The translations under genes were made by a program, and so were the position numbers. The notes below the pieces were generated by a model, which had not been told where the DNA came from, did not search any database, and saw only the letters and a program-made list of their open reading frames with translations. DNA of 64,000 nucleotides from Hydrocarboniclastica marina (GTDB lineage: Bacteria; Pseudomonadota; Gammaproteobacteria; Pseudomonadales; Oleiphilaceae): positions 372,001 through 436,000 of the forward strand of contig NZ_CP031093.1 of assembly GCF_004851605.1 (NCBI RefSeq), written 5' to 3'. Shown here piece after piece: positions 1 through 64,000 of this stretch (its first letter is position 1; the number at the start of each line of letters is the position of its first letter).

Positions 1-1170
1 ACAGAGCTGGTCGCCACGCTGGCGGGTGCCATCCTTACGATGACCACCATCACGTTTTCTGCCATTCTGATCGTTCTGACGACGTACTCTTCCCAGTTCT
101 CGCCGCGTGTTTTGCAGAACTTCGTTGCCAACCGTGCGACGCAACATGTGCTGGCCCTGTTCAGTAGCGGGTTCACCTATTGCGTCCTTGTGTTATTGCT
201 GGTGAGCGAAAGGGAAGCCTATAAGCTCCTCGCTACGCCGGGGGTCGCCATTGTCTGGTCGTTGGCTGGCATTGCTGCGTTCATTTTCCTGTTGACCCAT
301 ACCACCAGTTGGCTCCAGGTAAACAATCTGATTGGCTTTATCGCGGCCGAAACCGAAGCGACCATGCGGCACATGCTGGGGCGCAAGGTGAACGACCGCC
401 GTTGCCCGGTTGAGGCTGAGGACTCTCGCTGGTGTCAGGCGGGCCTGGAGATCAGCGCATGCAAGTCCGGCTATGTGGTCATGGTCGGACTTGAGGGCCT
501 GCTAAAGAAGGCTGAGCAGGACGGTGTCATTGTTCGGACGGAAGTTGCGGTTGGCGCTTTCGTTGCCGAGGGCATGCCGTTAATGTCCTTGATAGGTATC
601 GGCAGCCACAAGCCCGATTACGAGGCATATAGGGAGCTAATTCAGCTCGATATCGAGCCCAGGCCCTGGGAAGACATCGGCTTTGGTCTGCGAAAAATGG
701 CAGAGATCGCGCTCAGGGCGATTTCTCCAAGCATTAACGACCCCTACACAGCGGCGACGGCTGTCCAGTACCTGGGCTCGATTCTGATTAAGCTGGCTGC
801 CCGGAGCCCGCAAAACCCCGGGTTGGCAAACCAGCACGGTGCATTAAGGGTATTGATCAGGGAGCCCGACTTTGAAAAATATCTCTTGCGGGCGTTTCAG
901 GAGCTTAGACGGTACGGCAGTGAGGACATCACCACCCTGGTGGCGATTCTTGAAGCGCTTGGCTGGATTGCCCGGTTGAGCGGCCACCAGTGGCACGATC
1001 TGCTTTGGGGCTTCGGCGCCGATACCTACCGTCTGGCCGAGGAAAGCAACGACTGGTTGCCGTCGGAAGAGCGCCGGTTGACCGTGCCTCTCCGCCGCCT
1101 GGCCGCGACCACAGGCAGGCAAACGGATGTTCAGACCTTGCTTGAAAAAAAGGGCGCTTTGGAGCGCTAG
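1..1170 (+). CDS. DUF2254 family membrane protein, 5' truncated by window edge
   Basis: The reading frame is already open at base 1, so the N-terminus lies outside the window; 389 codons are visible. The visible part has three hydrophobic segments in its first ~120 codons, then a soluble C-terminal region containing FGLRKMAEIALRAISPSIND, which is characteristic of DUF2254 integral membrane proteins (usually about 420-450 residues). The family has no established biochemical role. The gene converges on the TatD-family gene, and the two stop codons overlap in one CTAG (1167-1170). The family call is confident; the function is unknown. Confidence 0.85.
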   Translation, partial: TELVATLAGAILTMTTITFSAILIVLTTYSSQFSPRVLQNFVANRATQHVLALFSSGFTYCVLVLLLVSEREAYKLLATPGVAIVWSLAGIAAFIFLLTHTTSWLQVNNLIGFIAAETEATMRHMLGRKVNDRRCPVEAEDSRWCQAGLEISACKSGYVVMVGLEGLLKKAEQDGVIVRTEVAVGAFVAEGMPLMSLIGIGSHKPDYEAYRELIQLDIEPRPWEDIGFGLRKMAEIALRAISPSINDPYTAATAVQYLGSILIKLAARSPQNPGLANQHGALRVLIREPDFEKYLLRAFQELRRYGSEDITTLVAILEALGWIARLSGHQWHDLLWGFGADTYRLAEESNDWLPSEERRLTVPLRRLAATTGRQTDVQTLLEKKGALER

Positions 1171-1997
1171 ATTTCAGACGCTGGCGGAAAAAACAACCGG
1201 TAGCTGTTGTGATAGGTCTGAGCCAGTACCTCTTCAATGCCCGTCTCTTTTACTTCCGCCACCTTCTCCGCCACAAACGGGATATAGAATGGCGCGTTTT
1301 CCCGGCCCCGGTAGGGGACCGGTGTCAGAAAGGGCGCGTCTGTCTCGAGCAGCAGGCTGCCAAGCGGCGTCATACGGATAATGTCGCGGACGTTCTCGGC
1401 TTTGTTGAAGGTGCTTATACCGTTAAAACCGAGGCACCAACCCTGATCTATTGCGTATTGCGCGAGGCCCGGGCCTGAGGTGAAGCTGTGGATCACACCG
1501 CGGCGTTTAAGACTGGCCTCGAAATCTTTAAGGATCGCGATAGTGTCTTCGTCCGCGTCACGGCTATGGATGACCACCGGCCGGTCCGAATCGACGGCAA
1601 TCTGAAGTTGGCGGGCGAAAACCTCTTTCTGAACGTCCCGGTCGCTGTTGTCATAGAAATAATCCAGGCCAATCTCGCCCACTGCGACCAGCTTCGCGCG
1701 CTGGTCGTGGTTGCGAAGGGCGTCGCGGATTTCGGTCTCGACCTCCGGCGTCCAGGCTTCAGCATCGTGGGGATGAACGCCTTGGGTGCCATATACACTG
1801 GTATGGTCTTTCACCAGTCCGCGTACGGTAGCGAGATTTTTTGGCGCTACGGCGATGGTGATGATCCGCTCGACATTGACTGCCTGCGCCTGGGCCAAAG
1901 TCTCCTCAAGCGGCCTGTCCTTGAGATAGTCCAGGTGACAGTGGGTTTCGACAATGGCGTGCCCGAATACGGGTATTTCACGTCGCTTACTGCTCAT
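1167..1997 (-). CDS. TatD family metal-dependent hydrolase (putative DNase)
   Basis: TatD-family proteins are TIM-barrel metal-dependent hydrolases, several with 3'-5' exonuclease activity on DNA or RNA, acting in the cytoplasm. The N-terminal metal motif THCHLD, the GEIGLDYF segment, HSRDA and the late LLLETDAPFL stretch are all present in family order. I chose the ATG at 1997 (276 residues), which fits the usual 255-275. A longer frame to 2048 would add 17 residues with no family match. It is a single gene facing the DUF2254 gene. Several paralogues exist in most genomes, so the exact orthologue (tatD, ycfH or yjjV type) is not assigned. Confidence 0.9.
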   Translation of the reverse strand: MSSKRREIPVFGHAIVETHCHLDYLKDRPLEETLAQAQAVNVERIITIAVAPKNLATVRGLVKDHTSVYGTQGVHPHDAEAWTPEVETEIRDALRNHDQRAKLVAVGEIGLDYFYDNSDRDVQKEVFARQLQIAVDSDRPVVIHSRDADEDTIAILKDFEASLKRRGVIHSFTSGPGLAQYAIDQGWCLGFNGISTFNKAENVRDIIRMTPLGSLLLETDAPFLTPVPYRGRENAPFYIPFVAEKVAEVKETGIEEVLAQTYHNSYRLFFPPASEI

Positions 1998-2197
1998 CGG
2001 TTCAGCTCGTACTTGCGTGATCGGTAGAGTGGACCGCCACTTTACCATGGACGTTCAATCGATTTTTATCGGCGCTGTCCGAAATGGGACGCATAGACCG
2101 TTGTCCATCCTTATACTAATCTTCTATAACGGTGACGGGGCCGCAAATGCCGGATATCTCATGGCGCGCCCCTTAAAATAAAAGAGCGAGTACGCCC

Positions 2198-2632
2198 ATG
2201 AAGCAGCACCCGAAAAGAATCTCCCGTAATTTTCTTCTTTCAACGGCTTTGCTGGCCTTTAGCTGCGCGGTCAGCGCGGCACCGCAGGATGCTGAAAAAC
2301 ATCAGATCTTCGCCGTCGAGAACGCGCTCGCCGGGGCGGGCTACCGTATCAGCTCGGCAGACGGCGTAATGGACGACAGTACGCGTCAGGCCCTGCGGAC
2401 TTTCCAGGAGCAGCAAAGCGGCCTCCGCCCCAGCGGCGAGATTAATGATGACACCCTGGTAGCGCTTGGCGTAAAACGCGAAAGCAAGAGCTATGACCGG
2501 CAAAAGGCCGAAAAAGCGGCCGCGGCTGTCAAACCCAGCTATGATCCGACCCAGGAGGCAGCGCCCGCAGGTAAAGCGGGCAATGGCGAGGACGCCCCTG
2601 AGGAGGAAAGCGGCTGGCTGTTCAGCTGGTAG
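2198..2632 (+). CDS. secreted peptidoglycan-binding domain protein
   Basis: A 144-residue protein. The N-terminus has basic residues followed by a hydrophobic stretch ending near VSAAPQ, which reads as a Sec signal peptide of about 28 residues. Residues ~35-92 match the three-helix PG_binding_1 fold (VENALAGAGY, DGVMDDSTRQALRTFQ, LRPSGEINDDTLVALG). The tail is rich in Ala, Lys, Pro and Glu and ends in a Trp-containing segment. It probably sits in the periplasm and contacts the cell wall; no catalytic domain is attached. It is monocistronic, and a GC-rich hairpin follows the stop. Confidence 0.8.
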   Translation: MKQHPKRISRNFLLSTALLAFSCAVSAAPQDAEKHQIFAVENALAGAGYRISSADGVMDDSTRQALRTFQEQQSGLRPSGEINDDTLVALGVKRESKSYDRQKAEKAAAAVKPSYDPTQEAAPAGKAGNGEDAPEEESGWLFSW

Positions 2633-2656
2633 AGCTGTTTTTGAGCATTACCAAGG

Positions 2657-2680
2657 GCGGCCTCCTGCGGGAGGCCGCTT
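2657..2680 (+). terminator. hairpin terminator after the peptidoglycan-binding protein
   Basis: A 9-bp perfect stem, GCGGCCTCC (2657-2665) with GGAGGCCGC (2670-2678), and a 4-nt loop, 24 nt after the stop codon. The T-run is weak (TTCGCGTT), so it may attenuate rather than fully stop transcription. Confidence 0.6.
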
Positions 2681-2752
2681 CGCGTTGATGCTCAGGGCGT
2701 GATCAAGGCCCTATGGGCATCAGAAGAGCAACACTACAAGGAGTTCAGACGG

Positions 2753-3484
2753 ATGGGCGAAGCGAAACGAAAACAGGGTACGGACAGCGGCAGCAACATG
2801 CCTGCGAAGGGTCCGATCAAAGGCATTATCATCGGCATCGTCGTTGTGCTCGTAGTGGTGCTGGCAGTCTACTGGTTGACGCGTCCTGTAGCGGATCCTG
2901 ACGAATTGCCCACGGCGGCCGAAGGGGCTGGGCCTTTCCCGGCCCATGAGGATCGCGTTGGGGTTAGTGTTGGCCCTGAGGATGCGTCGGTGGTTGTGCG
3001 GGAATTTGCCGATTATCAGTGCCCCGGTTGCGCCAGTTTTGCCTCGGTCGCCAAACGTATAAAGGATGAGTTCGTTGCTTCAGGCGATGTTCGCTTCGTC
3101 TACTTTGATTTTCCACTGGTGGATATCCACGATAACGCCATGCTTGCCGCTCAGGCAGCTCGCTGTGCCGGTGATCAGGGTAACTACTGGGCCATGCATG
3201 ACCGCTTGTTTGCGCAGCAGGGAGAGTGGTCGACCAATCACAACGCCAAAGGGGTCTTCGTGCGGTACAGTGAAGAGCTCGGCATGAATCCCGCACGCAT
3301 GCAAAGATGCCTCGATACCGAGCTGCACCGTGAAGACGTAGAGGCAAGCCTGGCCCTCGCCAAGCGAATGGGCGTTCGCAGCACACCGACCGTCCTGGTC
3401 AATAATATCCCGATGGGAGGCGCCCAGACCTGGCCCAAGATGAAAGCCGTCATAGAACGTGAGCTGGAGACAACCAAGCCTTAG
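2753..3484 (+). CDS. membrane-anchored DsbA-family thiol oxidoreductase
   Basis: 243 residues from the ATG at 2753. That start is favoured over an upstream one at 2699 because AAGGAG lies 9 nt ahead and the MGEAKRKQ opening looks natural. Residues ~24-42 form one hydrophobic helix (GIIIGIVVVLVVVLAVYWL), so the catalytic domain is held on the periplasmic side. The thioredoxin fold carries the redox motif CPGC (Cys90, Cys93) and the cis-proline loop RSTPTVLVN. It is likely a disulfide oxidase or isomerase of the DSBA-like (thioredoxin_4) group. The substrate is unknown, and no DsbB partner is adjacent. Confidence 0.85.
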   Translation: MGEAKRKQGTDSGSNMPAKGPIKGIIIGIVVVLVVVLAVYWLTRPVADPDELPTAAEGAGPFPAHEDRVGVSVGPEDASVVVREFADYQCPGCASFASVAKRIKDEFVASGDVRFVYFDFPLVDIHDNAMLAAQAARCAGDQGNYWAMHDRLFAQQGEWSTNHNAKGVFVRYSEELGMNPARMQRCLDTELHREDVEASLALAKRMGVRSTPTVLVNNIPMGGAQTWPKMKAVIERELETTKP

Positions 3485-3535
3485 AGCCTTCGAGCCCTTG
3501 AACGCACAGGCGGGGCATCAGTTTTCACCAAAGCA

Positions 3536-3570
3536 CAAAAAACGGCACGGGCTGTTGCAGCCCGTGCCGT
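3536..3570 (-). terminator. intrinsic terminator for the OmpA-like gene
   Basis: A 13-bp perfect stem, ACGGCACGGGCTG (3542-3554) with CAGCCCGTGCCGT (3558-3570), and a 3-nt loop. Read on the minus strand it is followed by a T6 run (the A-run at 3536-3541), so it is a textbook terminator downstream of the OmpA-like stop at 3614. On the plus strand the T-tract is poor. Confidence 0.85.
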
Positions 3571-3613
3571 TCCTGTCTTCGGAGTCAGCCCTGTGTAAGG
3601 CGGCTCACATCGG

Positions 3614-4810
3614 CTAGCGAATGACTTTCTCAATGCGGGCCTCGACCCGGCGGTTGCGGATACGGCCCTGATCGGTACTGTTGTCTGCAACGGGCTCGCT
3701 TTCGCCATAGCCACGTGCGCGTACCCTTTCACTGGCAATCCCGAACTTTTCGGTAAGGCGCGTAGCGACCGCTTCGGCACGCTGCTGCGACAGTTTCTGG
3801 TTGTAGGCCTTGTCACCCAGGCTGTCACTGTGCCCGGCGATTTCCACCGATGTATCCGGGTACTCTTCCATGAAGTTCGCCACTTCCCGGATCTCATGGT
3901 CGTATATGGGCTTTATCTCATCCGAGTTGAAGGGGAACTGAATGTGCAGTTCGATCGTCTCGACCCGTTCGGTTACCCCTTCGCAGCCTTGTTCGTCAGC
4001 CTCGACACCTGAGGCCGTGCCAGGGCACTGATCACGGAAATCAGCAACGCCATCGTTGTCAGAATCGCGCGGGCAGCCATCGGACGTTACCGCGGCTCCA
4101 GCAGGCGTGCCTGAACATTGGTCTCGGCTGTCAGGGACCCCGTCATTGTCACTGTCTGCAGGCTGGGGTCGCGGCGCGGGTGCCGGCGCTGGGTCTGGCT
4201 CTGGCTGGGCCTCGGCCTGACGGCTGAATGCAAAGCTGACACCGAGGGAAACCAGCGTGTCCCATTCGTGCTCATCAATGCTGTAGAACTCACGCGCGTC
4301 GAGCCTTAAAGAGACCAGGTCTGTCGCTGCCAGCCGCACGCCACCGCCAGCATTGACACGACTTTCGCCGTCGTCTTCGAACTCGGTGTGCCCGCCGCCT
4401 GCGGCCAGGTAGGGCTGGACGATGTCTTCGGTGTTGAGGTTGTCCAGGTAATAGAGACCGTCCAGCCGGTAATCGGTGTAATCAGCGTTACCCGAAGCAC
4501 CTTTGCGGTCCGCGTCTGCATTGCCGTACACGGCCTCCGCCGCCCAGTGGTCATGGAAGCGGTACTCGAGCCCCATGGAATAGGTACCGGTTTCAGAAAG
4601 GTCTCGGTCGTGGTCGAAATATTGGAAGCCAACGGATGGGTTCAGGTAGATCCGGTCTATGTCGGGTTCCTGCTCCTGCGCGGCGATAGGCTGGGTCAGG
4701 GCCACTGACAGAAGAGCAACTGGAAAAAGTGCGGCTCTTGCTCTTGCACGGCCAGGATTCTCAGTTGATGGGCAACGGCCTGAAAAGGTATGCGTGGGTC
4801 TGACGGACAT
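3614..4810 (-). CDS. OmpA family protein with thrombospondin type 3 repeats
   Basis: A 398-residue outer-membrane protein. The start is supported by AGGAGG about 5 nt upstream. The signal peptide is long and ends near PIAAQ (residue ~45). Residues ~50-198 form an eight-strand OmpA-like barrel. A Pro-rich linker (~203-218) follows, then two calcium-binding TSP3-type repeats (DSDNDGVPDSRDQC at ~220 and DSDNDGVADFRDQC at ~250). The C-terminal OmpA domain (~285-398) has the peptidoglycan-binding signature (VEIAGHSDSLGDKAYN, with NRRVE near the end). It resembles OprF-like proteins that tether the outer membrane to the wall. It is monocistronic with a strong terminator. Confidence 0.93.
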   Translation of the reverse strand: MSVRPTHTFSGRCPSTENPGRARARAALFPVALLSVALTQPIAAQEQEPDIDRIYLNPSVGFQYFDHDRDLSETGTYSMGLEYRFHDHWAAEAVYGNADADRKGASGNADYTDYRLDGLYYLDNLNTEDIVQPYLAAGGGHTEFEDDGESRVNAGGGVRLAATDLVSLRLDAREFYSIDEHEWDTLVSLGVSFAFSRQAEAQPEPDPAPAPAPRPQPADSDNDGVPDSRDQCSGTPAGAAVTSDGCPRDSDNDGVADFRDQCPGTASGVEADEQGCEGVTERVETIELHIQFPFNSDEIKPIYDHEIREVANFMEEYPDTSVEIAGHSDSLGDKAYNQKLSQQRAEAVATRLTEKFGIASERVRARGYGESEPVADNSTDQGRIRNRRVEARIEKVIR

Positions 4811-4879
4811 CGGAACCTCCTGTTCTGTTTTCGCTCCGGGAAACGGCTCTACAGTTTGCCAGCCAACGTAGCTGGGCGT

Positions 4880-7180
4880 CTATGCGGGGCTGAAGTACAG
4901 GTGGGCACTTTTCTTGCTGAAGTTTAATCTCCTGCCATCCTCGAACGCCACCTCGAAGGAGCGCTCATCCTCGGCCTTCACCAGCCCTGTTCCGAAGACA
5001 GCATGGCGCAGCCGGCCATGGGCCCAGATTGGTCGACATGACGGGGGAATGCCTGGCGATGCTTCAGCTGCAGGGGCAATGGAGGGGCCCTCCAGGCCAA
5101 CGTCTTCCCGTCTGGCGTAGCGCTTTGCTATAGCCGTAACCGGTGTTTCAAGCCGAAGTGTCTCAGGCCGGTCAGGGCCAGAGAGCGCTGCGCCCAGCTC
5201 TTCACACAGCGGCAGGCACAGTTCGCCCAGGAAGCGGCTTGGGGCCTGCTCCGGGTCATCTGACGCCGGCGTCAGCAGGTAAAGAGCTCGGCTGGCGCGG
5301 GTCATGCCCACGTATAACAGGCGGCGTTCGCTCTCGATATGAGTCCGCAGGTCGGTGTCGCGTTCGCTTTGGCGGGCACTGTAGGGCAGGTATTTCTCCT
5401 GCAGGCCGGGAATCACAACGACAGGCCACTCCAGCCCCTTGGCCCGATGAATGGTCGAGAGATGGATACCGTCGTGCTCGCCCAAGCGGTTGGCCTGGTC
5501 TTTCAGTTGGCGCAGGTGGGCCAGTGCCCGAGGCGCATCGACATCCAGGCTGGCCAGATAGCGCTGGAACCCTTTGACTGTTCCGATGCGCTCGTCAGCC
5601 GATTCATGGGTCATGGCAAGGCTGCGAATACCTTCGTAAAGTTCGGTTGCCTGCGCGTACTGGGCGATAACCTTTGCTGCTGACAGAGTGCTATGTTCCA
5701 GCTCACCGAGCGCCCCGCCCAGTTTGGATATTTTGCGCGCGGGCAGGGGCTTCAGGTGGCTGGTGTCGGCGTTACGCAGGAGTTGACCCCAGCCGCCGCT
5801 GAAGCCTGCAAGATACTGCGCCATGTCGTTGAGCTCGCCTTCGCGCAGGCCGACGTGGGGAAACCGTAAAATCGCCCGGAATAGCTCCCGTCGCTGCTCC
5901 TGAAGCATACCGTCCAGATCACCTGCAGCGAGCGCCAGCAGCGCGGTAAGCGCCTCGACCTCACGGGTGAAAAGCGCCCCCTTGTTGGCATCGATGTGGT
6001 AGGGAATCTGGCGCGCCAGCAGCCGCAGCTCAATCGGTACGCTCTGGCTCCAGACCCGCACCAACACCGCCACATCACCCAGAGTGGAGGCCGGTAAACC
6101 GCTGTCCGGCTGCTCTGTAGCGGGCCCGGTATCGTTCGCTGCCGCCTGAGCCCGTTGCACCAGTTGGACGATAAAGTCGGCCTCGTCGTTGGGCGACTCG
6201 TGGTAAACACGTGTTTCCGGCGTGCCGGCATGAGCATGGCAGAGGACATCCTTACGGCCCAGGTTATGACTGATAAGGTGATCAGCCAGCAGGGCCAGGC
6301 GGTGGCCGTAGCGGAAGGTGTAGGACAGCGTCAGCTCGGTGGGGTCATCGAACTCGTTGGCGAAACGCTGAAGGATGAACTCGGGTTTAGCACCGCGGAA
6401 TTCATAGATGGTCTGGTCCGGATCGCCGACTACGGTTACCCGAGCCCGATCGCCTGCGATGTAGCGCAACAGCAGGTGTTGAATCTCGTTGGTGTCCTGG
6501 TACTCGTCAACCATCACGAGATCCATCTTGTTGCCTACCAGCTTCTGCAGGGGCGGATTCTGATGAATCGCCAGCACGGGCTCATAGAGCATGTCGGCGT
6601 AGCTGATGCGATGGCTGCCTTTACGCCACTGCTCGAAGCTGTGAAACAGGTCAATCAGGTAGCGGTATTTGTCGTCGTAGCCTAGCTCTTCGAAAACCAC
6701 TTCCGGCGGCGAAAGGGTACTTTTGACCCAGTCGATAAAATTTGCCGCTGTTTCCGTAAACTCTTTCTTTCCCCTGCGCAGCTCGCCCTGCAATTCTTCC
6801 GGGACCAGCGCCCGTGAGAGCTGCCAGACCTGATAGTGGATCTCGCCGTCACGCAGGATGTCGCCTTGGTAAGGCGGCAGATAGCCCTCCCGGATACACC
6901 GCTTGTAAAGCCGGAAACCCATGGCGTGGTAGGTGCGGATTTCGGGCAGGGCAAGCCCGGTCTGGTGGGTGATGTCCAGGAGTTTGCGATTGAAGTCCGC
7001 CCGCGCGGCACGGTTGAACATCAGTATCAGCATGCGCTCGGGGTCGTGGCCCTGTTCGAGCAGGTGGCGGATACGCCATGCCAGCGTTGTCGTTTTGCCA
7101 CTGCCGGCCACGGCAGTGATAAGGCAGTGTTCGTAGCCCGAGGTAATGATAGCGTGCTGTTCGTCGGTCAGTGCGGGCAC
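4880..7180 (-). CDS. UvrD/Rep-type superfamily I ATP-dependent DNA helicase
   Basis: A 766-residue SF1A helicase. Motif I is AVAGSGKTTT (~23-32), motif II VDEYQDT (~224-230), motif III GDPDQTIYEFRGA (~252-264), motif V STIHRAKGLEWPVV, and motif VI ends in YVGMTRA. The last ~50 residues (GRLRHAVFGTGLVKAEDERS) resemble the Tudor-like tail of UvrD/PcrA that binds RNA polymerase, which suggests a role in repair or transcription-replication conflicts. At 766 residues it is somewhat longer than UvrD (about 720). The start is GTG at 7180. It may be an additional paralogue rather than UvrD itself, so no symbol is given. Confidence 0.9.
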   Translation of the reverse strand: MPALTDEQHAIITSGYEHCLITAVAGSGKTTTLAWRIRHLLEQGHDPERMLILMFNRAARADFNRKLLDITHQTGLALPEIRTYHAMGFRLYKRCIREGYLPPYQGDILRDGEIHYQVWQLSRALVPEELQGELRRGKKEFTETAANFIDWVKSTLSPPEVVFEELGYDDKYRYLIDLFHSFEQWRKGSHRISYADMLYEPVLAIHQNPPLQKLVGNKMDLVMVDEYQDTNEIQHLLLRYIAGDRARVTVVGDPDQTIYEFRGAKPEFILQRFANEFDDPTELTLSYTFRYGHRLALLADHLISHNLGRKDVLCHAHAGTPETRVYHESPNDEADFIVQLVQRAQAAANDTGPATEQPDSGLPASTLGDVAVLVRVWSQSVPIELRLLARQIPYHIDANKGALFTREVEALTALLALAAGDLDGMLQEQRRELFRAILRFPHVGLREGELNDMAQYLAGFSGGWGQLLRNADTSHLKPLPARKISKLGGALGELEHSTLSAAKVIAQYAQATELYEGIRSLAMTHESADERIGTVKGFQRYLASLDVDAPRALAHLRQLKDQANRLGEHDGIHLSTIHRAKGLEWPVVVIPGLQEKYLPYSARQSERDTDLRTHIESERRLLYVGMTRASRALYLLTPASDDPEQAPSRFLGELCLPLCEELGAALSGPDRPETLRLETPVTAIAKRYARREDVGLEGPSIAPAAEASPGIPPSCRPIWAHGRLRHAVFGTGLVKAEDERSFEVAFEDGRRLNFSKKSAHLYFSPA

Positions 7181-7291
7181 AGAGAGCCTTTAGCCGGAGG
7201 AAGATCCCAGAGCATTGTACCCGCCAGCAAGGGGCCGGTTAAGGGCGCGCCGGCGTTAACTTATCCTACCCGCCGTTACAGGCGCGCAGCG

Positions 7292-8617
7292 TTAAGTCGT
7301 CGCCCGGTCGAACTGGCACTGGCCCGCAACATAGGTTTGCTTAATGCAGCGGTCGTCGCCCAGGATCATGAGGTCAAACAGAATATCAGCCAGCTTGGGG
7401 CGGGGGTGCTGCTTGAGCCTGAGCATCGGGGTCGCGGATGGGTCGAGCACGACAAAGTCGGCGTATTTGCCCGGCTCGAAGTTGCCGCTATCCGCGTCCT
7501 GATGGAGCACGCGGGCATTTCCCAGTGTACTCAGGTAAAACGCCTGGAACGGGCTCAGTGTCTGTCCCTGCAATTGGCAGACCTTGTAGGCTTCGGCCAT
7601 GGTCGCCAGCATCGAAAGGCTGGTCCCGGCGCCCACATCCGTGGCCAGGCCGACGTTAACGCCAGCGCCACGCGCGGCCTCAAAGTCAAACAGGCCGCTT
7701 CCAAGAAATGTGTTTGAGGTCGGGCAGAAAGCTATCCGGCTTCCGGATCGGTTCAACCTGTGGCGATCGTGTTCATTTATATGGACGCCATGGGCCAGCA
7801 CACTACGTTCGCCCAACAGCCCGTAATGCTCATACACATCAAGATAATCTTTACGTTCGGGATAAAGCTCGCAGGCGAAGTCAATCTCGGCATGGTTCTC
7901 CGCCCAGTGGGTCTGCATCAGCACACCGGGATTCTCCGCTACAAGCTTTCCCGCCAGCGACAGCTGTTCTGGACTTGAGGTGATAGCGAACCTCGGCGTC
8001 ACGGCGTAGCGTAAACGGTCCTTGCCGTGCCAGCGGTCGATCAGGGCCTGGCTAGCCTGACAGCTCCCGCTAGCCAGATCACACAGAGCCTGAGGGGCAT
8101 TGCGGTCCATCATTACCTTGCCGGTTGCGATGGCCATTCGGCGCGCCGCAGCTACGGTAAACAACGCATTAACCGATGTGGCATGGGACGTCGCGAACAC
8201 CAGGGCTGAAGTGGTGCCATGGGCCAGCATCATATCGACGAAAACCTCGGCCTGGCTGCTGGCCCAGGCAGCGTCTGCAAAGCGTGCTTCCGCCGGATAG
8301 GTATAGGTTTCCAGCCAGTCCAGGAGTTGCGAGCCGAAACTTGCGATGACTTGAAGCTGTGGCAGATGCACGTGGGTATCGATGAAGCCCGGTACGATCA
8401 GGGCTTCGGGCCAGTGTTCCACGGTCGCACCGGCCGGGAGTGAGGGGAGCAGACCGCTGGCGTGGCCGACCGCCAGAATCCGATCCTGGTCGACTATCAG
8501 AAGGCCGTCTTCGAAGAACTGATAACTTCCAGGTTCAGGCGCCGCTGTGCCTGGCTCATCGAGGAAGTGCAGTATCCGGCCTCGGTAGCCGCGAGTTTCA
8601 GTTTGGTTGTTTTTCAT
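7292..8617 (-). CDS. guaD: guanine deaminase
   Basis: 442 residues from the ATG at 8617 (E. coli GuaD is 439); a GTG at 8641 would add eight residues. It belongs to the amidohydrolase superfamily and hydrolyses guanine to xanthine plus ammonia in purine salvage and catabolism. The zinc motif THVHLPQL, GKVMMDRNAP, the SSPEQL segment, CPTSNTFLGSGLFD and GLATDVGAGTS all align with E. coli GuaD in order. It is a single gene, with no xanthine dehydrogenase or uric-acid genes nearby. An AANAANAA sequence lies just inside the start (8607-8614), a possible Hfq/Crc site. Confidence 0.95.
   Translation of the reverse strand: MKNNQTETRGYRGRILHFLDEPGTAAPEPGSYQFFEDGLLIVDQDRILAVGHASGLLPSLPAGATVEHWPEALIVPGFIDTHVHLPQLQVIASFGSQLLDWLETYTYPAEARFADAAWASSQAEVFVDMMLAHGTTSALVFATSHATSVNALFTVAAARRMAIATGKVMMDRNAPQALCDLASGSCQASQALIDRWHGKDRLRYAVTPRFAITSSPEQLSLAGKLVAENPGVLMQTHWAENHAEIDFACELYPERKDYLDVYEHYGLLGERSVLAHGVHINEHDRHRLNRSGSRIAFCPTSNTFLGSGLFDFEAARGAGVNVGLATDVGAGTSLSMLATMAEAYKVCQLQGQTLSPFQAFYLSTLGNARVLHQDADSGNFEPGKYADFVVLDPSATPMLRLKQHPRPKLADILFDLMILGDDRCIKQTYVAGQCQFDRATT
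8607..8614 (-). promoter_or_regulatory. possible Hfq/Crc catabolite-activity (CA) motif at guaD start
   Basis: On the minus strand AAAAACAA, which fits AANAANAA, directly follows the guaD start codon. Such A-rich motifs at translation starts are the known Hfq/Crc repression sites in Pseudomonas. A short A-rich codon run could arise by chance, so confidence is low; the presence of crc in this window makes it worth recording. Confidence 0.3.
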
Positions 8618-8807
8618 TACTGGACGCTTCTGGTGTGGCACATGCGGGGAGGCTTATACGGGAGAGTATACTGGCGGTTCAGGGGTTGAAAGCAAAGTGC
8701 GTGTATAGGTTTGAGCGTTTGGGGGCGATTGAGTTTTCTTGCCTTCTGAAAACGAGAAGTTGGAGAATTGCGGCCGTGTTGAGATTCAGGCTGGCACGGC
8801 AACGGCA

Positions 8808-8837
8808 ACTGCCACTGCCACTGCCACTGCCACTGCC
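8808..8837 (+). repeat. hexanucleotide microsatellite (ACTGCC)5
   Basis: Five perfect ACTGCC units immediately precede repeat copy A. A related array of five units precedes copy B. It lies in non-coding DNA. Confidence 0.9.
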
Positions 8838-9068
8838 AGGGCTTTCGTCCATCGCCTTTGGCGCTGACCGAGTCACTTCTTTGTCAGTAGCGACAAAGAA
8901 GTAACCAAGAAAACGCCACCCCCTTCCTGCCACTTGCTTCGCAAGCGGTTCGCTGTGCTTCTCGCAGGCTGGGGGCGTGCTCTAAACTCGCTTCGCTCAG
9001 ACAACGAGCCCGCTGATCCCCGGCCTGCTGCGATGCTCGCCTGTTCAGAGGGGCAGGGAGTGGAAGTC
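8838..9068 (+). repeat. structured intergenic repeat, copy A (forward)
   Basis: First of four copies of a unit of about 230 bp filling the gap between guaD and the AGCS gene. It contains a short hairpin CGCC-TTT-GGCG, a long hairpin at 8872-8905 (arm ACTTCTTTGTC, loop AGTAGC), a CTTGC-TTC-GCAAG hairpin and a conserved CTCGCTTCGCTCAGACAACG block. Relative to the other copies, the long stem here carries compensating changes at its top (GTC/GAC instead of GG/CC). Short open frames cross the unit on both strands but look like by-products of the repeat. Confidence 0.9.
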
Positions 9069-9114
9069 AGGTTGGGGTTTTTTGTGCTTGGCAGCGGCTG
9101 GGTTCGCATCTCTT

Positions 9115-9144
9115 ACTGCCACTGCCACTGCCACTGCCACTGCA
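9115..9144 (+). repeat. hexanucleotide microsatellite (ACTGCC)5, last unit imperfect
   Basis: Four perfect units and one final ACTGCA, immediately before repeat copy B and in the same position relative to the repeat as the array before copy A. Confidence 0.85.
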
Positions 9145-9150
9145 ACGGCC

Positions 9151-9381
9151 AGGGCTTTCGTCCATCGCCTTTGGCGCTGACCGAGTCACTTCTTTGGCAA
9201 TAGCACCAAAGAAGTAACCAAGAAAACGCCACCCCCTTCCTGCCGCTTGCTGTGCAAGCGGTTCGCTGTGCTTCTCGCAGGCCGGGGGTGGGCTCTAAAC
9301 TCGCTTCGCTCAGACAACGAGCCCACTGATCCCCGGCCTGCTGCGATGCTCGCCAGTTCAGAGGGGCAGGGAGTGGAAGTC
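9151..9381 (+). repeat. structured intergenic repeat, copy B (forward)
   Basis: Nearly identical to copy A and in the same orientation. The long hairpin at 9188-9215 has arm ACTTCTTTGG and an 8-nt loop. The CTTGC-TGT-GCAAG hairpin keeps its stem but changes the loop relative to copy A. The copy begins right after the second ACTGCC array. Confidence 0.9.
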
Positions 9382-9480
9382 GGCCAGGTGCCAGAGATCA
9401 GCTAAAGAAAAACAGGATCTAGCCTTTGTTGGCTCGAGTACCTGCCGAGCCTATAGCGGTCAACGCACCCAATCCTCAGG

Positions 9481-9715
9481 CAACTCCCGAACCCCCTCTA
9501 AGCTGTCGAGCACCGGAGCCGCGCGAAGATAAAGCGACCCCGTTGTCTGAGCGCAGCGAGTTTAGGGGGCGCCTTCGCGCGGCGAGGAGCGCAGAGGACC
9601 CCTCGGTACGAGGGGCAGCGCAGCGGGGTGGCACTTTCTTGGTTACTTCTTTGGTGCTATTGCCAAAGAAGTGACTCGGTCAGCGCCGTAGGCGATGGGC
9701 GAAACTCTTTGTCTT
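9481..9715 (-). repeat. structured intergenic repeat, copy C (inverted)
   Basis: Opposite orientation to A and B and closest in sequence to copy D. The long hairpin lies at 9645-9672 with the same arms as copy B. The short CGCC/GGCG hairpin has a different loop (TAC when read in the A/B orientation). The open frame crossing it, containing PLSERSEFRGRL, recurs in D because the DNA is repeated. Confidence 0.9.
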
Positions 9716-9788
9716 TAAGGCCCGAAGCCCGGCCCAAGGTACCAAGCACAAGGTCCAACCGGAAAAACCAAATGCACAAGCTACCGGC

Positions 9789-10020
9789 CAACTCCCAATC
9801 CCCTCTAAGCTGTCGAGCACCGGAGCCGCGCGAAGATCCAGCGACCCCGTTGTCTGAGCGCAGCGAGTTTAGGGGGCGCCTTCGCTCGGCGAGGAGCGCA
9901 GAGGACCCCTCGGAACGAGGGGCAGCGCAGCGGGGTGGCACTTTCTTGGTTACTTCTTTGGTGCTATTGCCAAAGAAGTGACTCGGTCGACGCCGAAGGC
10001 GGCGGACGAAAGCCTTGTCT
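9789..10020 (-). repeat. structured intergenic repeat, copy D (inverted)
   Basis: Direct repeat of copy C, ending about 50 bp before the AGCS stop codon. The long hairpin is at 9952-9979, and the short CGCC/GGCG hairpin has loop TTC in the A/B orientation. With C it forms an inverted pair relative to A and B, so the whole block could fold back on itself. Confidence 0.9.
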
Positions 10021-10070
10021 TGATCTTTCGTTTTTGTTTTCCAGCCAGGGTAGCCGCCCACACGCACCCC

Positions 10071-11420
10071 TCAGCGGGGGTTATCCGCAAAGTGCTCTTT
10101 AGTCAGCCGAACAATCACCGGACTCAACAACAACAAAGCCACCAAATTCGGCAACGCCATCAAAGCATTAAGCGTATCCGCCACCAACCAAACAAACCCC
10201 AGATGATCCTGCGCCATAGCTCCAACGGGTATCGCTACAATCCAGAGCACCCGGAAAGGTGCAATCGCTTTGATCCCAAACAGATACTCCACCGATTTCT
10301 CGCCATAAAACGACCACGCCAACAGCGTGGTAAAAGCGAATATCGCCAGCCCGAATGTCACCACATAGCCACCGAAGCCTGGCAGTGCCTCGTTAAAGGC
10401 CAGGGCGGACAGGGAGGCGCCGGTTTCGCCACTGGTCCAGGCGCCGGATACGATGATCACCAGGCCGGTAATGGTGCAGACGACAATCGTGTCGATGAAG
10501 GTGCCCAACATGGCGATCACGCCCTGGTGGACGGGGCTCTTGGTGCGCGCTGCAGCATGGGCGATGGGCGCACTGCCGAGCCCGGCCTCGTTGGAGAACA
10601 CCCCGCGGGCGACGCCGAACTGCAGGGCGGCCCATACCGCTGCGCCGGCGAAGCCACCTGTTGCGGCGGCAGGTGAAAAGGCATAGGTAAACACCAGGCC
10701 AAAGGCGGCCGGGATGCCGTCGGCGTTCAGGGCCAGGATGATGATTCCGCAAAGAACGTAGGTGATCGCCATCAGTGGCACCAGCTTCCCGGCGACGGTG
10801 CCGATGCGGGTAATGCCGCCAATCAGGACCATTGCGGCCAGCACGGCCATGACCAGGCCTGTTGCCAGGGGCGGAATGTTGAAGCTCGATTGCATGACAT
10901 CGGCAACGGAGTTGGACTGGACGGTATTGCCGATCCCGAAACCGGCAATGGCCGCAAAAATCGCGAATGTCGCGGCAAGCCAGCGCCACTTGGGGCCCAG
11001 GCCGTTGCGGATGTAGTACATGGGGCCGCCAACGTGATGGCCGTTCTCGTCCACCTCACGGTACTTCACGGCACAGACGGCCTCGCCGTATTTGGTGGCC
11101 ATGCCCACCAGCGCGGTCATCCACATCCAGAAGAGCGCTCCGGGCCCGCCCAGGAAAACGGCAGTGGCCACACCGGCGATATTACCGGTGCCGATGGTCG
11201 CTGACAGCGCGGTCATCAGGGCATTGAACGGAGTGATGTCGCCTTTTTCAGTGCTCAAACGGCCCCGCCAGAGCATGCGAAAGCCGTAAGCGGTCTTACG
11301 GATGGGGATCAGGCCGAGGCGGAGCTGCAGGTAAAGGCCGGTGCCGAGGATAACGACCAGCATGGGGACGCCCCAAACCAGGCCATTTACTGTGCTGATG
11401 ATTTCGGTGAGTGCATCCAT
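10071..11420 (-). CDS. AGCS family alanine/glycine:sodium symporter
   Basis: A 449-residue inner-membrane transporter with about ten to eleven hydrophobic segments. It carries the family signatures [11 protein letters not shown] (residues ~78-88), the [16 protein letters not shown] stretch and GGPMYYI. AGCS carriers bring in alanine, glycine or related amino acids with sodium. AGGGAG lies upstream of the ATG. It is monocistronic and ends next to the repeat cluster. The exact substrate cannot be read from the sequence. Confidence 0.93.
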
Positions 11421-11691
11421 CTCTTTGAGCTCCCTTGTAGGTATTTTTTTACGGAAACATTGCCGTTATGTCGGACCTGGCTGGATCGGGGTCGGTCAGT
11501 GCTAGTGTATGGGTAGCTGCGCTCGGTTTTGCCCGGGCGATGGCTAAATTAACAGGCAAAAGCCAGGCCAGGCAAAGCAAAGGTGTCGTTGCGTGATCGG
11601 CCCGCCGCTAGATCAGTTTACGGACAAGGCGCATCGGCGCCTGGGGGCTCAGCAGTGCCTGATCCACTGACCGCCCGGAAGAAGGCCATTC

Positions 11692-12828
11692 ATGCTGGAT
11701 AAGATGATCGACGAGATTACCCGGACCGGGACGTCAGTTGAGACAATGCGGCTCAGACGGCAGATCCGGCTGAGCAATCAGGTGGGCTTGTTTGGCGCCG
11801 TGGCCACGGTTCCGTATCAGCTGTTCTACCTCGTCTACGACATTGGCTATTTTCTGCCGGTTTTCGTTTTCAATCTTCTGTTTATTGCGGTCTATCTGAG
11901 CGGGTTGCTACTCAACCGGTCGGGTCGTCATGGTTACGCACGTAACCTCGTACTCATCAATGCCTGTACGCAGATCTTCGTCGTGACCTACTTCATTGGC
12001 GCGGGGGCAGGCGTTCAGCTGTTCTATTTTGCCATCGGTACGATCCTGGCTTTGATTATCCGGCAGGATTATGCCAGGAGCCTGGCTGTTCTTTTGGGGT
12101 TGGTATCTGTTCTTTATCTGTTTTGCCACTTCCGCTTCGCTCAGGGCACGACGCCCATCCCGAGCCCCTGGGGCGAGTTGGCCTACGGCGTCAGCGCAGT
12201 GTTCGCGGTTATGCTGGCGGGAGGCTATTCCTACCTGTTCAGGGTCGCGATTGACGCGGCGGAAACGCGGCTGGTTGAAAGCAATCGGGCCCTGGAGAAG
12301 CTAAGCACCACCGATCCGTTGACCGGACTGGCCAATCGACGGCGACTGGACCAGTTCCTGAGAAAGGAGTGGGCGAGAACGACCCGGCGTGAGCACGCTC
12401 TTTCGGTGCTGATGTGCGACGTCGACTCCTTCAAGCTTTTTAACGACATATACGGGCATCAGGCCGGGGACGAGTGTCTCAGGCGCATCGGTACCTTGCT
12501 GGATGAGATTCTGCAGCGGCCCTCGGATTTCGCCGCCCGGTACGGCGGTGAGGAGTTTGTGGTGGTTCTGCCGCAGACGGGTGAAGAGGGCGCGCGCTAC
12601 ATGGCGGAGCAGATTCGGGCAGCGGTCGAGACGTTGGCCATACCTCACCCGGAGTCGGGTGTTGCCTCGGTTGTCACGCTGAGTGTGGGCGTCAGCACAC
12701 TGGCGCCAGAGCAAAGCCCCCTGTCATCGCAGCTACTTGCCCAGGCAGACGCTGCCCTCTATCAGGCCAAGGCCGGGGGCCGCAATCGGGTCGTGTTCTT
12801 GAATATTGATGCGCCGGACAATTATTGA
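11692..12828 (+). CDS. membrane-bound diguanylate cyclase (GGDEF)
   Basis: 378 residues. The N-terminal ~190 residues hold about six hydrophobic segments with no recognisable sensor family. A short linker helix leads to a GGDEF domain (~205-372). The active-site motif is GGEEF (285-289) and the metal-binding CDVDSF is at ~242-247. RPSD at 276-279 lies exactly five residues before GGEEF, so the allosteric I-site for c-di-GMP feedback is intact. The enzyme should make c-di-GMP from two GTP, promoting attachment over motility. It is a single gene with no EAL domain. Confidence 0.92.
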   Translation: MLDKMIDEITRTGTSVETMRLRRQIRLSNQVGLFGAVATVPYQLFYLVYDIGYFLPVFVFNLLFIAVYLSGLLLNRSGRHGYARNLVLINACTQIFVVTYFIGAGAGVQLFYFAIGTILALIIRQDYARSLAVLLGLVSVLYLFCHFRFAQGTTPIPSPWGELAYGVSAVFAVMLAGGYSYLFRVAIDAAETRLVESNRALEKLSTTDPLTGLANRRRLDQFLRKEWARTTRREHALSVLMCDVDSFKLFNDIYGHQAGDECLRRIGTLLDEILQRPSDFAARYGGEEFVVVLPQTGEEGARYMAEQIRAAVETLAIPHPESGVASVVTLSVGVSTLAPEQSPLSSQLLAQADAALYQAKAGGRNRVVFLNIDAPDNY

Positions 12829-12854
12829 TCGCGCTGGATTATTGCGCGTGGTGA

Positions 12855-15800
12855 CTACTGAAAATCCCGCGAAGGTACGTCCAATGTCGAGATCAGGTGC
12901 GAGAGATCGGTCAGCCTGCCTGCAATAACATGGGTCACCGACCCCTGTCTTTCCAGAATGCCGCGCACCTGTAGCAGTCGTGCTGTGAGCAGCGGTCTGC
13001 GTTGGTGACGCGCTGTGGCCAGCCAGACGACGACATTGAGCGAGCCGGTTTCGTCCTCCAGCGTCACGAAGGTGACCCCCGAGGTGGTGGAAGGCCGCTG
13101 CCGACCGGTCACCAGCCCGGCTACAGCGACAGGCCGGCCATGGGGCAGTTCTAGCAGCTCATCCGCCCGGGAGCAGTGGCGCAGGTGGCCGCTGGACCGC
13201 AGGAGCGCCAGGGGGTGGCGAGCCAGGCTCAGGCCCAGGCTGGAGTAATCTTCCAGCAGGCCGCGGCCTTCACTGGGGGCGGGCAGTGTGACTGCATCAT
13301 GCTCAACGCTACCGGAGCGTGGAGCTGGCGCCGGGCTGGCCTGACCCTGCTTCGCATAGCTTGCCGGCGTTTCGGCCGCCCCAGGCATAACGGGTCCATC
13401 GTCCTGATTGTTGGCTGTAAACAGAGGGCTTTCCAGCGGGATGTCGAGAATGTCCCAGCGGGCCTGGTGGCGGTGATTGCTGAGGGAGCAGAAGGCGTTG
13501 GCGCTGGCCAGGGCTTCGAGATCCCGGGTATCGGGCCGGGCTTGCTGGCGCATCTGTTCGAGATTGGAGAATCCCCCCTTCGGGCGAGCCGCAAGCAGGC
13601 GCTCGGCCCCCTGGCGGGACAGGCCCCGTATCAGCCGCAGTCCCAGTCGTAGGGCCGGTCGGTTGTGAATGTCGGTGGCTTCCAGGCTGTGGTCCCAGCC
13701 GCTGTGATTGACGTCCACCGGGCGGACTTCCACGCCATTGCGGCGGGCATCCTGTACCAGTTGCGAGGGCGAATAGAAGCCCATGGGCTGGCTGTTGAGC
13801 AGGGCGCAACAGAACGCCGCCGGATGGTGGCACTTGAGCCAGGCGGAGACATAGACAAGCAGGGCAAAACTGGCGGAATGGGATTCGGGAAAACCATAGC
13901 CACCAAAGCCCTGGATCTGCTGGTAAAGCTGCTCGGCAAATTCCCGGGAGTGACCGCGTTCGAGCATGCCAGCCACCAGCTTTTGCTGGAAAGGCTCCAG
14001 CGAGCCCCGGCGTTTCCAGGCGGCCATGGCCCGGCGCAACTGGTCGGCCTCGCCGGCGCTGAAGCCGGCGGCAGCCATGGCCAGGCGAATCACCTGCTCC
14101 TGAAAAATCGGTACACCCAGGGTCCGCTCCAGCACATCCCGGATCGCGCCATCGGGGTAGCTGAACGTTTCCAGACCCTGGCGGCGGCGCAGGTAGGGGT
14201 GCACCATGCCGCCCTGTATCGGCCCCGGCCGGACAATGGCGACCTGAATCACCAGATCGTAGTAGGTGGCCGGGCGCAGGCGCGGCAGCATGGCCATCTG
14301 GGCCCGGGATTCCACCTGGAAAACGCCGGTGCTCTCGCCGCGCTGCAGCATTTCATATACCTTCGGATCTTCCCGGGGGATGTGCTGCATATCCGTGTGG
14401 CGGGGGTCGTACTGGGCAATCAGCCCGAGCGCCCGGCGGATGGCCGAGAGAATGCCGAGGGCGAGGACGTCCACTTTCATCAAGCCCAGGAACTCCAGGT
14501 CGTCCTTGTCCCACTGGATCACTGTCCGATCGGCCATGGCGGCGTTTTCGATCGGCACATAGTCGGTCACGGCCGTGTCGGTAATCACGAAGCCACCCAC
14601 GTGCTGGGACAGGTGCCGGGGGAAACCCAGCAGCGTATTGACCAGATCAGTAAAATGCGCCGCCAGCCCCTCCCCGGCCAGCAGACCCTTACGCTTGATC
14701 TGATCCAGCCAGTGGTCCTCCCGATCGCGCCAGTCGAGCCCCTGCAGCAGCTGCTCAATATGGGCCGGGTCCAGGCCCAGGGCCTTGCCCACATCGCGGA
14801 AGGCACTCTTGGGCCGATAGCGGATCACGGTCGCGGCCAGGGCGGCCCGCTCCCGGCCATAGTGGCGGTAGATATACTGGATGACCTCTTCACGGCGCTC
14901 GTGCTCGAAGTCCACGTCAATATCGGGTGGCTCTCCCCGGCTGGGGGAAACAAACCGCTCGAACAGCATGTCGACCTCGCGTGGGTCCACTTCAGTAACC
15001 AGCAGGCAGTAACAGACCACCGAGTTGGCGGCAGAGCCCCGGCCCTGGCAGAGGATGCCCTGGCTGCGGGCAAAGCGGACGATGTCGTGAAGGGTGAGGA
15101 AATAGGCCTCGTAACGCATCTCCGCGATCAGCTTCAGCTCGTGCTCGATGCGGGCGGCTATCGCAGGTGGTGTACCTTCGGGAAAGCGGATCACTTCGCC
15201 TTCACGCACCAGATGCTTCAGCCAGCGCTGGGGTGTAAAGCCGTCCGGGATGAACTCGCCCGGGTATTCATACTTGAGTTCACCGAGGGAGAAGGTGCAT
15301 CGACTGGCGACGGTGACCGTTTCATCCAGCCAGGCGCGCGGGAACAGCTTTGCCAGCTTGGGCCTGCTGCGGAGCGTACGCTCGGCGTTGGGAAACAGCC
15401 GCTGCCCGGCTTCGGCCAGGGTGCAACGGTGGCGTATGGCGGTTACCAGGTCTTGCAGGCGTTGGCGCCGCGTATGATGGGTATGGGCATCACCACCCGC
15501 TACCACCGGCACGCCAAGGGCGGTATGCAGGTAATGCAGATGTGCCAGCTGCTCCTGGTCGTCGGCGGTCAGGTGCCTCTCGCCCAGCAGCCAAAGGCGA
15601 TCGCCAAACCGGCTTTTTAGCTCAGCCCCCAGCTGAAGGTCGGCCCGGCGTCCCGGTTCCCGTTCCAGCGCCCGGAGTGGCTTCCACAGCAACAGGCAGT
15701 GGTCCAGCTGCTGGCCGTCCAGGTCGTCCTGCCGGAACAGGTATTCGCCCTTGTCGGCCCGACGCCGACAGCGGGTAATCAGCCGACAGAGCTGGCCATA

Positions 15801-16067
15801 GCCCTGCAGATCCTGGACCAGGACAACCACCTTCAACCGCTCTTCAGGCGCCTGCAATTCGCTGCCGATCAGCAGTTTCAGCGCACTGTCCTCGTTCTCC
15901 AGCGCCGCCCGGTAGGCCCGCACGACCCCGGCCACGGAGCACTCATCGGTAATGGCCAGGGCTTCGTAGCCCAACTCGCCGGCGCGCTCCACCAGCTCTT
16001 CCGGGTGGGAAGCCCCCCGCAGGAAACTGAAGTTGGTCAGGCAGTGAAGCTCGGCGTAACGGATCAA
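12855..16067 (-). CDS. dnaE2: error-prone DNA polymerase III alpha subunit DnaE2 (ImuC)
   Basis: A 1070-residue C-family polymerase of the DnaE2/ImuC group. It opens with the PHP domain (YAELHCLTNFSFLRGASHPE) and carries the palm acidic motif PPDIDVDFEHERR and the third acid region GLMKVDVLALG. An OB-fold follows near the C-terminus (VAGLVTGRQRPSTTSG). It lacks the long tau- and theta-interaction tail of replicative DnaE (about 1160 residues). It does translesion synthesis with ImuA and ImuB. It is the last gene of the LexA-controlled operon, 51 bp after imuB. Confidence 0.95.
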   Translation of the reverse strand: MIRYAELHCLTNFSFLRGASHPEELVERAGELGYEALAITDECSVAGVVRAYRAALENEDSALKLLIGSELQAPEERLKVVVLVQDLQGYGQLCRLITRCRRRADKGEYLFRQDDLDGQQLDHCLLLWKPLRALEREPGRRADLQLGAELKSRFGDRLWLLGERHLTADDQEQLAHLHYLHTALGVPVVAGGDAHTHHTRRQRLQDLVTAIRHRCTLAEAGQRLFPNAERTLRSRPKLAKLFPRAWLDETVTVASRCTFSLGELKYEYPGEFIPDGFTPQRWLKHLVREGEVIRFPEGTPPAIAARIEHELKLIAEMRYEAYFLTLHDIVRFARSQGILCQGRGSAANSVVCYCLLVTEVDPREVDMLFERFVSPSRGEPPDIDVDFEHERREEVIQYIYRHYGRERAALAATVIRYRPKSAFRDVGKALGLDPAHIEQLLQGLDWRDREDHWLDQIKRKGLLAGEGLAAHFTDLVNTLLGFPRHLSQHVGGFVITDTAVTDYVPIENAAMADRTVIQWDKDDLEFLGLMKVDVLALGILSAIRRALGLIAQYDPRHTDMQHIPREDPKVYEMLQRGESTGVFQVESRAQMAMLPRLRPATYYDLVIQVAIVRPGPIQGGMVHPYLRRRQGLETFSYPDGAIRDVLERTLGVPIFQEQVIRLAMAAAGFSAGEADQLRRAMAAWKRRGSLEPFQQKLVAGMLERGHSREFAEQLYQQIQGFGGYGFPESHSASFALLVYVSAWLKCHHPAAFCCALLNSQPMGFYSPSQLVQDARRNGVEVRPVDVNHSGWDHSLEATDIHNRPALRLGLRLIRGLSRQGAERLLAARPKGGFSNLEQMRQQARPDTRDLEALASANAFCSLSNHRHQARWDILDIPLESPLFTANNQDDGPVMPGAAETPASYAKQGQASPAPAPRSGSVEHDAVTLPAPSEGRGLLEDYSSLGLSLARHPLALLRSSGHLRHCSRADELLELPHGRPVAVAGLVTGRQRPSTTSGVTFVTLEDETGSLNVVVWLATARHQRRPLLTARLLQVRGILERQGSVTHVIAGRLTDLSHLISTLDVPSRDFQ

Positions 16068-16118
16068 GGGGTACTCCGGGGATGGTCGGTTCAGGTCTGG
16101 TAGGGGTTGTGAAAGGTT

Positions 16119-17567
16119 TCAGGCAAACCAGCCGTGCACAAACCAGCTGCCATCGCTGCTGCGGAACAGCCAGGCCAGGCTCTGGCTGGAAAGTCGGGCG
16201 ATGTAGTAATCCCGCTGCAGTCGCTGGCCATCCCACCAGCCGGCCTGGATACGCTCGGGGCCGCCAAGCCAGGCTTCGGGGGTTTCCCGCAGGGGCATGG
16301 GTGCAGCTAGTAACCACAGGGGCCGGCGGGGAATTTCAACGGCCGGGGGCGTGCGGCGCTGCTGCAACGGCAGGTAGCGCCAGGCGTGTTCGGGGCGATG
16401 GTCGGCCTGGGCCGCGAGGCGAGCGACCTGGCCGTTGCCCAGCTTGGCTTCCAGCCGTCCCAGCAGCTCCTGCAATTGTTCTTCGCGGGAAGCGGTGGAG
16501 CCAAACAGGTCCTGGGCCTGGGTATCTCGGGCCTGGAAACGCTCGACGGTCAGGCTCAGGGCAATAACCGGTGCTCTCAGGGCATGCTGCTCCAGGTGCA
16601 GGCGGCAGAGCTCCATGAAACGCTCTTCCCGGTAGTCGACTGTTGTGGTGCGTACCTGGATTGTTGTTGCCATCGCTTCGCGGTGCTGTAAACGCAGAAG
16701 CAGGGTATCGGTACACTGCTGGCGCAACTGCAGGTAAGCGGCCAGGTTCTGTAGCAGACGCTGCAGGGGGAAGAACAGCCCGGCCATCCGTTCGGCCTCC
16801 TGCACCAGATCCAGCCGCTGCTGAAAGACCGCGGGCGGTTGCCAGGCCGGGAGCCGGTCCTTGCCGGGTTGGCGTAATTGCTGCAAATGCTCGACCAGCT
16901 CGGGCCCCAGACGCTGAGCCAGCTGGCGGTCGGGCAGGGCAAAAAGCCCATCGCTTCGGGTGATGCCCATGCGCAGCAGACGCTCGCAGGATTTCTGGGG
17001 TAGCCCGAGCGCAGAAACCGGTAGGCGATTCAAGGCATGGTGCAGGTGTTCTTGATCATCCGTGCAGAGGTTGGCGCGCCCTTTCTCCTGAAAAGGGGCC
17101 TGAATAAGGGTATCGGCATGGCCCCGGGCCAGGGTGCGCGCCATCAGGGGGTTGGTGCCGGCTGCCATGGCCACGGTAAACCCCTGTGCGTGAAGTCCCT
17201 GGCGCAAATGCCTGACCAGGGGAGGCAGCCCACCGTGCAGGCGGGTAACCGACTGTGCCTCCAGCAGCAGCCCATCGGGCAGCCAGGGTCTTAGCTGGGC
17301 GGCATACTGGTAAGTCCATGCGCACAGCTGTTCCAGTACCTGCGTCTGCAGGGCCTCGTCCGCCGGCACAACGGCCAGGTCGGGCTGCAGGCAGGTTGCG
17401 GTACCCAGAGTCTGACCCGGCGCGACACCCGCTTCTGCGGCCAGGGCATTGGCGGCAAGGATGCGTGGCGGTCGCCCCTGTACAAGGGCCAGGGGCAGGG
17501 GCTCGGCTTCGGCTTGCTGGTAGTGTTCCAGCAGGAGGTTGGGGAAATGCAGATAGAGCCACAACAT
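16119..17567 (-). CDS. imuB: ImuB, Y-family polymerase-like mutasome subunit
   Basis: A 482-residue Y-family-like protein that starts MLWLYLHFPNLLLEHY. It lacks the canonical catalytic acidic triad of active Y-family polymerases, as expected for ImuB, which acts as a scaffold. A QDLFG motif at ~352-356 fits the beta-clamp-binding pentapeptide, in the region where ImuB proteins carry it. The C-terminal region after ~360 is the ImuA/DnaE2 interaction tail. It is 17 bp downstream of imuA and 51 bp upstream of dnaE2, so the genes are cotranscribed. Confidence 0.93.
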   Translation of the reverse strand: MLWLYLHFPNLLLEHYQQAEAEPLPLALVQGRPPRILAANALAAEAGVAPGQTLGTATCLQPDLAVVPADEALQTQVLEQLCAWTYQYAAQLRPWLPDGLLLEAQSVTRLHGGLPPLVRHLRQGLHAQGFTVAMAAGTNPLMARTLARGHADTLIQAPFQEKGRANLCTDDQEHLHHALNRLPVSALGLPQKSCERLLRMGITRSDGLFALPDRQLAQRLGPELVEHLQQLRQPGKDRLPAWQPPAVFQQRLDLVQEAERMAGLFFPLQRLLQNLAAYLQLRQQCTDTLLLRLQHREAMATTIQVRTTTVDYREERFMELCRLHLEQHALRAPVIALSLTVERFQARDTQAQDLFGSTASREEQLQELLGRLEAKLGNGQVARLAAQADHRPEHAWRYLPLQQRRTPPAVEIPRRPLWLLAAPMPLRETPEAWLGGPERIQAGWWDGQRLQRDYYIARLSSQSLAWLFRSSDGSWFVHGWFA

Positions 17568-17584
17568 CGCTCATCGTCCCTTGA

Positions 17585-18322
17585 TCAGGTCGCGGATGGA
17601 GAAGAATGTGACGGGTTGGATCCAGCCAGGGGTTTGCCCGTTTGCCAGGGCCCCTGAATGATGTTGCTGACGCTGGCCTGATCCGGCTCCACAAGGGTTT
17701 CCAGGGTGCCCAGCGGTAAAGTCAGGCTGGCCTGGGCAAAGCTGCCCCGCTGCTTGAGCAATTCGACATGCAGAGACCCTGCGGCGGCACTAAGCAGCAG
17801 GCGCAGGTGGGCCGGTGAACTGTTGAGGCTATTGGCGGCAGAGCGAAACAGAATGCCTGTGCCGCCACCGGCCTCGGCCGCGAGCTGGAGCCTGCGGGTG
17901 TCGGCCTGGCGCAACTGTGTCGGCCAACCCATCACCAGGGCACAGGCGGGGTTGCGCAATGCCTGTTCCAGGGACCAGAGCTGGTCCTTGGCATCTTGGC
18001 AGCGCACGACCACCAGGTTGTCCAGAACAATGCCCGCCCGTGCCAGGGCCGGGGCATACGGGGTATAAGGCGGGCTGATCCAGACCACGGTCTGGCCTGA
18101 CTCTGTTAACTGCTGCAGCATCGGCACGACCAGTCTGAGCTCGCCGATGCCGGGGCCGGCCAGCAGGATTTCGGTGAGCGCTCCCCGGGGCCAGCCCTGG
18201 CCGCTGAGTTGCCGGTCAAGCTCGGGATAGCCGGTCGCTATACCCTGCCGACCCGGCGCGACCTGCTCCCGGCCTTGCCAGAGGTGGGCCTGTTGTTTTA
18301 ACTGGTCAATCAGTTCGCTCAT
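17585..18322 (-). CDS. imuA: ImuA, RecA/SulA-like mutasome subunit
   Basis: A 245-residue protein related to RecA/SulA, with the opening TGYPELDRQLSGQGWPRGALTE typical of ImuA. The RecA-like Walker A lysine is not present (LLAGPGIGELRL), as usual for ImuA. It interacts with RecA and ImuB and is needed for DnaE2-dependent mutagenesis. It is the first gene of the operon, preceded at 22-41 nt by a near-perfect LexA box. No lexA or sulA gene precedes it, unlike the lexA2-imuA-imuB-dnaE2 layout known in several pseudomonads. Confidence 0.92.
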   Translation of the reverse strand: MSELIDQLKQQAHLWQGREQVAPGRQGIATGYPELDRQLSGQGWPRGALTEILLAGPGIGELRLVVPMLQQLTESGQTVVWISPPYTPYAPALARAGIVLDNLVVVRCQDAKDQLWSLEQALRNPACALVMGWPTQLRQADTRRLQLAAEAGGGTGILFRSAANSLNSSPAHLRLLLSAAAGSLHVELLKQRGSFAQASLTLPLGTLETLVEPDQASVSNIIQGPWQTGKPLAGSNPSHSSPSAT

Positions 18323-18343
18323 GGTTTGGTGCTCTTGCGCAAA

Positions 18344-18363
18344 TACTGTATCTATATACAGTA
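18344..18363 (-). promoter_or_regulatory. LexA operator of imuA-imuB-dnaE2
   Basis: TACTGTATCTATATACAGTA (plus strand) differs at one position from the gammaproteobacterial consensus TACTGTATATATATACAGTA and has the CTGT-N8-ACAG core intact. It overlaps the -10 element of the predicted promoter, so LexA binding would block the polymerase directly. Confidence 0.95.
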
Positions 18364-18386
18364 TTCTGGCGATGGGGTTCTTGCAA
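18358..18386 (-). promoter_or_regulatory. predicted sigma-70 promoter of the imu operon
   Basis: On the minus strand, TTGCAA (18386-18381), a 17-bp spacer and TACTGT (18363-18358). The -10 hexamer forms one arm of the LexA box. The predicted transcript start lies about 30 nt before the imuA ATG. Confidence 0.6.
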
Positions 18387-18557
18387 CAGGGATTGTGTAA
18401 CCGAGCTTGTCCGCAGGGCTTCTTTGCTTTGAAAAAACGCTTTTAAAACAAAAGGTAAAGCAGTGTGAATGAGCCCCTTTAAAAACCGGGCTGGTCTTCG
18501 GATGGGCGGTGGCTGTATTTTGAGGAGTCTCAGGAAAGATTAAGCAGGGAGGCGGAA

Positions 18558-19079
18558 TTGGAACTGATTTTCTTCGACAACTGGCAGGTACTGTTAAGGA
18601 CCGGCATCATTGGTGTGCTGGCTTACGTCACCCTGGTGCTACTGCTGCGTATCTCCGGGCGTCGTACGCTTTCCAAAATGAATGCTTTCGACCTGGTGGT
18701 TACGGTCGCTCTGGGTTCAACGCTGGCAACCGTAATACTCAACAAGAACGTCACCCTGGCCCAGGGGACTCTGGCTTTTGCCCTGCTGATCGGGATGCAG
18801 TACGCCGTTACCTGGTCCAGTGTCCGGGCCGGTTGGGTGCGAAGAATAGTCACCGGGGAGCCGGCACTGTTGCTGTATCGGGGCAATTTGCTAACCAAGG
18901 CCCTCGTCGCGGCCCGGGTGACCCAGGGCGAAGTGAAAGCGGCAGTGCGCTCAGCGGGGCTGGTGGATCTGGAAGCGGTGGAAGCTGTCGTCCTGGAGAC
19001 AGATGGCTCGTTCAGCGTAATCAAAAAAGAGCCCGGGGCCGAGCATTCAAGCCTCAGCGACGTGCAGCGACCCGGCTGA
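18558..19079 (+). CDS. DUF421 (YetF-like) membrane protein
   Basis: 173 residues from a TTG start at 18558, with AGGGAGG five bases before it. Three hydrophobic segments occupy residues ~13-90 and are followed by a cytoplasmic DUF421 domain. Markers are LRISGRRTLSKMNAFDLVVT and the domain TGEPALLLYRGNL. The YetF/YdfR/YrbG-like family has no firmly established function. The protein is shorter than Bacillus YetF (about 230) because the second half of the soluble domain is missing, as in many proteobacterial members. Confidence 0.88.
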   Translation: MELIFFDNWQVLLRTGIIGVLAYVTLVLLLRISGRRTLSKMNAFDLVVTVALGSTLATVILNKNVTLAQGTLAFALLIGMQYAVTWSSVRAGWVRRIVTGEPALLLYRGNLLTKALVAARVTQGEVKAAVRSAGLVDLEAVEAVVLETDGSFSVIKKEPGAEHSSLSDVQRPG

Positions 19080-19085
19080 AGCCGT

Positions 19086-19127
19086 CGCGCCCCTCACAGC
19101 GAGAGGCTGGGGCGCGTACTTTGCTTT
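19086..19127 (+). terminator. probable terminator between DUF421 gene and dehydrogenase
   Basis: CGCGCCCC (19086-19093) pairs with GGGGCGCG (19109-19116), closing a 15-nt loop, and is followed by TACTTTGCTTTTC. It sits between convergent genes. The broken T-tract keeps confidence moderate. Confidence 0.5.
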
Positions 19128-19146
19128 TCAAGTCTCGACCAAGGCC

Positions 19147-19812
19147 CTACCAGGGCAATACCGATCCGTCTGAATGCCAGAAGGTGCCGGTATTGTCCAG
19201 GTTGAGCTCGTCGAGTCGCTGGATAAGGCGCTCGGCGGCTTCCTCCGGCTTCAGGTTGCCCTGGTTGCCGGTCATCTCGGTCTGGACAAACCCAGGATGC
19301 AAAATCGCTACGGCGATACCCCGGGGCTTCAGGTCCATGGCCAGGGACTTACCCGCAGCGTTGAGTGCGGCCTTGCTCATACGGTAGCCGTAACGTCCCC
19401 CGGACGTATTATCTGCCACGGAACCCATACGGGACGTCATTACGCCAACCTTGCCGTTTTTGCTCATACGGTCGAGCAGGGCATGGGTTACGCGCAGGGG
19501 CCCCAGGGCGTTGACTTCGAACTGGCGCAGGATCTGGTCCCAGTTGGGGTTGTCGAGGGATTCATCGGTCAGTATGCCGGCATTGTTGTAGAGCAGGTCT
19601 ATCTGCTCGTTCGCCAGCTTCTGGCGCAGCGTATCGATATCCTCGGGCCGGGTGACATCAATACCCTCGATTATCTCAACGCCCAGATCACCGAGCGCCT
19701 GGGAGGGGGTCCGGCACACCGCAATGACACGCTCGCCACGCGCGTGCCAGAGACGCGCCATCTCCAGCCCGATGCCACGGTTGGCGCCGGTAATAACGAC
19801 TGTGTTGGCCAT
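19147..19812 (-). CDS. short-chain dehydrogenase/reductase (C-factor-like)
   Basis: A 221-residue classical SDR. The cofactor motif TGANRGIG is at ~8-15, NNAG at ~75, and the catalytic Ser is followed by YRMSK in GGRYGYRMSKAALN. The segment GPLRVTHALLDRM and the short C-terminus are typical of the CsgA/C-factor-like SDR subgroup, which acts on unknown carbonyl or alcohol substrates with NAD(P). It is a single gene, divergent from the glutaredoxin-like gene. Confidence 0.9.
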   Translation of the reverse strand: MANTVVITGANRGIGLEMARLWHARGERVIAVCRTPSQALGDLGVEIIEGIDVTRPEDIDTLRQKLANEQIDLLYNNAGILTDESLDNPNWDQILRQFEVNALGPLRVTHALLDRMSKNGKVGVMTSRMGSVADNTSGGRYGYRMSKAALNAAGKSLAMDLKPRGIAVAILHPGFVQTEMTGNQGNLKPEEAAERLIQRLDELNLDNTGTFWHSDGSVLPW

Positions 19813-19990
19813 ATCTGTTCTCCTTCAGCATGAGACTCCCTTCAGGAATCCCGTCCATTTATTCCGCAGCTGAGCTGATCTCCAGCCCAGATTACTGTCT
19901 TTCGTCGACCGGACTGTACCATACAAGCCGACCCTTCCCGGAGCCTGGAACGTCTCGCTGAATGTCGGGTCTCAATGCTGTCGTTAGGAG

Positions 19991-20046
19991 CGATGATAGT
20001 GATATTGGTATTGATGGTTATAGGAATATTGATAGTTACAGCGATA
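19991..20046 (+). repeat. low-complexity GAT/TAT-rich tract
   Basis: A run of degenerate hexamers built on GATATT, GGTATT, AATATT and GATAGT, much richer in A/T than its surroundings. It lies between the divergent dehydrogenase and the glutaredoxin-like gene, upstream of that gene's chosen start. It may supply promoter DNA or be a decayed microsatellite. Confidence 0.6.
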
Positions 20047-20099
20047 CGACAGTGGCGCTGGAGGTTGTCCCCGTGGCGAGCCGAATCCGAGGTAAGTAC

Positions 20100-20456
20100 A
20101 TGCTCTGCAAAAATGAACAAGGCACCCCCGTGGGCCGGTCCTGGCGTTTGACGGCAATGGCCATCCTGTCCGGATTGCTCCCACATGTGTCGGCCATGGC
20201 CGAACCCCGGCAGGATACCCCGGATGTGGTCATGTTCTCCTCGGACTATTGCCCGCCCTGTCTGCACGCCAAACAGTACCTGCGCGAGAACAACATTCCC
20301 GCGCGTATCTTTGATATCGATGAATCGCCAGCCGCCCGCACCTACTTCGAGAAGCTGGGCGGGCGGGGGCTGCCACTGATCTTCGTGGATAATCGGCGAT
20401 TGGATGGCTATACCCCGGAGCGCTTTGAGCGTCTGTATGGCCCTGTGCCTGATTGA
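20100..20456 (+). CDS. exported glutaredoxin-like protein
   Basis: 118 residues from the ATG at 20100, with GAGG 7 nt upstream. An earlier in-frame ATG at 19962 would only add translation of the low-complexity tract. Residues ~14-35 look like a signal peptide (WRLTAMAILSGLLPHVSAMA). The rest is a compact glutaredoxin-type thioredoxin fold with redox motif YCPPC and the cis-Pro region GRGLPLIFVDNRRLDGY. It is probably periplasmic, which is unusual for glutaredoxin folds. The substrate is unknown. The DUF3565 gene follows 51 bp later. Confidence 0.82.
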   Translation: MLCKNEQGTPVGRSWRLTAMAILSGLLPHVSAMAEPRQDTPDVVMFSSDYCPPCLHAKQYLRENNIPARIFDIDESPAARTYFEKLGGRGLPLIFVDNRRLDGYTPERFERLYGPVPD

Positions 20457-20507
20457 TGTGGGTGCATGACCACGTATTTTTTCCTTGAAAATGGCGAGAT
20501 TGGAGGT

Positions 20508-20723
20508 ATGAAACAAGCGATCACTGGCTACCACCCGGATGAGGAAGATCATTGGGTGGCCGAACTGGCTTGCGGCCACAACCAGCATGTCCGCCATACG
20601 CCACCATGGGTAAACAGGCCCTGGGTCATAACGGCGGAGGGGCGTGCTGCGATGCTGGGAACCAGATTGAATTGCAAGAGATGTGATGAAGACGAAGAGG
20701 CCAAAGGACTGGCGGGCCGATGA
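20508..20723 (+). CDS. DUF3565 domain protein
   Basis: A 71-residue protein beginning MKQAITGYHPDEEDHWVAEL, which is where DUF3565 proteins start. Cys-Gly-His, HVRHTPPW and CKRC suggest a small zinc site (CGH plus CxxC). GGAGG lies only 1 nt before this ATG while GCGAG lies 9 nt ahead; an upstream ATG at 20466 would add 14 residues. The function of the family is unknown. It probably shares a transcript with the preceding glutaredoxin-like gene. Confidence 0.8.
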   Translation: MKQAITGYHPDEEDHWVAELACGHNQHVRHTPPWVNRPWVITAEGRAAMLGTRLNCKRCDEDEEAKGLAGR

Positions 20724-20733
20724 TCCAATAATG

Positions 20734-20798
20734 GTAGGGTGCGCACTGCGCACCGGTATAACCCGTGGCCAAGCAATGGTGCGCATTGCGCACCCTAC
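20734..20798. repeat. GTAGGGTGCGCA palindromic element, copy 1
   Basis: Two arms of about 21 bp, GTAGGGTGCGCACTGCGCACC (read as a 20-base core plus one) and its near-perfect inverse ending in CCCTAC, separated by 23 bp. Each arm is internally palindromic (TGCGCA repeated). A second copy with the arms turned outward lies near 60.6 kb. It resembles dispersed intergenic repeats seen in many proteobacteria. Confidence 0.85.
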
Positions 20799-20845
20799 GG
20801 ACTCGTGCATTGTTGGCGCGGAATGGTTGTACAACATTGTGATAC

Positions 20846-20885
20846 AAAAAAGGGAGGCTGCGTCTGCAGCCTCCCTTTTCTTTTT
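20846..20885. terminator. bidirectional terminator between DUF3565 and amtB
   Basis: A perfect 10-bp stem, GGGAGGCTGC (20852-20861) with GCAGCCTCCC (20866-20875), a GTCT loop, an A6 run before it and TTTTCTTTTT after it. It serves both converging transcripts. Confidence 0.93.
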
Positions 20886-20904
20886 CAGACAGGGTCTAAA
20901 GGTC

Positions 20905-22170
20905 TCAGCCCTTGCCAAACTCCGGGTAGGCTTCCAGGCCACACTCGGACATATCCACGCCTTCGTACTCTTCTTCTTCGGTAACCCGAATGCCCATCAC
21001 GGCCTTGAGGATTCCCCAGACCACCAGGCTGGCCACGAAGACCCAGACGAAGATGGTCAGGGCGCCAATAATCTGGCCGACAAAGCTGACGTCACCGTTG
21101 GTGACCGGCACCAGGAGCAGACCCAGCAGGCCACAGACACCGTGAACCGAGATCGCACCAACAGGATCGTCGATACGCAGCTTGTCCATGGTGATAATGC
21201 TGAAGACCACGAGGATGCCACCAGCAGCGCCAAAGAGGGTGGCGGTCAGAGGGGAGGGCGTGGACGGCTCTGCGGTAATAACCACCAGGCCGGCCAGAGC
21301 ACCGTTCAGCAGCATGGTCAGGTCGGCTTTGCCGAACATCAGTCGTGCCACTATCAGTGCAGCAATGGCCCCGCCGGCAGCGGCTGCGTTGGTGTTGAGG
21401 AAGACCATGGCCACGGCGTGCGCACTGCTGATATCGCCCAGTTTCAGGACGGAGCCACCGTTAAAGCCGAACCAGCCCATCCACAGGATGAAGGTACCCA
21501 GCGTAGCCAGGGGCAGGTTTGCACCAGGGAACGCGTTGATCTGACCGTTCGGACCGTACTTGCCTTTGCGGGCGCCGAGCAGGAGAACACCGGCGAGAGC
21601 CGCTGCTGCACCAGCCATGTGCACGATACCGGAGCCGGCAAAGTCACTGAAGCCCAGGTCACCCAGGGAGTACATGCCGAAAACGCTGGCTCCGCCCCAG
21701 GTCCAGGCGCCTTCCATCGGATAGATAAAACCAGTCATGACTACAGCGAAGGCCAGGAAGGCCCAGAGCTTCATACGCTCGGCAACAGCACCGGATACGA
21801 TCGACATGGCGGTTGCCACGAACACAACCTGGAAGAAAAAGTCTGATGCGCCAGAGTATATGGAGCCGCCCTCGAAACCGTCTTCCCGACCGGCAAAATC
21901 AGTCAGCACGCTGGGCACGTCGAGGTCCATGATCCCGTTCAGGAACACGCCCCCGCCATACATGATGGCGTAGCCACAGACCAGGTACATGGTGCAGGAA
22001 ATGGCATAAAGCGCGACGTTCTTGGTAAGAATTTCGGCGGTGTTCTTGCCGCGTACCAGGCCGGCCTCAAGCATTGAGAAGCCCGCGGCCATCCACATAA
22101 CTAATGCGCCGCAGACAAGGAAATAAAAGGTATCTATTGCATACTGTAGATGAAAGACATTGTTTTCCAT
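20905..22170 (-). CDS. amtB: ammonium transporter AmtB
   Basis: A 421-residue inner-membrane Amt/Rh protein with about eleven transmembrane segments. Signature GFSMLEAGLVRGKN is near the N-terminus. The twin pore histidines are in SGIVHMAGAAAALAG and ISVHGVCGLLG. There is no cleavable signal peptide. GGAGGG precedes the ATG. It follows glnK by 70 bp on the same strand, the normal glnK-amtB operon, so PII can plug the channel when nitrogen is plentiful. Confidence 0.97.
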   Translation of the reverse strand: MENNVFHLQYAIDTFYFLVCGALVMWMAAGFSMLEAGLVRGKNTAEILTKNVALYAISCTMYLVCGYAIMYGGGVFLNGIMDLDVPSVLTDFAGREDGFEGGSIYSGASDFFFQVVFVATAMSIVSGAVAERMKLWAFLAFAVVMTGFIYPMEGAWTWGGASVFGMYSLGDLGFSDFAGSGIVHMAGAAAALAGVLLLGARKGKYGPNGQINAFPGANLPLATLGTFILWMGWFGFNGGSVLKLGDISSAHAVAMVFLNTNAAAAGGAIAALIVARLMFGKADLTMLLNGALAGLVVITAEPSTPSPLTATLFGAAGGILVVFSIITMDKLRIDDPVGAISVHGVCGLLGLLLVPVTNGDVSFVGQIIGALTIFVWVFVASLVVWGILKAVMGIRVTEEEEYEGVDMSECGLEAYPEFGKG

Positions 22171-22240
22171 AGGAAGCCCTCCGCACCAGGCTTTTTTAGA
22201 TAGGAATTACTGGGAGTCGTTAAGCGCTAGCTCAGTACCT

Positions 22241-22714
<474 letters not shown>

Positions 22715-22931
22715 ATGGTAAAAAGTTTATAGGTTACAGTCGGTTGCCATTTGCCCTCTCGGTCGTGCTGCCTGTCAATGCACTAAATTGATCCGTACGT
22801 AGTGACCGTGCGTCATAGTGGTGCGCATGCGTTTTCAGTCTCTTTTCAAAGACGCCGTCGGGCTTTGATAAAAGACAGGGTGAGGTGCCTCTGCCTGAAC
22901 TGTTACACTACGTCCACTTGGAGGAAAAATC

Positions 22932-23204
22932 ATGCCCAGAAAACCCCAGGATCTCTTTAGCGATCTTCAGCAGCAGTTTGGCCAGTTTGTGCCTGATATG
23001 GCTCGGGCCGCCCGTGAGGATGTCGAACAACACGCAAGAGCAGCGGTCACATCGGTGCTGTCCCGGCTTGATCTGGTCACGCGGGAGGAGTTCGATGCTC
23101 AGACCGCCGTGCTCCAGCATACCCGCGAACGTCTTGAGACGCTCGAGAAGCGGGTCAGTATGCTGGAGTCCGCGGGAACTGAAAAGACGCCAACCGCATC
23201 TTGA
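22932..23204 (+). CDS. ubiK: ubiquinone biosynthesis accessory factor UbiK
   Basis: A 90-residue BMFP/YqiC-type protein. An N-terminal amphipathic half (LFSDLQQQFGQFVPDM) is followed by VTREEFDAQTAVLQHTRERL and a C-terminal coiled coil, the standard UbiK layout. UbiK works with UbiJ in the aerobic ubiquinone assembly complex. A strong GGAGG lies 7-8 nt before the ATG. It is divergent from glnK and 95 bp upstream of comM, a neighbourhood familiar from Pseudomonas. Confidence 0.92.
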   Translation: MPRKPQDLFSDLQQQFGQFVPDMARAAREDVEQHARAAVTSVLSRLDLVTREEFDAQTAVLQHTRERLETLEKRVSMLESAGTEKTPTAS

Positions 23205-23299
23205 TCGCCCGCCCGCAACTCTGATTGCCCCAGGATGGGGCGTGCCAGACTACGGGATCGCGTCCGTAGATGGCTGAACGTTAACAAGGACCGTTTGCC

Positions 23300-24811
23300 A
23301 TGAACCTCGCCACTACGCACACCCGTGCCCGGGTCGGTGTTGATGCACCCCCGGTCACCGTTGAGACACACCTGTCCAACGGCCTGCCTTCGCTTTCAAT
23401 CGTCGGGTTGCCCGAGACGGGCGTCAAGGAAAGCAAGGATCGGGTGCGTAGCGCGCTGATGACTGCAGGGTTCGAGTTTCCCGCCCGGCGTATCACCATC
23501 AACCTGGCACCCGCCGACCTGCCAAAAGAAGGCAGCCGATTCGACCTGGCGATAGCCATCGGCATTCTTGCTGCCTCAGGGCAGATCCCCGCCGATACAT
23601 TGACCCGGACCGAGTTTCTGGGCGAGCTTTCCCTGGACGGCCAGGTGCGACCGGTCCAGGGCATTTTACCCGCCGTCATCGCCGCGCAGGAAGCCGGGCG
23701 CGGGCTTATCCTGCCCAGCGGCAACGCCGAAGAGGCAGCTCTGGCAGGCGCTGATGATACCTGCGCTGCGGAACACCTGCTGGCCGTCTGCGCCCACCTT
23801 CGCGGTGAGGAGAAACTGCCCAAGATCATGCCGGCGCCGCGCCAGCGTACGCTACCTACGGGACTGCCCGATCTCGCTGATGTGCAGGGTCAGGCGGTAC
23901 CCAAACGCGCGCTGGAACTGGCCGCGGCTGGAAATCACAACCTGCTTTTCTTCGGTACGCCCGGGACCGGCAAAAGCATGCTGGCGTCGCGCCTGCCTGG
24001 CATTCTGCCGCCCCTGGAGAACCAGCACGCGCTTGAAGTAGCGGCCGTGCACTCGGTCGCCGGTCGTAGCCTTTCACCCGATGCCTGGCTCAACCCGCCC
24101 TATCGCGCGCCGCACCATACCGCCTCGGCCGTTGCATTGGTGGGCGGCGGCAGCACGCCCAAGCCCGGGGAGATTTCCCTGGCTCATCGGGGGGTGTTGT
24201 TCCTCGACGAATTACCAGAGTTTGACCGGAAGGTACTGGAGGTGCTGCGCGAGCCCATGGAAAGTGGACAGGTTGTGATCTCACGCGCCGCTTCCCAGGT
24301 GACATTTCCGGCCTGCTTTCAGGTTGTCGCCGCAATGAACCCATGTCCCTGTGGCTACCAGGGACACCCAACCATCGCCTGCCAGTGCAGTACTGCGCAG
24401 ATTGCGCGCTATCAATCCAAACTTTCCGGACCTTTGCTGGACCGGTTCGATCTTCACGTTCAGGTACCCGTGCAATCTGGAGACGTCCTGCTACGAAGAC
24501 CGGAACGGGGCGAGGGTTCGGCCCAGGTGCGCGAGCGGGTCATGGCGGCCCGGGAGAAACAGTGGGTCCGCGGGTGTCTTAACTCGGCCCTGGCCGGGGA
24601 AGAGTTGTTTGAGCACTGCGCACTCGATGCCCCGAGCCGCGCCATGCTGGAGAATGCCATGGACCGCTTTGGCCTCTCCGGGCGCGCCATGCACCGCATA
24701 CTGCGGGTCGCCCGCACCCTGGCGGACCTGGCCGACTGTAAAACCCTGAGCAAATCGCACCTGGTGGAAGCATTGGGTTACCGAGCACTCGACGGGCGTC
24801 GCCAGGCGTAG
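23300..24811 (+). CDS. comM: YifB/ComM family Mg-chelatase-like AAA+ helicase
   Basis: A 503-residue protein. The N-terminal ChlI-like (Lon-protease-fold) domain covers residues ~20-140. An AAA+ core follows with Walker A GTPGTGKSMLA and the segment GEISLAHRGVLFLDELPEF. The C-terminal Mg-chelatase domain is at ~410-500. ComM is a hexameric branch-migration helicase that helps integrate DNA during natural transformation. AAGGA precedes the ATG. It probably follows ubiK on one transcript. Confidence 0.95.
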   Translation: MNLATTHTRARVGVDAPPVTVETHLSNGLPSLSIVGLPETGVKESKDRVRSALMTAGFEFPARRITINLAPADLPKEGSRFDLAIAIGILAASGQIPADTLTRTEFLGELSLDGQVRPVQGILPAVIAAQEAGRGLILPSGNAEEAALAGADDTCAAEHLLAVCAHLRGEEKLPKIMPAPRQRTLPTGLPDLADVQGQAVPKRALELAAAGNHNLLFFGTPGTGKSMLASRLPGILPPLENQHALEVAAVHSVAGRSLSPDAWLNPPYRAPHHTASAVALVGGGSTPKPGEISLAHRGVLFLDELPEFDRKVLEVLREPMESGQVVISRAASQVTFPACFQVVAAMNPCPCGYQGHPTIACQCSTAQIARYQSKLSGPLLDRFDLHVQVPVQSGDVLLRRPERGEGSAQVRERVMAAREKQWVRGCLNSALAGEELFEHCALDAPSRAMLENAMDRFGLSGRAMHRILRVARTLADLADCKTLSKSHLVEALGYRALDGRRQA

Positions 24812-24909
24812 AATGAGGATGACAGCGGATATGGGCTCAGACTTTACGACGTCCACGTATTACGCGATTATGGCGCCGGTTTTTCTGCCCCAGGCTCCAG
24901 GAGACAACC

Positions 24910-25620
24910 ATGACTGACGCCCCATCAATTGGTCCAAAATTTACGCAACGCCGTGAAATCCGGAGTTTTGTCCTGCGCGGCGGGCGGATGACCGAAGGCC
25001 AGCGGCAGGCCTGGGAAACGCAGTGGCCACGCTGGGGGCTGTCTGTAGAGCAGGGTGTCATTGATCCCCGGGTTATCTTTGGTCGGGAAGCACTTCTGAA
25101 CCTGGAGATCGGTTTCGGCATGGGCGATTCCCTGGCGCAGATGGCCGCCAGCCACCCGGAGCAGGACTTTATCGGTATCGAAGTACACCGGCCTGGTGTC
25201 GGCAGCCTGCTGAAGATGATTGATGAGCAGGGGCTGACCAATCTGAGAATTTACTGTACCGATGCCAACGAGGTGCTCGACCAATGCCTGCCTGACGCGA
25301 GCCTTGACCGGGTCATGCTCTTTTTCCCTGACCCATGGCATAAAAAGCGTCATCACAAGCGGCGAATCGTTCAGCATGACTTCGTCCAGCGGATTCGTCA
25401 CAAACTCCGCGTCGGCGGCATATTCCATCTGGCGACAGACTGGGAAAACTACGCTGAGCACATGCTGGATGTCATGGAGGGGTCGGAGGGCATGGTCAAC
25501 AATGTAGCACCCGGTAGCTTTGCCCCTCGTCCGGATGAACGGCCCGTGACCAAATTCGAGAAGCGGGGCGAGCGCCTGGGGCATGGCGTCTGGGATCTGC
25601 TATACCGGCGAACCAATTGA
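24910..25620 (+). CDS. trmB: tRNA (guanine-N7)-methyltransferase
   Basis: A 236-residue class I SAM methyltransferase that makes m7G46 in tRNA. The SAM motif [11 protein letters not shown] and the TrmB signature [15 protein letters not shown] are clear, and a basic N-terminal region ([14 protein letters not shown]) matches the family. GGAG lies 5-6 nt upstream. It converges with the operon that ends at 25752, and gene order hemW / trmB is as in Pseudomonas. Confidence 0.96.
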
Positions 25621-25751
25621 GGCCGGAACGCTACCTCCCGCCTGCCGTGGGACCCCGGCCATTACTCGGGCAGGGCGTGTGGCTCGGGCAAGGCGTATAG
25701 CCTGTGGTGCGCCGCGCGTACTGACGCGAGCCAGGTAGCGGCCTGGTCCCG

Positions 25752-26309
25752 TCAAGTTGCCAGCGGTTGGCCCCGGGCGGCCCGCAGAATCAGCAGCGCC
25801 GCGGCACCGGCCAGGAGGCTGGAGAACTTGACCAGCGCGAAGAGGGTCGCGACTAATGGCCAAAACGCTGATTGTGCTTGTTCCAGCGTCACCAGCAGGC
25901 AGATATTCTCAGCGACATCGGTCAGGGCACCCGTCCAGAAAAGGCCCCGGGCCCAGCGCCCGAGTTGTTGCTCGCGTACGCCCGGCCGGTCGATAAGCCA
26001 ATGACCGGTCAGCTTCAGCAGTAGCAGCAGGTAAGCGGCGACAAAAGCAAAGTCCAGGTAGAGTGACGCCTGGGCCCATTCCACCCCGGAACCGGACGCG
26101 CCCATGTCGGATCGCTGCCAGCTCTGGACGACACCCGTCGCCCGCTCGGGTGTGGCCGCAAACTGAAAACTGATAATTCCGCGCGGCGCTTCGTCGCTCA
26201 CCAGCATGATGTTGATCGCGCTGAGAATCACCAACAGGGCGACAGCAATACTGGCGGTGAGTTTGAGGTTTCCGGACCACTTGCGACCGGAGAAGGCAAA
26301 CAGGCTCAT
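25752..26309 (-). CDS. unrecognised four-helix membrane protein
   Basis: 185 residues with about four hydrophobic segments (~18-37, ~84-102, ~123-140, ~150-175) and a periplasmic-looking loop after the first. I recognise no family motif. It begins 5 bp after the hemW stop and is the last gene of the metX-to-hemW operon. Codon use resembles its neighbours, so it looks native. No function can be stated. Confidence 0.75.
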   Translation of the reverse strand: MSLFAFSGRKWSGNLKLTASIAVALLVILSAINIMLVSDEAPRGIISFQFAATPERATGVVQSWQRSDMGASGSGVEWAQASLYLDFAFVAAYLLLLLKLTGHWLIDRPGVREQQLGRWARGLFWTGALTDVAENICLLVTLEQAQSAFWPLVATLFALVKFSSLLAGAAALLILRAARGQPLAT

Positions 26310-26314
26310 GTCGG

Positions 26315-27478
26315 TTACTCGACAAAGTGTTCCAACAGGGCGTTGAGATAACGCCGTCCCTTGGCGGTGGGTGCCAGGCGGCCCGGCTCCAGCCAGTCTT
26401 CCTCCCGCAAAGTATTCAGTATCTTTTCAAGCCCTACAAGAGGCAGGCCGGTGCGCTCACTGTAACTGGATTCTGCAACGCCCTGTGTGAGCCGCAGCGC
26501 ATTCATCATGAATTCCAGGGGCATGTCTTCCACCGAGATAACCTGATGGCCTGCGGTGCGGCTGCCGATGCGGCCCAGGTAGGCCTCTGGCTGGCGGGTC
26601 TTCCAGTAACGCAGCACCTGCCCGGTTTCGGGTTGGGTGATCTTGCCATGGGCGCCGGCGCCGAGCGCCAGATAATCACCGAATTCCCAGTAGTTGAGGT
26701 TGTGGCGCGCAGCCTGTCCCGGTCGCGCCCAGGCAGAGATTTCGTAGCCCTGAAAACCTGCACTCTCCAGCAGCGCCTGGCCGGCATCGGCGATTTCGCC
26801 GATGCGATCATCGTCCGGCAGGGCCGGCGGCAGGCTGTAGAACTCGGTATTGGGTTCCAGTGTCAGCTGGTACCACGAGAGATGGTGGACACCCAGCGAA
26901 ATAGCCTGCTGCAGATCCATAAGGGCACTGGCGAGGGTCTGTTCCGGTAGCCCATACATCAGGTCGATGTTGAGCCGTTCGAAGCCGGCGACCTGAGCTG
27001 CCTGCACGGCATTGAAGATCGCATGGCTGTCATGGATGCGACCGAGCCGGTGCAGGTGGCTGTCGTCAAAACTCTGTGCACCGATAGAGAGCCGGTTGAT
27101 GCCCGCCGTGCGGAAGCCCTCGAAACGTCCCGCTTCCAGCGTGCCCGGATTGGCCTCGAGGGTAATCTCCGCATCCGTTGCCATGGGTAGACGTTGGGCG
27201 ATTGACTGCAGCAGCGTACGGTAAAAGTCCGCACTCAGCAGCGAGGGTGTGCCACCGCCAATAAACACGGTTTGAATCTCACGCCCGGCCGCGAACGCCA
27301 GGTCGCCATCCAGGTCTTCCAGCAGCGCAGCCAGGTAGGCCTGTTCTGGTAGCTCGCCGGAGCGTGCGTGGGAATTGAAGTCGCAGTAAGGACACTTGCG
27401 CACGCACCAGGGCACGTGGATGTAGAGACTTAATGGCGGCAGTGTAAGACGGCCACCGCCAGCTTCATCAGCCTTCAA
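26315..27478 (-). CDS. hemW: heme chaperone HemW (radical SAM)
   Basis: 387 residues. The N-terminal radical-SAM cluster motif CVRKCPYCDFNSH is characteristic of HemW rather than coproporphyrinogen oxidase HemN. The GGGTPSLL segment and the C-terminal HemN-C domain (LEFMMNALRL) follow. HemW binds heme and inserts it into respiratory enzymes. The start is a TTG at 27478; no ATG is available in frame. It overlaps the rdgB stop by 11 nt, showing translational coupling. Confidence 0.94.
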   Translation of the reverse strand: MKADEAGGGRLTLPPLSLYIHVPWCVRKCPYCDFNSHARSGELPEQAYLAALLEDLDGDLAFAAGREIQTVFIGGGTPSLLSADFYRTLLQSIAQRLPMATDAEITLEANPGTLEAGRFEGFRTAGINRLSIGAQSFDDSHLHRLGRIHDSHAIFNAVQAAQVAGFERLNIDLMYGLPEQTLASALMDLQQAISLGVHHLSWYQLTLEPNTEFYSLPPALPDDDRIGEIADAGQALLESAGFQGYEISAWARPGQAARHNLNYWEFGDYLALGAGAHGKITQPETGQVLRYWKTRQPEAYLGRIGSRTAGHQVISVEDMPLEFMMNALRLTQGVAESSYSERTGLPLVGLEKILNTLREEDWLEPGRLAPTAKGRRYLNALLEHFVE

Positions 27479-28067
27479 GACGGGCCACCAGATCCCGCAG
27501 GGCCCGGCCGCGGTGGCTCAGGCGGGACTTCTCTTCTGGACTCAGCTCAGCGGCACTGCAGTTTAGGTCGGGAACGCCGAATAGTGGGTCGTAGCCAAAA
27601 CCATTCACACCCGCCGGTTTGTGCAGAATGTGCCCGGGCCAGCGGCCGTGGCTGATGACGGGCGTCGGGTCTTCCGGCTGCAGCATGAACGCGAGAACAC
27701 AGTTGAACCAGGCCTGGCGCTGACCGTCGGGGAAGGGCTCCATCTCGGCGAGCAGCTTGGCGTTGTTGGTGGCGTCGTCGGCGCTGGAACCGGCGTAGCG
27801 GGCTGAACGAACACCCGGCGCTCCGCCGAGTGCGGCTACTGACAAGCCAGAGTCATCGGCAAGCGCTGGCAGGCCCGTCGCGCGGCTGGCGTGGCGCGCC
27901 TTGAGCAGAGCGTTCTCGACAAAAGTGCAGGCCGGCTCTTCTGCCGGGCCAACGCCCAGTTCGCCCTGGGGAATGACCTGCCAGCCCAGGGGCGACAGCA
28001 GTGCCTGCAGTTCGCGGACTTTACCGGGGTTATTGCTGGCCAGAACCAGCCTGCGCGACTCACTCAT
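27468..28067 (-). CDS. rdgB: dITP/XTP pyrophosphatase
   Basis: A 199-residue Ham1/RdgB enzyme that hydrolyses dITP, ITP and XTP to the monophosphate, keeping deaminated purines out of DNA. It shows LASNNPGKVRELQALL at the start, ADDSGLSVAALGGAPGVRSARYAG in the middle and GYDPLFGVPDL near the end. The ATG at 28067 overlaps the upstream DUF4426 stop in ATGAGTGA. Confidence 0.96.
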   Translation of the reverse strand: MSESRRLVLASNNPGKVRELQALLSPLGWQVIPQGELGVGPAEEPACTFVENALLKARHASRATGLPALADDSGLSVAALGGAPGVRSARYAGSSADDATNNAKLLAEMEPFPDGQRQAWFNCVLAFMLQPEDPTPVISHGRWPGHILHKPAGVNGFGYDPLFGVPDLNCSAAELSPEEKSRLSHRGRALRDLVARLEG

Positions 28068-28509
28068 TAAACAGCCCTTGGGTAAAACGGATCGGATAGC
28101 TACGGTCGTGTCCCCGGGGACGGATGTTCGCACGGTACTCCAGGCGCTCGCCCTCACCAAACTGGAATTGGGCAAGATAGTAGATCGCCTCGCCTTCCTT
28201 CACCTCGCGAAAGCTAAGGGCACGGTCCTGACGGATGTCGTTGGTAACCCGACCATCGACCATGGCCGCTACCGGCCGCGTCGTGCCGTCTTCCAGCTTC
28301 TCAAGCACGCTGATGTTGAGCAGGCCAATGGCCCGGCTGCGGGTAAGGTTGTAGCTCTGGGCCACCTCGGGTGTGAGAAAACCCGTAGGAATGGCGCTGT
28401 AATGAATCTCGTAGGGACCGACATCCTCTTTTTGCGCTGCTGTGGCCAGGGTAGAGGCAAGCAGGCCGCATAGCAGGATGAAAAACGGGAGAACGCGGAC
28501 TGAAAGCAT
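28060..28509 (-). CDS. DUF4426 domain periplasmic protein
   Basis: 149 residues. The signal peptide spans ~1-25 (LPFFILLCGLLASTLATAA) and the start at 28509 follows GAGAGG. The mature domain (YEIHYSAIPTGFLTPEVAQ, and VTNDIRQDRALSFREV) matches DUF4426, a family found next to rdgB in Pseudomonas relatives and without known function. It sits between metW and rdgB and is coupled to rdgB by overlap. Confidence 0.85.
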   Translation of the reverse strand: MLSVRVLPFFILLCGLLASTLATAAQKEDVGPYEIHYSAIPTGFLTPEVAQSYNLTRSRAIGLLNISVLEKLEDGTTRPVAAMVDGRVTNDIRQDRALSFREVKEGEAIYYLAQFQFGEGERLEYRANIRPRGHDRSYPIRFTQGLFNE

Positions 28510-28547
28510 CGTAGTAAGCCTCTCGTTAACGCTGTAGCTGACCGGGA

Positions 28548-29144
28548 TCAGCGGGAGATGCGGTAGATGGCGATTTGACCGAGCAGGTTCGGCAAGGTTC
28601 GACTGAGAAAATGTGAGCGGTGCTCGGTATCGACGACTGACCGATCCAGTATACGGATGTTTTTCTCGGCGCAAAGCGCCTCGAAGTCCCGGAACGTACA
28701 GAGATGGATGTTGGGCGTGTTGTACCAGGTATGCGGCAGTGAGCGGGACATGGGCATACGACCCTGCCAGAACAGGTACAAGCGCAGGCGCCAATAGGCG
28801 AAGTTGGGAAAGGTCACTATCCCTTCTTTGCCCAGCCGAAGCATCTCCTCCAGCACCATGTCCGGGTGCCGGACCGCCTGCAGGGCCTGGGTCATGACGA
28901 CTGTATCAAAGCTGTTGTCGCGAAAGTTGGCGAGGCCCTTGATATCCAGGTTCTGCTCGATCACGTTGACGCCTTTCTCGACGCAGGCTTCTATGTGGCC
29001 GGGGTTGATCTCCAGCCCGTAGCCCGCCACCCGTTTCTCGCGCTGCAGATAGTCAAGCAGGGTACCGTCGCCGCAGCCCAGGTCGAGTACGCGGCTGCCG
29101 GGCTGGATCCACTCTTCAATAATGTCGAGATCAGGACGCAGCAT
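28548..29144 (-). CDS. metW: methionine biosynthesis protein MetW
   Basis: A 198-residue SAM-dependent methyltransferase-like protein. The motif [15 protein letters not shown] lies near the N-terminus, and the MetW segment [21 protein letters not shown] follows. MetW works with MetX in homoserine acylation in many proteobacteria. The ATG at 29144 lies 14 nt inside the end of metX and has GGGAGG 6 nt upstream, indicating coupling. Confidence 0.95.
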
Positions 29145-30288
29145 GCTGGCCCTCCCAGGCAACGCGCTTCATGAATCGCGTAAAAAGGTTGGTGTAGCGC
29201 GGCGTCGGGATAAGAAAAGCGTCGTGCCCCCAGGGCGCATCGACCTCGGCGTACGAAACATCCCGACGCGCGTCGATCATGGCGTCCACCAGTTCTTCGG
29301 AGCGGGCTGGGGCAAAACGCCAGTCGGTGCTGAAGGAAATAACCAGAAAACGGCAATTACCACCGCTTACCGCCTTGGACAGGCTGTTGTCGAAGTCCCT
29401 TGCCGGGTCAAAGTAGTCCAGTACCCGGGTCATCAGCAGGTAGGTATTCGCATCGAAATGCTCGGAGAAGCGTTCGCCCTGGTAGTTGAGGTAACTTTCT
29501 ACCTGAAACTCGGTACCCATGCCGAACTGGTAGACGTGATCCCGCAACTCGCGGCCGAACTTCTCGCCCATGGATGCGTCCGACAGGTAGGTGATATGTC
29601 CGACCATGCGTGCCAGGCGCAGCCCGTTGCGGGGCAGGGTGTTGTGCTCGGCGTAACGGCCGCCGTGGAAGTCCGGATCTGAACTGATCGCGCGCCGGGC
29701 GACTTCATTGAACGCGATATTCTGGGCACTGAGCCGCGGCGTCGAGGCAATGATCACGGCGCTGCGCAAACGGTCGGGATAGCTGATGGACCATTGCAGC
29801 GCCTGCATTCCCCCGAGGGAGCCGCCTACGACCGAGGCCCATTGGCGAATGCCCAGGCGATCAGCCAGACGGGCCTGACTATGGACCCAGTCGCGCACTG
29901 TGACCACGGGAAAATCCGGGCCATAGACGCGGCCGTCTTCGGGGTTCACCGAACAGGGGCCGGTGCTGCCGTGGCAGCCGCCCAGATTGTTCAGGCTGAC
30001 GACAAAGAAATCATTGGTATCTATGGGTTTGCCCGGGCCTATACAGCTGTCCCACCAGCCGGGTTTGCGCTCATCCATGCTGTGGTAGCCGGCGGCATGG
30101 TGGTGGCCGCTGAGGGCGTGGCAAATCAGCACCGCATTGCTGGCATCGGCGTTGAGGCTGCCGTAGGTTTCGATCACCAGGTCGTAAGACGGGAGCGTGC
30201 GGCCGCAATCCAGTTCCAGAGGTTCTTCGAAATGCAGCACTTGTGGCTGCACCAGGCCCACCGAATCAGGCGGCATTATTTCAGGCAT
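29131..30288 (-). CDS. metX: homoserine O-acyltransferase MetX
   Basis: 385 residues from the ATG at 30288; a longer frame to 30387 adds residues without family match. It is an alpha/beta-hydrolase-fold acyltransferase with nucleophile motif [17 protein letters not shown]. The catalytic Asp is in STDWRFAP and the His in GHDAFL. It activates homoserine for methionine synthesis. Gammaproteobacterial members of this MetX group often use succinyl-CoA rather than acetyl-CoA, and the acyl donor cannot be read confidently here. It is the first gene of the metX-metW-DUF4426-rdgB-hemW operon. Confidence 0.95.
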
Positions 30289-30449
30289 GAACTCGCTGAC
30301 CCAGGCAAGTGAAACAAAAGAGGGAAGCCGGCTGTGATGCCGGTCGGTCGAACAGGGCAGTCTATCGAGGGGGAGGGGGGCTGGCAAGCTCTTGGCCGTG
30401 CTGAGGTCCGGTTGTCCGGGCCCTGCAGGCGACGGCCGTGGCTAGGACG

Positions 30450-32414
30450 TTAGCCTGTGCCTGAGAGGCGCACCACCTTCTGCTGTGCCAGTGTCGGTGC
30501 TGGCATCCGGACCTTTTGCTGGATTGCGTCGGCCAGTTCCAGCTGCTTGCGCAGGTTGGCCAGGCTCTCCTGGATACCCTGGCGCTGCTCGCGCGTGTTT
30601 TTTTCGCTGCGGCCGATATCCCGTAGCCGGTGGATCTGATGCTCCAGCAGCTTTTTCTGTTCCAGAGAGAACTGCATGATCGGCAGCAGAGCCTCTTCCG
30701 GCCAGCGCTGGGCGTCACGTCGTGCCAGCTCGTTCTGAAGGCGGGCTTCGGTGACGATTGTGGCGAAGAATCGCTGGATCAGCAGGGATTGACCGATAAG
30801 GAGGTTTTTAGGATTGCGCAGGAACCGCTCGGCTTTCTTGCGCAGGTCACGTACGGCAATGACATGGCGCCCGGCCCGAAGGGGGATCGGCTCCAGATGG
30901 CGGGCCCGGCTGTCCTGATTGTAGCGCTGGTAAATCGACGCCACCATTTTCTCGCCTAGCCGGCCCTCGCTCATCAAATGGTTGAGGTCAGCCTCCAGGC
31001 TGCGGAAGAAAAAGTCCGCCGCCCGGGTCATCCCAAGCGTTGTCCAGCTACCTTTCAGGTAGGCGCGGGTTTTGCTCACCAGCTCCTCAAAGCGCTGTTC
31101 CGAAACCAGGTTTATCAATATTTCGCCCTGGGACTGCATAAGCCGCCGACTGGAACGGAGGGTGATCAGTTTTTTGTAGTAGAAGTCATAGTCTTTCTGT
31201 ACCCGGTCAGCCAGACGCTTGAGTGCGGGTCGGTCGAGGGTCGTTTCCTGGCAGAGCGCCAGCTCCTCCTCGAGATTCTTCAGGCGAGATTGCAACGCCG
31301 CCTGGCTGTTCTGAAGCATACCCAGCAGATCGTTGATCAGGTTGTGGGTCAGGAGCTGTTCTTTCTTCAGCAAAATGCGGTCGATGATCAGCGCTTCCAG
31401 TCGCGGCAGCAGGCTACGCTCGCGCAGTGCCGAGTCGCCACGGATGCGCGCAATCAGTCCCTGCTTGGCCGATACCGGAACCACATCGTTTTCGGGGATG
31501 CCCAGCTGTTCTGCCGTGCCGCGCACCATGCGCTGCAGGGAATCCTGGGTGTGCTGGTCGCCCTGGAGGTCGTCCCAGAGCATGTCGATCTTGTTCAGCA
31601 CCGCGAACCGGCCGGCGCGATGGTCGACATTTTTCGTATCGATGTAGTCACGCCAGATGGTCATGTCGCTGGCGGTCACACCGGCGTCGGCGCTGAGCAG
31701 AAAGATCAGTGCATGAGCCCGAGGCAGCATGCTGATGGTGAGTTCTGGCTCGGAGCCGAGGGCATTCAGCCCGGGGGTATCGAGGATGCGCAGCCCCTGT
31801 TCGAGCAGCGGGTGCTTGATACTGATCTGGGCATGGCGCCAAGCCGGCACCAGAACGTTGCCTGGATGGTCCCGGTCCTGGTCGAGCATCTTGCCATCAA
31901 AGCCGAGCGCTTCGGCGTCGGCCCGGCTCATGCTTTTGACCCGAGCGACTTCCGCCAATACTTGCTGCATGCTATCCGGTGAGGCGCTGTTCAGCTCGTA
32001 CCGTCGCCAGCGCGTGGTGTTCTTGCGCAACTGCCCAAGCGAGTCTTCTTCGCGACGGGTCTCGATGGGCAGGAGTAACAGGTAGTCGCGGTTTTCGTCA
32101 CGATCATAGAAGAGTTCGGTCGGGCACATGGTAGTACGGCCCGCCTGGGAGGGCAGCATGCGCTGGCCGAAACTGGCGAAGAACAATGCGTTGATGAGCT
32201 CGGTTTTACCCCGGGAGTACTCGCCGACGAACGCGATCGTCAGTTCGTCGTCCAGCAGCATTTCCATGCCACGGTGAATGCGCCGACTGACATCTTCGGT
32301 AAACAGACCGTTGTCCTGGAGCCAGTTGCGGTACCGGGCTACCTGGCGGATCAGTTCTTTTTTCCACCCATGGTAGGCCTCAACCTGGGCAGACAAGCTG
32401 TTGTTCTGGTTCAT
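30450..32414 (-). CDS. dynamin-family large GTPase
   Basis: 654 residues. The GTPase domain lies at ~55-330 with P-loop GEYSRGKT (64-71), switch TTMCPTELFY, DTPG and NKID. A mostly helical stalk with coiled-coil stretches fills the C-terminal half. Bacterial dynamin-like proteins remodel or repair membranes, and some act in phage or envelope stress; no role can be assigned here. It stands alone between metX and yggT, where related Pseudomonas genomes have a different small gene, so it looks like a local insertion. Confidence 0.88.
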   Translation of the reverse strand: MNQNNSLSAQVEAYHGWKKELIRQVARYRNWLQDNGLFTEDVSRRIHRGMEMLLDDELTIAFVGEYSRGKTELINALFFASFGQRMLPSQAGRTTMCPTELFYDRDENRDYLLLLPIETRREEDSLGQLRKNTTRWRRYELNSASPDSMQQVLAEVARVKSMSRADAEALGFDGKMLDQDRDHPGNVLVPAWRHAQISIKHPLLEQGLRILDTPGLNALGSEPELTISMLPRAHALIFLLSADAGVTASDMTIWRDYIDTKNVDHRAGRFAVLNKIDMLWDDLQGDQHTQDSLQRMVRGTAEQLGIPENDVVPVSAKQGLIARIRGDSALRERSLLPRLEALIIDRILLKKEQLLTHNLINDLLGMLQNSQAALQSRLKNLEEELALCQETTLDRPALKRLADRVQKDYDFYYKKLITLRSSRRLMQSQGEILINLVSEQRFEELVSKTRAYLKGSWTTLGMTRAADFFFRSLEADLNHLMSEGRLGEKMVASIYQRYNQDSRARHLEPIPLRAGRHVIAVRDLRKKAERFLRNPKNLLIGQSLLIQRFFATIVTEARLQNELARRDAQRWPEEALLPIMQFSLEQKKLLEHQIHRLRDIGRSEKNTREQRQGIQESLANLRKQLELADAIQQKVRMPAPTLAQQKVVRLSGTG

Positions 32415-32510
32415 TTACGGCGCCTTGATAACCTGTCCCTGAGCCGACCGGGCGTCCCCGGCTTTTTTACGGATCAGAGTCAGTATAGACGCTCGGTGGC
32501 AGACTACCTG

Positions 32511-32572
32511 AAAAGAGCACCTGAAGAGTGCATTAGAAGAGTGCGTTAGAAGAGTGCATGGAAGAGTGCTCG
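32511..32572 (+). repeat. short tandem repeat, GAAGAGTGC-based 12-13-mers
   Basis: GAAGAGTGC recurs at 32523, 32536, 32549 and 32561 (period 13, 13, 12), preceded by a degenerate unit at 32511. It lies in the 245-bp gap between the dynamin-like gene and yggT, just upstream of the GTPase gene. Confidence 0.8.
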
Positions 32573-32659
32573 AAAGAGCGGTTGGAAGGGGCTTGGGAAT
32601 GCCTGCAACCCGGCAAGTGATCGGGCTGCAGGACAAGGAAGGCTTGCGGAGGTCGTATC

Positions 32660-33241
32660 TTAGAGGGGCAGTCCCAGCTGATGCATGCCAGCGCTGCGGC
32701 CGAGGTTGTCGATGACCACGGTCACGACGTTGAGAATCAGGAAGACCACTATCGGTGACAGGTCCAGGCCGCCCATTGAGGGGATAACCTTTCGCACCGG
32801 ATTCATCACCGGCTCGGTCAGCTGCATCAGCAGTTGCACGCCCGGGTGCCCTGCGGCGGGTGCGATCCAGCTGAGAATAACCACTGCCAGGATTGCCCAG
32901 AAATAGATCTTGGCAATGATGCTGACGACCTTGATCACGGCCCAGGCAAAAATAGTCACTGGCGAGATCATCGTCACGTCGCCCATCGCCGCCAGCATGC
33001 CTACGTAGACCAGGGCCTGGATAACTATGGCCAGAAGCAGTGCCGCGCCGTCGAACGCCCCCCAGCTGGGGATGATTTTGCGCAAAGGTTTCAGCGGCGG
33101 ATTAGTCGCTTTGACCACAAACTGGCAGATCGGGTTGTAAAAATCCGCCCGGGCCAGTTGGAGCAGAAATCGCAGTAGCACGACAGTAAGATAAAACGTC
33201 GACACCAGATAAAGCGTCGATACGACAATCTGCGAAAGCAT
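32660..33241 (-). CDS. yggT: YggT family membrane protein
   Basis: 193 residues with two YggT repeats, each a pair of hydrophobic segments with the hallmark FYNPICQFVVKATNPPLKPLRK and the second copy LMQLTEPVMNPVRKVIPS. YggT proteins are linked to envelope or osmotic homeostasis and co-occur with yggS and proC. AGGAG precedes the ATG. It follows proC by 151 bp on the same strand. Confidence 0.94.
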   Translation of the reverse strand: MLSQIVVSTLYLVSTFYLTVVLLRFLLQLARADFYNPICQFVVKATNPPLKPLRKIIPSWGAFDGAALLLAIVIQALVYVGMLAAMGDVTMISPVTIFAWAVIKVVSIIAKIYFWAILAVVILSWIAPAAGHPGVQLLMQLTEPVMNPVRKVIPSMGGLDLSPIVVFLILNVVTVVIDNLGRSAGMHQLGLPL

Positions 33242-33392
33242 GGGTCACTCCTCGGGGTAGGGCGCCTGGCGCGTCGTCCGACGCCACGGGAAGACTCGTT
33301 GAGTCCGGTGCCTGTAAAGTTCGCGCTATATGATGCTTTGGCCTCGGCGCCCTGTCAAAGCGCCAATCGACGGCAACCTGTTTGATACCAGG

Positions 33393-34229
33393 TCAGTCGG
33401 CTGACTTGCGAAGCTGTTCCGCCAGTTCCCCGGAACGGGTACGGGCTGCCTCGTAAGCGCTGGCGACAATCCCCGAAAAATCCGCCGTCTCAAACGTTTC
33501 GATAGCCTTCTCTGTCGTGCCGCCGGGGGACATGACGTTGCGCTTGAGCGTGGCCGGGTCGTCGCCGCTATCCCGCGCCATCTTTGCCGCGCCTGCGAGA
33601 GTCTGGATCGCCAGTTGTCGGGCTACTGCGGCGTCCAGGCCGGCGTTACGCGCGGCATCTTCCAGGGCTTCCAGGAACAGAAAGCAGTAGGCGGGGCCGC
33701 TGCCGGACAGTGCAGTTACAGCATGCATCTGGGATTCTTCATCCAGCCAGACCGCGAGCCCGACACTGGCGAATATCTGCTCCGCCAGCTGTCGCTGGGG
33801 AGCGGACACCGCCGGGGTCGCGTACAACGCCGAGGCGCCCTGGCCGACCAAAGCGGGCGTGTTCGGCATGCAACGCACAATCGGCAGCTCTCCGCCCAGC
33901 CAGCTCTCAAGCGTGGCTGCGTCAAGCCCCGCCGCGATTGATACAATCAAAGGCCGGGTGTTCTGGACGACACTGTGAATGGTACTGCAGGCCTCCTGCA
34001 TCACCTGAGGCTTGACTGCGAGCACCAGGACGTCGGCCTGGGTCGCGCAGTGGCGGTTATCGGTCGTGGTATTGATACCGAAGCGCTTGGCCAGGCTCTG
34101 GAGCTGTCGGTCGTCCGGGGCGCTGGCCCAGATCTGTTCGGGCTTGAAACGCTCGGCCAGCATACCGCCGATGATGGCGGACGCCATGTTACCTGCGCCG
34201 ATAAAGCCGATGGTCGGTTGCTTGCTCAT
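33393..34229 (-). CDS. proC: pyrroline-5-carboxylate reductase
   Basis: A 278-residue enzyme for the last step of proline synthesis, using NAD(P)H. The N-terminal Rossmann motif FIGAGNMASAIIGGM, VKPQVM, MPNTPALVGQGA and the C-terminal signature LSGSGPAYCFLFLEAL with VMSPGGTTEKAI are all present. The start at 34229 is preceded by AGGAG. It lies between yggS and yggT. Confidence 0.97.
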   Translation of the reverse strand: MSKQPTIGFIGAGNMASAIIGGMLAERFKPEQIWASAPDDRQLQSLAKRFGINTTTDNRHCATQADVLVLAVKPQVMQEACSTIHSVVQNTRPLIVSIAAGLDAATLESWLGGELPIVRCMPNTPALVGQGASALYATPAVSAPQRQLAEQIFASVGLAVWLDEESQMHAVTALSGSGPAYCFLFLEALEDAARNAGLDAAVARQLAIQTLAGAAKMARDSGDDPATLKRNVMSPGGTTEKAIETFETADFSGIVASAYEAARTRSGELAEQLRKSAD

Positions 34230-34401
34230 GGTTTCTCCTGAAACTCGTCAGATGTTCTTTCTGCCGGCCCTGCTATTCGTGACCTGGCAGTTCGGTTCGG
34301 GGTCGGTCTTGCGGTGTTGAGGTTAAATCAGTGACCCGATTACTGCCGGGCAGCCAGCTGCAACCCACTAACAGCAACTAACACCCATTTACAGCAATTA
34401 G

Positions 34402-35100
34402 CTACTGCCGGGAACCAAACAGGGCAGTCCCGACCCTCACCAGGGTAGCGCCTTCGGCAATAGCGTCTTCAAGATCGCCCGACATGCCCATGGATAGCGT
34501 GTCCAGGCAGTTAGGGCCAACACTCGGCCAGCGCTCGCGCAGCGCCTCAAGCTGTGCGGCCAGCCCGGCAAAACGCCGGCGGAGTTCTGCTGGCGCCAGG
34601 TTCGGGTCGGGAATGGCCATTAAACCGCGCAGATGCAACCGCGGCATTTCGAGCAGGGCGCCGGCAAGTTCTGCAACCTGCTCGGGTGCGACACCCGACT
34701 TCGTCGCCTCGGCATCGACATTGACCTGGATACAGACTGACAGCGGTTGAATGTCAGCCGGTCGCTGGTCGTTAAGCCGCTGGGCGACCCGCAGCCGGTC
34801 GACACTGTGGACCCACTGGAAGTGCTCGGCGATGGCCCGGGTCTTGTTTGACTGGATCGGACCGATGAAGTGCCACTCCAGGTTGGGGGTATCCGAAAGC
34901 GCCGCGATTTTGTCCAGCCCTTCCTGCAGGTAGTTCTCACCAAAGGCGGTCTGGCCCGCGGCAATGGCAGCCCGGAGCTCATCCGGTGTGCGGGTTTTGC
35001 TGACTGCCAGCAGGCGTACAGAACCAACCGGGCGGGCAGCGTGTTCTGTTGCTTTTTGTATGCGCTCGCTTACCTTCTTTAGGTTGTCTGCTATGCTCAT
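34402..35100 (-). CDS. yggS: PLP homeostasis protein YggS
   Basis: A 232-residue fold-type III PLP-binding protein of the YggS/PROSC family. The PLP lysine lies in LLAVSKTRTPDEL (Lys35), followed by FGENYLQEG, WHFIGPIQSNK and the C-terminal LSMGMSGDLEDAI. It buffers pyridoxal phosphate and has no known catalytic activity. It is divergent from pilT with 320 bp between and is the first gene of yggS-proC-yggT. Confidence 0.96.
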   Translation of the reverse strand: MSIADNLKKVSERIQKATEHAARPVGSVRLLAVSKTRTPDELRAAIAAGQTAFGENYLQEGLDKIAALSDTPNLEWHFIGPIQSNKTRAIAEHFQWVHSVDRLRVAQRLNDQRPADIQPLSVCIQVNVDAEATKSGVAPEQVAELAGALLEMPRLHLRGLMAIPDPNLAPAELRRRFAGLAAQLEALRERWPSVGPNCLDTLSMGMSGDLEDAIAEGATLVRVGTALFGSRQ

Positions 35101-35420
35101 TTTTCAAGTACCTGCGCATTTCTGAAAGCAAGAGTGTTGAGAGCGATAGGGCCGGCGATCCCGCCTGTATCGCTGGTTCGACGCCCGCCCAGTTTGCGAT
35201 AGCCGCAGCGCGGCCCGGGCACTATACGGTATTTCACCCGCCACCGTGCAGTCGCCCATAGTCGCATTCGACAGATGCAGTAGAGGCTGACAGTCAGTCG
35301 TTGCGATTAACAGCCCTAACCGAACGGTGACGTCGTCCCGGGCCCGTACGGGGCCGAGCGCTGCGATCGGGAGTCGCATCCGGACCACCTTTATTTTACG
35401 AGAGCCGCCAGAGAGCTTTT
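35101..35420. other. divergent intergenic region between yggS and pilT
   Basis: 320 bp without a gene. It should hold the promoters of yggS (minus) and pilT (plus). I see no convincing -35/-10 pair, repeat or operator by eye. Confidence 0.5.
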
Positions 35421-36455
35421 ATGGATATTACCGAACTCCTCGCCTTTTCTGCCAAACAGGGCGCATCAGATTTGCACCTTTCTTCCGGTTTACCCCCGAT
35501 GATTCGTGTTGATGGCGATGTTCGGCGTATTAATCTCCCTGCGATGGAGCACAAAGAAGTCCACTCGCTGATCTACGACATCATGAACGACAAGCAGCGT
35601 AAGGACTTTGAGGAGTTTCTGGAAACCGATTTCTCGTTCGAAGTGCCAGGGGTTGCGCGATTCCGGGTCAATGCATTCAACCAGAACCGGGGTGCCGGCG
35701 CCGTCTTCCGGACCATCCCGTCGAAGGTACTGACCATGGAAGACCTGGGCATGGGGCAGGTCTTCAAGGACGTATCGAGCGTGCCCCGCGGGCTGGTGTT
35801 GGTGACCGGACCCACGGGCTCGGGCAAGTCCACCACGCTGGCGGCCATGATCGACTATATCAACGACACCCGGTATGACCACATCCTCACCATCGAGGAC
35901 CCGATCGAATTCGTACACGAGAGCAAGAAGTGCCTGCTCAACCAGCGTGAAGTTCACCGGGACACCCTGGGCTTCAACGAAGCCCTGCGTTCGGCATTGC
36001 GGGAAGACCCTGACATCATCCTGGTGGGCGAGTTGAGGGATCTGGAGACCATCCGCCTGGCGTTGACCGCCGCCGAAACAGGCCACCTGGTGTTTGGCAC
36101 CCTGCACACCACATCTGCAGCCAAGACCATTGACCGGGTAGTGGATGTGTTTCCGGCCGAGGAGAAATCCATGGTTCGGTCGATGCTATCCGAGTCCCTG
36201 CAGGCTGTTGTTTCGCAGACGCTGATGAAAAAGGTCGGCGGCGGTCGGATAGCTGCCCATGAGATCATGATCGGCACTGCAGCGATCCGTAACCTGATTC
36301 GTGAAGACAAAGTCGCCCAGATGTATTCGTCTATCCAGACTGGCGGCTCGCTGGGGATGCAGACTTTGGACCAGTGCCTGCTGGGACTGCTGCAAAAAGG
36401 CCTGATCACCCGTGAAGCGGCCAAGGCAAAAGCCAAGATGCCTGACAATTTCTAG
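35421..36455 (+). CDS. pilT: type IV pilus retraction ATPase PilT
   Basis: 344 residues, the usual PilT length. Walker A is TGPTGSGKST, Walker B ILVGELRDLETI and the His box HLVFGTLHTTSA. The C-terminal AIRNLIRE motif needed for retraction is present (TAAIRNLIREDK). It is a cytoplasmic hexameric motor that depolymerises pili for twitching and DNA uptake. AGAGAG lies upstream. pilU follows after 96 bp. Confidence 0.98.
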   Translation: MDITELLAFSAKQGASDLHLSSGLPPMIRVDGDVRRINLPAMEHKEVHSLIYDIMNDKQRKDFEEFLETDFSFEVPGVARFRVNAFNQNRGAGAVFRTIPSKVLTMEDLGMGQVFKDVSSVPRGLVLVTGPTGSGKSTTLAAMIDYINDTRYDHILTIEDPIEFVHESKKCLLNQREVHRDTLGFNEALRSALREDPDIILVGELRDLETIRLALTAAETGHLVFGTLHTTSAAKTIDRVVDVFPAEEKSMVRSMLSESLQAVVSQTLMKKVGGGRIAAHEIMIGTAAIRNLIREDKVAQMYSSIQTGGSLGMQTLDQCLLGLLQKGLITREAAKAKAKMPDNF

Positions 36456-36551
36456 CCCTGGGCCTGGACTAACCTAGGCCCGAACGATCGCCAGAGTGCC
36501 AAACGCAACGATTGCCTCATGCAAAGATTGCCACAAGACAGGTAGGCCCCG

Positions 36552-37673
36552 ATGGAATTCGACAAACTGCTTCGACTGATGGTTGAGAAAGGAGGCTCCG
36601 ACCTTTTTATAACGGCAGGCGTCCCACCCAGTATGAAGGTCAATGGCAAGGTGCTCCCGGTCACCAAGAACGCCCTGACGCCGGAACAGACCCGGGAGCT
36701 GGTGTACAACACCATGTCAGAAAAGCAGCTCGCCGAGTTCGAGGATACCCACGAGTGCAACTACGCCCTGAGTGCCCGCGGTATTGGCCGCTTCAGGGTT
36801 AGCGCCTTTTACCAGCGCAACATCTGTGGCATGGTGCTGCGACGCATTGAAACCAAGATCCCTGACGTGGACGAGCTGAACCTGCCCGACGTGATCAAGG
36901 ATCTGGCCATGACCAAGCGTGGGCTTATCATCTTCGTCGGCGCTACCGGCACGGGCAAATCCACCTCCCTGGCGGCAATGATCGGCCACCGCAATCGCAA
37001 CAGCCGTGGCCATATCATCTCCATCGAAGACCCCATCGAGTTTGTACACCAGCACCAGGGCTGTATTGTCACCCAGCGCGAAGTCGGCATCGACACCGAG
37101 TCTTTCGAGGTCGCGCTGAAAAATACCCTGCGGCAGGCGCCGGACGTGATTCTGATCGGTGAGGTGCGCACCAAGCAGACCATGGACTACGCGGTAACGT
37201 TCGCCGAAACCGGCCACCTCTGTCTGGCCACACTGCACGCCAACAATGCCAACCAGGCCCTGGACCGGATTATCAACTTCTTCAGTGCCGACCAGCACAA
37301 CCAGATCTGGATGGATTTGTCGCTCAACCTCAAGGCGATTGTGGCGCAGCAACTGGTGCCTACCCCGGACGGCAAGGGTCGTCGCGCGGTCATCGAAGTG
37401 CTCATCAATACGCCTTTGGCCTCTGACCTCATCCGCAAGGGTGAAGTGCATCGCCTGAAAGAGCTGATGACCAAGTCCAACGAGCAGGGCATGCAGACCT
37501 TCGACCAGGCGCTATACAAGCTCTATGCCGAAGGTGCGATCACTTATGAAGATGCCCTGGCTCACGCTGATTCGGCCAATGACCTGCGGCTGATGATCAA
37601 ACTGGGGGCGGACGCCAGCAGCGCGGACCAGCTTTCTTCCAGTGTTGACCGGCTCTCTATTCAGGACGAATAG
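36552..37673 (+). CDS. pilU: type IV pilus retraction ATPase PilU
   Basis: A 373-residue PilT paralogue. Walker A is GATGTGKST and Walker B DVILIGEVRTKQTM, with the His box CLATLHANNANQA. A C-terminal extension of about 30 residues beyond PilT (LSSSVDRLSIQDE) is typical of PilU. It is an accessory retraction motor that works with PilT. It probably shares the pilT transcript. Confidence 0.97.
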   Translation: MEFDKLLRLMVEKGGSDLFITAGVPPSMKVNGKVLPVTKNALTPEQTRELVYNTMSEKQLAEFEDTHECNYALSARGIGRFRVSAFYQRNICGMVLRRIETKIPDVDELNLPDVIKDLAMTKRGLIIFVGATGTGKSTSLAAMIGHRNRNSRGHIISIEDPIEFVHQHQGCIVTQREVGIDTESFEVALKNTLRQAPDVILIGEVRTKQTMDYAVTFAETGHLCLATLHANNANQALDRIINFFSADQHNQIWMDLSLNLKAIVAQQLVPTPDGKGRRAVIEVLINTPLASDLIRKGEVHRLKELMTKSNEQGMQTFDQALYKLYAEGAITYEDALAHADSANDLRLMIKLGADASSADQLSSSVDRLSIQDE

Positions 37674-37749
37674 CAAAAAACGCGTTCTAATCTGACATGT
37701 CCTGAAATTAATAGTACGTGTAATGAAGCTGTTGATTTCGCAGATAAAT

Positions 37750-37779
37750 TTGTGAGTTCTCTCAAGCACTGGCTATACT
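37750..37779 (+). promoter_or_regulatory. predicted sigma-70 promoter of the fadL-like gene
   Basis: TTGTGA (37750-37755), an 18-bp spacer and TATACT (37774-37779), about 58 bp before the start codon. Recognised by eye only. Confidence 0.45.
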
Positions 37780-37827
37780 GCCGGGGTATGGTTCCAGCCC
37801 CATTGGCGGAGCATGGCTGACAGAGGG

Positions 37828-37835
37828 AACAACAA
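37828..37835 (+). promoter_or_regulatory. candidate Hfq/Crc catabolite-activity (CA) motif
   Basis: AACAACAA is a perfect AANAANAA match and ends two bases before the fadL-like ATG, overlapping the spacer between AGAGGGA and the start codon. In pseudomonads Hfq with Crc binds exactly such sites to block translation when preferred carbon is present. crc itself is encoded at 45.7 kb. Confidence 0.6.
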
Positions 37836-37837
37836 GT

Positions 37838-39220
37838 ATGTTAACCAATCGATTTAACTCAGGGATTGCCGCAATTGCGGGGGGCGTGGTGCTGTTAGTG
37901 CCTGCCATCGCCCAGGCCAGTGGTTATGCACTTAATGAGGTAAGCGCCTCGGCCTCAGGTATGGCCAATGCCGGCGCCGCCGCCAACGCCGAAAATGCGT
38001 CGGTGCTGCTGTTCAATCCGGCCGGAATGGGCCGACTCGATGGCACCCAGGTTTCCGGCGGTGTTGCACTGATTGATGTCGATACTGATTTTGATGGTAA
38101 GGCATACAACTTTCAGAATGAGGAAGTTGCCGGCGGAGATGGCGGCGACATGGTCGATCCTTCGGTTATTCCCAATTTCGCGGTCAGCCATCGTCTGAAC
38201 GAATACAGCTCCGTCGGGCTGGGTCTGTCAGTGCCTTTTGGGATCGCGGCCGAATATGAGGATGACTTCAAAGGCCGGTTCTTCGCTGACGAAACCGATG
38301 TGCAAATGATCAACCTCCAGCCAACGCTGTCCCTCAACAACGACGAGGGATTCTCCATCGGTGTTGGCCTGAACATTCTTTACGCTGAGGGGCTGATTTC
38401 GAAGGCACAGGACTTCGAGCAGCAGCTCCAGCCGGTCGGCGGCCTTTTGGGCGGCGGCTTTACCCCTGAGACCTGGCCCGAGGGGCACTCAGAAGCCGAA
38501 GGCGATGACTGGGGTGTGGGCCTGACGTTTGGCATGATGCTCCAGCCCTACGAGCGGACCACCCTGGGCCTGACCTACCGTAGCTCGATTGACCTGGACC
38601 TTGAAGGTGAGGCCAATTCGGTCAATACACCTGCGCCGACTGCGGCTGGCATTGTGCCCGTCAATCTGACGGAGGATGTTGTCGTGCCGCTCGATACTCC
38701 AGAGTCCCTTACGCTGAGTGTGGCCCAGGGCCTGAACGATGAGTGGACGCTGTATGCCAGCGTAGCCTGGACGAGGTGGAGCCGGTTCGAAGACCTCGAT
38801 ATCATCAGCGATGAAGAGAACGGACCAATCTCCGCGATAGCCGGCACCGATGTCATCAGCCATACCACCGAGGAATGGGAGGACACCTGGTCAGCTGCGA
38901 TCGGTACGAAATGGCAGGCAACCGATGCCTGGGCCTTCAAGGCTGGCTATGCGTTTGACCAGTCGCCAGTACAGGATAAGTACCGCACTGTTCGGGTACC
39001 CGGTGCTGACCGGAACTGGTTGACCCTGGGGGCACAGTGGAAGAGCCAGGACGAACTGAGTGTGGATCTCGCGCTCGGTTACCTGATTATCGAAGACGTC
39101 GATGTTGAAGAGTATGATTACGACATCGACGATCAGTTACTCGATCCCAACAAGCGTGTCGTCGGGGAATATGAGCTCGATGCCTGGGGTGCCGGGCTGC
39201 AGGTGAGCAAGGCTTTCTAA
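37838..39220 (+). CDS. FadL/OmpP1/TodX family outer-membrane channel
   Basis: 460 residues. The signal peptide ends near IAQA (residue ~27). The mature N-terminus SGYALNEVSASASGMANAGA is the plug ('hatch') signature of FadL-type channels, and NPAGMGRLDG follows. The rest is a 14-strand barrel with alternating aromatic patterns ending in Phe. The family moves long-chain fatty acids, alkanes or aromatics across the outer membrane. The substrate is not identifiable. It has its own promoter, a CA motif at the start and a bidirectional terminator. Confidence 0.93.
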   Translation: MLTNRFNSGIAAIAGGVVLLVPAIAQASGYALNEVSASASGMANAGAAANAENASVLLFNPAGMGRLDGTQVSGGVALIDVDTDFDGKAYNFQNEEVAGGDGGDMVDPSVIPNFAVSHRLNEYSSVGLGLSVPFGIAAEYEDDFKGRFFADETDVQMINLQPTLSLNNDEGFSIGVGLNILYAEGLISKAQDFEQQLQPVGGLLGGGFTPETWPEGHSEAEGDDWGVGLTFGMMLQPYERTTLGLTYRSSIDLDLEGEANSVNTPAPTAAGIVPVNLTEDVVVPLDTPESLTLSVAQGLNDEWTLYASVAWTRWSRFEDLDIISDEENGPISAIAGTDVISHTTEEWEDTWSAAIGTKWQATDAWAFKAGYAFDQSPVQDKYRTVRVPGADRNWLTLGAQWKSQDELSVDLALGYLIIEDVDVEEYDYDIDDQLLDPNKRVVGEYELDAWGAGLQVSKAF

Positions 39221-39262
39221 ACTGGCCTCGCCGGGCTTCCCGGATGTAACTGGCAGTGTGAG

Positions 39263-39303
39263 AAAAAGAGGTGGTGGCTTCGACGGCCCCACCTCTTTTT
39301 TTT
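39263..39303. terminator. bidirectional terminator between fadL-like gene and polA
   Basis: GAGGTGG (39268-39274) pairs with CCACCTC (39289-39295), enclosing a further small stem. An A5 run precedes it and a T8 run follows, so it can stop both converging transcripts. Confidence 0.88.
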
Positions 39304-39322
39304 CGAATATGCCCGTGGTCTT

Positions 39323-42052
39323 TCAGTGAGCCTCGTCCCAGTTCTCGCCTACACCGGTTTCAACCAGCAAGGGGACTCTCAGGTCCGCTGCCGCGCACAT
39401 GCGTTGCTCCAGCCCGCCGACGATCTTGGGCAGGTCTTCTTCCCGGACTTCCAGAATCAGCTCATCGTGCACCTGCATCGTCATACGGGCGTCGGCATTA
39501 CTCTGCAGTAGCCAGTCCTCGACAGCCACCATAGCCCGCTTGATGATATCCGCCGCGGTGCCCTGCATGGGTGCGTTGATCGCCGTTCGTTCCGCCGCCT
39601 GTTGCAGGTTGCGGTTGCGGTTGTTGATCTCCGGCAGGTACAGGCGCCGGCCAAAAAGGGTTTCGACGTAGCCCTGGTCGTGGGCCAGCGTGCGTGTGCG
39701 GTCCATGTACTCGAGCACGCCGGGATAGCGCTCGAAGTAGCGGTCGACGTAGGCCTGGGCGGTGTCACGACCGATGCCCAGCGTACGCGCCAGGCCCCAG
39801 GCCGACATCCCATAGATCAGGCCGAAGTTGATCGCCTTGGCGCTGCGGCGCTGGTCGCCGCTGACGGCCTCCAGCGGCACACCGAAAACCTCTGCAGCGG
39901 TGGCCTTATGTATGTCCTCACCATTGGCAAAGGCTTTCATGAGTCCTTCATCCGCAGAGAGATGCGCCATGATCCGCAGCTCAATCTGGGAGTAGTCCGC
40001 GGCCACGAGCTTGTACCCCTCCGTCGCAACGAAGGCCTGACGAATACGGCGACCCTCTTCGGTACGGATGGGAATGTTCTGCAGGTTGGGGTCGGAGGAG
40101 GACAAACGTCCCGTAGCCGTGACGGCCTGGTGGTACGAGGTATGAATGCGGCCGGTCTGGCTGTTGATCAGGTGCGGCAGCTTATCGGTGTAGGTGGACT
40201 TCAGCTTGCTCAGGCTTCGGTGATCGAGAATCAGTCGTGGCAGGGCATGGGTCAAAGCCAGTTCTGCCAGCACAGGCTCCGCGGTGGAAGGGGCGCCCTT
40301 GGGCGTTTTCTTCACAACAGGCAGGCCGAGCTTTTCGTATAGCAGGACCTGGAGCTGCTTGGGTGATCCCAGGTTGAACGCTTCGCCGGCCTCCGCATAG
40401 GCCGCTTCTTCCAGGTTGGCCATTTTCTCGGCCAGCTCCTGGCTCTGGCGCCGGAGCAGGTCGGGGTTCACCCGGGCGCCCCGGCGTTCCATACGCGCCA
40501 GTACCGGTACCAGAGGCATGTCGATCTGGCTGTAGACGTAGTCGAGTCCGGGGGCCTGGGCCAGTTGGGGACGCAGCGTCCGGTGCAGGGCCAGGGTGAT
40601 ATCAGCGTCCTCGCAAGCATAGTGGCCACCGGTATTCACGTCGATGGCATTGAAAGTAAGCTGCTTGGCGCCTTTGCCGGCGATTTCTTCGAAAGTTGTG
40701 GTGCGCCGGTTCAGATAGCGCAGGGCCAGGCTATCCATATCATGCCGCGAAGCCACCGAATCGAGCACATACGACTGCAGCATCGTGTCCTCGGCAATGC
40801 CCTCGAGACAGATGCCGTGATTGGCCAGGATATTCTTGTCGTATTTCAGGTTCTGGCCGATTTTACGCACTGCGGGGTTTTCCAGCAGCGGCCTGAGCGC
40901 TTCCAGCACGGCCTCGCGATCGAGCTGCTCCGGAGCGCCCATATAATCGTGCTTCACCGGCACATAGGCGGCGGTGCCGGGCTCAACGGCAAAGGAAACG
41001 CCGACCAGCTCGGCCGTCATATAGTTGAGGCCGGTCGTTTCAGTGTCAAAGGCGAACTCAGGTGCGCTTTTCAACCGATCGAGCCAGCGGTCGAAGTCCG
41101 GCTGGGTGGTAATAATCTCGTAGTGAGTGTCGGCAGCAGACGTGTTAATCGGCGTTACGGTCGGGGCGGTCTCGGCCTCGCTTGCGTCCCCGCCTTCGAG
41201 TTCAGCAATCCAGGCCCGGAACTCGTACTCGGTGTACAGCTCGAGGAGCGCCTTGGGGTCCGGTTCCCGCATGCGGGTATTTTCGAGGGTATGCTCCAGC
41301 GGCACACTGGTCCTGATCGTAGCCAGGTCGCGGGAGCAGGGCAGTTGTTCTTCCGCGGCACGCAGGTATTCGCCGATCTTGCCCTTGATCCCGGACGCAT
41401 TGGCCATGAGGTTGTCGAGGTCGCCATACTCCTGCAGCCACTTCACCGCCGTTTTCGGCCCGCACTTATTGACGCCGGGAATGTTGTCGGAGGTGTCCCC
41501 GACCAGCGCCAGGTAGTCGATGATCTGCTCCGGCGTCACGCCGAACTTTTCGCGCACGCCTTCCCGGTCCATACAGGTGCCCGTCATGGTGTTGATCAGC
41601 GTGACATGCTCGCTCACCAACTGAGCCATGTCCTTATCCCCGGTTGAAATAATGGCTTCACGACCATTCGCAGTGGCCTGGCAGGCCAGTGTGCCGATCA
41701 CGTCGTCCGCTTCGACGCCCTTCTCAACCAGCAATGGGATGCCCATGGCCCGAACAATCGCAAAAATAGGCTCGACCTGGCTACCGAGGTCTTCAGGCAT
41801 TGGCGGTCGGTTGGCTTTGTAGTCGGCGTAAAGGTCGTGCCGGAAGGTCCTGCCCTTCGCATCGAATACCGCAATCAATGGTGAGCGGGGGTAATCCTGT
41901 TGCAGGCGCCTGATCATGCTGATTACACCCTTGATCGCGCCCGTCGGCTGGCCTTTGCTGGTGGTGAGCGGCGGCAGGGCGTGGTAGGCGCGGAAAAGGT
42001 AGGAGGAACCGTCAATAAGTACTATGGGCGCCGGAGCGGCTTCCTGGGTCAT
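39323..42052 (-). CDS. polA: DNA polymerase I
   Basis: 909 residues from the ATG at 42052 (a TTG two codons earlier is less likely). The 5'-3' exonuclease domain (~1-290) has LIDGSSYLFRAYHALPPL and GDTSDNIPGV. The proofreading domain has FDTETTGL (~345). The polymerase domain has motif A DYSQIELRIMAHLS, motif B RRSAKAINFGLIYG and motif C VHDELILE. It is full length with all three activities. It is divergent from the DUF2782 gene. Confidence 0.98.
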   Translation of the reverse strand: MTQEAAPAPIVLIDGSSYLFRAYHALPPLTTSKGQPTGAIKGVISMIRRLQQDYPRSPLIAVFDAKGRTFRHDLYADYKANRPPMPEDLGSQVEPIFAIVRAMGIPLLVEKGVEADDVIGTLACQATANGREAIISTGDKDMAQLVSEHVTLINTMTGTCMDREGVREKFGVTPEQIIDYLALVGDTSDNIPGVNKCGPKTAVKWLQEYGDLDNLMANASGIKGKIGEYLRAAEEQLPCSRDLATIRTSVPLEHTLENTRMREPDPKALLELYTEYEFRAWIAELEGGDASEAETAPTVTPINTSAADTHYEIITTQPDFDRWLDRLKSAPEFAFDTETTGLNYMTAELVGVSFAVEPGTAAYVPVKHDYMGAPEQLDREAVLEALRPLLENPAVRKIGQNLKYDKNILANHGICLEGIAEDTMLQSYVLDSVASRHDMDSLALRYLNRRTTTFEEIAGKGAKQLTFNAIDVNTGGHYACEDADITLALHRTLRPQLAQAPGLDYVYSQIDMPLVPVLARMERRGARVNPDLLRRQSQELAEKMANLEEAAYAEAGEAFNLGSPKQLQVLLYEKLGLPVVKKTPKGAPSTAEPVLAELALTHALPRLILDHRSLSKLKSTYTDKLPHLINSQTGRIHTSYHQAVTATGRLSSSDPNLQNIPIRTEEGRRIRQAFVATEGYKLVAADYSQIELRIMAHLSADEGLMKAFANGEDIHKATAAEVFGVPLEAVSGDQRRSAKAINFGLIYGMSAWGLARTLGIGRDTAQAYVDRYFERYPGVLEYMDRTRTLAHDQGYVETLFGRRLYLPEINNRNRNLQQAAERTAINAPMQGTAADIIKRAMVAVEDWLLQSNADARMTMQVHDELILEVREEDLPKIVGGLEQRMCAAADLRVPLLVETGVGENWDEAH

Positions 42053-42208
42053 GGGCAAGATGTCCGTGAGATCGTTGAGCTTCGGTTGCCTGGTTTCTGG
42101 GAAGCGCGGCAGGTCTTTGTCTGGTCCCAGGCCGTGCTAGGCAATATCATGGGGGATTCGTTAGTTCGAGCGCATGCGCATCAACCCCGAAACGGACCCG
42201 ATCCTATC

Positions 42209-42520
42209 ATGAAAAAATACCCGCTGCTGGCCCTCCTCACTCTCCTGGCGCTCACGCCCCAGGCCCATTCGCAGGAAGACTCGAAACAGGAGCCGATCCG
42301 CGCGTCGGAGTATCAGCGCTCAGACCAGGGGCCAGCCATTGTCATTCGCAATGACAAGGACAACACCTACTACGAATACCGTGTAAACGGTGAGATCCAG
42401 GAGATCAAAGTCGAGCCAGGTGTTGGGCCAGCCTATTACCTAGTGCCCGTGGAGGGGGGGTATATAAGGCGTGATGAATCGGGCTTGCGCCTTCCCAGCT
42501 GGGTGCTGTTCAGGTGGTAA
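42209..42520 (+). CDS. DUF2782 domain secreted protein
   Basis: 103 residues from the ATG at 42209. The signal peptide is ~1-21 (PLLALLTLLALTPQAHSQ). The remainder (VIRNDKDNTYYEYRVNGEIQ and the tail LPSWVLFRW) matches DUF2782, a small family usually found between polA and thrB in Pseudomonas-like genomes. The function is unknown. thrB does not follow here. Confidence 0.9.
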   Translation: MKKYPLLALLTLLALTPQAHSQEDSKQEPIRASEYQRSDQGPAIVIRNDKDNTYYEYRVNGEIQEIKVEPGVGPAYYLVPVEGGYIRRDESGLRLPSWVLFRW

Positions 42521-42563
42521 ACCTTCTGGCGGCAATCCGGTGGAGCGCCGGATTGCCCACGCG

Positions 42564-43211
42564 CTAGGTGACGTTGACTCGAACCGTGGTAGAGCGACGG
42601 CTTTCAAGGCCGTTCGTATCAATAGTCGAGATCGAAAAGTGGTAAACCCCGGGGGAGAAACCATCCAGGACCAGTGTGGTCTTGCTGGCGTCTTTTAGCG
42701 GAATGCTCTGGAACTGGCTGTGGTGAGCCTTTTTGAAATAGATGCGGTAGCCCTGGATCTCACCCGGGTAAAGAGAGCTTCCATCCTCCCGGGTCAACGG
42801 CGGCTGCCAGCTTAGCTTCTGAGATTTATGGGTAGAGCTGGTATCGACCGGGCGGCGGGATGAGCTCCGGGGTATATCGCTCGTGCCTTTGACCCGGGCT
42901 GGCGCACCGCTGGAAGTCAGGGCGGCAGGAGCCTCACCAAGCTCCTCTGAGCTTGAGTTTGAGCTTGAACGGCGAGCCGAGGTGCTGCCGGGCAGTTTAC
43001 TACTACTGCTGCTGATCCAGCTGCTCGTGCTGCGCTTCTGGCTCTGTGCCCCGCTACTCACTGGTTGGCGTTCTGCGCTGACGCTCTGGGCGTTGCGGAT
43101 ATTGGAGCTGTCCGCATTGCACGCGCTAAGCAGGAGGGCAATAGCCCATGCTGCCAGAATGCGAGCATGAGAAATTTGCCCCGGTCGCAGATGCGCTGGG
43201 AAAAGAGCCAT
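42564..43211 (-). CDS. Ser-rich lipoprotein with a fibronectin type III domain
   Basis: 215 residues. The lipobox LLSAC places the lipidated Cys at 31, and AAGGA precedes the ATG. Residues ~45-95 are a Ser/Arg-rich low-complexity linker. Residues ~130-215 form an Fn3 domain (LSWQPPLTREDGSS, IQGYRIYFKK, LDGFSPGVYHFSISTIDTNG). It is probably anchored in the outer membrane with a flexible stalk. No catalytic domain is present. It converges with the DUF2782 gene. Confidence 0.83.
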   Translation of the reverse strand: MALFPAHLRPGQISHARILAAWAIALLLSACNADSSNIRNAQSVSAERQPVSSGAQSQKRSTSSWISSSSSKLPGSTSARRSSSNSSSEELGEAPAALTSSGAPARVKGTSDIPRSSSRRPVDTSSTHKSQKLSWQPPLTREDGSSLYPGEIQGYRIYFKKAHHSQFQSIPLKDASKTTLVLDGFSPGVYHFSISTIDTNGLESRRSTTVRVNVT

Positions 43212-43625
43212 AGAGAAAATCCTTTGAGCCGGTTCGCACTCGATTTTTATAATTGGAATTAATGCAAGCGTTTAAGAATAGGTGATTATGCTAATCAACC
43301 GACCGGAATCAAGGCGTTAGACGGGATGTATTCATTGAAAAATTTTAACGTTATGATTTTCTGATGAAAATTTTTAAATTAAAATTTGTTAATATTCGGT
43401 CGCGGACGAATGTTCTGAGGCCCGGGCATTTGTTGCAGCATGAGTCGGGGAAGGAGTCAGTTTCTTGCGGGAAGAGCTGGTGGGTCGGATTCAGATAAAG
43501 TTGAGACTAGTATGATTATTCTAATTTAAATCCTTAGTTTAATACGTGAGCTTGCACTAAAAGACGCCGCCCTTCGAGGGCGACGCGGTCGAAGCTATCG
43601 GAAAAATGACTTAGGAGGAATTATC
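43212..43625. other. AT-rich intergenic region and leader of the 43.6-kb gene
   Basis: 414 bp without a gene. The part from about 43,260 to 43,400 and again near 43,510-43,555 is strikingly AT-rich against GC-rich surroundings. An imperfect hairpin with a UUCG-type loop lies at 43565-43585 (GCCC-TTCGA-GGGC core). A strong AGGAGG at 43612-43617 precedes the next start codon by 8 nt. It looks like a strong, possibly xenogeneic-silencer-bound promoter. Confidence 0.6.
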
Positions 43626-44030
43626 ATGGGTAAACTCAAATCTTATCAGAAGCAGTTCCAGACCCTGCTTGATAAAGGCATAGATAACGCCGAGATCCGC
43701 CACAAGCGTATGGTCACCCGTCCGTTCGATTTCGCTGAAAAGCTGGAAAAAGAAGCCAAGAGCTACAGCTTCAAGTCTGTGCGCCAGGCTCATAACCAAT
43801 ATGCCAAGAGCCTCTACTCGTCACTGCGCACCCTGAACGAGCGCGCCAATGGCTATGCTGCTGACCTTATCGCGCGAATCGATAAAGAAGCCGCTGCAGC
43901 AGGCGCCAAGTCAGGCAACTCCAAGCAGCCTGCAAAAAAGACCAGCACCCGTCGGTCTACTACTGCCAAGAAAACGGCTAGCAGCCAGAGCAGCCGTGGC
44001 ACGGCCAGCACCAGCACTGCGTCAGCTTAG
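43626..44030 (+). CDS. unrecognised small basic helical protein
   Basis: 134 residues. Residues 1-95 are predicted mainly helical and highly charged, with no hydrophobic segment. Residues ~96-134 are a Lys/Ser/Thr/Ala-rich low-complexity tail, like the histone-H1-like tails of AlgP or PhaF. The layout loosely recalls phasins or nucleoid-associated proteins, but I do not recognise the family. A very strong ribosome-binding site, AT-rich leader and strong terminator suggest high expression. Confidence 0.8.
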   Translation: MGKLKSYQKQFQTLLDKGIDNAEIRHKRMVTRPFDFAEKLEKEAKSYSFKSVRQAHNQYAKSLYSSLRTLNERANGYAADLIARIDKEAAAAGAKSGNSKQPAKKTSTRRSTTAKKTASSQSSRGTASTSTASA

Positions 44031-44053
44031 GTTGATCCAGGCAGCATAACGAG

Positions 44054-44084
44054 AAAGGGCGCCTTGCAAGAGGCGCCCTTTTTT
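44054..44084 (+). terminator. intrinsic terminator after the small basic protein gene
   Basis: GGGCGCC (44057-44063) pairs with GGCGCCC (44072-44078), extended by AAA/TTT, with an 8-nt loop and a T6 run (44079-44084), 23 nt after the stop. Confidence 0.93.
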
Positions 44085-44101
44085 GTTGCCAACCAGGCGG
44101 T

Positions 44102-44791
44102 TCATTGGGGCAGCTGGCCCCCTTGACTCTCCGGGGGCATCTCGCCCGGCAGCGGTTTGGTACGCTGCTTTTCCGTGAGATCCTCGACCCGGTCCGCCAT
44201 GGCTTCGTAGTCCGCTACAGTGCTGCTGATAGCCGATTCCTGACGCGCGATTTCTGCTTCGGTTTCGCTGATGTCCTGCTGTAGCGCCTGTATTTTATGG
44301 AGTACTTCTACAGGGATCGTACGACCGGCGCGTTCGGCATCCGCCGCACGGGACTGCTCGTTGCGGATCTGGGAGCGAATATTGACGACATTGCCCTGCT
44401 TGAGTTCGATCAGGCTGCGCATCTGTTCCAGCTTGCGCTCCAGCGCCCGCACGACGTCGTCCGGATGGCTGAAGGTCCGCAGCAACTGACGGTCCGCTGC
44501 ACGTTGCCGGGCCTGTTTTTCACGCTCAGCGACGCGGGCTTGTTCTTCCGCTTCCTTCGCCGCGCGCTGGGCATCGGTCAGGGCCGGTGGAACAGTTTCA
44601 ATGACGCGACCGCTTGTGGTCAGTATTTCATAGCCACGCTGAGAGGCTTCCTGGGGCAGGGTATGGCTGATTACCGGGTTACCCTCCTGATCCTGATAGC
44701 GGTATAAAGTGCCGGCGGTGACCGCAGCGGACAACGTCAGACCCGCGGCAAGAATGCCTAGCGATTGCAGCAGTCTGGTGAGTCGAATCAT
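44102..44791 (-). CDS. DUF4124 domain periplasmic coiled-coil protein
   Basis: 229 residues. The signal peptide ends near ~26 (SAAVTAGTLY). A DUF4124 domain follows immediately (LYRYQDQEGNPVISHTLP). Residues ~75-215 are a charged helical region with heptad-like spacing, including QQDISETEAEIARQES. The C-terminus is Pro/Gln-rich. DUF4124 proteins are periplasmic with no known activity. It is monocistronic. Confidence 0.85.
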   Translation of the reverse strand: MIRLTRLLQSLGILAAGLTLSAAVTAGTLYRYQDQEGNPVISHTLPQEASQRGYEILTTSGRVIETVPPALTDAQRAAKEAEEQARVAEREKQARQRAADRQLLRTFSHPDDVVRALERKLEQMRSLIELKQGNVVNIRSQIRNEQSRAADAERAGRTIPVEVLHKIQALQQDISETEAEIARQESAISSTVADYEAMADRVEDLTEKQRTKPLPGEMPPESQGGQLPQ

Positions 44792-45009
44792 GACGGTGGC
44801 GCGGCCCCTTTGGTACAGCTATACAGCTGAAGCATAACAGATGATTCTGGTTCTGCATGATTGGGCGGGGCGATGGCCCTCGCACAATCCGTGCGTCGAG
44901 CCTCGTCATCAGAGACCCACTGCCAGAGGTGGCTGACTGCTGCGTCCCTGGAGCAGGTCCCCTTTGTTCAGGAAGGGGCTAAGTTTATGCAAGCACTATA
45001 GTTGATCGT

Positions 45010-45651
45010 TTATATGCCGTAGCGTTCCCGGTAAGCGGCCACACGGGCTGCCTGAGCGGTAAATTCCGGTGTTTGCTTGAGGTATTCAAGAATTTGAGCC
45101 AGATTGATTATGCTGACTACCGGTACAGACAGGGCAGATTCGACTTCCTGAATCGCTGAGAGGGCACCCTGGCCGCGCTCCTGCCGATCCAGTGCAATCA
45201 GAACCCCGGCAGGGGTTGCTCCGGCAGCAGTAATGATTTCCACCGATTCGCGGATAGCCGTGCCCGCTGTTATGACGTCATCGATAATCAGCACGCGCCC
45301 CTGTAACGGCGTGCCCACGATGCTGCCGCCTTCGCCGTGGGATTTGGCTTCCTTACGGTTAAACGCATAGGGCGCATCCAGACTATAGTCCCGGGAAAGG
45401 GAAATAGCAGTGGCGGCGGCCAACGGAATACCCTTATAGGCGGGACCAAAAAGAACGTCGTAGCTTAGGTGGCTCTGCTCTAGTGCTGCAGCATAGAAGC
45501 GGCCCAGGCGGTCCAGGTCGGCGCCGGTATTAAACAGGCCCGCGTTAAAAAAATAGGGGCTGACCCGGCCGGATTTGAGGGTGAATTCGCCGAACCGCAG
45601 TACCTTTCGCTCAATAGCGAAGCGGATAAACTCAAGCTGATAGTCGTGCAT
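45010..45651 (-). CDS. pyrE: orotate phosphoribosyltransferase
   Basis: 213 residues, the standard PyrE length. It has [41 protein letters not shown] and the PRPP loop [15 protein letters not shown]. It joins orotate to PRPP to form OMP in pyrimidine synthesis. It is divergent from crc, as in Pseudomonas. Confidence 0.97.
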
Positions 45652-45730
45652 GGGGTACGCGGGAGTCCTGGCTTCTTTTCAAATAATCTGAAGCCGGTAT
45701 CATACACGCAAACCATACCAGGGAACATCT

Positions 45731-46504
45731 ATGCGGGTAGTAAGCATCAGCGTCAACGGCCTTGAAAAAGCCATCGCCGACGGCTTCTTCAAGTGGCTTG
45801 CCAAACAGGATGCCGATGTCGTTTGCGTTCAGGACCATCGCGCCAAAGCCGCAGATTTCGACGATCCGCGCTTCATTCCTGAAGGTTACGAGGCCTATTT
45901 TATTGATGCTGAAAACCCGGCGGACGGCGGCGTTGGTGTTTACACGCGCCAATTCCCCAAAGCTATCATGTACGGTTTCGCCTACGAGCCCGCTGATCGG
46001 GAGGGGCGCTACATCCAGGCCGACTTCGACGATGTCAGTGTAGCGTCAGTACTGGTGCCCTCTGCCCTGGAGGCACCCGAGCGCCAGGCCGACAAAGATG
46101 CCTTCATGGAAGCCTTCATGCAGCATCTGCAGAAGACCGTCAGAAAACGCCGCCAGTACATCATCTGCGGCAACTTCCAGACCGTTCATCTCGTCACCGA
46201 TGCCAGCCCGCGCTATCACAAGCTGGAAGTGTCCGGCTTTCTGCCCCACGAGCGCGACTGGATGGACGAGATCTTCGAGACCCTCGGCTACACCGATGCC
46301 TTTCGATACATTAACAAAGAGGGCAACCAGTACACCTGGTGGCCTTCGGTGCTGTCAGGCTCCCGCCGACATGCCGGCTGGCGAACTGACTACCAGATTC
46401 TGACGCCGGGAATCCGCAAGACGATCGAAAACGCCTATATCGATCCCGATACGCGCTTCTGCGACCACGCGCCGGTTGTGGTTGATTACGATATCGGGAA
46501 CTGA
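45731..46504 (+). CDS. crc: catabolite repression control protein Crc
   Basis: A 257-residue member of the exonuclease III/EEP family matching Pseudomonas Crc throughout (MRVVSISVNGLEKAI, VCVQDHRA, RYIQADFDDVS, FLPHERDWMDEIFETLGY, YTWWPSV). Catalytic residues of active ExoIII are altered: the Glu is Asp in VQDHRA and the GDFN motif reads GNFQ. The C-terminal Asp-His (CDHAPV) remains. Crc acts with Hfq to block translation of catabolic mRNAs. AGGGA precedes the ATG. Its position beside pyrE and rph matches Pseudomonas synteny. Confidence 0.93.
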   Translation: MRVVSISVNGLEKAIADGFFKWLAKQDADVVCVQDHRAKAADFDDPRFIPEGYEAYFIDAENPADGGVGVYTRQFPKAIMYGFAYEPADREGRYIQADFDDVSVASVLVPSALEAPERQADKDAFMEAFMQHLQKTVRKRRQYIICGNFQTVHLVTDASPRYHKLEVSGFLPHERDWMDEIFETLGYTDAFRYINKEGNQYTWWPSVLSGSRRHAGWRTDYQILTPGIRKTIENAYIDPDTRFCDHAPVVVDYDIGN

Positions 46505-46596
46505 CACGGGAATGCAGGCTTGGCCCTGTTACGGGCGCAAGGATGATTTTGAAGAGGGGCCGGCACCGGGAGCTGAGCCCGGGCCGGGCGAATTAA

Positions 46597-47313
46597 CTAA
46601 CCCTCAAGCGCCGCCTTCTGCAACGCGAACAGCTGCTCAAGCCCATGCTTGGCCAGTGTCAGCATTTCATTCAGTTCCGCCTGATCAAAGGGCGCAGCCT
46701 CCGCAGTACCCTGCAGTTCGATAAAGCCGCCCTTGTCGGTCATGACCACGTTCATGTCGGTTTCCGCCTGGGAATCCTCGTCGTAGTCCAGATCCAGCAC
46801 CGGCGTTCCCTGATAAACGCCTACGGAGACCGCGGCAACCCATTGCTTGAGTGGGCTGCGGGCCAGGCGCTTGTTCTGCACCAGCGTTTCCAGGGCATCC
46901 GCCAGGGCCAGACAGCCACCGGTGATAGCTGCGGTGCGGGTGCCGCCGTCGGCCTGGATCACGTCGCAGTCGATGACGATGGTGTGTTCACCAAGCGCTT
47001 CCATGTCTACGGCCGCGCGCAATGACCGGCCAATCAGGCGCTGAATCTCAACTGTTCTTCCGCCCTGCTTGCCACGGGCGGCTTCGCGGCCCATGCGGCT
47101 GCCCGTGGAGCGCGGCAGCATGCCGTACTCTGCGGTTATCCAACCCTTGCCCTGGCCTTTCAGAAAGCGCGGTACGCCGTTCTCAACGCTGGCGGTGCAG
47201 ATCACCTTGGTGTCGCCAAACTCTACCAGTACCGAGCCCTCGGCATGCTTTGTGTACTGGCGGGTGAGGGTGATGGCGCGGGTCTGGTCAGGCTGGCGGC
47301 CACTTGGTCTCAT
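46597..47313 (-). CDS. rph: ribonuclease PH
   Basis: A 238-residue phosphorolytic 3'-5' exoribonuclease for tRNA 3' ends. It has [42 protein letters not shown], the GRSLRAAVD helix and [18 protein letters not shown]. The ATG at 47313 has AAGGGG 7 nt upstream. It is divergent from yicC and converges with crc. Confidence 0.97.
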
Positions 47314-47507
47314 CAATATCCCCTTTGCGGATCAGTCAGTGGGGAGCGTTCCCCGGGTAGGTATCGGGCGGTAATACACCGCAGCGAGCGCGAGTGTATC
47401 ACGGTGGCACCAGCGCGGTGCACCGGCGGCTCATGGGGAAAACGCCGGCTAAATTCATGCTGGCACCCAAGCTGATAGAATGGTGCCTCTTGTTGTAGGG
47501 GAACACT

Positions 47508-48374
47508 ATGATTAAAAGCATGACTGCCTTTGCCCGCCGTGACACCTCCGGCCCATGGGGAACACTCAGCTGCGAGATCCGCAGCGTCAACCACCGCTAC
47601 CTGGAAGCCCAGTTCCGACTGCCTGAAGCCATCCGCGAGACCGAAGGCAGCCTGCGGGACAAAACAAGGTCGACCCTGGCACGGGGCAAAGTCGATGTGG
47701 GCATGCGATTGGAGCTGGCCGAAGCCGGCAGCGACCAGTTCCACGTCAACATGGAAACGGCCACGGCGCTCAACGAAACCATAAACAATATTAACCGCCT
47801 GCTGGACAATCCCGCCCACATCAATGCGCTCGACATCCTGCGCTGGCCCGGCGTCCTGACTCAGGCGCAGCCGGAGCTGGAGCCGGTCCAGGCGGCCGCC
47901 CGGCAACTCTTCGAGCAGACCCTCGCCACGCTGGTGGAGTCCCGCACAGCAGAAGGCGAGAAGATCGAGCCCATGCTCACCGACCGACTGGATGCCATCG
48001 ACCAACACATCACGGACCTGCGCCAGCGCCTGCCTGAAGTTCTGGCAAGGCAGCAGGAGCAACTGCAGCAGCGACTGGAACAGCTTCGTATTGAGGTTGA
48101 CCAGGAACGCCTGGCCCAGGAAATGGCCCTGCTGGCCCAGAAGTCAGACGTGGCGGAAGAGCTGGACCGGCTGGGGGCGCACGTGGCTGAAGTGCGCAGT
48201 GTGCTGGGCCGGAACGAGGCCGTGGGGCGGCGACTGGATTTCCTGATGCAGGAGCTTAATCGGGAGGCTAATACGCTGGGGAGTAAGTCTGTGGACGCCG
48301 GTGTTACGCGGGCGTCAGTAGAGCTGAAGGTACTGATCGAGCAGATGCGGGAGCAGGTACAGAACGTGGAGTAG
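47508..48374 (+). CDS. yicC: YicC family endoribonuclease-like protein
   Basis: 288 residues. The YicC N-domain begins MIKSMTAFARRD and has EIRSVNHRYLE. The C-terminal DUF1732 segment is FLMQELNREANTLGSKS followed by a coiled tail. YicC in E. coli has been reported as an endoribonuclease acting on sRNA. AGGGGAA precedes the ATG. gmk, which follows yicC in many relatives, is not here; a chemoreceptor gene follows instead. Confidence 0.95.
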   Translation: MIKSMTAFARRDTSGPWGTLSCEIRSVNHRYLEAQFRLPEAIRETEGSLRDKTRSTLARGKVDVGMRLELAEAGSDQFHVNMETATALNETINNINRLLDNPAHINALDILRWPGVLTQAQPELEPVQAAARQLFEQTLATLVESRTAEGEKIEPMLTDRLDAIDQHITDLRQRLPEVLARQQEQLQQRLEQLRIEVDQERLAQEMALLAQKSDVAEELDRLGAHVAEVRSVLGRNEAVGRRLDFLMQELNREANTLGSKSVDAGVTRASVELKVLIEQMREQVQNVE

Positions 48375-48666
48375 TTCTGAGCATCAATATGGACGATAGG
48401 CTGGGCCATGAAAAAACTCGCCTATTCTTGCCGCAACAAAGATTCCTTGGACAAAAAAACCGAAAACTTAACAAAGCCACAACATACGAATGGCGCCCTC
48501 TCGACTAGCCTTCAGCATGCCGCTAAACCTTCTCAAGGCCTCATCGCGTAAAGCGATGGGCCCTAAAGTCCGTTCGGTACACCACTCCCTTTTTCAAAAA
48601 TATCCAAGTTGTCTTCCAGGTCGCCTGGAAATTCCGTTCGAGGGCACCCTTTTGATTTTCGATAAG

Positions 48667-50304
48667 ATGACGCTCAAATCGCAATTTGTGTTCGTTGTGG
48701 CCTTACCGTGTCTGGCGTTGCTGCTGGTCAGCTGGGCCGGGCTGGCGGGGTTGTCCACGATGCACGCGCAAGCGGAACGCTTGGCCGAGAACACTAGTGC
48801 GCCCTTGCGGGCGATGGCGGAGGTCAACTCACGCATACCGCGCATGCGCGTGGGTATCGATATGATTCTGCTGCAGGCTGTGCCCGCTTTACAGGATGCG
48901 AAAGGTGTTACCACGCGTATAAGCGAAACCCGGGCTGAGGATATCCCGGAGATGGATGCCGCGCTGCAGGAGGCGCTGGATGCCCAGGTTAATCCCGAGA
49001 TCCGGGCCCAGGTTCAGGATCTGATCGAGGTGTTTGCCGAGGTCAAACGCAACGAGCTGCAGCCCATGCTCCGGGCCATGGAATCCGGCGAGATGAACAC
49101 CGCGTATCGCATCTACCAGAACGACTACGCGAAAAGCTATGGCGCCATGCGCAAGGCGGTCAACAAGATCCTGGACGATTTGCTGGCCCAAGGGGTTGCA
49201 AGCCATCAAGCGAGTGAGCAGTCCTATCAGGCCAGTCTTAATAACATGGTCGGGTTGATCGTGGCCGCCCTGTTGGCGTCCGTGGTGCTGGCGTTCCTTT
49301 GTCTGCGCCGCCTCAATCGGCGGGTGGAAAGGCTGCAGCAGCACATCAGTTCGGCTAGCAAAACGCTGGATCTGGGCACGACAGTCGAACTCAATGGGCG
49401 CGATGAGCTGAGTAATATCGCCACCCAGTTTAACCACTTCACGGGGCAGATCCGTTCGGCGATTGAAGCGGTGGCGGAAAACTCCCGGGAACTGGCAGAT
49501 ACAGCCAACACAGTCGCCCAGAAGGCCAAGTCCACCAATAGCAACTGCCTGCATGAGCAGGCGCGCTCGGAGCAGATCGCCGCGGCGATTTCCGAAATGG
49601 GATCGACTGTCGAGAGCATTGCCGGTAATGCCTCAGAGGCCGCGGAAGCCGCCAAGGAAGCAGACTCCCAGGCGCATCAGGTCGCGAAACTGGTTGAGCT
49701 GGCCCGACAGGGCGTGGTGACTTTGTCCGACGAGATTGATCAGGTCAGCCTTGATGTTACGTCCCTGGCCGGACAGACGGATTCCATCGGCAGCATCCTG
49801 GATACCATTCGTGGCATCTCTGAGCAGACCAACCTGCTGGCATTGAACGCCGCTATTGAGGCTGCTCGCGCAGGCGAGCAGGGGAGAGGGTTTGCGGTGG
49901 TAGCCGATGAGGTGCGCAACCTCGCCAGTCGCTCGGCCAGTTCCACGGACGAGATCCAGAAAATGATCGACAACCTGCAGGAACAGTCAGCCAGGACGGT
50001 TGCCGCCATCAAGCGGGGACAGTCCCAGAGCACTACCGTGGTCAACCAGACGAATGACGCCAACAGCGCGCTGCAACAGATTACGTCGCACATCGGCCAG
50101 ATCAGCGATATGAACATTCAGGTAGCGACCGCGACGGAAGAGCAGGCTACGGTGGTGAGCGACATCAGCGAGAACATTCACGACATCAACCGCCTGACCG
50201 GAGAAACTACGCAGATTGCAGACCAACTCATGGGGTCTAGCGGTCAATTGCAGAAGCTGTCCCAGACTCTGGATGGGTTGGTGTCACAGTTCAGGCTGCG
50301 CTGA
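48667..50304 (+). CDS. methyl-accepting chemotaxis protein
   Basis: 545 residues from the ATG at 48667; a longer open frame upstream lacks family character. TM1 lies at ~8-30, a 4HB-type periplasmic helical sensor at ~35-200 and TM2 at ~195-218. A HAMP domain follows, then the signalling tip [20 protein letters not shown] and [14 protein letters not shown]. There is no C-terminal CheR/CheB docking pentapeptide. The ligand is unknown. It is a single gene away from che clusters. Confidence 0.92.
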
Positions 50305-50475
50305 GTGCGGCGCTGCCAGGGTTTAAGCCCATCCCGGCTCACACCTTGGCAGCGGCCGTCAATGTCCTGTTCCCTGCGGTTTCACTCGATCTCGCAGTGG
50401 GCCGGTTAATTCGTTAAGCGCTTTTCTCCTGCCCCGTTCCCGGCTAGCGTATGCCAGACCAAAGCGGAGGACAGC

Positions 50476-51606
50476 ATGCGCTTAGCCTTGATCATTGGGT
50501 CGCTCGGCTCTTTCTTTAATCTCTACCAGCTGCAGGCACTCTATCCGCAGCTAGCTGATCGGTTCGGGACCACCGCGACCGAGGCAGGTTGGTTGAATAT
50601 GGCCGCCCTGCTGGGAATGATGTTGACCGCACCGGTCACCGGTGCGGCAACGAAGCATGCCAACCCGAAAGCCGTTCTGGTTCTGGGTTTCCTTGCCCTG
50701 GCCGCGCTTAACTCTGTGATCGCTTTTACCACAAGCCAACCTCTGCTTCTGGCGCTTCGTATTGGCCAGGGCATTGTGATTCCCTTCCTTTTAACCGCGA
50801 CGATGAACCTGGTTTCAACGAAGCCCGGCAGCCTGGTGTCGCTCTATGTGGTTGGGACAATCGGCGGCAGCACCCTCAGCCGGCTTTACCCTGCCTGGGC
50901 GGCTGACGCCCTTGGCTGGGAGCAGGCATTCACCAGCTCGGCGGCGTTGATGGTCGCTTCTGCGGTAGCCATTGGCCTGCTGCCAGCATACGGGCAGCCT
51001 GAACCTGCCGCCCAAGGTGAACAGCGCAGCTCCTCTTTTACCTATGCCAGGCGGGCGCTGGCTGACGGCAGCCTGCGCGTTGCCTATCTGGCAGGGTTTG
51101 CGTTGCTGTTTACCCAGAGCGCGGTCTTTACCGCGCTTGGCATCCGGCTCGCCGCGGCGCCTTATTCCTGGAATTCGAGTCAGATCGGCATGGTCTACCT
51201 GGCGTGTTTGCCAGCGCTCTTTTTCGTGCTTTCCGCCGGTTGGTTGAGGCGCTACGTGGGTGAAGCCGCAATCGCAGGATCGCTCATCGTATTGGTCTGG
51301 GTCGGGTTGGGTATTGTCGGCGGCACAGGCACATCGGTCATTGTCGGTGTGGCACTGTTCGCGGTGGGCACCTACATGTTCCAGACTGTGACGACATCCT
51401 TGCTGAGTCGTTCGCGCCTCGTACCCGCGGGTGTCGCGACTGGGTTCTATCTCTCTTTTTACTATCTCGGCGGGGCGATGGGCGCCAGCCTTGGCGCGTA
51501 TGCGTTTGAAGCATGGGACTGGGGTGGCGTTATCGGCTGCGTAGCGGTCAGTCAGGCGCTGGTTCTCTGCCTTGTTCTACGAGGTCGGCGCAGGTCCGCC
51601 GCCTAA
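50476..51606 (+). CDS. MFS transporter
   Basis: 376 residues with about 10-12 hydrophobic segments of the major facilitator fold. The inter-helix region after TM2 (GAATKHANPKAVLVLGFL) resembles the family A-loop, and a central charged loop follows at ~175-195. It is slightly short for MFS, so one or two helices may be reduced. The substrate is unknown. GGAGG lies about 6-7 nt before the ATG. It converges with the ATP-grasp gene. Confidence 0.85.
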   Translation: MRLALIIGSLGSFFNLYQLQALYPQLADRFGTTATEAGWLNMAALLGMMLTAPVTGAATKHANPKAVLVLGFLALAALNSVIAFTTSQPLLLALRIGQGIVIPFLLTATMNLVSTKPGSLVSLYVVGTIGGSTLSRLYPAWAADALGWEQAFTSSAALMVASAVAIGLLPAYGQPEPAAQGEQRSSSFTYARRALADGSLRVAYLAGFALLFTQSAVFTALGIRLAAAPYSWNSSQIGMVYLACLPALFFVLSAGWLRRYVGEAAIAGSLIVLVWVGLGIVGGTGTSVIVGVALFAVGTYMFQTVTTSLLSRSRLVPAGVATGFYLSFYYLGGAMGASLGAYAFEAWDWGGVIGCVAVSQALVLCLVLRGRRRSAA

Positions 51607-51730
51607 CTCATGGCCTGATGGCTTGGCATTACCTGGGCGGCCACTCAGCGGCAGGATTCGCGCCTACCCCTGGAAAACGGGGCAGCCGCCTGCGTCCCGG
51701 CAGACGTCAGCCCCGCATTTCCGGTCTGTC

Positions 51731-53038
51731 TCAGGCTGTCTTCCTGACCACGGGGTCAAACTCAAAGTGGAGCGCCTCAAGGCAGGCCTGGTAACGCTCC
51801 TTGATTTCCTCGTGGCTGCGCCCGCCCAGGTAGATCGTGCCGATGTGATAACTGAAGCTATCCTGGTTGGGTAAATCGCTCAGTTTCATGCCGGGCTCGA
51901 TATCCAGGCGCACTTTAGTGCCCGGAAAGCGTTCACAGAGGTCGTCCAGCTCTTGCTGGCTCGGCACCCGGGTGACGATACCGTCCTCATGCTCATGGGG
52001 AATCATGCATTTTGCCGCAACCGTGACCTGCCCCTGGCGGTAGGGCATGGACGGCCTTTCCCCGAGTGCGATATCGAGCGCGACCTCGTGGTTCGACATG
52101 CCATCGACCATGATGAACATTTCGCTATGGGACTGTGAAATGCGGGTGTTGAATTCCACCAGCCACAGCTCGTCGGTCTCCTCGTTCCACATGAACTCGG
52201 CGTTGAAACAGCCGTTGTCGTAGCCGATGTGCTTGAGGAAGCGTTTGGAGGCGTCGATCATCCGGCGCTGTACGTGCTCAGGCATGTTGGACGGATACTC
52301 CAGCCGGTCATAGAGCGCTTCCCCTTCGTCCTTGGGCTGGTCGAACAGTCCATGCACGTTGAACTCCCCACGAAACACTGTGCCCTCTGGCGCACCCTGA
52401 ACGCCCGAGATAATCTGCTCGGCGATACAGGTGTTGCCGTCGGCCTTCTGGATCTCAGGCGGCAGTTCGGCATGGGCCAGGGCTTCATTGAAGGGGTCGC
52501 CAAAGTGGCGGATTTTCTCCCGGGTTTCCTCGATCGCCGCCTGGAACTGCTCGGCATTCTCGATTTTGAAACCGAGCTGGGATGAAAACGCTTTGACTGG
52601 TTTGAGCCAGAAAGGGTAGTCGAGAGTGACCTGGGATAACGGATCTGCCGCGAAGGGATCCACCGAGCAGAAGTCTGGGACGAATTCGGGGATCGCTTTG
52701 CGCTGCTCTACACGGCTCCAGTACTTGTGCTCGCACTTGAGCACGCTTTCCAGAGATGGCGCGGGGATGTTGTGTTCCCTGCAGAGGATTGGCACCAGTA
52801 CGCTGGTGGGAAAGTCCCAGTGGGCGATAATGGCGTCAACGCTACCGTCCGGGCCCGTGGTTTTTTTCAGCTCCTGGCGGGCTTCTTCCAACAGGGCATC
52901 AAAAGAGAATGACTCGGACTCTACCAGCCGCTCTACAGTGAGAAGACTGTAGAAATCGAATTCCTCGGCATGGCGTAGGGTCGCAAGTTCGGCACGCTGC
53001 TGTTCTTCCAGGGCCGGGATAAAAATACGTCGTTTCAT
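51731..53038 (-). CDS. ATP-grasp domain ligase of unknown substrate
   Basis: 435 residues from the ATG at 53038, with GGAG 6 nt upstream (a GTG at 53050 is possible). An N-terminal Rossmann-like domain is followed by an ATP-grasp core. PFWLKPVKAFSSQLGF is the first lysine-containing strand, and ELWLVEFNTRISQSHSEMF carries the metal-binding Glu and Asn. It should activate a carboxylate as acyl-phosphate for ligation to an amine or thiol. I cannot assign a pathway, as no neighbouring biosynthetic genes are present. Confidence 0.85.
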   Translation of the reverse strand: MKRRIFIPALEEQQRAELATLRHAEEFDFYSLLTVERLVESESFSFDALLEEARQELKKTTGPDGSVDAIIAHWDFPTSVLVPILCREHNIPAPSLESVLKCEHKYWSRVEQRKAIPEFVPDFCSVDPFAADPLSQVTLDYPFWLKPVKAFSSQLGFKIENAEQFQAAIEETREKIRHFGDPFNEALAHAELPPEIQKADGNTCIAEQIISGVQGAPEGTVFRGEFNVHGLFDQPKDEGEALYDRLEYPSNMPEHVQRRMIDASKRFLKHIGYDNGCFNAEFMWNEETDELWLVEFNTRISQSHSEMFIMVDGMSNHEVALDIALGERPSMPYRQGQVTVAAKCMIPHEHEDGIVTRVPSQQELDDLCERFPGTKVRLDIEPGMKLSDLPNQDSFSYHIGTIYLGGRSHEEIKERYQACLEALHFEFDPVVRKTA

Positions 53039-53369
53039 CAGTCGCTCCACGTCGCTTTTGAATGAGACAGCCAGTTTTCCGTGACTTTCAGGTTTTCATG
53101 TCCACTGGCTTCGGCAAACGCGTTGGTCTGCTAAAGCTGGACGTTATAATTCATAACGTTACGAAACGATTTCCGACCCGTTCTGATCGGGCAAGGAGCT
53201 CTACTCGTCTGTGGAAGCGGGGCTCCAGGCAGGATCTGAGACGCATTAGGCACTTATACGGAGGCACCGCCTGAGGTGCCGATGGGGGGTAGGTCACATG
53301 GCTGCGCCCGGCAGCCCCGATTCGGTAAGATGCTAGCGGTGCCCCAAGGATTGCTGAGGACATAACCCT
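53039..53369. other. divergent intergenic region, ATP-grasp / Nudix-MBL genes
   Basis: 331 bp without a gene. It contains a small hairpin GGCACC-GCCTGA-GGTGCC (53263-53280) and an AT-rich patch near 53,145-53,160 (TTATAATTCATAACG), suitable for a promoter. No other structure was seen. Confidence 0.5.
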
Positions 53370-55121
53370 ATGGCAGTGATAACCCCGCGCCCGGCCGCGA
53401 CCCTGATCCTCTGCCGGGATCGCCCCGGTGGACCGGCACCGTCGACGGATGACCCGGGCGGCATCGAGGTGCTGCTGGTGCAGCGGACTCACCAGGCTGT
53501 ATTTATGCCGGGCGTTTTTGTTTTTCCTGGCGGCGCGGTGGACCCCGGCGATGATGCGCATGATCTGCACCTGCACGTTTCGGGCCTGGCGGCGGCTGAG
53601 GCTAACGGATTGCTGGAGGTTGAGGGCGGCGGCCTGGGTTATTTGACGGCGGCTGTGAGGGAGTGTTTCGAGGAGGCGGGGATTCTGCTGGGACGAGACC
53701 TGCGCAGAACACAGCCGCGCGCCAACGGTTGCGCCTACCTGAGCCATGAATCCCACGCCCTGGCGGCACAGTGCCAGGCGTTAAGGGAGCAGATGCTCGC
53801 CGGCGCCGTGACGATGCCGGAACTGTGCAAGCGGCTCTCGATCTGCCTGCCATTGGACCAGATTGCGTATCTCAGTCGCTGGATAACGCCGCCGGGTCCG
53901 CCACGGCGTTTTGATACGCGCTTTTTCGTGGCCAAGGCACCGGTCGACCAGCGCGCCAGCCACGACGGCCACGAAACGATTGATCATCTCTGGATAGGTC
54001 CAGGCGACGCCATTGAGCGGAACCAGCGCGGCGACCTGTCGCTGGGCCTGCCCACCCGCGCCTCGCTGGAGGCGCTGGCCGGGTTTGCCACAACGGATGA
54101 GCTGATGAACCACCTGCATCGGGCGCGTTCAGGTGTCAGGACCGACCTTGGGCCGCAACGGAGTCGGTCGCGTCCAGCCACGGGCCGACAGGGCCAACAG
54201 ATTATTGATCCGAGCCATCCCGCCTACGCGGAGGTTGAGAAGCTTGACCCCGGACGACAGGGTATCGCGCAATGCGAGATTCTGCCGGGTTGCATGACGA
54301 TGATGTCGCCCACCATAGGTCGTATCACCGCGCCAAATCCCGGCATCATGACCGGACCGGGCACCAATTCCTATATCATCGGCCGGGGCCGGGACCGGGC
54401 TGTGATCGACCCCGGCCCCGCGATCGACGCCCACCTCGAAGCCATTCTGGCCGCGGTGGGGTCGCAGGGCGGACAGCTGCGCTGGATTCTTGTGACCCAT
54501 ACCCATCGTGATCATTCCCCCGGCGCGGCCCGGCTCAAGGCAGCTACTGGCGCGACTGTGCTGGGAATGGAAGCGCCAGCGGACGACTATCAGGACCCAA
54601 GCTTTACGCCAGACGCTACGCTGGCGCACGGCGAACGTATCGACGGCGACGATTTCAGCCTGAAGGCGATACACACGCCGGGGCATGCCTCCAACCACAT
54701 CTGCTACCTGCATGAGCAGGACGGTGTGCTCTTCTCCGGCGACCACATCATGCAGGGCTCGACCGTAGTGGTTAACCCACCGGACGGCGACATGGCGGCC
54801 TATATGGCATCACTCCGGGATCTGAAGCGGGAAAATGCCCTCTACATTGCACCGGGACACGGCTTTCTCATGGATCAGCCCAACCGCGTGATCGACCGCC
54901 TCATCGCTCACCGTCAGAAGCGGGAGGACAAAGTGATCACAGCATTGACGTCGGCAGCTGGTATCGATGAGCAAACTCTGGTGGCGAAGGTCTACGACGA
55001 CGTTCCCAGTGCTGTTCATCCGCTGGCCCAACGTTCGATGTTGGCGCATCTCTATAAACTGGAAAGCGAAGCCCGGGTGATCCGCGGAGCGGATGGCTGG
55101 AGACTGCTAAAACCCTGGTAG
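53370..55121 (+). CDS. Nudix hydrolase - metallo-beta-lactamase fold fusion
   Basis: A 583-residue fusion. The N-terminal half (~1-265) is Nudix: PGVFVFPGGAVD starts the Nudix box, but the REXXEE part (VRECFEEAGILLG) comes only after an insertion of about 40 residues, as in NUDT7/NUDT19-type enzymes that cut acyl-CoA. The C-terminal half (~300-583) is an MBL hydrolase resembling LACTB2, with THTHRDHSPGA, FSGDHI and the late APGHG. Both halves keep their metal ligands. It may act on CoA-linked or RNA substrates. GAGGAC precedes the ATG. Confidence 0.88.
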   Translation: MAVITPRPAATLILCRDRPGGPAPSTDDPGGIEVLLVQRTHQAVFMPGVFVFPGGAVDPGDDAHDLHLHVSGLAAAEANGLLEVEGGGLGYLTAAVRECFEEAGILLGRDLRRTQPRANGCAYLSHESHALAAQCQALREQMLAGAVTMPELCKRLSICLPLDQIAYLSRWITPPGPPRRFDTRFFVAKAPVDQRASHDGHETIDHLWIGPGDAIERNQRGDLSLGLPTRASLEALAGFATTDELMNHLHRARSGVRTDLGPQRSRSRPATGRQGQQIIDPSHPAYAEVEKLDPGRQGIAQCEILPGCMTMMSPTIGRITAPNPGIMTGPGTNSYIIGRGRDRAVIDPGPAIDAHLEAILAAVGSQGGQLRWILVTHTHRDHSPGAARLKAATGATVLGMEAPADDYQDPSFTPDATLAHGERIDGDDFSLKAIHTPGHASNHICYLHEQDGVLFSGDHIMQGSTVVVNPPDGDMAAYMASLRDLKRENALYIAPGHGFLMDQPNRVIDRLIAHRQKREDKVITALTSAAGIDEQTLVAKVYDDVPSAVHPLAQRSMLAHLYKLESEARVIRGADGWRLLKPW

Positions 55122-55175
55122 GCGCCTGCTTTTTAACAAGCGCCTGACAATGAGCAAGTGCCTGACCACGAGCCA

Positions 55176-55874
55176 TCAGACCTCCAACCATTCCTTGCGG
55201 ATTTCGGGGTTGGCCTGCAACGAATCCGGAGTCCCGTCAAAGACGATTTTGCCCTCGCCCATGACATAGACCCGATGCGATATCTGCAAAGCAATACTGA
55301 GCTTCTGTTCCACCAGGAGCACGGCGATGCCAGCTGCGGCGATTTCCTCGAGGATGGCGGCAACGTCAGCGACGACTTTGGGTGCGAGGCCCTCGGTGGG
55401 CTCGTCCACCATGATGCACCTGGGGTCGCCCATGAGGGTGCGGAACATGCTCAGCATCTGCTGCTCGCCGCCGGACAGCACCTCGGCAGGGGTGTGTTCC
55501 CGCTCGCGCAGCCGGGGGAAGCGTTTGTAGACGGCCTCGAGTGTCCACTGGGTGCCAGTCTGGCCTCGGCGTTTCATGCCCAGCTCGAGGTTTTGTGCCA
55601 CGGTCAGGCCGGGGAAAATCGCCCGATCCTCCGGCACATAGCCTACCCCGGCGTGGGCGACCTGATGCGCGGACAGGCCCGCGAGCTGTTTGCCCTCCAT
55701 GCGGATGTCGCCCTTGGGCGGAACCAGACCCATCACGGCCTTGCACAAGGTGGAGCGTCCTACGCCGTTGCGGCCCAGAAGGCTGACGATCTCGCCCGCC
55801 CTGACGTCCATATTCACACCGCGCAATACATGGCTCTTGCCGTAGTAGGCGTGTAAGTCCCGTATCTGCAGCAT
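55176..55874 (-). CDS. ABC transporter ATP-binding protein, LivF type
   Basis: A 232-residue ATPase of a branched-chain-amino-acid-type (HAAT) importer. Signature LSGGEQQM and Walker B CIMVDEPTEG are normal, but Walker A reads GRNGVGRST, with Arg40 where the catalytic Lys is expected (LLGRNGVGKTT in most homologues). Translation of the DNA (GGA CGC TCC) confirms the substitution is encoded. I recall some LivF-group proteins with this change, so it may be a subgroup trait. It is the last gene of the operon and overlaps the LivG-type stop. Confidence 0.93.
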   Translation of the reverse strand: MLQIRDLHAYYGKSHVLRGVNMDVRAGEIVSLLGRNGVGRSTLCKAVMGLVPPKGDIRMEGKQLAGLSAHQVAHAGVGYVPEDRAIFPGLTVAQNLELGMKRRGQTGTQWTLEAVYKRFPRLREREHTPAEVLSGGEQQMLSMFRTLMGDPRCIMVDEPTEGLAPKVVADVAAILEEIAAAGIAVLLVEQKLSIALQISHRVYVMGEGKIVFDGTPDSLQANPEIRKEWLEV

Positions 55875-56629
55875 CAGTGCACCTCCGTGCCGAGATAGGC
55901 TTCCTGGACCGCGGCATTGGCGCGGATCGCTTCGGGGGAACCGGTCGCGATGACCTCGCCATAGACCAGTACCGAGATCCGGTCTGCCAGCTCGAAAACA
56001 ACGCCCAGGTCATGTTCAACCAGCACCAGCGTGCAGTCGGCGGTGATTGTCTGGATGAGGTTCACCACGGCGTCGGCTTCGTGCCGGCTCATGCCGGCGG
56101 TAGGCTCGTCCAGCAGAATAACTTTGGCGCCAGATGCAATGGTTGCACCGATTTCCAGGGCCCGTTGTTCGGCGTAGGTGAGCAGCGACGCCGGCACATC
56201 GGCCCGGTGCTGCAGGTTAAGTTGCTCCATCAGTTCTTCGGCCCGGGCAGTGAGGGCCTTCTGGGACAGCACACTCTTCCAGAAAGCGTACTTGTGTCCC
56301 GCCGCCCAGAGCAGGGAGCAGCGCAGGTTCTGTATGACTGTCATGTTCTGGAACAGGTTGGTCACCTGAAAGCTGCGGCTGAGGCCTTTGCGGTTGACCC
56401 GGTGGGGCGGGAGGTTGCTGATGGTTTCGCCGAACAGTTCGATGGTGCCGCCGGAAACCTGCAATCGTCCGCTGATCAGGTTGAACAGGGTGGACTTGCC
56501 AGCGCCATTCGGCCCGATGACCACGTGACGCTCGTTTTCCTGGATCTCCAGGTCGACACCCCGAATGATCTCCGCGCGGCCGAAGTTCTTTCTCACGTCT
56601 TGCAGTTTCAGCGCCGTGCGAGTGCTCAT
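55874..56629 (-). CDS. ABC transporter ATP-binding protein, LivG type
   Basis: A 251-residue ATPase. Walker A GPNGAGKSTLFNL, signature LTYAEQRALEIG (the HAAT variant), Walker B VILLDEPTAGMS and the switch His in VLVEHD are all intact. It pairs with the LivF-type subunit to power the importer. The coding region shares one base with livF on its 3' side and overlaps livM by 4 nt, so translation is coupled. Confidence 0.95.
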   Translation of the reverse strand: MSTRTALKLQDVRKNFGRAEIIRGVDLEIQENERHVVIGPNGAGKSTLFNLISGRLQVSGGTIELFGETISNLPPHRVNRKGLSRSFQVTNLFQNMTVIQNLRCSLLWAAGHKYAFWKSVLSQKALTARAEELMEQLNLQHRADVPASLLTYAEQRALEIGATIASGAKVILLDEPTAGMSRHEADAVVNLIQTITADCTLVLVEHDLGVVFELADRISVLVYGEVIATGSPEAIRANAAVQEAYLGTEVH

Positions 56630-57951
56630 TGCTCACCTCCGGAAGACGTTGCGGCCGCCCTGCGGCGAAGCAGGGGGCGGGCGTGGGCATTCATCAGTGC
56701 CAGCCCGACCGCGCTGATGCCCAGAGAGACGAGCCAGGGCAGGGCGTTGGTGACGTTGACCGTCAGGCCCATCAGATTCATGGGAGCACTGGGGTCCCAG
56801 CTGCCGAAATAGTGATAGGCGAGCTCAACGACGCAGACCAGCCCGAAAATCGCGATAAGCGTGGTGGCCAGAAGGTATAGGCGTATCAGCGTTGTCCCTT
56901 TCCACTGGCCCGCGCGGATCGCAGCGAGCTGTTGATGTAGCAGACCGAACAGGCCCTGGGGCGCAAACATCACAACAGCAATAAACATCAGGCCGAAATA
57001 AAGGACCCAGGCCTCGGTGACCGATGACAGTGAAGTCTCCAGATAAGTGACCAGGATGGCGCCAAATATCGGCCCGAAGAAATAACCGATGCCGCCCAGG
57101 TAAGTGGCCAGCAGCACCTGCCCCGAGACAACCTGGCCCACTGTCTCGTCGGTGATGATCTCATCGGCGAGAATGAACAGCCCGCCCGCCAATCCCGCAA
57201 AGAATGCAGACAGCGAGAACTGGATAAACCGCACCATCTGCGGGTTATAACCGACGAATTGTGCCCGCTCCGGGTTGTCCCGCACGGCATTGGCCATCCA
57301 GCCCAGAGGCGTACGGCGTAGCGCGAACATGCCAATGGCAGAGATCAGGGTCCAGGCCACTATCAGGTAGTAAACGTTGATGCTGGGGCCATAGTCCACG
57401 CCGAACAGGGAAGGCGCCTGCACCCGGTTACCGAACAGGCCGCCTTCGCCGCCGAAGAAGTTGGTAAACATCAGGGAGCTGGAGTGCACCAGGGCGCCGA
57501 TGCCCAAGGTGATCATGGCGAACACCACGCCTGCACGCCGGGTCGAGACCGCGCCGAATATAATGCCGAACCCGAGCCCGGAGAAAGCGCCTACCAGCGG
57601 CAGCAATTCCAGGGGCAGCCCGGTGCCGGCTTCGTTGACCATCCGCAGAACGTGCATGGTGCAGAAACCGCCGAGGCCAAAATAGACGGCATGGCCGAAC
57701 GAAAGCAGCCCGGTATTACCCAGCAGCATGTTGTAGGAGAGGGCGAAGATAGCCAGGATGCCCATCTGGCTCAACATGTCGACAGAATGGCCTGAGCTGA
57801 ATATGAGCGGTAGCACCAGGGCGGCCACGACGACAGCGGCCCAGGGCCAGAGACTGATGTAGCGGAAACCGGGCTGGTTGCCCTCAGTCGCGGTGGGCCT
57901 CGTGCTTTTGTCAGCGTTTGTGCTTGTGTCGGGTTCTAGTGGAGCACTCAT
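56626..57951 (-). CDS. ABC transporter permease, LivM type
   Basis: 441 residues with a HAAT permease core (GLLSFGHAVYFGLGGF, the LivM EAA-like loop RAGVVFAMITLGIG) and about ten to eleven hydrophobic segments. It is longer than usual (about 320-420) because of an N-terminal cytoplasmic extension rich in Thr/Asp and a C-terminal pair of extra hydrophobic segments. It overlaps the LivH-type gene by 4 nt. Confidence 0.94.
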   Translation of the reverse strand: MSAPLEPDTSTNADKSTRPTATEGNQPGFRYISLWPWAAVVVAALVLPLIFSSGHSVDMLSQMGILAIFALSYNMLLGNTGLLSFGHAVYFGLGGFCTMHVLRMVNEAGTGLPLELLPLVGAFSGLGFGIIFGAVSTRRAGVVFAMITLGIGALVHSSSLMFTNFFGGEGGLFGNRVQAPSLFGVDYGPSINVYYLIVAWTLISAIGMFALRRTPLGWMANAVRDNPERAQFVGYNPQMVRFIQFSLSAFFAGLAGGLFILADEIITDETVGQVVSGQVLLATYLGGIGYFFGPIFGAILVTYLETSLSSVTEAWVLYFGLMFIAVVMFAPQGLFGLLHQQLAAIRAGQWKGTTLIRLYLLATTLIAIFGLVCVVELAYHYFGSWDPSAPMNLMGLTVNVTNALPWLVSLGISAVGLALMNAHARPLLRRRAAATSSGGEQ

Positions 57952-58892
57952 GTTTCACGTTTCCCCATCAATCCGCGTGGACGGAAAATCAGCGTCAGTA
58001 CCAGCAACAGGAACGGCAATACCGGGGCGAGCCTCAACGAATCCATATACCAGATTGTCGCGAAGAAGCTTTCCCTCGAGACTTCGATGCCGCTGAAAAC
58101 GCGGGCCAGGGAGAAGTCGACTGAAAGGGCCAGCGTCTGCAAAACGCCGATAATGATGGAGGCAATCAGGGCGCCTGGGACTGACCCCAAACCGCCCAGC
58201 ACCACGACCACGAACACGATCGGCCCCATCAGGAAGGCCATGCCCGGCTCCGTGATCAGGTGGATGCCGCCGACCACGCCGCCCAGTCCAGCCAGGGCGC
58301 AGCCGATGGCGAAGACCCACATGAAAACCTGGGGAACGTTATGGCCAAGTGCCGAGACCATGTCAGGCCGGGAGAGCGAGCCCTGGATGATCAGCCCCGC
58401 CCGGGTTTTCTTGAGCAGAACGTAAAGCGCCGCGAACATGACGACCGATACGGCCAGAATGAACACCTTGAACGCCGGGTAGTCGATACCGAACATCGTG
58501 AACAAGGTGAAGTCGAGAGCTTCCGGCATGCGGTAAGGCACCGGCACCGTGCCCCAGAACAGACTAACCAACTCGTCGATCACATAGGCCAGGCCGAAGG
58601 TAAAGAGCAGTTCCGGTACATGTCCGTGCTGATGGACGTGCCGCAAACCGAAACGTTCAACTGCGGCGCCGATCATGCCGACCAGGATGGGCGCGAGAAA
58701 CAGCGCCACCCAGAACCCGGTCACCATGCCTACGGTGTAAGCGAAATAGGCGCCGAGCATGTAGAAGCTGGCATGGGCAAAGTTGAGAACGCCCATCATG
58801 CCAAAGATAAGCGTGAGGCCGCTGGACAGCATGAACAGCAGCATGCCGTACAGGAGGCCGTTTAGAAGAGAGAATGCAATGGTTTCCAGCAT
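57948..58892 (-). CDS. ABC transporter permease, LivH type
   Basis: 314 residues with the LivH signature GMLLFMLSSGLTLIFGMMGVLNFAHASFYMLGAY (positions ~15-48), seen here in part, and seven to eight transmembrane segments. It forms the channel with the LivM-type subunit. It is separated from the binding-protein gene by 117 bp containing two hairpins, so expression of the permeases is probably lower. Confidence 0.95.
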   Translation of the reverse strand: MLETIAFSLLNGLLYGMLLFMLSSGLTLIFGMMGVLNFAHASFYMLGAYFAYTVGMVTGFWVALFLAPILVGMIGAAVERFGLRHVHQHGHVPELLFTFGLAYVIDELVSLFWGTVPVPYRMPEALDFTLFTMFGIDYPAFKVFILAVSVVMFAALYVLLKKTRAGLIIQGSLSRPDMVSALGHNVPQVFMWVFAIGCALAGLGGVVGGIHLITEPGMAFLMGPIVFVVVVLGGLGSVPGALIASIIIGVLQTLALSVDFSLARVFSGIEVSRESFFATIWYMDSLRLAPVLPFLLLVLTLIFRPRGLMGKRET

Positions 58893-58921
58893 CTGAATCC
58901 CCGGCCTTTGATCATCTGTGC

Positions 58922-58949
58922 GTCTGGTGGCGTATGACTGCCACCAGAC
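58922..58949 (-). repeat. inverted repeat between binding protein and permease genes, hairpin 2
   Basis: A perfect 10-bp stem GTCTGGTGGC / GCCACCAGAC with an 8-nt loop, in the 117-bp spacer downstream of the binding-protein gene. No U-run follows. Confidence 0.85.
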
Positions 58950-58974
58950 ACGTAGGTCTGCAGCTCAATGCTTC

Positions 58975-58995
58975 CATCAGGCTCGTAGCCTGATG
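58975..58995 (-). repeat. inverted repeat after the binding protein gene, hairpin 1
   Basis: A perfect 9-bp stem CATCAGGCT / AGCCTGATG with a 3-nt loop, 15 nt after the binding-protein stop. Together with hairpin 2 it may stabilise the upstream mRNA or partly terminate, giving more binding protein than permease. Confidence 0.85.
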
Positions 58996-59009
58996 TCCCG
59001 CAGGGGAGA

Positions 59010-60257
59010 CTAGGGGCGCTGCATTTCACAGGTGGTCGGGAGGGTCGCCTGCTCGGCGGGAATCTTGGCCAGGGTACGGAAGCCCAGGCCGGAGTTGTCC
59101 GCATCGTATTTGGCGTCGGAATCCATCACGGAAATATACATGGGCTGAATCATCTGGTGGTCTTTCTCACGCAACGTCACCGTGCCCGTTGGGGACTCGA
59201 AGGTCATGCCTTCCAGTGCTTTGGCCACAGGTACCGCATCGGTCGTGCCGGCTTCTTCGATTGCGGCCTTGAGCATATACATCTGGTTGTAGATCTGGTG
59301 GTAGTACCAGTCGATCTCGGGGTAACGCTTTTTGAAATCGTTGAACCATTTTTCGTAGTCGGAGAGTTTCTCATCCACGTTAACGTCGGCATGCCAGGTT
59401 GTGATCTGGTGGAGCGAATCCTCGCCCCGCTCGCTTACCGCAGCCGGGGTACCCAGGCCGCCGCCGTAGTAGGTGTAAAAGTCAACGTCGAGGCCGGCAC
59501 TGTCCGCGGCGCGCACCAGCAGGGAAAGGTCATTGCCCCAGTTGCCGCTGACAACGGAGTCCGCTCCGGACTGCTTGATGCGTGAGACGTAAGGCGAGAA
59601 GTCCCGTACCTGGCCGATCGGGTGGAGCACATCGCCGACGATCTCGATTTCGGGGTTTTTCTCCTTGAGCATTTCTTTGGCCAGCTTTGAAATCACATGG
59701 CCGTGGGAGTAGTCCTGATTGATCAGGAAGACTTTCTTGATGTCATCCTGCTTGGCCATGTAGTTGGTCAGTGCCTCAAGCTTGATGTCGCTGGCCGCAT
59801 CGAAGCGGAAGTGGTAGAAGCTGCATTGATCGTTTGTCAGGGCGGGGTCGACCGCTGCGTAGTTAAGGAAAAGGATACGGTCGTCTTTGTTGCGGCGGTT
59901 ATTGCGGTCGATGGCCTGGATCAACGCACCGGCCACGTTTGAACCGTTGCCCTGGGTTACAAACGGAATATCCTCGTCGATCGCGCGTTGCAGGAGCTGG
60001 GTGGATTCGGATGCGCTCTGCTTGTTATCCATGGGTACGATTTCGAACTTGCGGCCCATGACGCCGCCTTCCTGGTTGATCATATCCGCGGCGAAACGGA
60101 AGTGCTTCAGCCCGGCATCACCGACGTTGGCGAAGGCCCCCGAGAGGGGTTCAATATAGGCGATGCGGATCGGATCTTTGGATGGTTCAGCGGTAGCGGA
60201 CAGGGATAGAGCGAGCAGGACACCGGCGATCAGGCCGGACTTGTGACGACTAGCCAT
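59010..60257 (-). CDS. ABC transporter substrate-binding protein, branched-chain amino acid type
   Basis: 415 residues from the ATG at 60257 (GAGGAGAA upstream). The signal peptide ends around SATA-EP (residue ~24). The mature part is a type I periplasmic binding protein (Peripla_BP_6): RIAYIEPLSGAFANVGDAGL, GRKFEIVPMDNKQSA and VTQGNGSNVAGAL. It feeds the LivH/M/G/F-type importer behind it. The ligand cannot be decided; the pocket resembles HAAT proteins broadly (amino acids, urea, amides or aromatic acids). Confidence 0.93.
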   Translation of the reverse strand: MASRHKSGLIAGVLLALSLSATAEPSKDPIRIAYIEPLSGAFANVGDAGLKHFRFAADMINQEGGVMGRKFEIVPMDNKQSASESTQLLQRAIDEDIPFVTQGNGSNVAGALIQAIDRNNRRNKDDRILFLNYAAVDPALTNDQCSFYHFRFDAASDIKLEALTNYMAKQDDIKKVFLINQDYSHGHVISKLAKEMLKEKNPEIEIVGDVLHPIGQVRDFSPYVSRIKQSGADSVVSGNWGNDLSLLVRAADSAGLDVDFYTYYGGGLGTPAAVSERGEDSLHQITTWHADVNVDEKLSDYEKWFNDFKKRYPEIDWYYHQIYNQMYMLKAAIEEAGTTDAVPVAKALEGMTFESPTGTVTLREKDHQMIQPMYISVMDSDAKYDADNSGLGFRTLAKIPAEQATLPTTCEMQRP

Positions 60258-60685
60258 ACTATTCTCCTCAATCTTCACGGCCTACGGGGATGTGGCCTTT
60301 TTATAGTTGTTGCGACTTTCGGAGTGCTCAGGCAGAGCGGGCACAGGACGGTGCCGGTACTCTCCTGATGGTGAACTGTTAAACAGGTCCCCGTCAGTTA
60401 TAAAGCGAGTGCCTCGTCGATTCAATGAGCGGTTGGTATTATTTTAAAGCGGTACGGTGTTTCGTTATTACGGGTGAGGAATTCGCACAGTTCTGCAGAG
60501 CGAAACATTCCCGCGGAGTGGAACTTGCACGACTTAAGAGTTGCCGGCTGGTGCGCGGTGCGCACCCTACGGAGGCTATATCTGTGCTGATGCCCGGCGC
60601 ATCAAGGCTGACCTCAGGTAGGGTGCGCACTGCGCACTGCGCACCGCGCGCCTCTGCAACCCTTCTGCAGCCGGGAGAGTGCTGT
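60258..60685. other. intergenic region with the second GTAGGGTGCGCA element
   Basis: 428 bp upstream of the binding-protein gene. The first ~150 bp should hold its promoter; no clear -35/-10 or sigma-54 site was found. The repeat element fills 60550-60644. Open frames crossing the region are repeat-derived and not convincing. Confidence 0.5.
60550..60644. repeat. GTAGGGTGCGCA element, copy 2 (arms reversed)
   Basis: GGTGCGCGGTGCGCACCCTAC (a 20-base core plus one) at 60550-60570, then 47 bp, then GTAGGGTGCGCA with two further TGCGCA units ending CACC (60618-60644). The arms point outward, the reverse of copy 1, as if two half-elements from neighbouring copies face each other. Confidence 0.85.
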
Positions 60686-61468
60686 TTACCGCCGCGGAAC
60701 ACCAGAGTTCAGATGGGCTCCACCATCAACCAGCAGGGACTCGCCAGTCGTCAGGTCACCCCCAATCAACAGTCCCAGGACGATCTGCGCGACGGTTTCT
60801 GGCGTCGCCGTGTCGTTGAGCGGGGCTGTTGCACGGGTCTGATCCAGAATTTTTCCGTACCGTTCCTTACCCAGCCCTTTCTCCAGCCATTCCCCCTGGA
60901 CGAATCCCGGGCAAACGGCATTAACCCGAACCTGGGGGCCCAGCACCCGTGCTAGAGATTTGGTCAATGTCAGCAGTGCCCCTTTCGAAGCCGCATAGGC
61001 GATTGAACTGCCCACTCCCGCCAGCCCGGCAATGGAAGCCATGTTAATGACATGGGCGATGGGTTGCGCCCGCAGAGCTGCTTCAGCGGCGCGGGTCATC
61101 TGGAACGGGCCAATAGTATTAACTGCGTAAAGGTCGAGGAAGTCCTGCTTGTCCAGCCCCGCCAGGTTCTCATGGGCGCAGAATTGGGTGGTGCCCGCGT
61201 TGTTGATCAGAACATCCAGCCGACCGAATCTGGCGACCGTTGCCTCAACCAGCGCCCGGCAGTCGTCATCTTCGGCGACGTTGGCCTTCTGTACCAGCAC
61301 CCTAACGCCCAGAGCCTCGCATTCAGTGGCCACCGCGCGGGCGCCGGCGTCATTGCGGCTGTAATTGATTACGACATGACAGCCCTGTTCGGCCAGGGCC
61401 CGGGCTATGGCCGCACCTATGCCGGAAGACGAACCGGTGACGATCGCGACCGCATCCTTAAGTTTCAT
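60686..61468 (-). CDS. short-chain dehydrogenase/reductase, FabG-like
   Basis: 260 residues from the ATG at 61468 (GAGG 8-10 nt upstream); a longer frame upstream adds 80 residues with no SDR character. The cofactor motif is TGSSSGIG, with INNAGTTQF, a catalytic Ser in NMASIAG, YAASKGALLT, and VNAVCPGFVQGEW before the C-terminal LVDGGAHL. It is a classical NAD(P)-dependent oxidoreductase; the substrate is unknown. It is divergent from the Ig-repeat lipoprotein. Confidence 0.92.
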   Translation of the reverse strand: MKLKDAVAIVTGSSSGIGAAIARALAEQGCHVVINYSRNDAGARAVATECEALGVRVLVQKANVAEDDDCRALVEATVARFGRLDVLINNAGTTQFCAHENLAGLDKQDFLDLYAVNTIGPFQMTRAAEAALRAQPIAHVINMASIAGLAGVGSSIAYAASKGALLTLTKSLARVLGPQVRVNAVCPGFVQGEWLEKGLGKERYGKILDQTRATAPLNDTATPETVAQIVLGLLIGGDLTTGESLLVDGGAHLNSGVPRR

Positions 61469-61776
61469 AAATAGATCCTCGGCTGGAACCCAACGGGTCA
61501 TTAGTGTGCTAGGCACCTGAGAAACTAGCAGAGGTGGAGGCACGAAGGAAATCAGGACGGCAAGCGGGTCTTTCGGTGCCAGGACAGTAGAGTCAGGGAA
61601 AACCTGCGTCATGCCCGGCGGGACATGGATAGGCTCTGCATGTAAGCGGATGTAAGCACTCTGCAATAAATGGTTAGCAGCACTGGCTGGACCACGATTT
61701 ATAAACAATAGTTAAGGCTCCAGCTTTTGTTGCCCCGCACTGGACGAAAAAGGGGCGTTCGCTCGGAGTTTCAATT
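61469..61776. other. divergent intergenic region before the Ig-repeat lipoprotein
   Basis: 308 bp without a gene. It contains a small direct repeat ATGTAAGC twice near 61,640-61,658 and an AT-rich patch near 61,695-61,715 (TTTATAAACAATAG), likely promoter DNA for the lipoprotein. Nothing else was recognised. Confidence 0.5.
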
Positions 61777-64000
61777 TTGTACCGTCGTCGCATTGTGTGC
61801 CTGCTGTGGTTTCTATTGCTGACAGCTTGCGGCGGTTCGGATTCTGACGACACCGCCACTCAACCCCATACTCCGACAGCACCCGTAGTCAGCGGCGCGA
61901 CCGACGGTGCCGGCACTGTTACGCTTGCGAGTGACGTAACCCGCCTGCCGCCCCCCTACGATCCTGACACTGTGGCTGCCATTTCCGTGCTGACTGACCA
62001 TGGCGCGGTGGGTCAGGGGCGGATTATCGATGACACCGTATCCTTTCTCGGCGTTGCCCCCGCAAATCATCGTGTTGAGGTCACACTGAACGGTCAGTTC
62101 ATGGGCACAGTAATGGCCCGTACCGACGGAACCTGGTCCTTTGACAACAGCCGTTCGCCCCTGGCCGTGGGTGCGCACGCGGTAACCACGGTCGGCATCT
62201 CACCTGCTGACAGCCGGACAACAGCCCCCGAAACCTTTACCTTTACTTACGATCCCTCCGCGCCGGTTGCGCCGCTGATCGGGTCCGTGTCTGACGACAC
62301 ACGTATTGCCGGGGACGGCGTAACGTCAGACAACACGCTACTGCTCTTCGGCACGGCGGAGTCCGGCGCCAGGGTCGACGTTTACGTCAACGACACTTTT
62401 ATAAGCGATGTTGAGGCCTCGGCTGACGGAAACTGGACGTTCGATTACCGTGCGGCGTCGCTCCCTGATGGCCTCTATCGCTTTTCGGCCGAAGCTATCC
62501 TTTACGGAATGCGCAGCGCCGTGTCCGTGCAATACCCGGTGCTGGTGGATACCCAGGCCCCAGTGGCGCCCGCAGTGAGCGGTGTCACACCCGACACCGG
62601 TAGCAACAACGCAGACGGCCTGACCCGTAGTACGACCTGGACATTAGGCGGAACTGCGGAGCCAGGCGCGAGCGTGACGGTCCTGCTGGGTGGCGCGGCG
62701 CTGGCCAGCACTACTGCGGCCATAGACGGTACCTGGTCGTTGGCCCATGACGCCTCGTCGCTGACCGACGGCTCGCATCTGATCTCGGCACGCGCGATGG
62801 ATGCGGCGGGCAATACGTCCGCTGTTTCTGCACCCTACACAGTCCAACTTGACCGCTCCGCACCTGCGACGATTACCAGTCTGAGCTTTGCCCCCGATAC
62901 CGGAGCAGCAAACGATGGCATCACCGCCAATGGCGCACTGACCTGGTCGGGCACCGGCCCCATCGGCCAGACCGTAGAGGTCTTCCTGGACGGCAGCCCG
63001 ATCGGCAGCGCTCAGATTGACGGCGCCGGCGCCTGGTCGCTGGATGCGAGCGCGACGCCGGTGGCAGAGGGACAGTACGCGGTGACGGCTACTGTTCGGG
63101 ATGCTGCGGGCAATACCTCAACCGTTTTTGATGGCGGCTCCCTTGTGGTTGATGCCAGCGAGCCCCTCGCGCCCTCCGTTACCGCATTTGCCAACGATAC
63201 CGGCGTGGCCGGAGATGGGCTTACGCGGGACACGGGGCTCCTGTTTTCGGGCACTGCCGAGGCCGGTGCCAGCGTAGCCGTCTACCTTAACGGCGGCGCC
63301 CTCGGCTCGGTCACGGCCACCCCTGGCGGAACATGGAGTTTTGATCATTCCGCAGTGACGCTGGCCGACGGTATATACGGCGTAGAGGCCCGCGCCACGG
63401 ATGGGGCCGGCAATGTCTCTCCCTTGTCCGCCACGCTGACAGTCACCGTAGATACCGCCACGACCGCACCGGACGTTGAGACGATCAGCGACGACACCGG
63501 AACAGCCGGAGATGGCATTACCAGCGACAACACCCTGACCATTGCCGGCTCCGCGGAGCCTGGTGCGCAAGTGGCTGTTCTCCTGGATGGCAGTGCCATA
63601 GGTACAGTGAGCGCCAACGGTGGCGGCATCTGGAGCCTGGACTACACGGGTGTGACGCTGGCAGAGGGAAATTTTGTATTGACCGCGCTGGCGACTGATG
63701 TCGCGGGCAATACTGCAGCCTCTTCGGCGTTCGCTCTCACTGTCGATCGGACGGCGGCGGCGCCCGTAATCACCGGTATCACGGACGACACGGGTACGCC
63801 GGATGATGGGCTCACTTCTGACGCGGAACTGATTTTCGCCGGAACCGCCGAAGCCAATGCCCGCATTGAGCTGTTCCGTGACGGCTCCTCCCTCGGAACC
63901 ACAACGGCGGACAGCAGCGGCGACTGGACCTTTGACCATAGCGGCGTGACTCTCGCGGACGGCAGCTATGCCATGACGGCCCAGGCCGAAGACACGGCCG
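61777..64000 (+). CDS. large lipoprotein with tandem bacterial Ig-like repeats, 3' end beyond window
   Basis: The frame opens with TTG at 61777 (GGAG 8 nt upstream) and stays open to the window end, 741 codons. The N-terminus is basic (YRRR), then hydrophobic, then the lipobox LLTAC with Cys20. After a short Asp/Thr/Pro linker come seven Ig-like units of ~100 residues, each with GTAE/GxxV..V/LxxG, DGTWS and AGNTS-type motifs. The later six start with an Asp-rich turn (for example SDDTGTAGDGITSD) that may bind calcium. It looks like a cell-surface adhesin stalk. Any C-terminal effector domain lies outside the window. Confidence 0.85.
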   Translation, partial: MYRRRIVCLLWFLLLTACGGSDSDDTATQPHTPTAPVVSGATDGAGTVTLASDVTRLPPPYDPDTVAAISVLTDHGAVGQGRIIDDTVSFLGVAPANHRVEVTLNGQFMGTVMARTDGTWSFDNSRSPLAVGAHAVTTVGISPADSRTTAPETFTFTYDPSAPVAPLIGSVSDDTRIAGDGVTSDNTLLLFGTAESGARVDVYVNDTFISDVEASADGNWTFDYRAASLPDGLYRFSAEAILYGMRSAVSVQYPVLVDTQAPVAPAVSGVTPDTGSNNADGLTRSTTWTLGGTAEPGASVTVLLGGAALASTTAAIDGTWSLAHDASSLTDGSHLISARAMDAAGNTSAVSAPYTVQLDRSAPATITSLSFAPDTGAANDGITANGALTWSGTGPIGQTVEVFLDGSPIGSAQIDGAGAWSLDASATPVAEGQYAVTATVRDAAGNTSTVFDGGSLVVDASEPLAPSVTAFANDTGVAGDGLTRDTGLLFSGTAEAGASVAVYLNGGALGSVTATPGGTWSFDHSAVTLADGIYGVEARATDGAGNVSPLSATLTVTVDTATTAPDVETISDDTGTAGDGITSDNTLTIAGSAEPGAQVAVLLDGSAIGTVSANGGGIWSLDYTGVTLAEGNFVLTALATDVAGNTAASSAFALTVDRTAAAPVITGITDDTGTPDDGLTSDAELIFAGTAEANARIELFRDGSSLGTTTADSSGDWTFDHSGVTLADGSYAMTAQAEDTA
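62266..63999 (+). repeat. six tandem Ig-domain coding repeats, ~300-bp period
   Basis: The conserved Asp-Thr anchor codons fall at 62296, 62593, 62896, 63196, 63493 and 63787, giving spacings of 297, 303, 300, 297 and 294 bp, all multiples of three. Repeats differ in sequence, so they are old duplications rather than fresh copies. Confidence 0.9.

Follow-up and report, generated by a model that had tools for sequence, protein, structure and literature searches.

What are the four structured repeats that lie in a gene-free gap of the Hydrocarboniclastica marina genome, and on which nucleic acid does selection for their structure act? The window, i.e. the whole stretch of 64,000 nucleotides that was analysed, contains this gap between an amidohydrolase ORF (7292–8641, minus strand) and a Na/Ala symporter ORF (10071–11420, minus strand). 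An earlier note made from the letters of this DNA had described four copies in a gap of ~1.4 kb; both are present, the gap measuring 1,429 bp, and five ORFs of 78–136 aa scanned from it yielded no Pfam match at E ≤ 0.001. Each unit spans ~233 nt. Units A (8840..9072) and B (9153..9385), whose proposed RNA strand is the minus strand, are direct repeats of each other (94% over 267 nt), as are units C (9472..9704) and D (9779..10013; 91% over 240 nt), for which it is the plus strand. A/B are inverted relative to C/D, with arms of 80–86 nt that are 86–94% complementary. A is of type I and has its outer end at 8840, C and D are of type II, and B carries a type II loop on a body of type I, which makes it a recombinant or converted copy. 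Arrays of the hexamer ACTGCC, to which no strand is assigned, abut the outer ends of A (5.2 repeats, 8808..8838) and B (6.2 repeats, 9115..9151).

Whole-genome BLASTN recovered 14 units in the H. marina genome, which divide into eight type I and six type II units with a between-type likeness of 77–79%. They fall into five clusters: I+ I+ II− II− in the window (signs referring to the strand opposite the proposed RNA), II+ II+ I− I− at 2218.7 kb, II+ I− I− at 3043.8 kb, a 39-nt remnant followed by II+ I− at 3630.3 kb, and a lone type I unit at 104.7 kb.

In the fold proposed here, each unit would specify an RNA of ~233 nt whose sequence is complementary to the reading GNNACTT...AAGTNNCC. In 5′-to-3′ order, the RNA would comprise a branched arm domain closed by CCCC/GGGG, an H-type pseudoknot and an outer hairpin, P0. 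The pseudoknot would be built from a stem P1 of ~11–14 bp and a helix P2 of ~4–6 bp between the P1 loop and sequence on the 5′ side of P1. Between P2′ and P1, a pyrimidine strand (UUUCUU in the window) would run along the P1 purine arm, forming U·A-U and C+·G-C triples. The P1 hairpin maps to the minus strand at 8872..8905 in A (8872–8883 with 8894–8905) and 9185..9218 in B (9185–9196 with 9207–9218), and to the plus strand at 9642..9675 in C (9642–9653 with 9664–9675) and 9949..9982 in D (9949–9960 with 9971–9982). On the same respective strands, P2 was located at 8887..8919 in A (8887–8892 with 8914–8919; RNA GUGGCG/CGCUAC), 9629..9659 in C (9629–9634 with 9654–9659; RNA UGGCAC/GUGCUA) and 9936..9966 in D (9936–9941 with 9961–9966). 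The proposed third strand occupies 8907..8912 in A (RNA UUUCUU, mirroring the P1 purine arm), 9220..9225 in B, and 9635..9640 in C and 9942..9947 in D (UUUCUU in both). P0 lies at 8845..8871 in A (minus strand), where it contains the short CGCC/GGCG stem already pointed out in the earlier note, and at 9983..10009 in D (plus strand), where one pair shows a two-sided change from A-U to G-C relative to the other copies.

Aligned in the proposed RNA sense, the 14 units gave 62 pairs in RNAalifold, 14 of them with two-sided changes. With the pseudoknot included, a 63-pair version of the structure was paired in 98.6% of 882 cells. Two-sided changes occurred in 75 cells vs. 31.2 ± 3.9 after shuffling (0 of 500 shuffles reached 75) and at most 15 when pairing partners were slid by 1–3 columns, a comparison biased in favour of the 63-pair structure because that structure was derived from the same 14 sequences. 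Further pair types numbered 24 vs. 28.8 in shuffled data, lower than in every shuffle. The covariation within the genome is largely the split between types I and II, with some changes inside types (columns 64/100, 69/95 and 211/225). Single-sequence z-scores were −3.2 for A and −2.9 for C on the RNA strand, and −2.0 and −2.3 on the other.

The earlier note had read the repeats as selected for their secondary structure, either as RNA or as single-stranded DNA. Covariation, strong both within the H. marina genome and across genomes, bears this out; the evidence then at hand, a change in one stem and differing loops, would not have sufficed. The hairpin stems and loops described at that time were found in the sequence, except that the CTTGC/GCAAG stem exists in A and B and gives way to another hairpin in C and D. 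The paired change in the long stem is real but a single difference, weak evidence taken alone: this stem reads GTC/GAC in seven of the eight type I units and GGC/CC in all six type II units plus copy B, with a mismatch in one of the 14 copies (type II, at 3043.8 kb). The pseudoknot, the mirror or triplex relation, the strand, the inverted arrangement of two types and the dispersal were additions of the present analysis.

The suspicion that similar repeats occur in other proteobacteria was well founded: the core recurs there and in other phyla. R1, a covariance model built on the P1 hairpin with its flanks, had matches in 64 of 369 genomes from the window's class (Gammaproteobacteria), five of 245 of the class of Candidatus Soleaferrea and ten of 192 of the phylum of Candidatus Chisholmbacteria, often in multiple copies, at a cut-off of E ≤ 0.001 per genome with rough E-values. 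A pattern of stem plus 3′ continuation matched at least 120 stretches of genome contigs, including chance coding matches (Bacteroidota, others). Among the matches listed, GTTACTTCTTTG-loop-CAAAGAAGTAACC-AAGAAA was seen in Thioalkalivibrio, Zoogloea, Denitromonas, Pelomonas, Rhodanobacteraceae and Lysobacteraceae, but also in Desulfuromonadales, Ignavibacteriae, Candidatus Soleaferrea, Oscillospiraceae/Clostridia and Candidatus Chisholmbacteria; several of these relatives are metagenome bins, for which single phylum assignments may be wrong. A strict finder saw the motif at 28 of 30 R1 loci of the class, 27 of 30 in Clostridia and 14 of 30 in Patescibacteria, as well as in 28 of 40 specified places; many of 23 misses read as variants with another P1 base, and some were doubtful. 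Among 163 genomes of the window's own family, the hairpin pattern was repeated only in H. marina (13 matches; six others had one match each), so that the element is dispensable. Distant BLASTN searches returned no match to the type I unit in plasmids and none to the type II unit in phages. Six viral contigs that matched the core pattern lacked the flanking core, and a plasmid- or phage-borne element was therefore rejected.

These relatives, too, pair the P1 loop with sequence outside the stem. Counted in a register-aware manner, P2 was present in 84 of 113 distinct units, vs. a mean of 15.5 and a maximum of 25 in 500 shuffles, and with a wider register in 106 of 134; these counts, like the wobble, folding, neighbour, type and ANGGA counts below, draw on a list of instances with at least 60% mirror identity. 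Across 45 distinct combinations, including the genome's own copies, the longest complementary run between loop and downstream sequence averaged 4.2 nt (shuffled, 2.2; maximum of 500, 2.8). In H. marina, types I and II each have a six-pair P2 of different sequence, and in copy B the type II loop still pairs with the type I body via G·U. An earlier count on a MAFFT alignment had found helix 2 paired in 51% of cells, with 495 of 500 shuffles reaching its number of pair types and 466 its number of two-sided pairs; this signal is weak because the register of P2 varies, which is why register-aware counting was used instead. At the level of sequence, the loop and its partner outside the hairpin thus establish the pairing scheme of a predicted H-type pseudoknot. 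The core had no Rfam match in the window (E ≤ 1), in 17 loci at gathering thresholds, in 20 at E ≤ 0.1 or in eight at E ≤ 0.05; a match to MIR1437 (38 bits, gathering 168) was attributed to the long hairpin and dismissed.

Between P1 and P2′, the joining segment is a mirror-order repeat of the P1 purine arm and changes together with it. Examples of P1 and mirror strand are CAAAGAAG/AAGAAA, CAAAGAAAG/AAAGAAA, CAAAGAAAAG/AAAAGAAA, CAAGAAAG/AAAGAA, CAAAGAGAAG/AAGAGAAA, CAAAAGAAAG/AAAGAAAA, CAAGAAAAG/AAAAGAA and CAAAAAG/AAAAA, and others exist. Over 21 P1 types, mirror identity was 0.865, vs. a mean of 0.69 and a maximum of 0.777 in 2000 permutations, a fair test of the mirror relation since the selection behind it (233 of 468 hairpin readings, kept where a purine-rich start AA follows) is not a mirror filter. 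Simple direct repetition was rejected as the cause of the third strand: with the commonest third strand per type, mean identity was 0.90 in mirror order vs. 0.77 in direct order, and among 33 asymmetric combinations the mirror fitted better in 26, tied in six and lost in one. Base by base on the top strand, A in the purine arm faces A in the third strand in 694 of 741 cases and G faces G in 111 of 120, while C faces A, G and C in 21, 7 and 3 of 31 cases and T faces C in the only case, all in a set pre-filtered for mirror match and hence not independent of the 21-type test; the C positions probably lie, for the most part, towards the loop end of the arm.

Mirror repeats are not produced by duplication or inversion; base triples require them. 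Read on the top strand, the relation fits the purine motif (A·A-T, G·G-C), and on the other strand the pyrimidine motif (U·A-U, C+·G-C), whose triples are well known in RNA. In a single case (L232), the purine arm carries a T-A inversion that is faced by a G in the pyrimidine strand; G·T-A is a textbook triplet. On the RNA strand, the third strand corresponds base by base to the purine arm, U over A and C over G and parallel to it, as a triple helix requires; it would, we infer, lie in the major groove of P1.

We put at roughly 0.6 the probability that the repeats are copies of a mobile element, dispersed and non-autonomous, whose RNA fold is under selection. This fold would serve the element's own spread or persistence and would be recognised by a factor encoded elsewhere than beside the element. 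Repetition, patchy distribution, homogeneity within genomes, terminal inverted repeats and the lack of a linked gene fit such a selfish element. Units 100–1500 nt apart faced inward in 29 of 32 cases and never stood back to back (31 of 34 before removal of two cases spaced by −29 and 77 nt, probably double readings of one hairpin). Paired units differed in P1/P2 type in 29 of 32 rows, four H. marina clusters included, or 24 of 27 once five doubly fetched loci were removed. Where neighbours are seen, the form of the element would be an inverted pair of related but different units I and II, doubled in the window. The pair is not universal, as the strict finder saw a single unit at 180 of 218 loci, partly short stretches, contig ends or diverged partners that were missed (e.g. 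L325); true singles such as the 104.7 kb unit exist nonetheless.

Thioalkalivibrio carries the complete pair (~790 bp) as a single recurring unit, with 38 matches in one genome (G182). It is bounded by inverted ends of ~35 bp, i.e. by terminal inverted repeats like those of a MITE; in the H. marina genome, the inverted units themselves are the only such repeats. At the Thioalkalivibrio ends, where a target-site duplication would lie, the longest direct repeat averaged 1.0, vs. 1.6 with shuffled partners (14 of 20 copies, both ends located). Among the neighbouring ORFs, no protein family recurred beyond a cluster of four (273 ORFs; at most 12 Soleaferrea loci), and no transposase or other partner of the element was identified among these ORFs or in a search for Y1 proteins. 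A gene carried with the element was also rejected: none was recurrent, and a 317-aa ORF inside the 1.6-kb pair of one genome (G242, L235) fell into no listed cluster.

A host-serving 3′-end element is possible, if improbable. Here, converging transcripts would enter the far unit in RNA orientation, and the triplex pseudoknot would block 3′–5′ exonucleases or read-through, as is thought for REP elements. The flanks of the units speak for it: 68 of 141 had convergent, 8 divergent and 65 codirectional ORFs (longest-ORF calls rather than annotation, with loci not deduplicated and many from Soleaferrea), and in H. marina three of five clusters lie between convergent ORFs, whereas the other two, the window included, lie between codirectional ones. 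So does a gene common to eleven genomes (L141, L395–L404), which adjoins the element in both orders of unit types and next to which the P1 base alternates in a compensatory manner across Thioalkalivibrio (TTAC/GTAA, TGAC/GTCA, GTAC/GTAC, GCAC/GTGC); in a twelfth genome (L394), the element beside the same gene is mostly deleted. Conservation of the structure beside one shared gene is compatible with a role for the host, or with gene conversion. Yet the units share no common neighbour and are not repeated in other genomes of the family, and their strand in codirectional gaps is nearly balanced (37 vs. 28), which argues that read-through transcription is not specially favoured. Nor did the window contain a promoter-like site, and its terminator-like sites numbered one vs. 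a shuffled mean of 2.3. Under the mobile-element reading, insertions would survive mainly between the ends of converging genes.

More doubtful is an element that acts as DNA, its single-stranded top strand folding into a purine-motif intrastrand triplex like the PIT/TMECO repeats of E. coli and either acting on replication or recombination or being recognised as single-stranded DNA by a transposase. The mirror relation fits this fold equally well, and TMECO repeats, also as inverted A+B pairs, form such triplexes in vitro, although in vivo footprinting gave no support for a stable triplex, as far as the available part of the report describes (PMC4666352). Loop lengths, too, suit a classical pseudoknot on the top strand: the loop has six bases in 94 of 137 distinct units, so that on the RNA strand P2 leaves only 1–2 nt to cross its minor groove (3–4 nt in the H. 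marina genome), a tight crossing that counts against the RNA-strand pseudoknot.

Wobble pairs, however, favour the other strand. Among 134 distinct units, 106 of them with P2, 17 P2 cells were G·U on the bottom strand and A·C on the top strand, and none the reverse (15:0 in the 113-unit set, vs. 6.0:3.4 with shuffled partners); the nominal p of 1e-10 is optimistic because the units are related. A bottom-strand wobble occupied the third P1 pair in 16 of 79 distinct helices and a top-strand one in none, even though the finder tolerated top-strand P1 wobbles and scored bottom-strand ones as mismatches. Over the whole of P1, wobbles numbered 20 on the bottom vs. 10 on the top strand, seven of the latter at positions 10–14 near the loop, where the finder could extend the arms with G-T. 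The bottom strand also folded to lower energy in 93 of 126 units (mean −115.6 vs. −109.8 kcal/mol), vs. 42 of 100 flanking controls, and TwoAYGGAY matches at two loci (L094, L325) lie on this strand as well. The tests agree in direction, and from the one-sided wobbles the active molecule is probably RNA and not single-stranded DNA; it would stem from the strand complementary to that in which A and B are read.

Hairpins with an ANGGA loop occurred in 29 of 126 units on the RNA strand (16 with two) vs. seven on the other (none with two), and in 5 and 3 of 99 flanking controls on the two strands. With the TwoAYGGAY matches, for which a role as CsrA sink has been proposed (PMC4333381, in the part available), they would suit a mobile sponge for RNA-binding proteins such as CsrA whose arm domain presents these loops, an unlikely reading given that 97 of 126 units lack the loops and that the four window units have neither ANGGA hairpins nor a TwoAYGGAY match at E ≤ 1. 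Inverted dimers of two types, intergenic and multi-copy, recall a REPIN/BIME-type element moved by a RAYT (a Y1, REP-associated tyrosine transposase), but we rejected this as very improbable since Y1_Tnp (PF01797) was absent from seven of 20 element-bearing genomes, several of them incomplete assemblies, and the single H. marina copy, at 2529 kb, lies far from all units.

Extending the mobile-element reading, we suggest tentatively, and at less than even odds, a previously unrecognised class of mobile RNA elements in at least five bacterial phyla, with a telomerase-type triple-helix pseudoknot and swappable arm domains, some of them filed as TwoAYGGAY, that would be moved as inverted two-type pairs by possibly RNA-dependent machinery. 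No such element was named in the literature searched (few subscription journals, main texts without supplements). Intergenic repeats of this look are easily overlooked or mis-annotated as short proteins, and a large repeat family with a pseudoknot and a co-evolving third strand offers a concrete structure to test. It also raises the question of what recognises a pseudoknot fold across so many phyla.

Known systems share single features with the element. Telomerase RNA and SAM-II are H-type pseudoknots with a major-groove triplex, and telomerase and SAM-type RNAs, encoded at one locus or acting as riboswitches, have a ligand or protein partner. REP, REPIN and BIME sequences form inverted dimers, as does the element. 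SAM-V likewise is described as an H-type pseudoknot with a major-groove triplex (PMC6061858, available part); the element has the proposed topology and triples in common with all three RNAs, but it is a dispersed repeat without known ligand. Repeats of P. fluorescens show a tail-to-tail intergenic bias resembling that of the element in what is available of PMC2718517, whereas its ~233-nt unit, its pseudoknot and the lack of a RAYT link set it apart from REP sequences of 20–40 bp (PMC3733652, available part). MRSC-65-2 (Narunsky et al. 2024, PMC11109978) is, like the element, a multi-copy structured motif of diverse phyla that is presumed to be selfish, but is made up of one long stem and carries a UYCCGG repeat; the available part of that paper counts 250 mobile or repeat candidates, one of which may be this element.

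Closest are TwoAYGGAY and the intrastrand-triplex repeats of E. coli. TwoAYGGAY (Rfam RF01731; Weinberg et al. 2010, PMC2864571, available part) sits on the 5′ side of the pseudoknot, and on its strand, in some members of the element, which suggests that it is their arm domain. Matches above threshold were found adjacent to the pseudoknot at L094, ending before P1, and ~60 nt away in both inverted units of L325, ending before the pseudoknot; a match at L315 stayed below gathering (39.7 vs. 43), and there was none in the other relatives scanned. As same-strand matches, those at L094 and L325 are, together with the ANGGA hairpins that favour this strand, an independent hint on the strand; the window units carry neither.

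Nearest in design are the PIT/TMECO repeats (Holder et al. 2015, PMC4666352), reported from 262 proteobacterial genomes in the part of the paper available. As opposed to the element, they are G/C-rich, ~35 nt long, devoid of a large arm domain and treated as DNA; a loop pseudoknot was neither visible on inspection of two E. coli sites nor mentioned in that part. Their pattern CCCTCNCCC-N3-6-GGGNGAGGG-N3-GGGNGAGGG does not describe the element, whose P1 and third strand are A/T-rich. Like the element, they are intergenic and multi-copy, with a pyrimidine-arm hairpin followed by a mirrored purine strand, and two inverted copies occur at five MG1655 sites, always type A with type B, just as the element forms two-type pairs. 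The element thereby connects three orphan observations, namely triplex repeats, TwoAYGGAY and dispersed repeats.

Type I units, one of the two types of structured repeat that make up the element, were adjoined at their outer ends by hexamer arrays, both in the window (8808-8838 and 9115-9151) and at two further loci, L031 (5537-5556 and 5838-5863) and L033, which holds the 3630-kb cluster of the same genome (5892-5911). The hexamer itself differed from locus to locus (ACTGCC, GCCGTG, CAGTTG, GCTTTA). The single Y1 (RAYT-like) transposase domain of this genome, at G000:C1 2529174-2529539, lies far from every unit.

Some copies departed from the regular form. Copy B of the window (9153-9385) carries a type II loop on a type I body and is the product of recombination or gene conversion. 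Outside the 3630-kb cluster, a type II unit has left a remnant of 39 nt (L033 5227-5265). In Thioalkalivibrio, one locus (L394, ~1230-1290) retained the ends of the element with its middle missing, as if by an internal deletion between the inverted halves, and the elements of L375-L393 bore a further hairpin-like repeat (GTAGGGTGCGTTGAGCGCAGCGAAACGCACC) at their centre, between the two units.

Rfam matches revealed TwoAYGGAY as a component of these elements in some genomes, occurring once at L094 (115-243, + strand) and in each of the two inverted units at L325 (688-758, − strand; 982-1052, + strand). The triplex repeats of E. coli K-12 (L407, ~348-431; L408, ~299-401) form inverted two-type pairs of the same kind, which suggests an architectural reason for such pairing common to both families.
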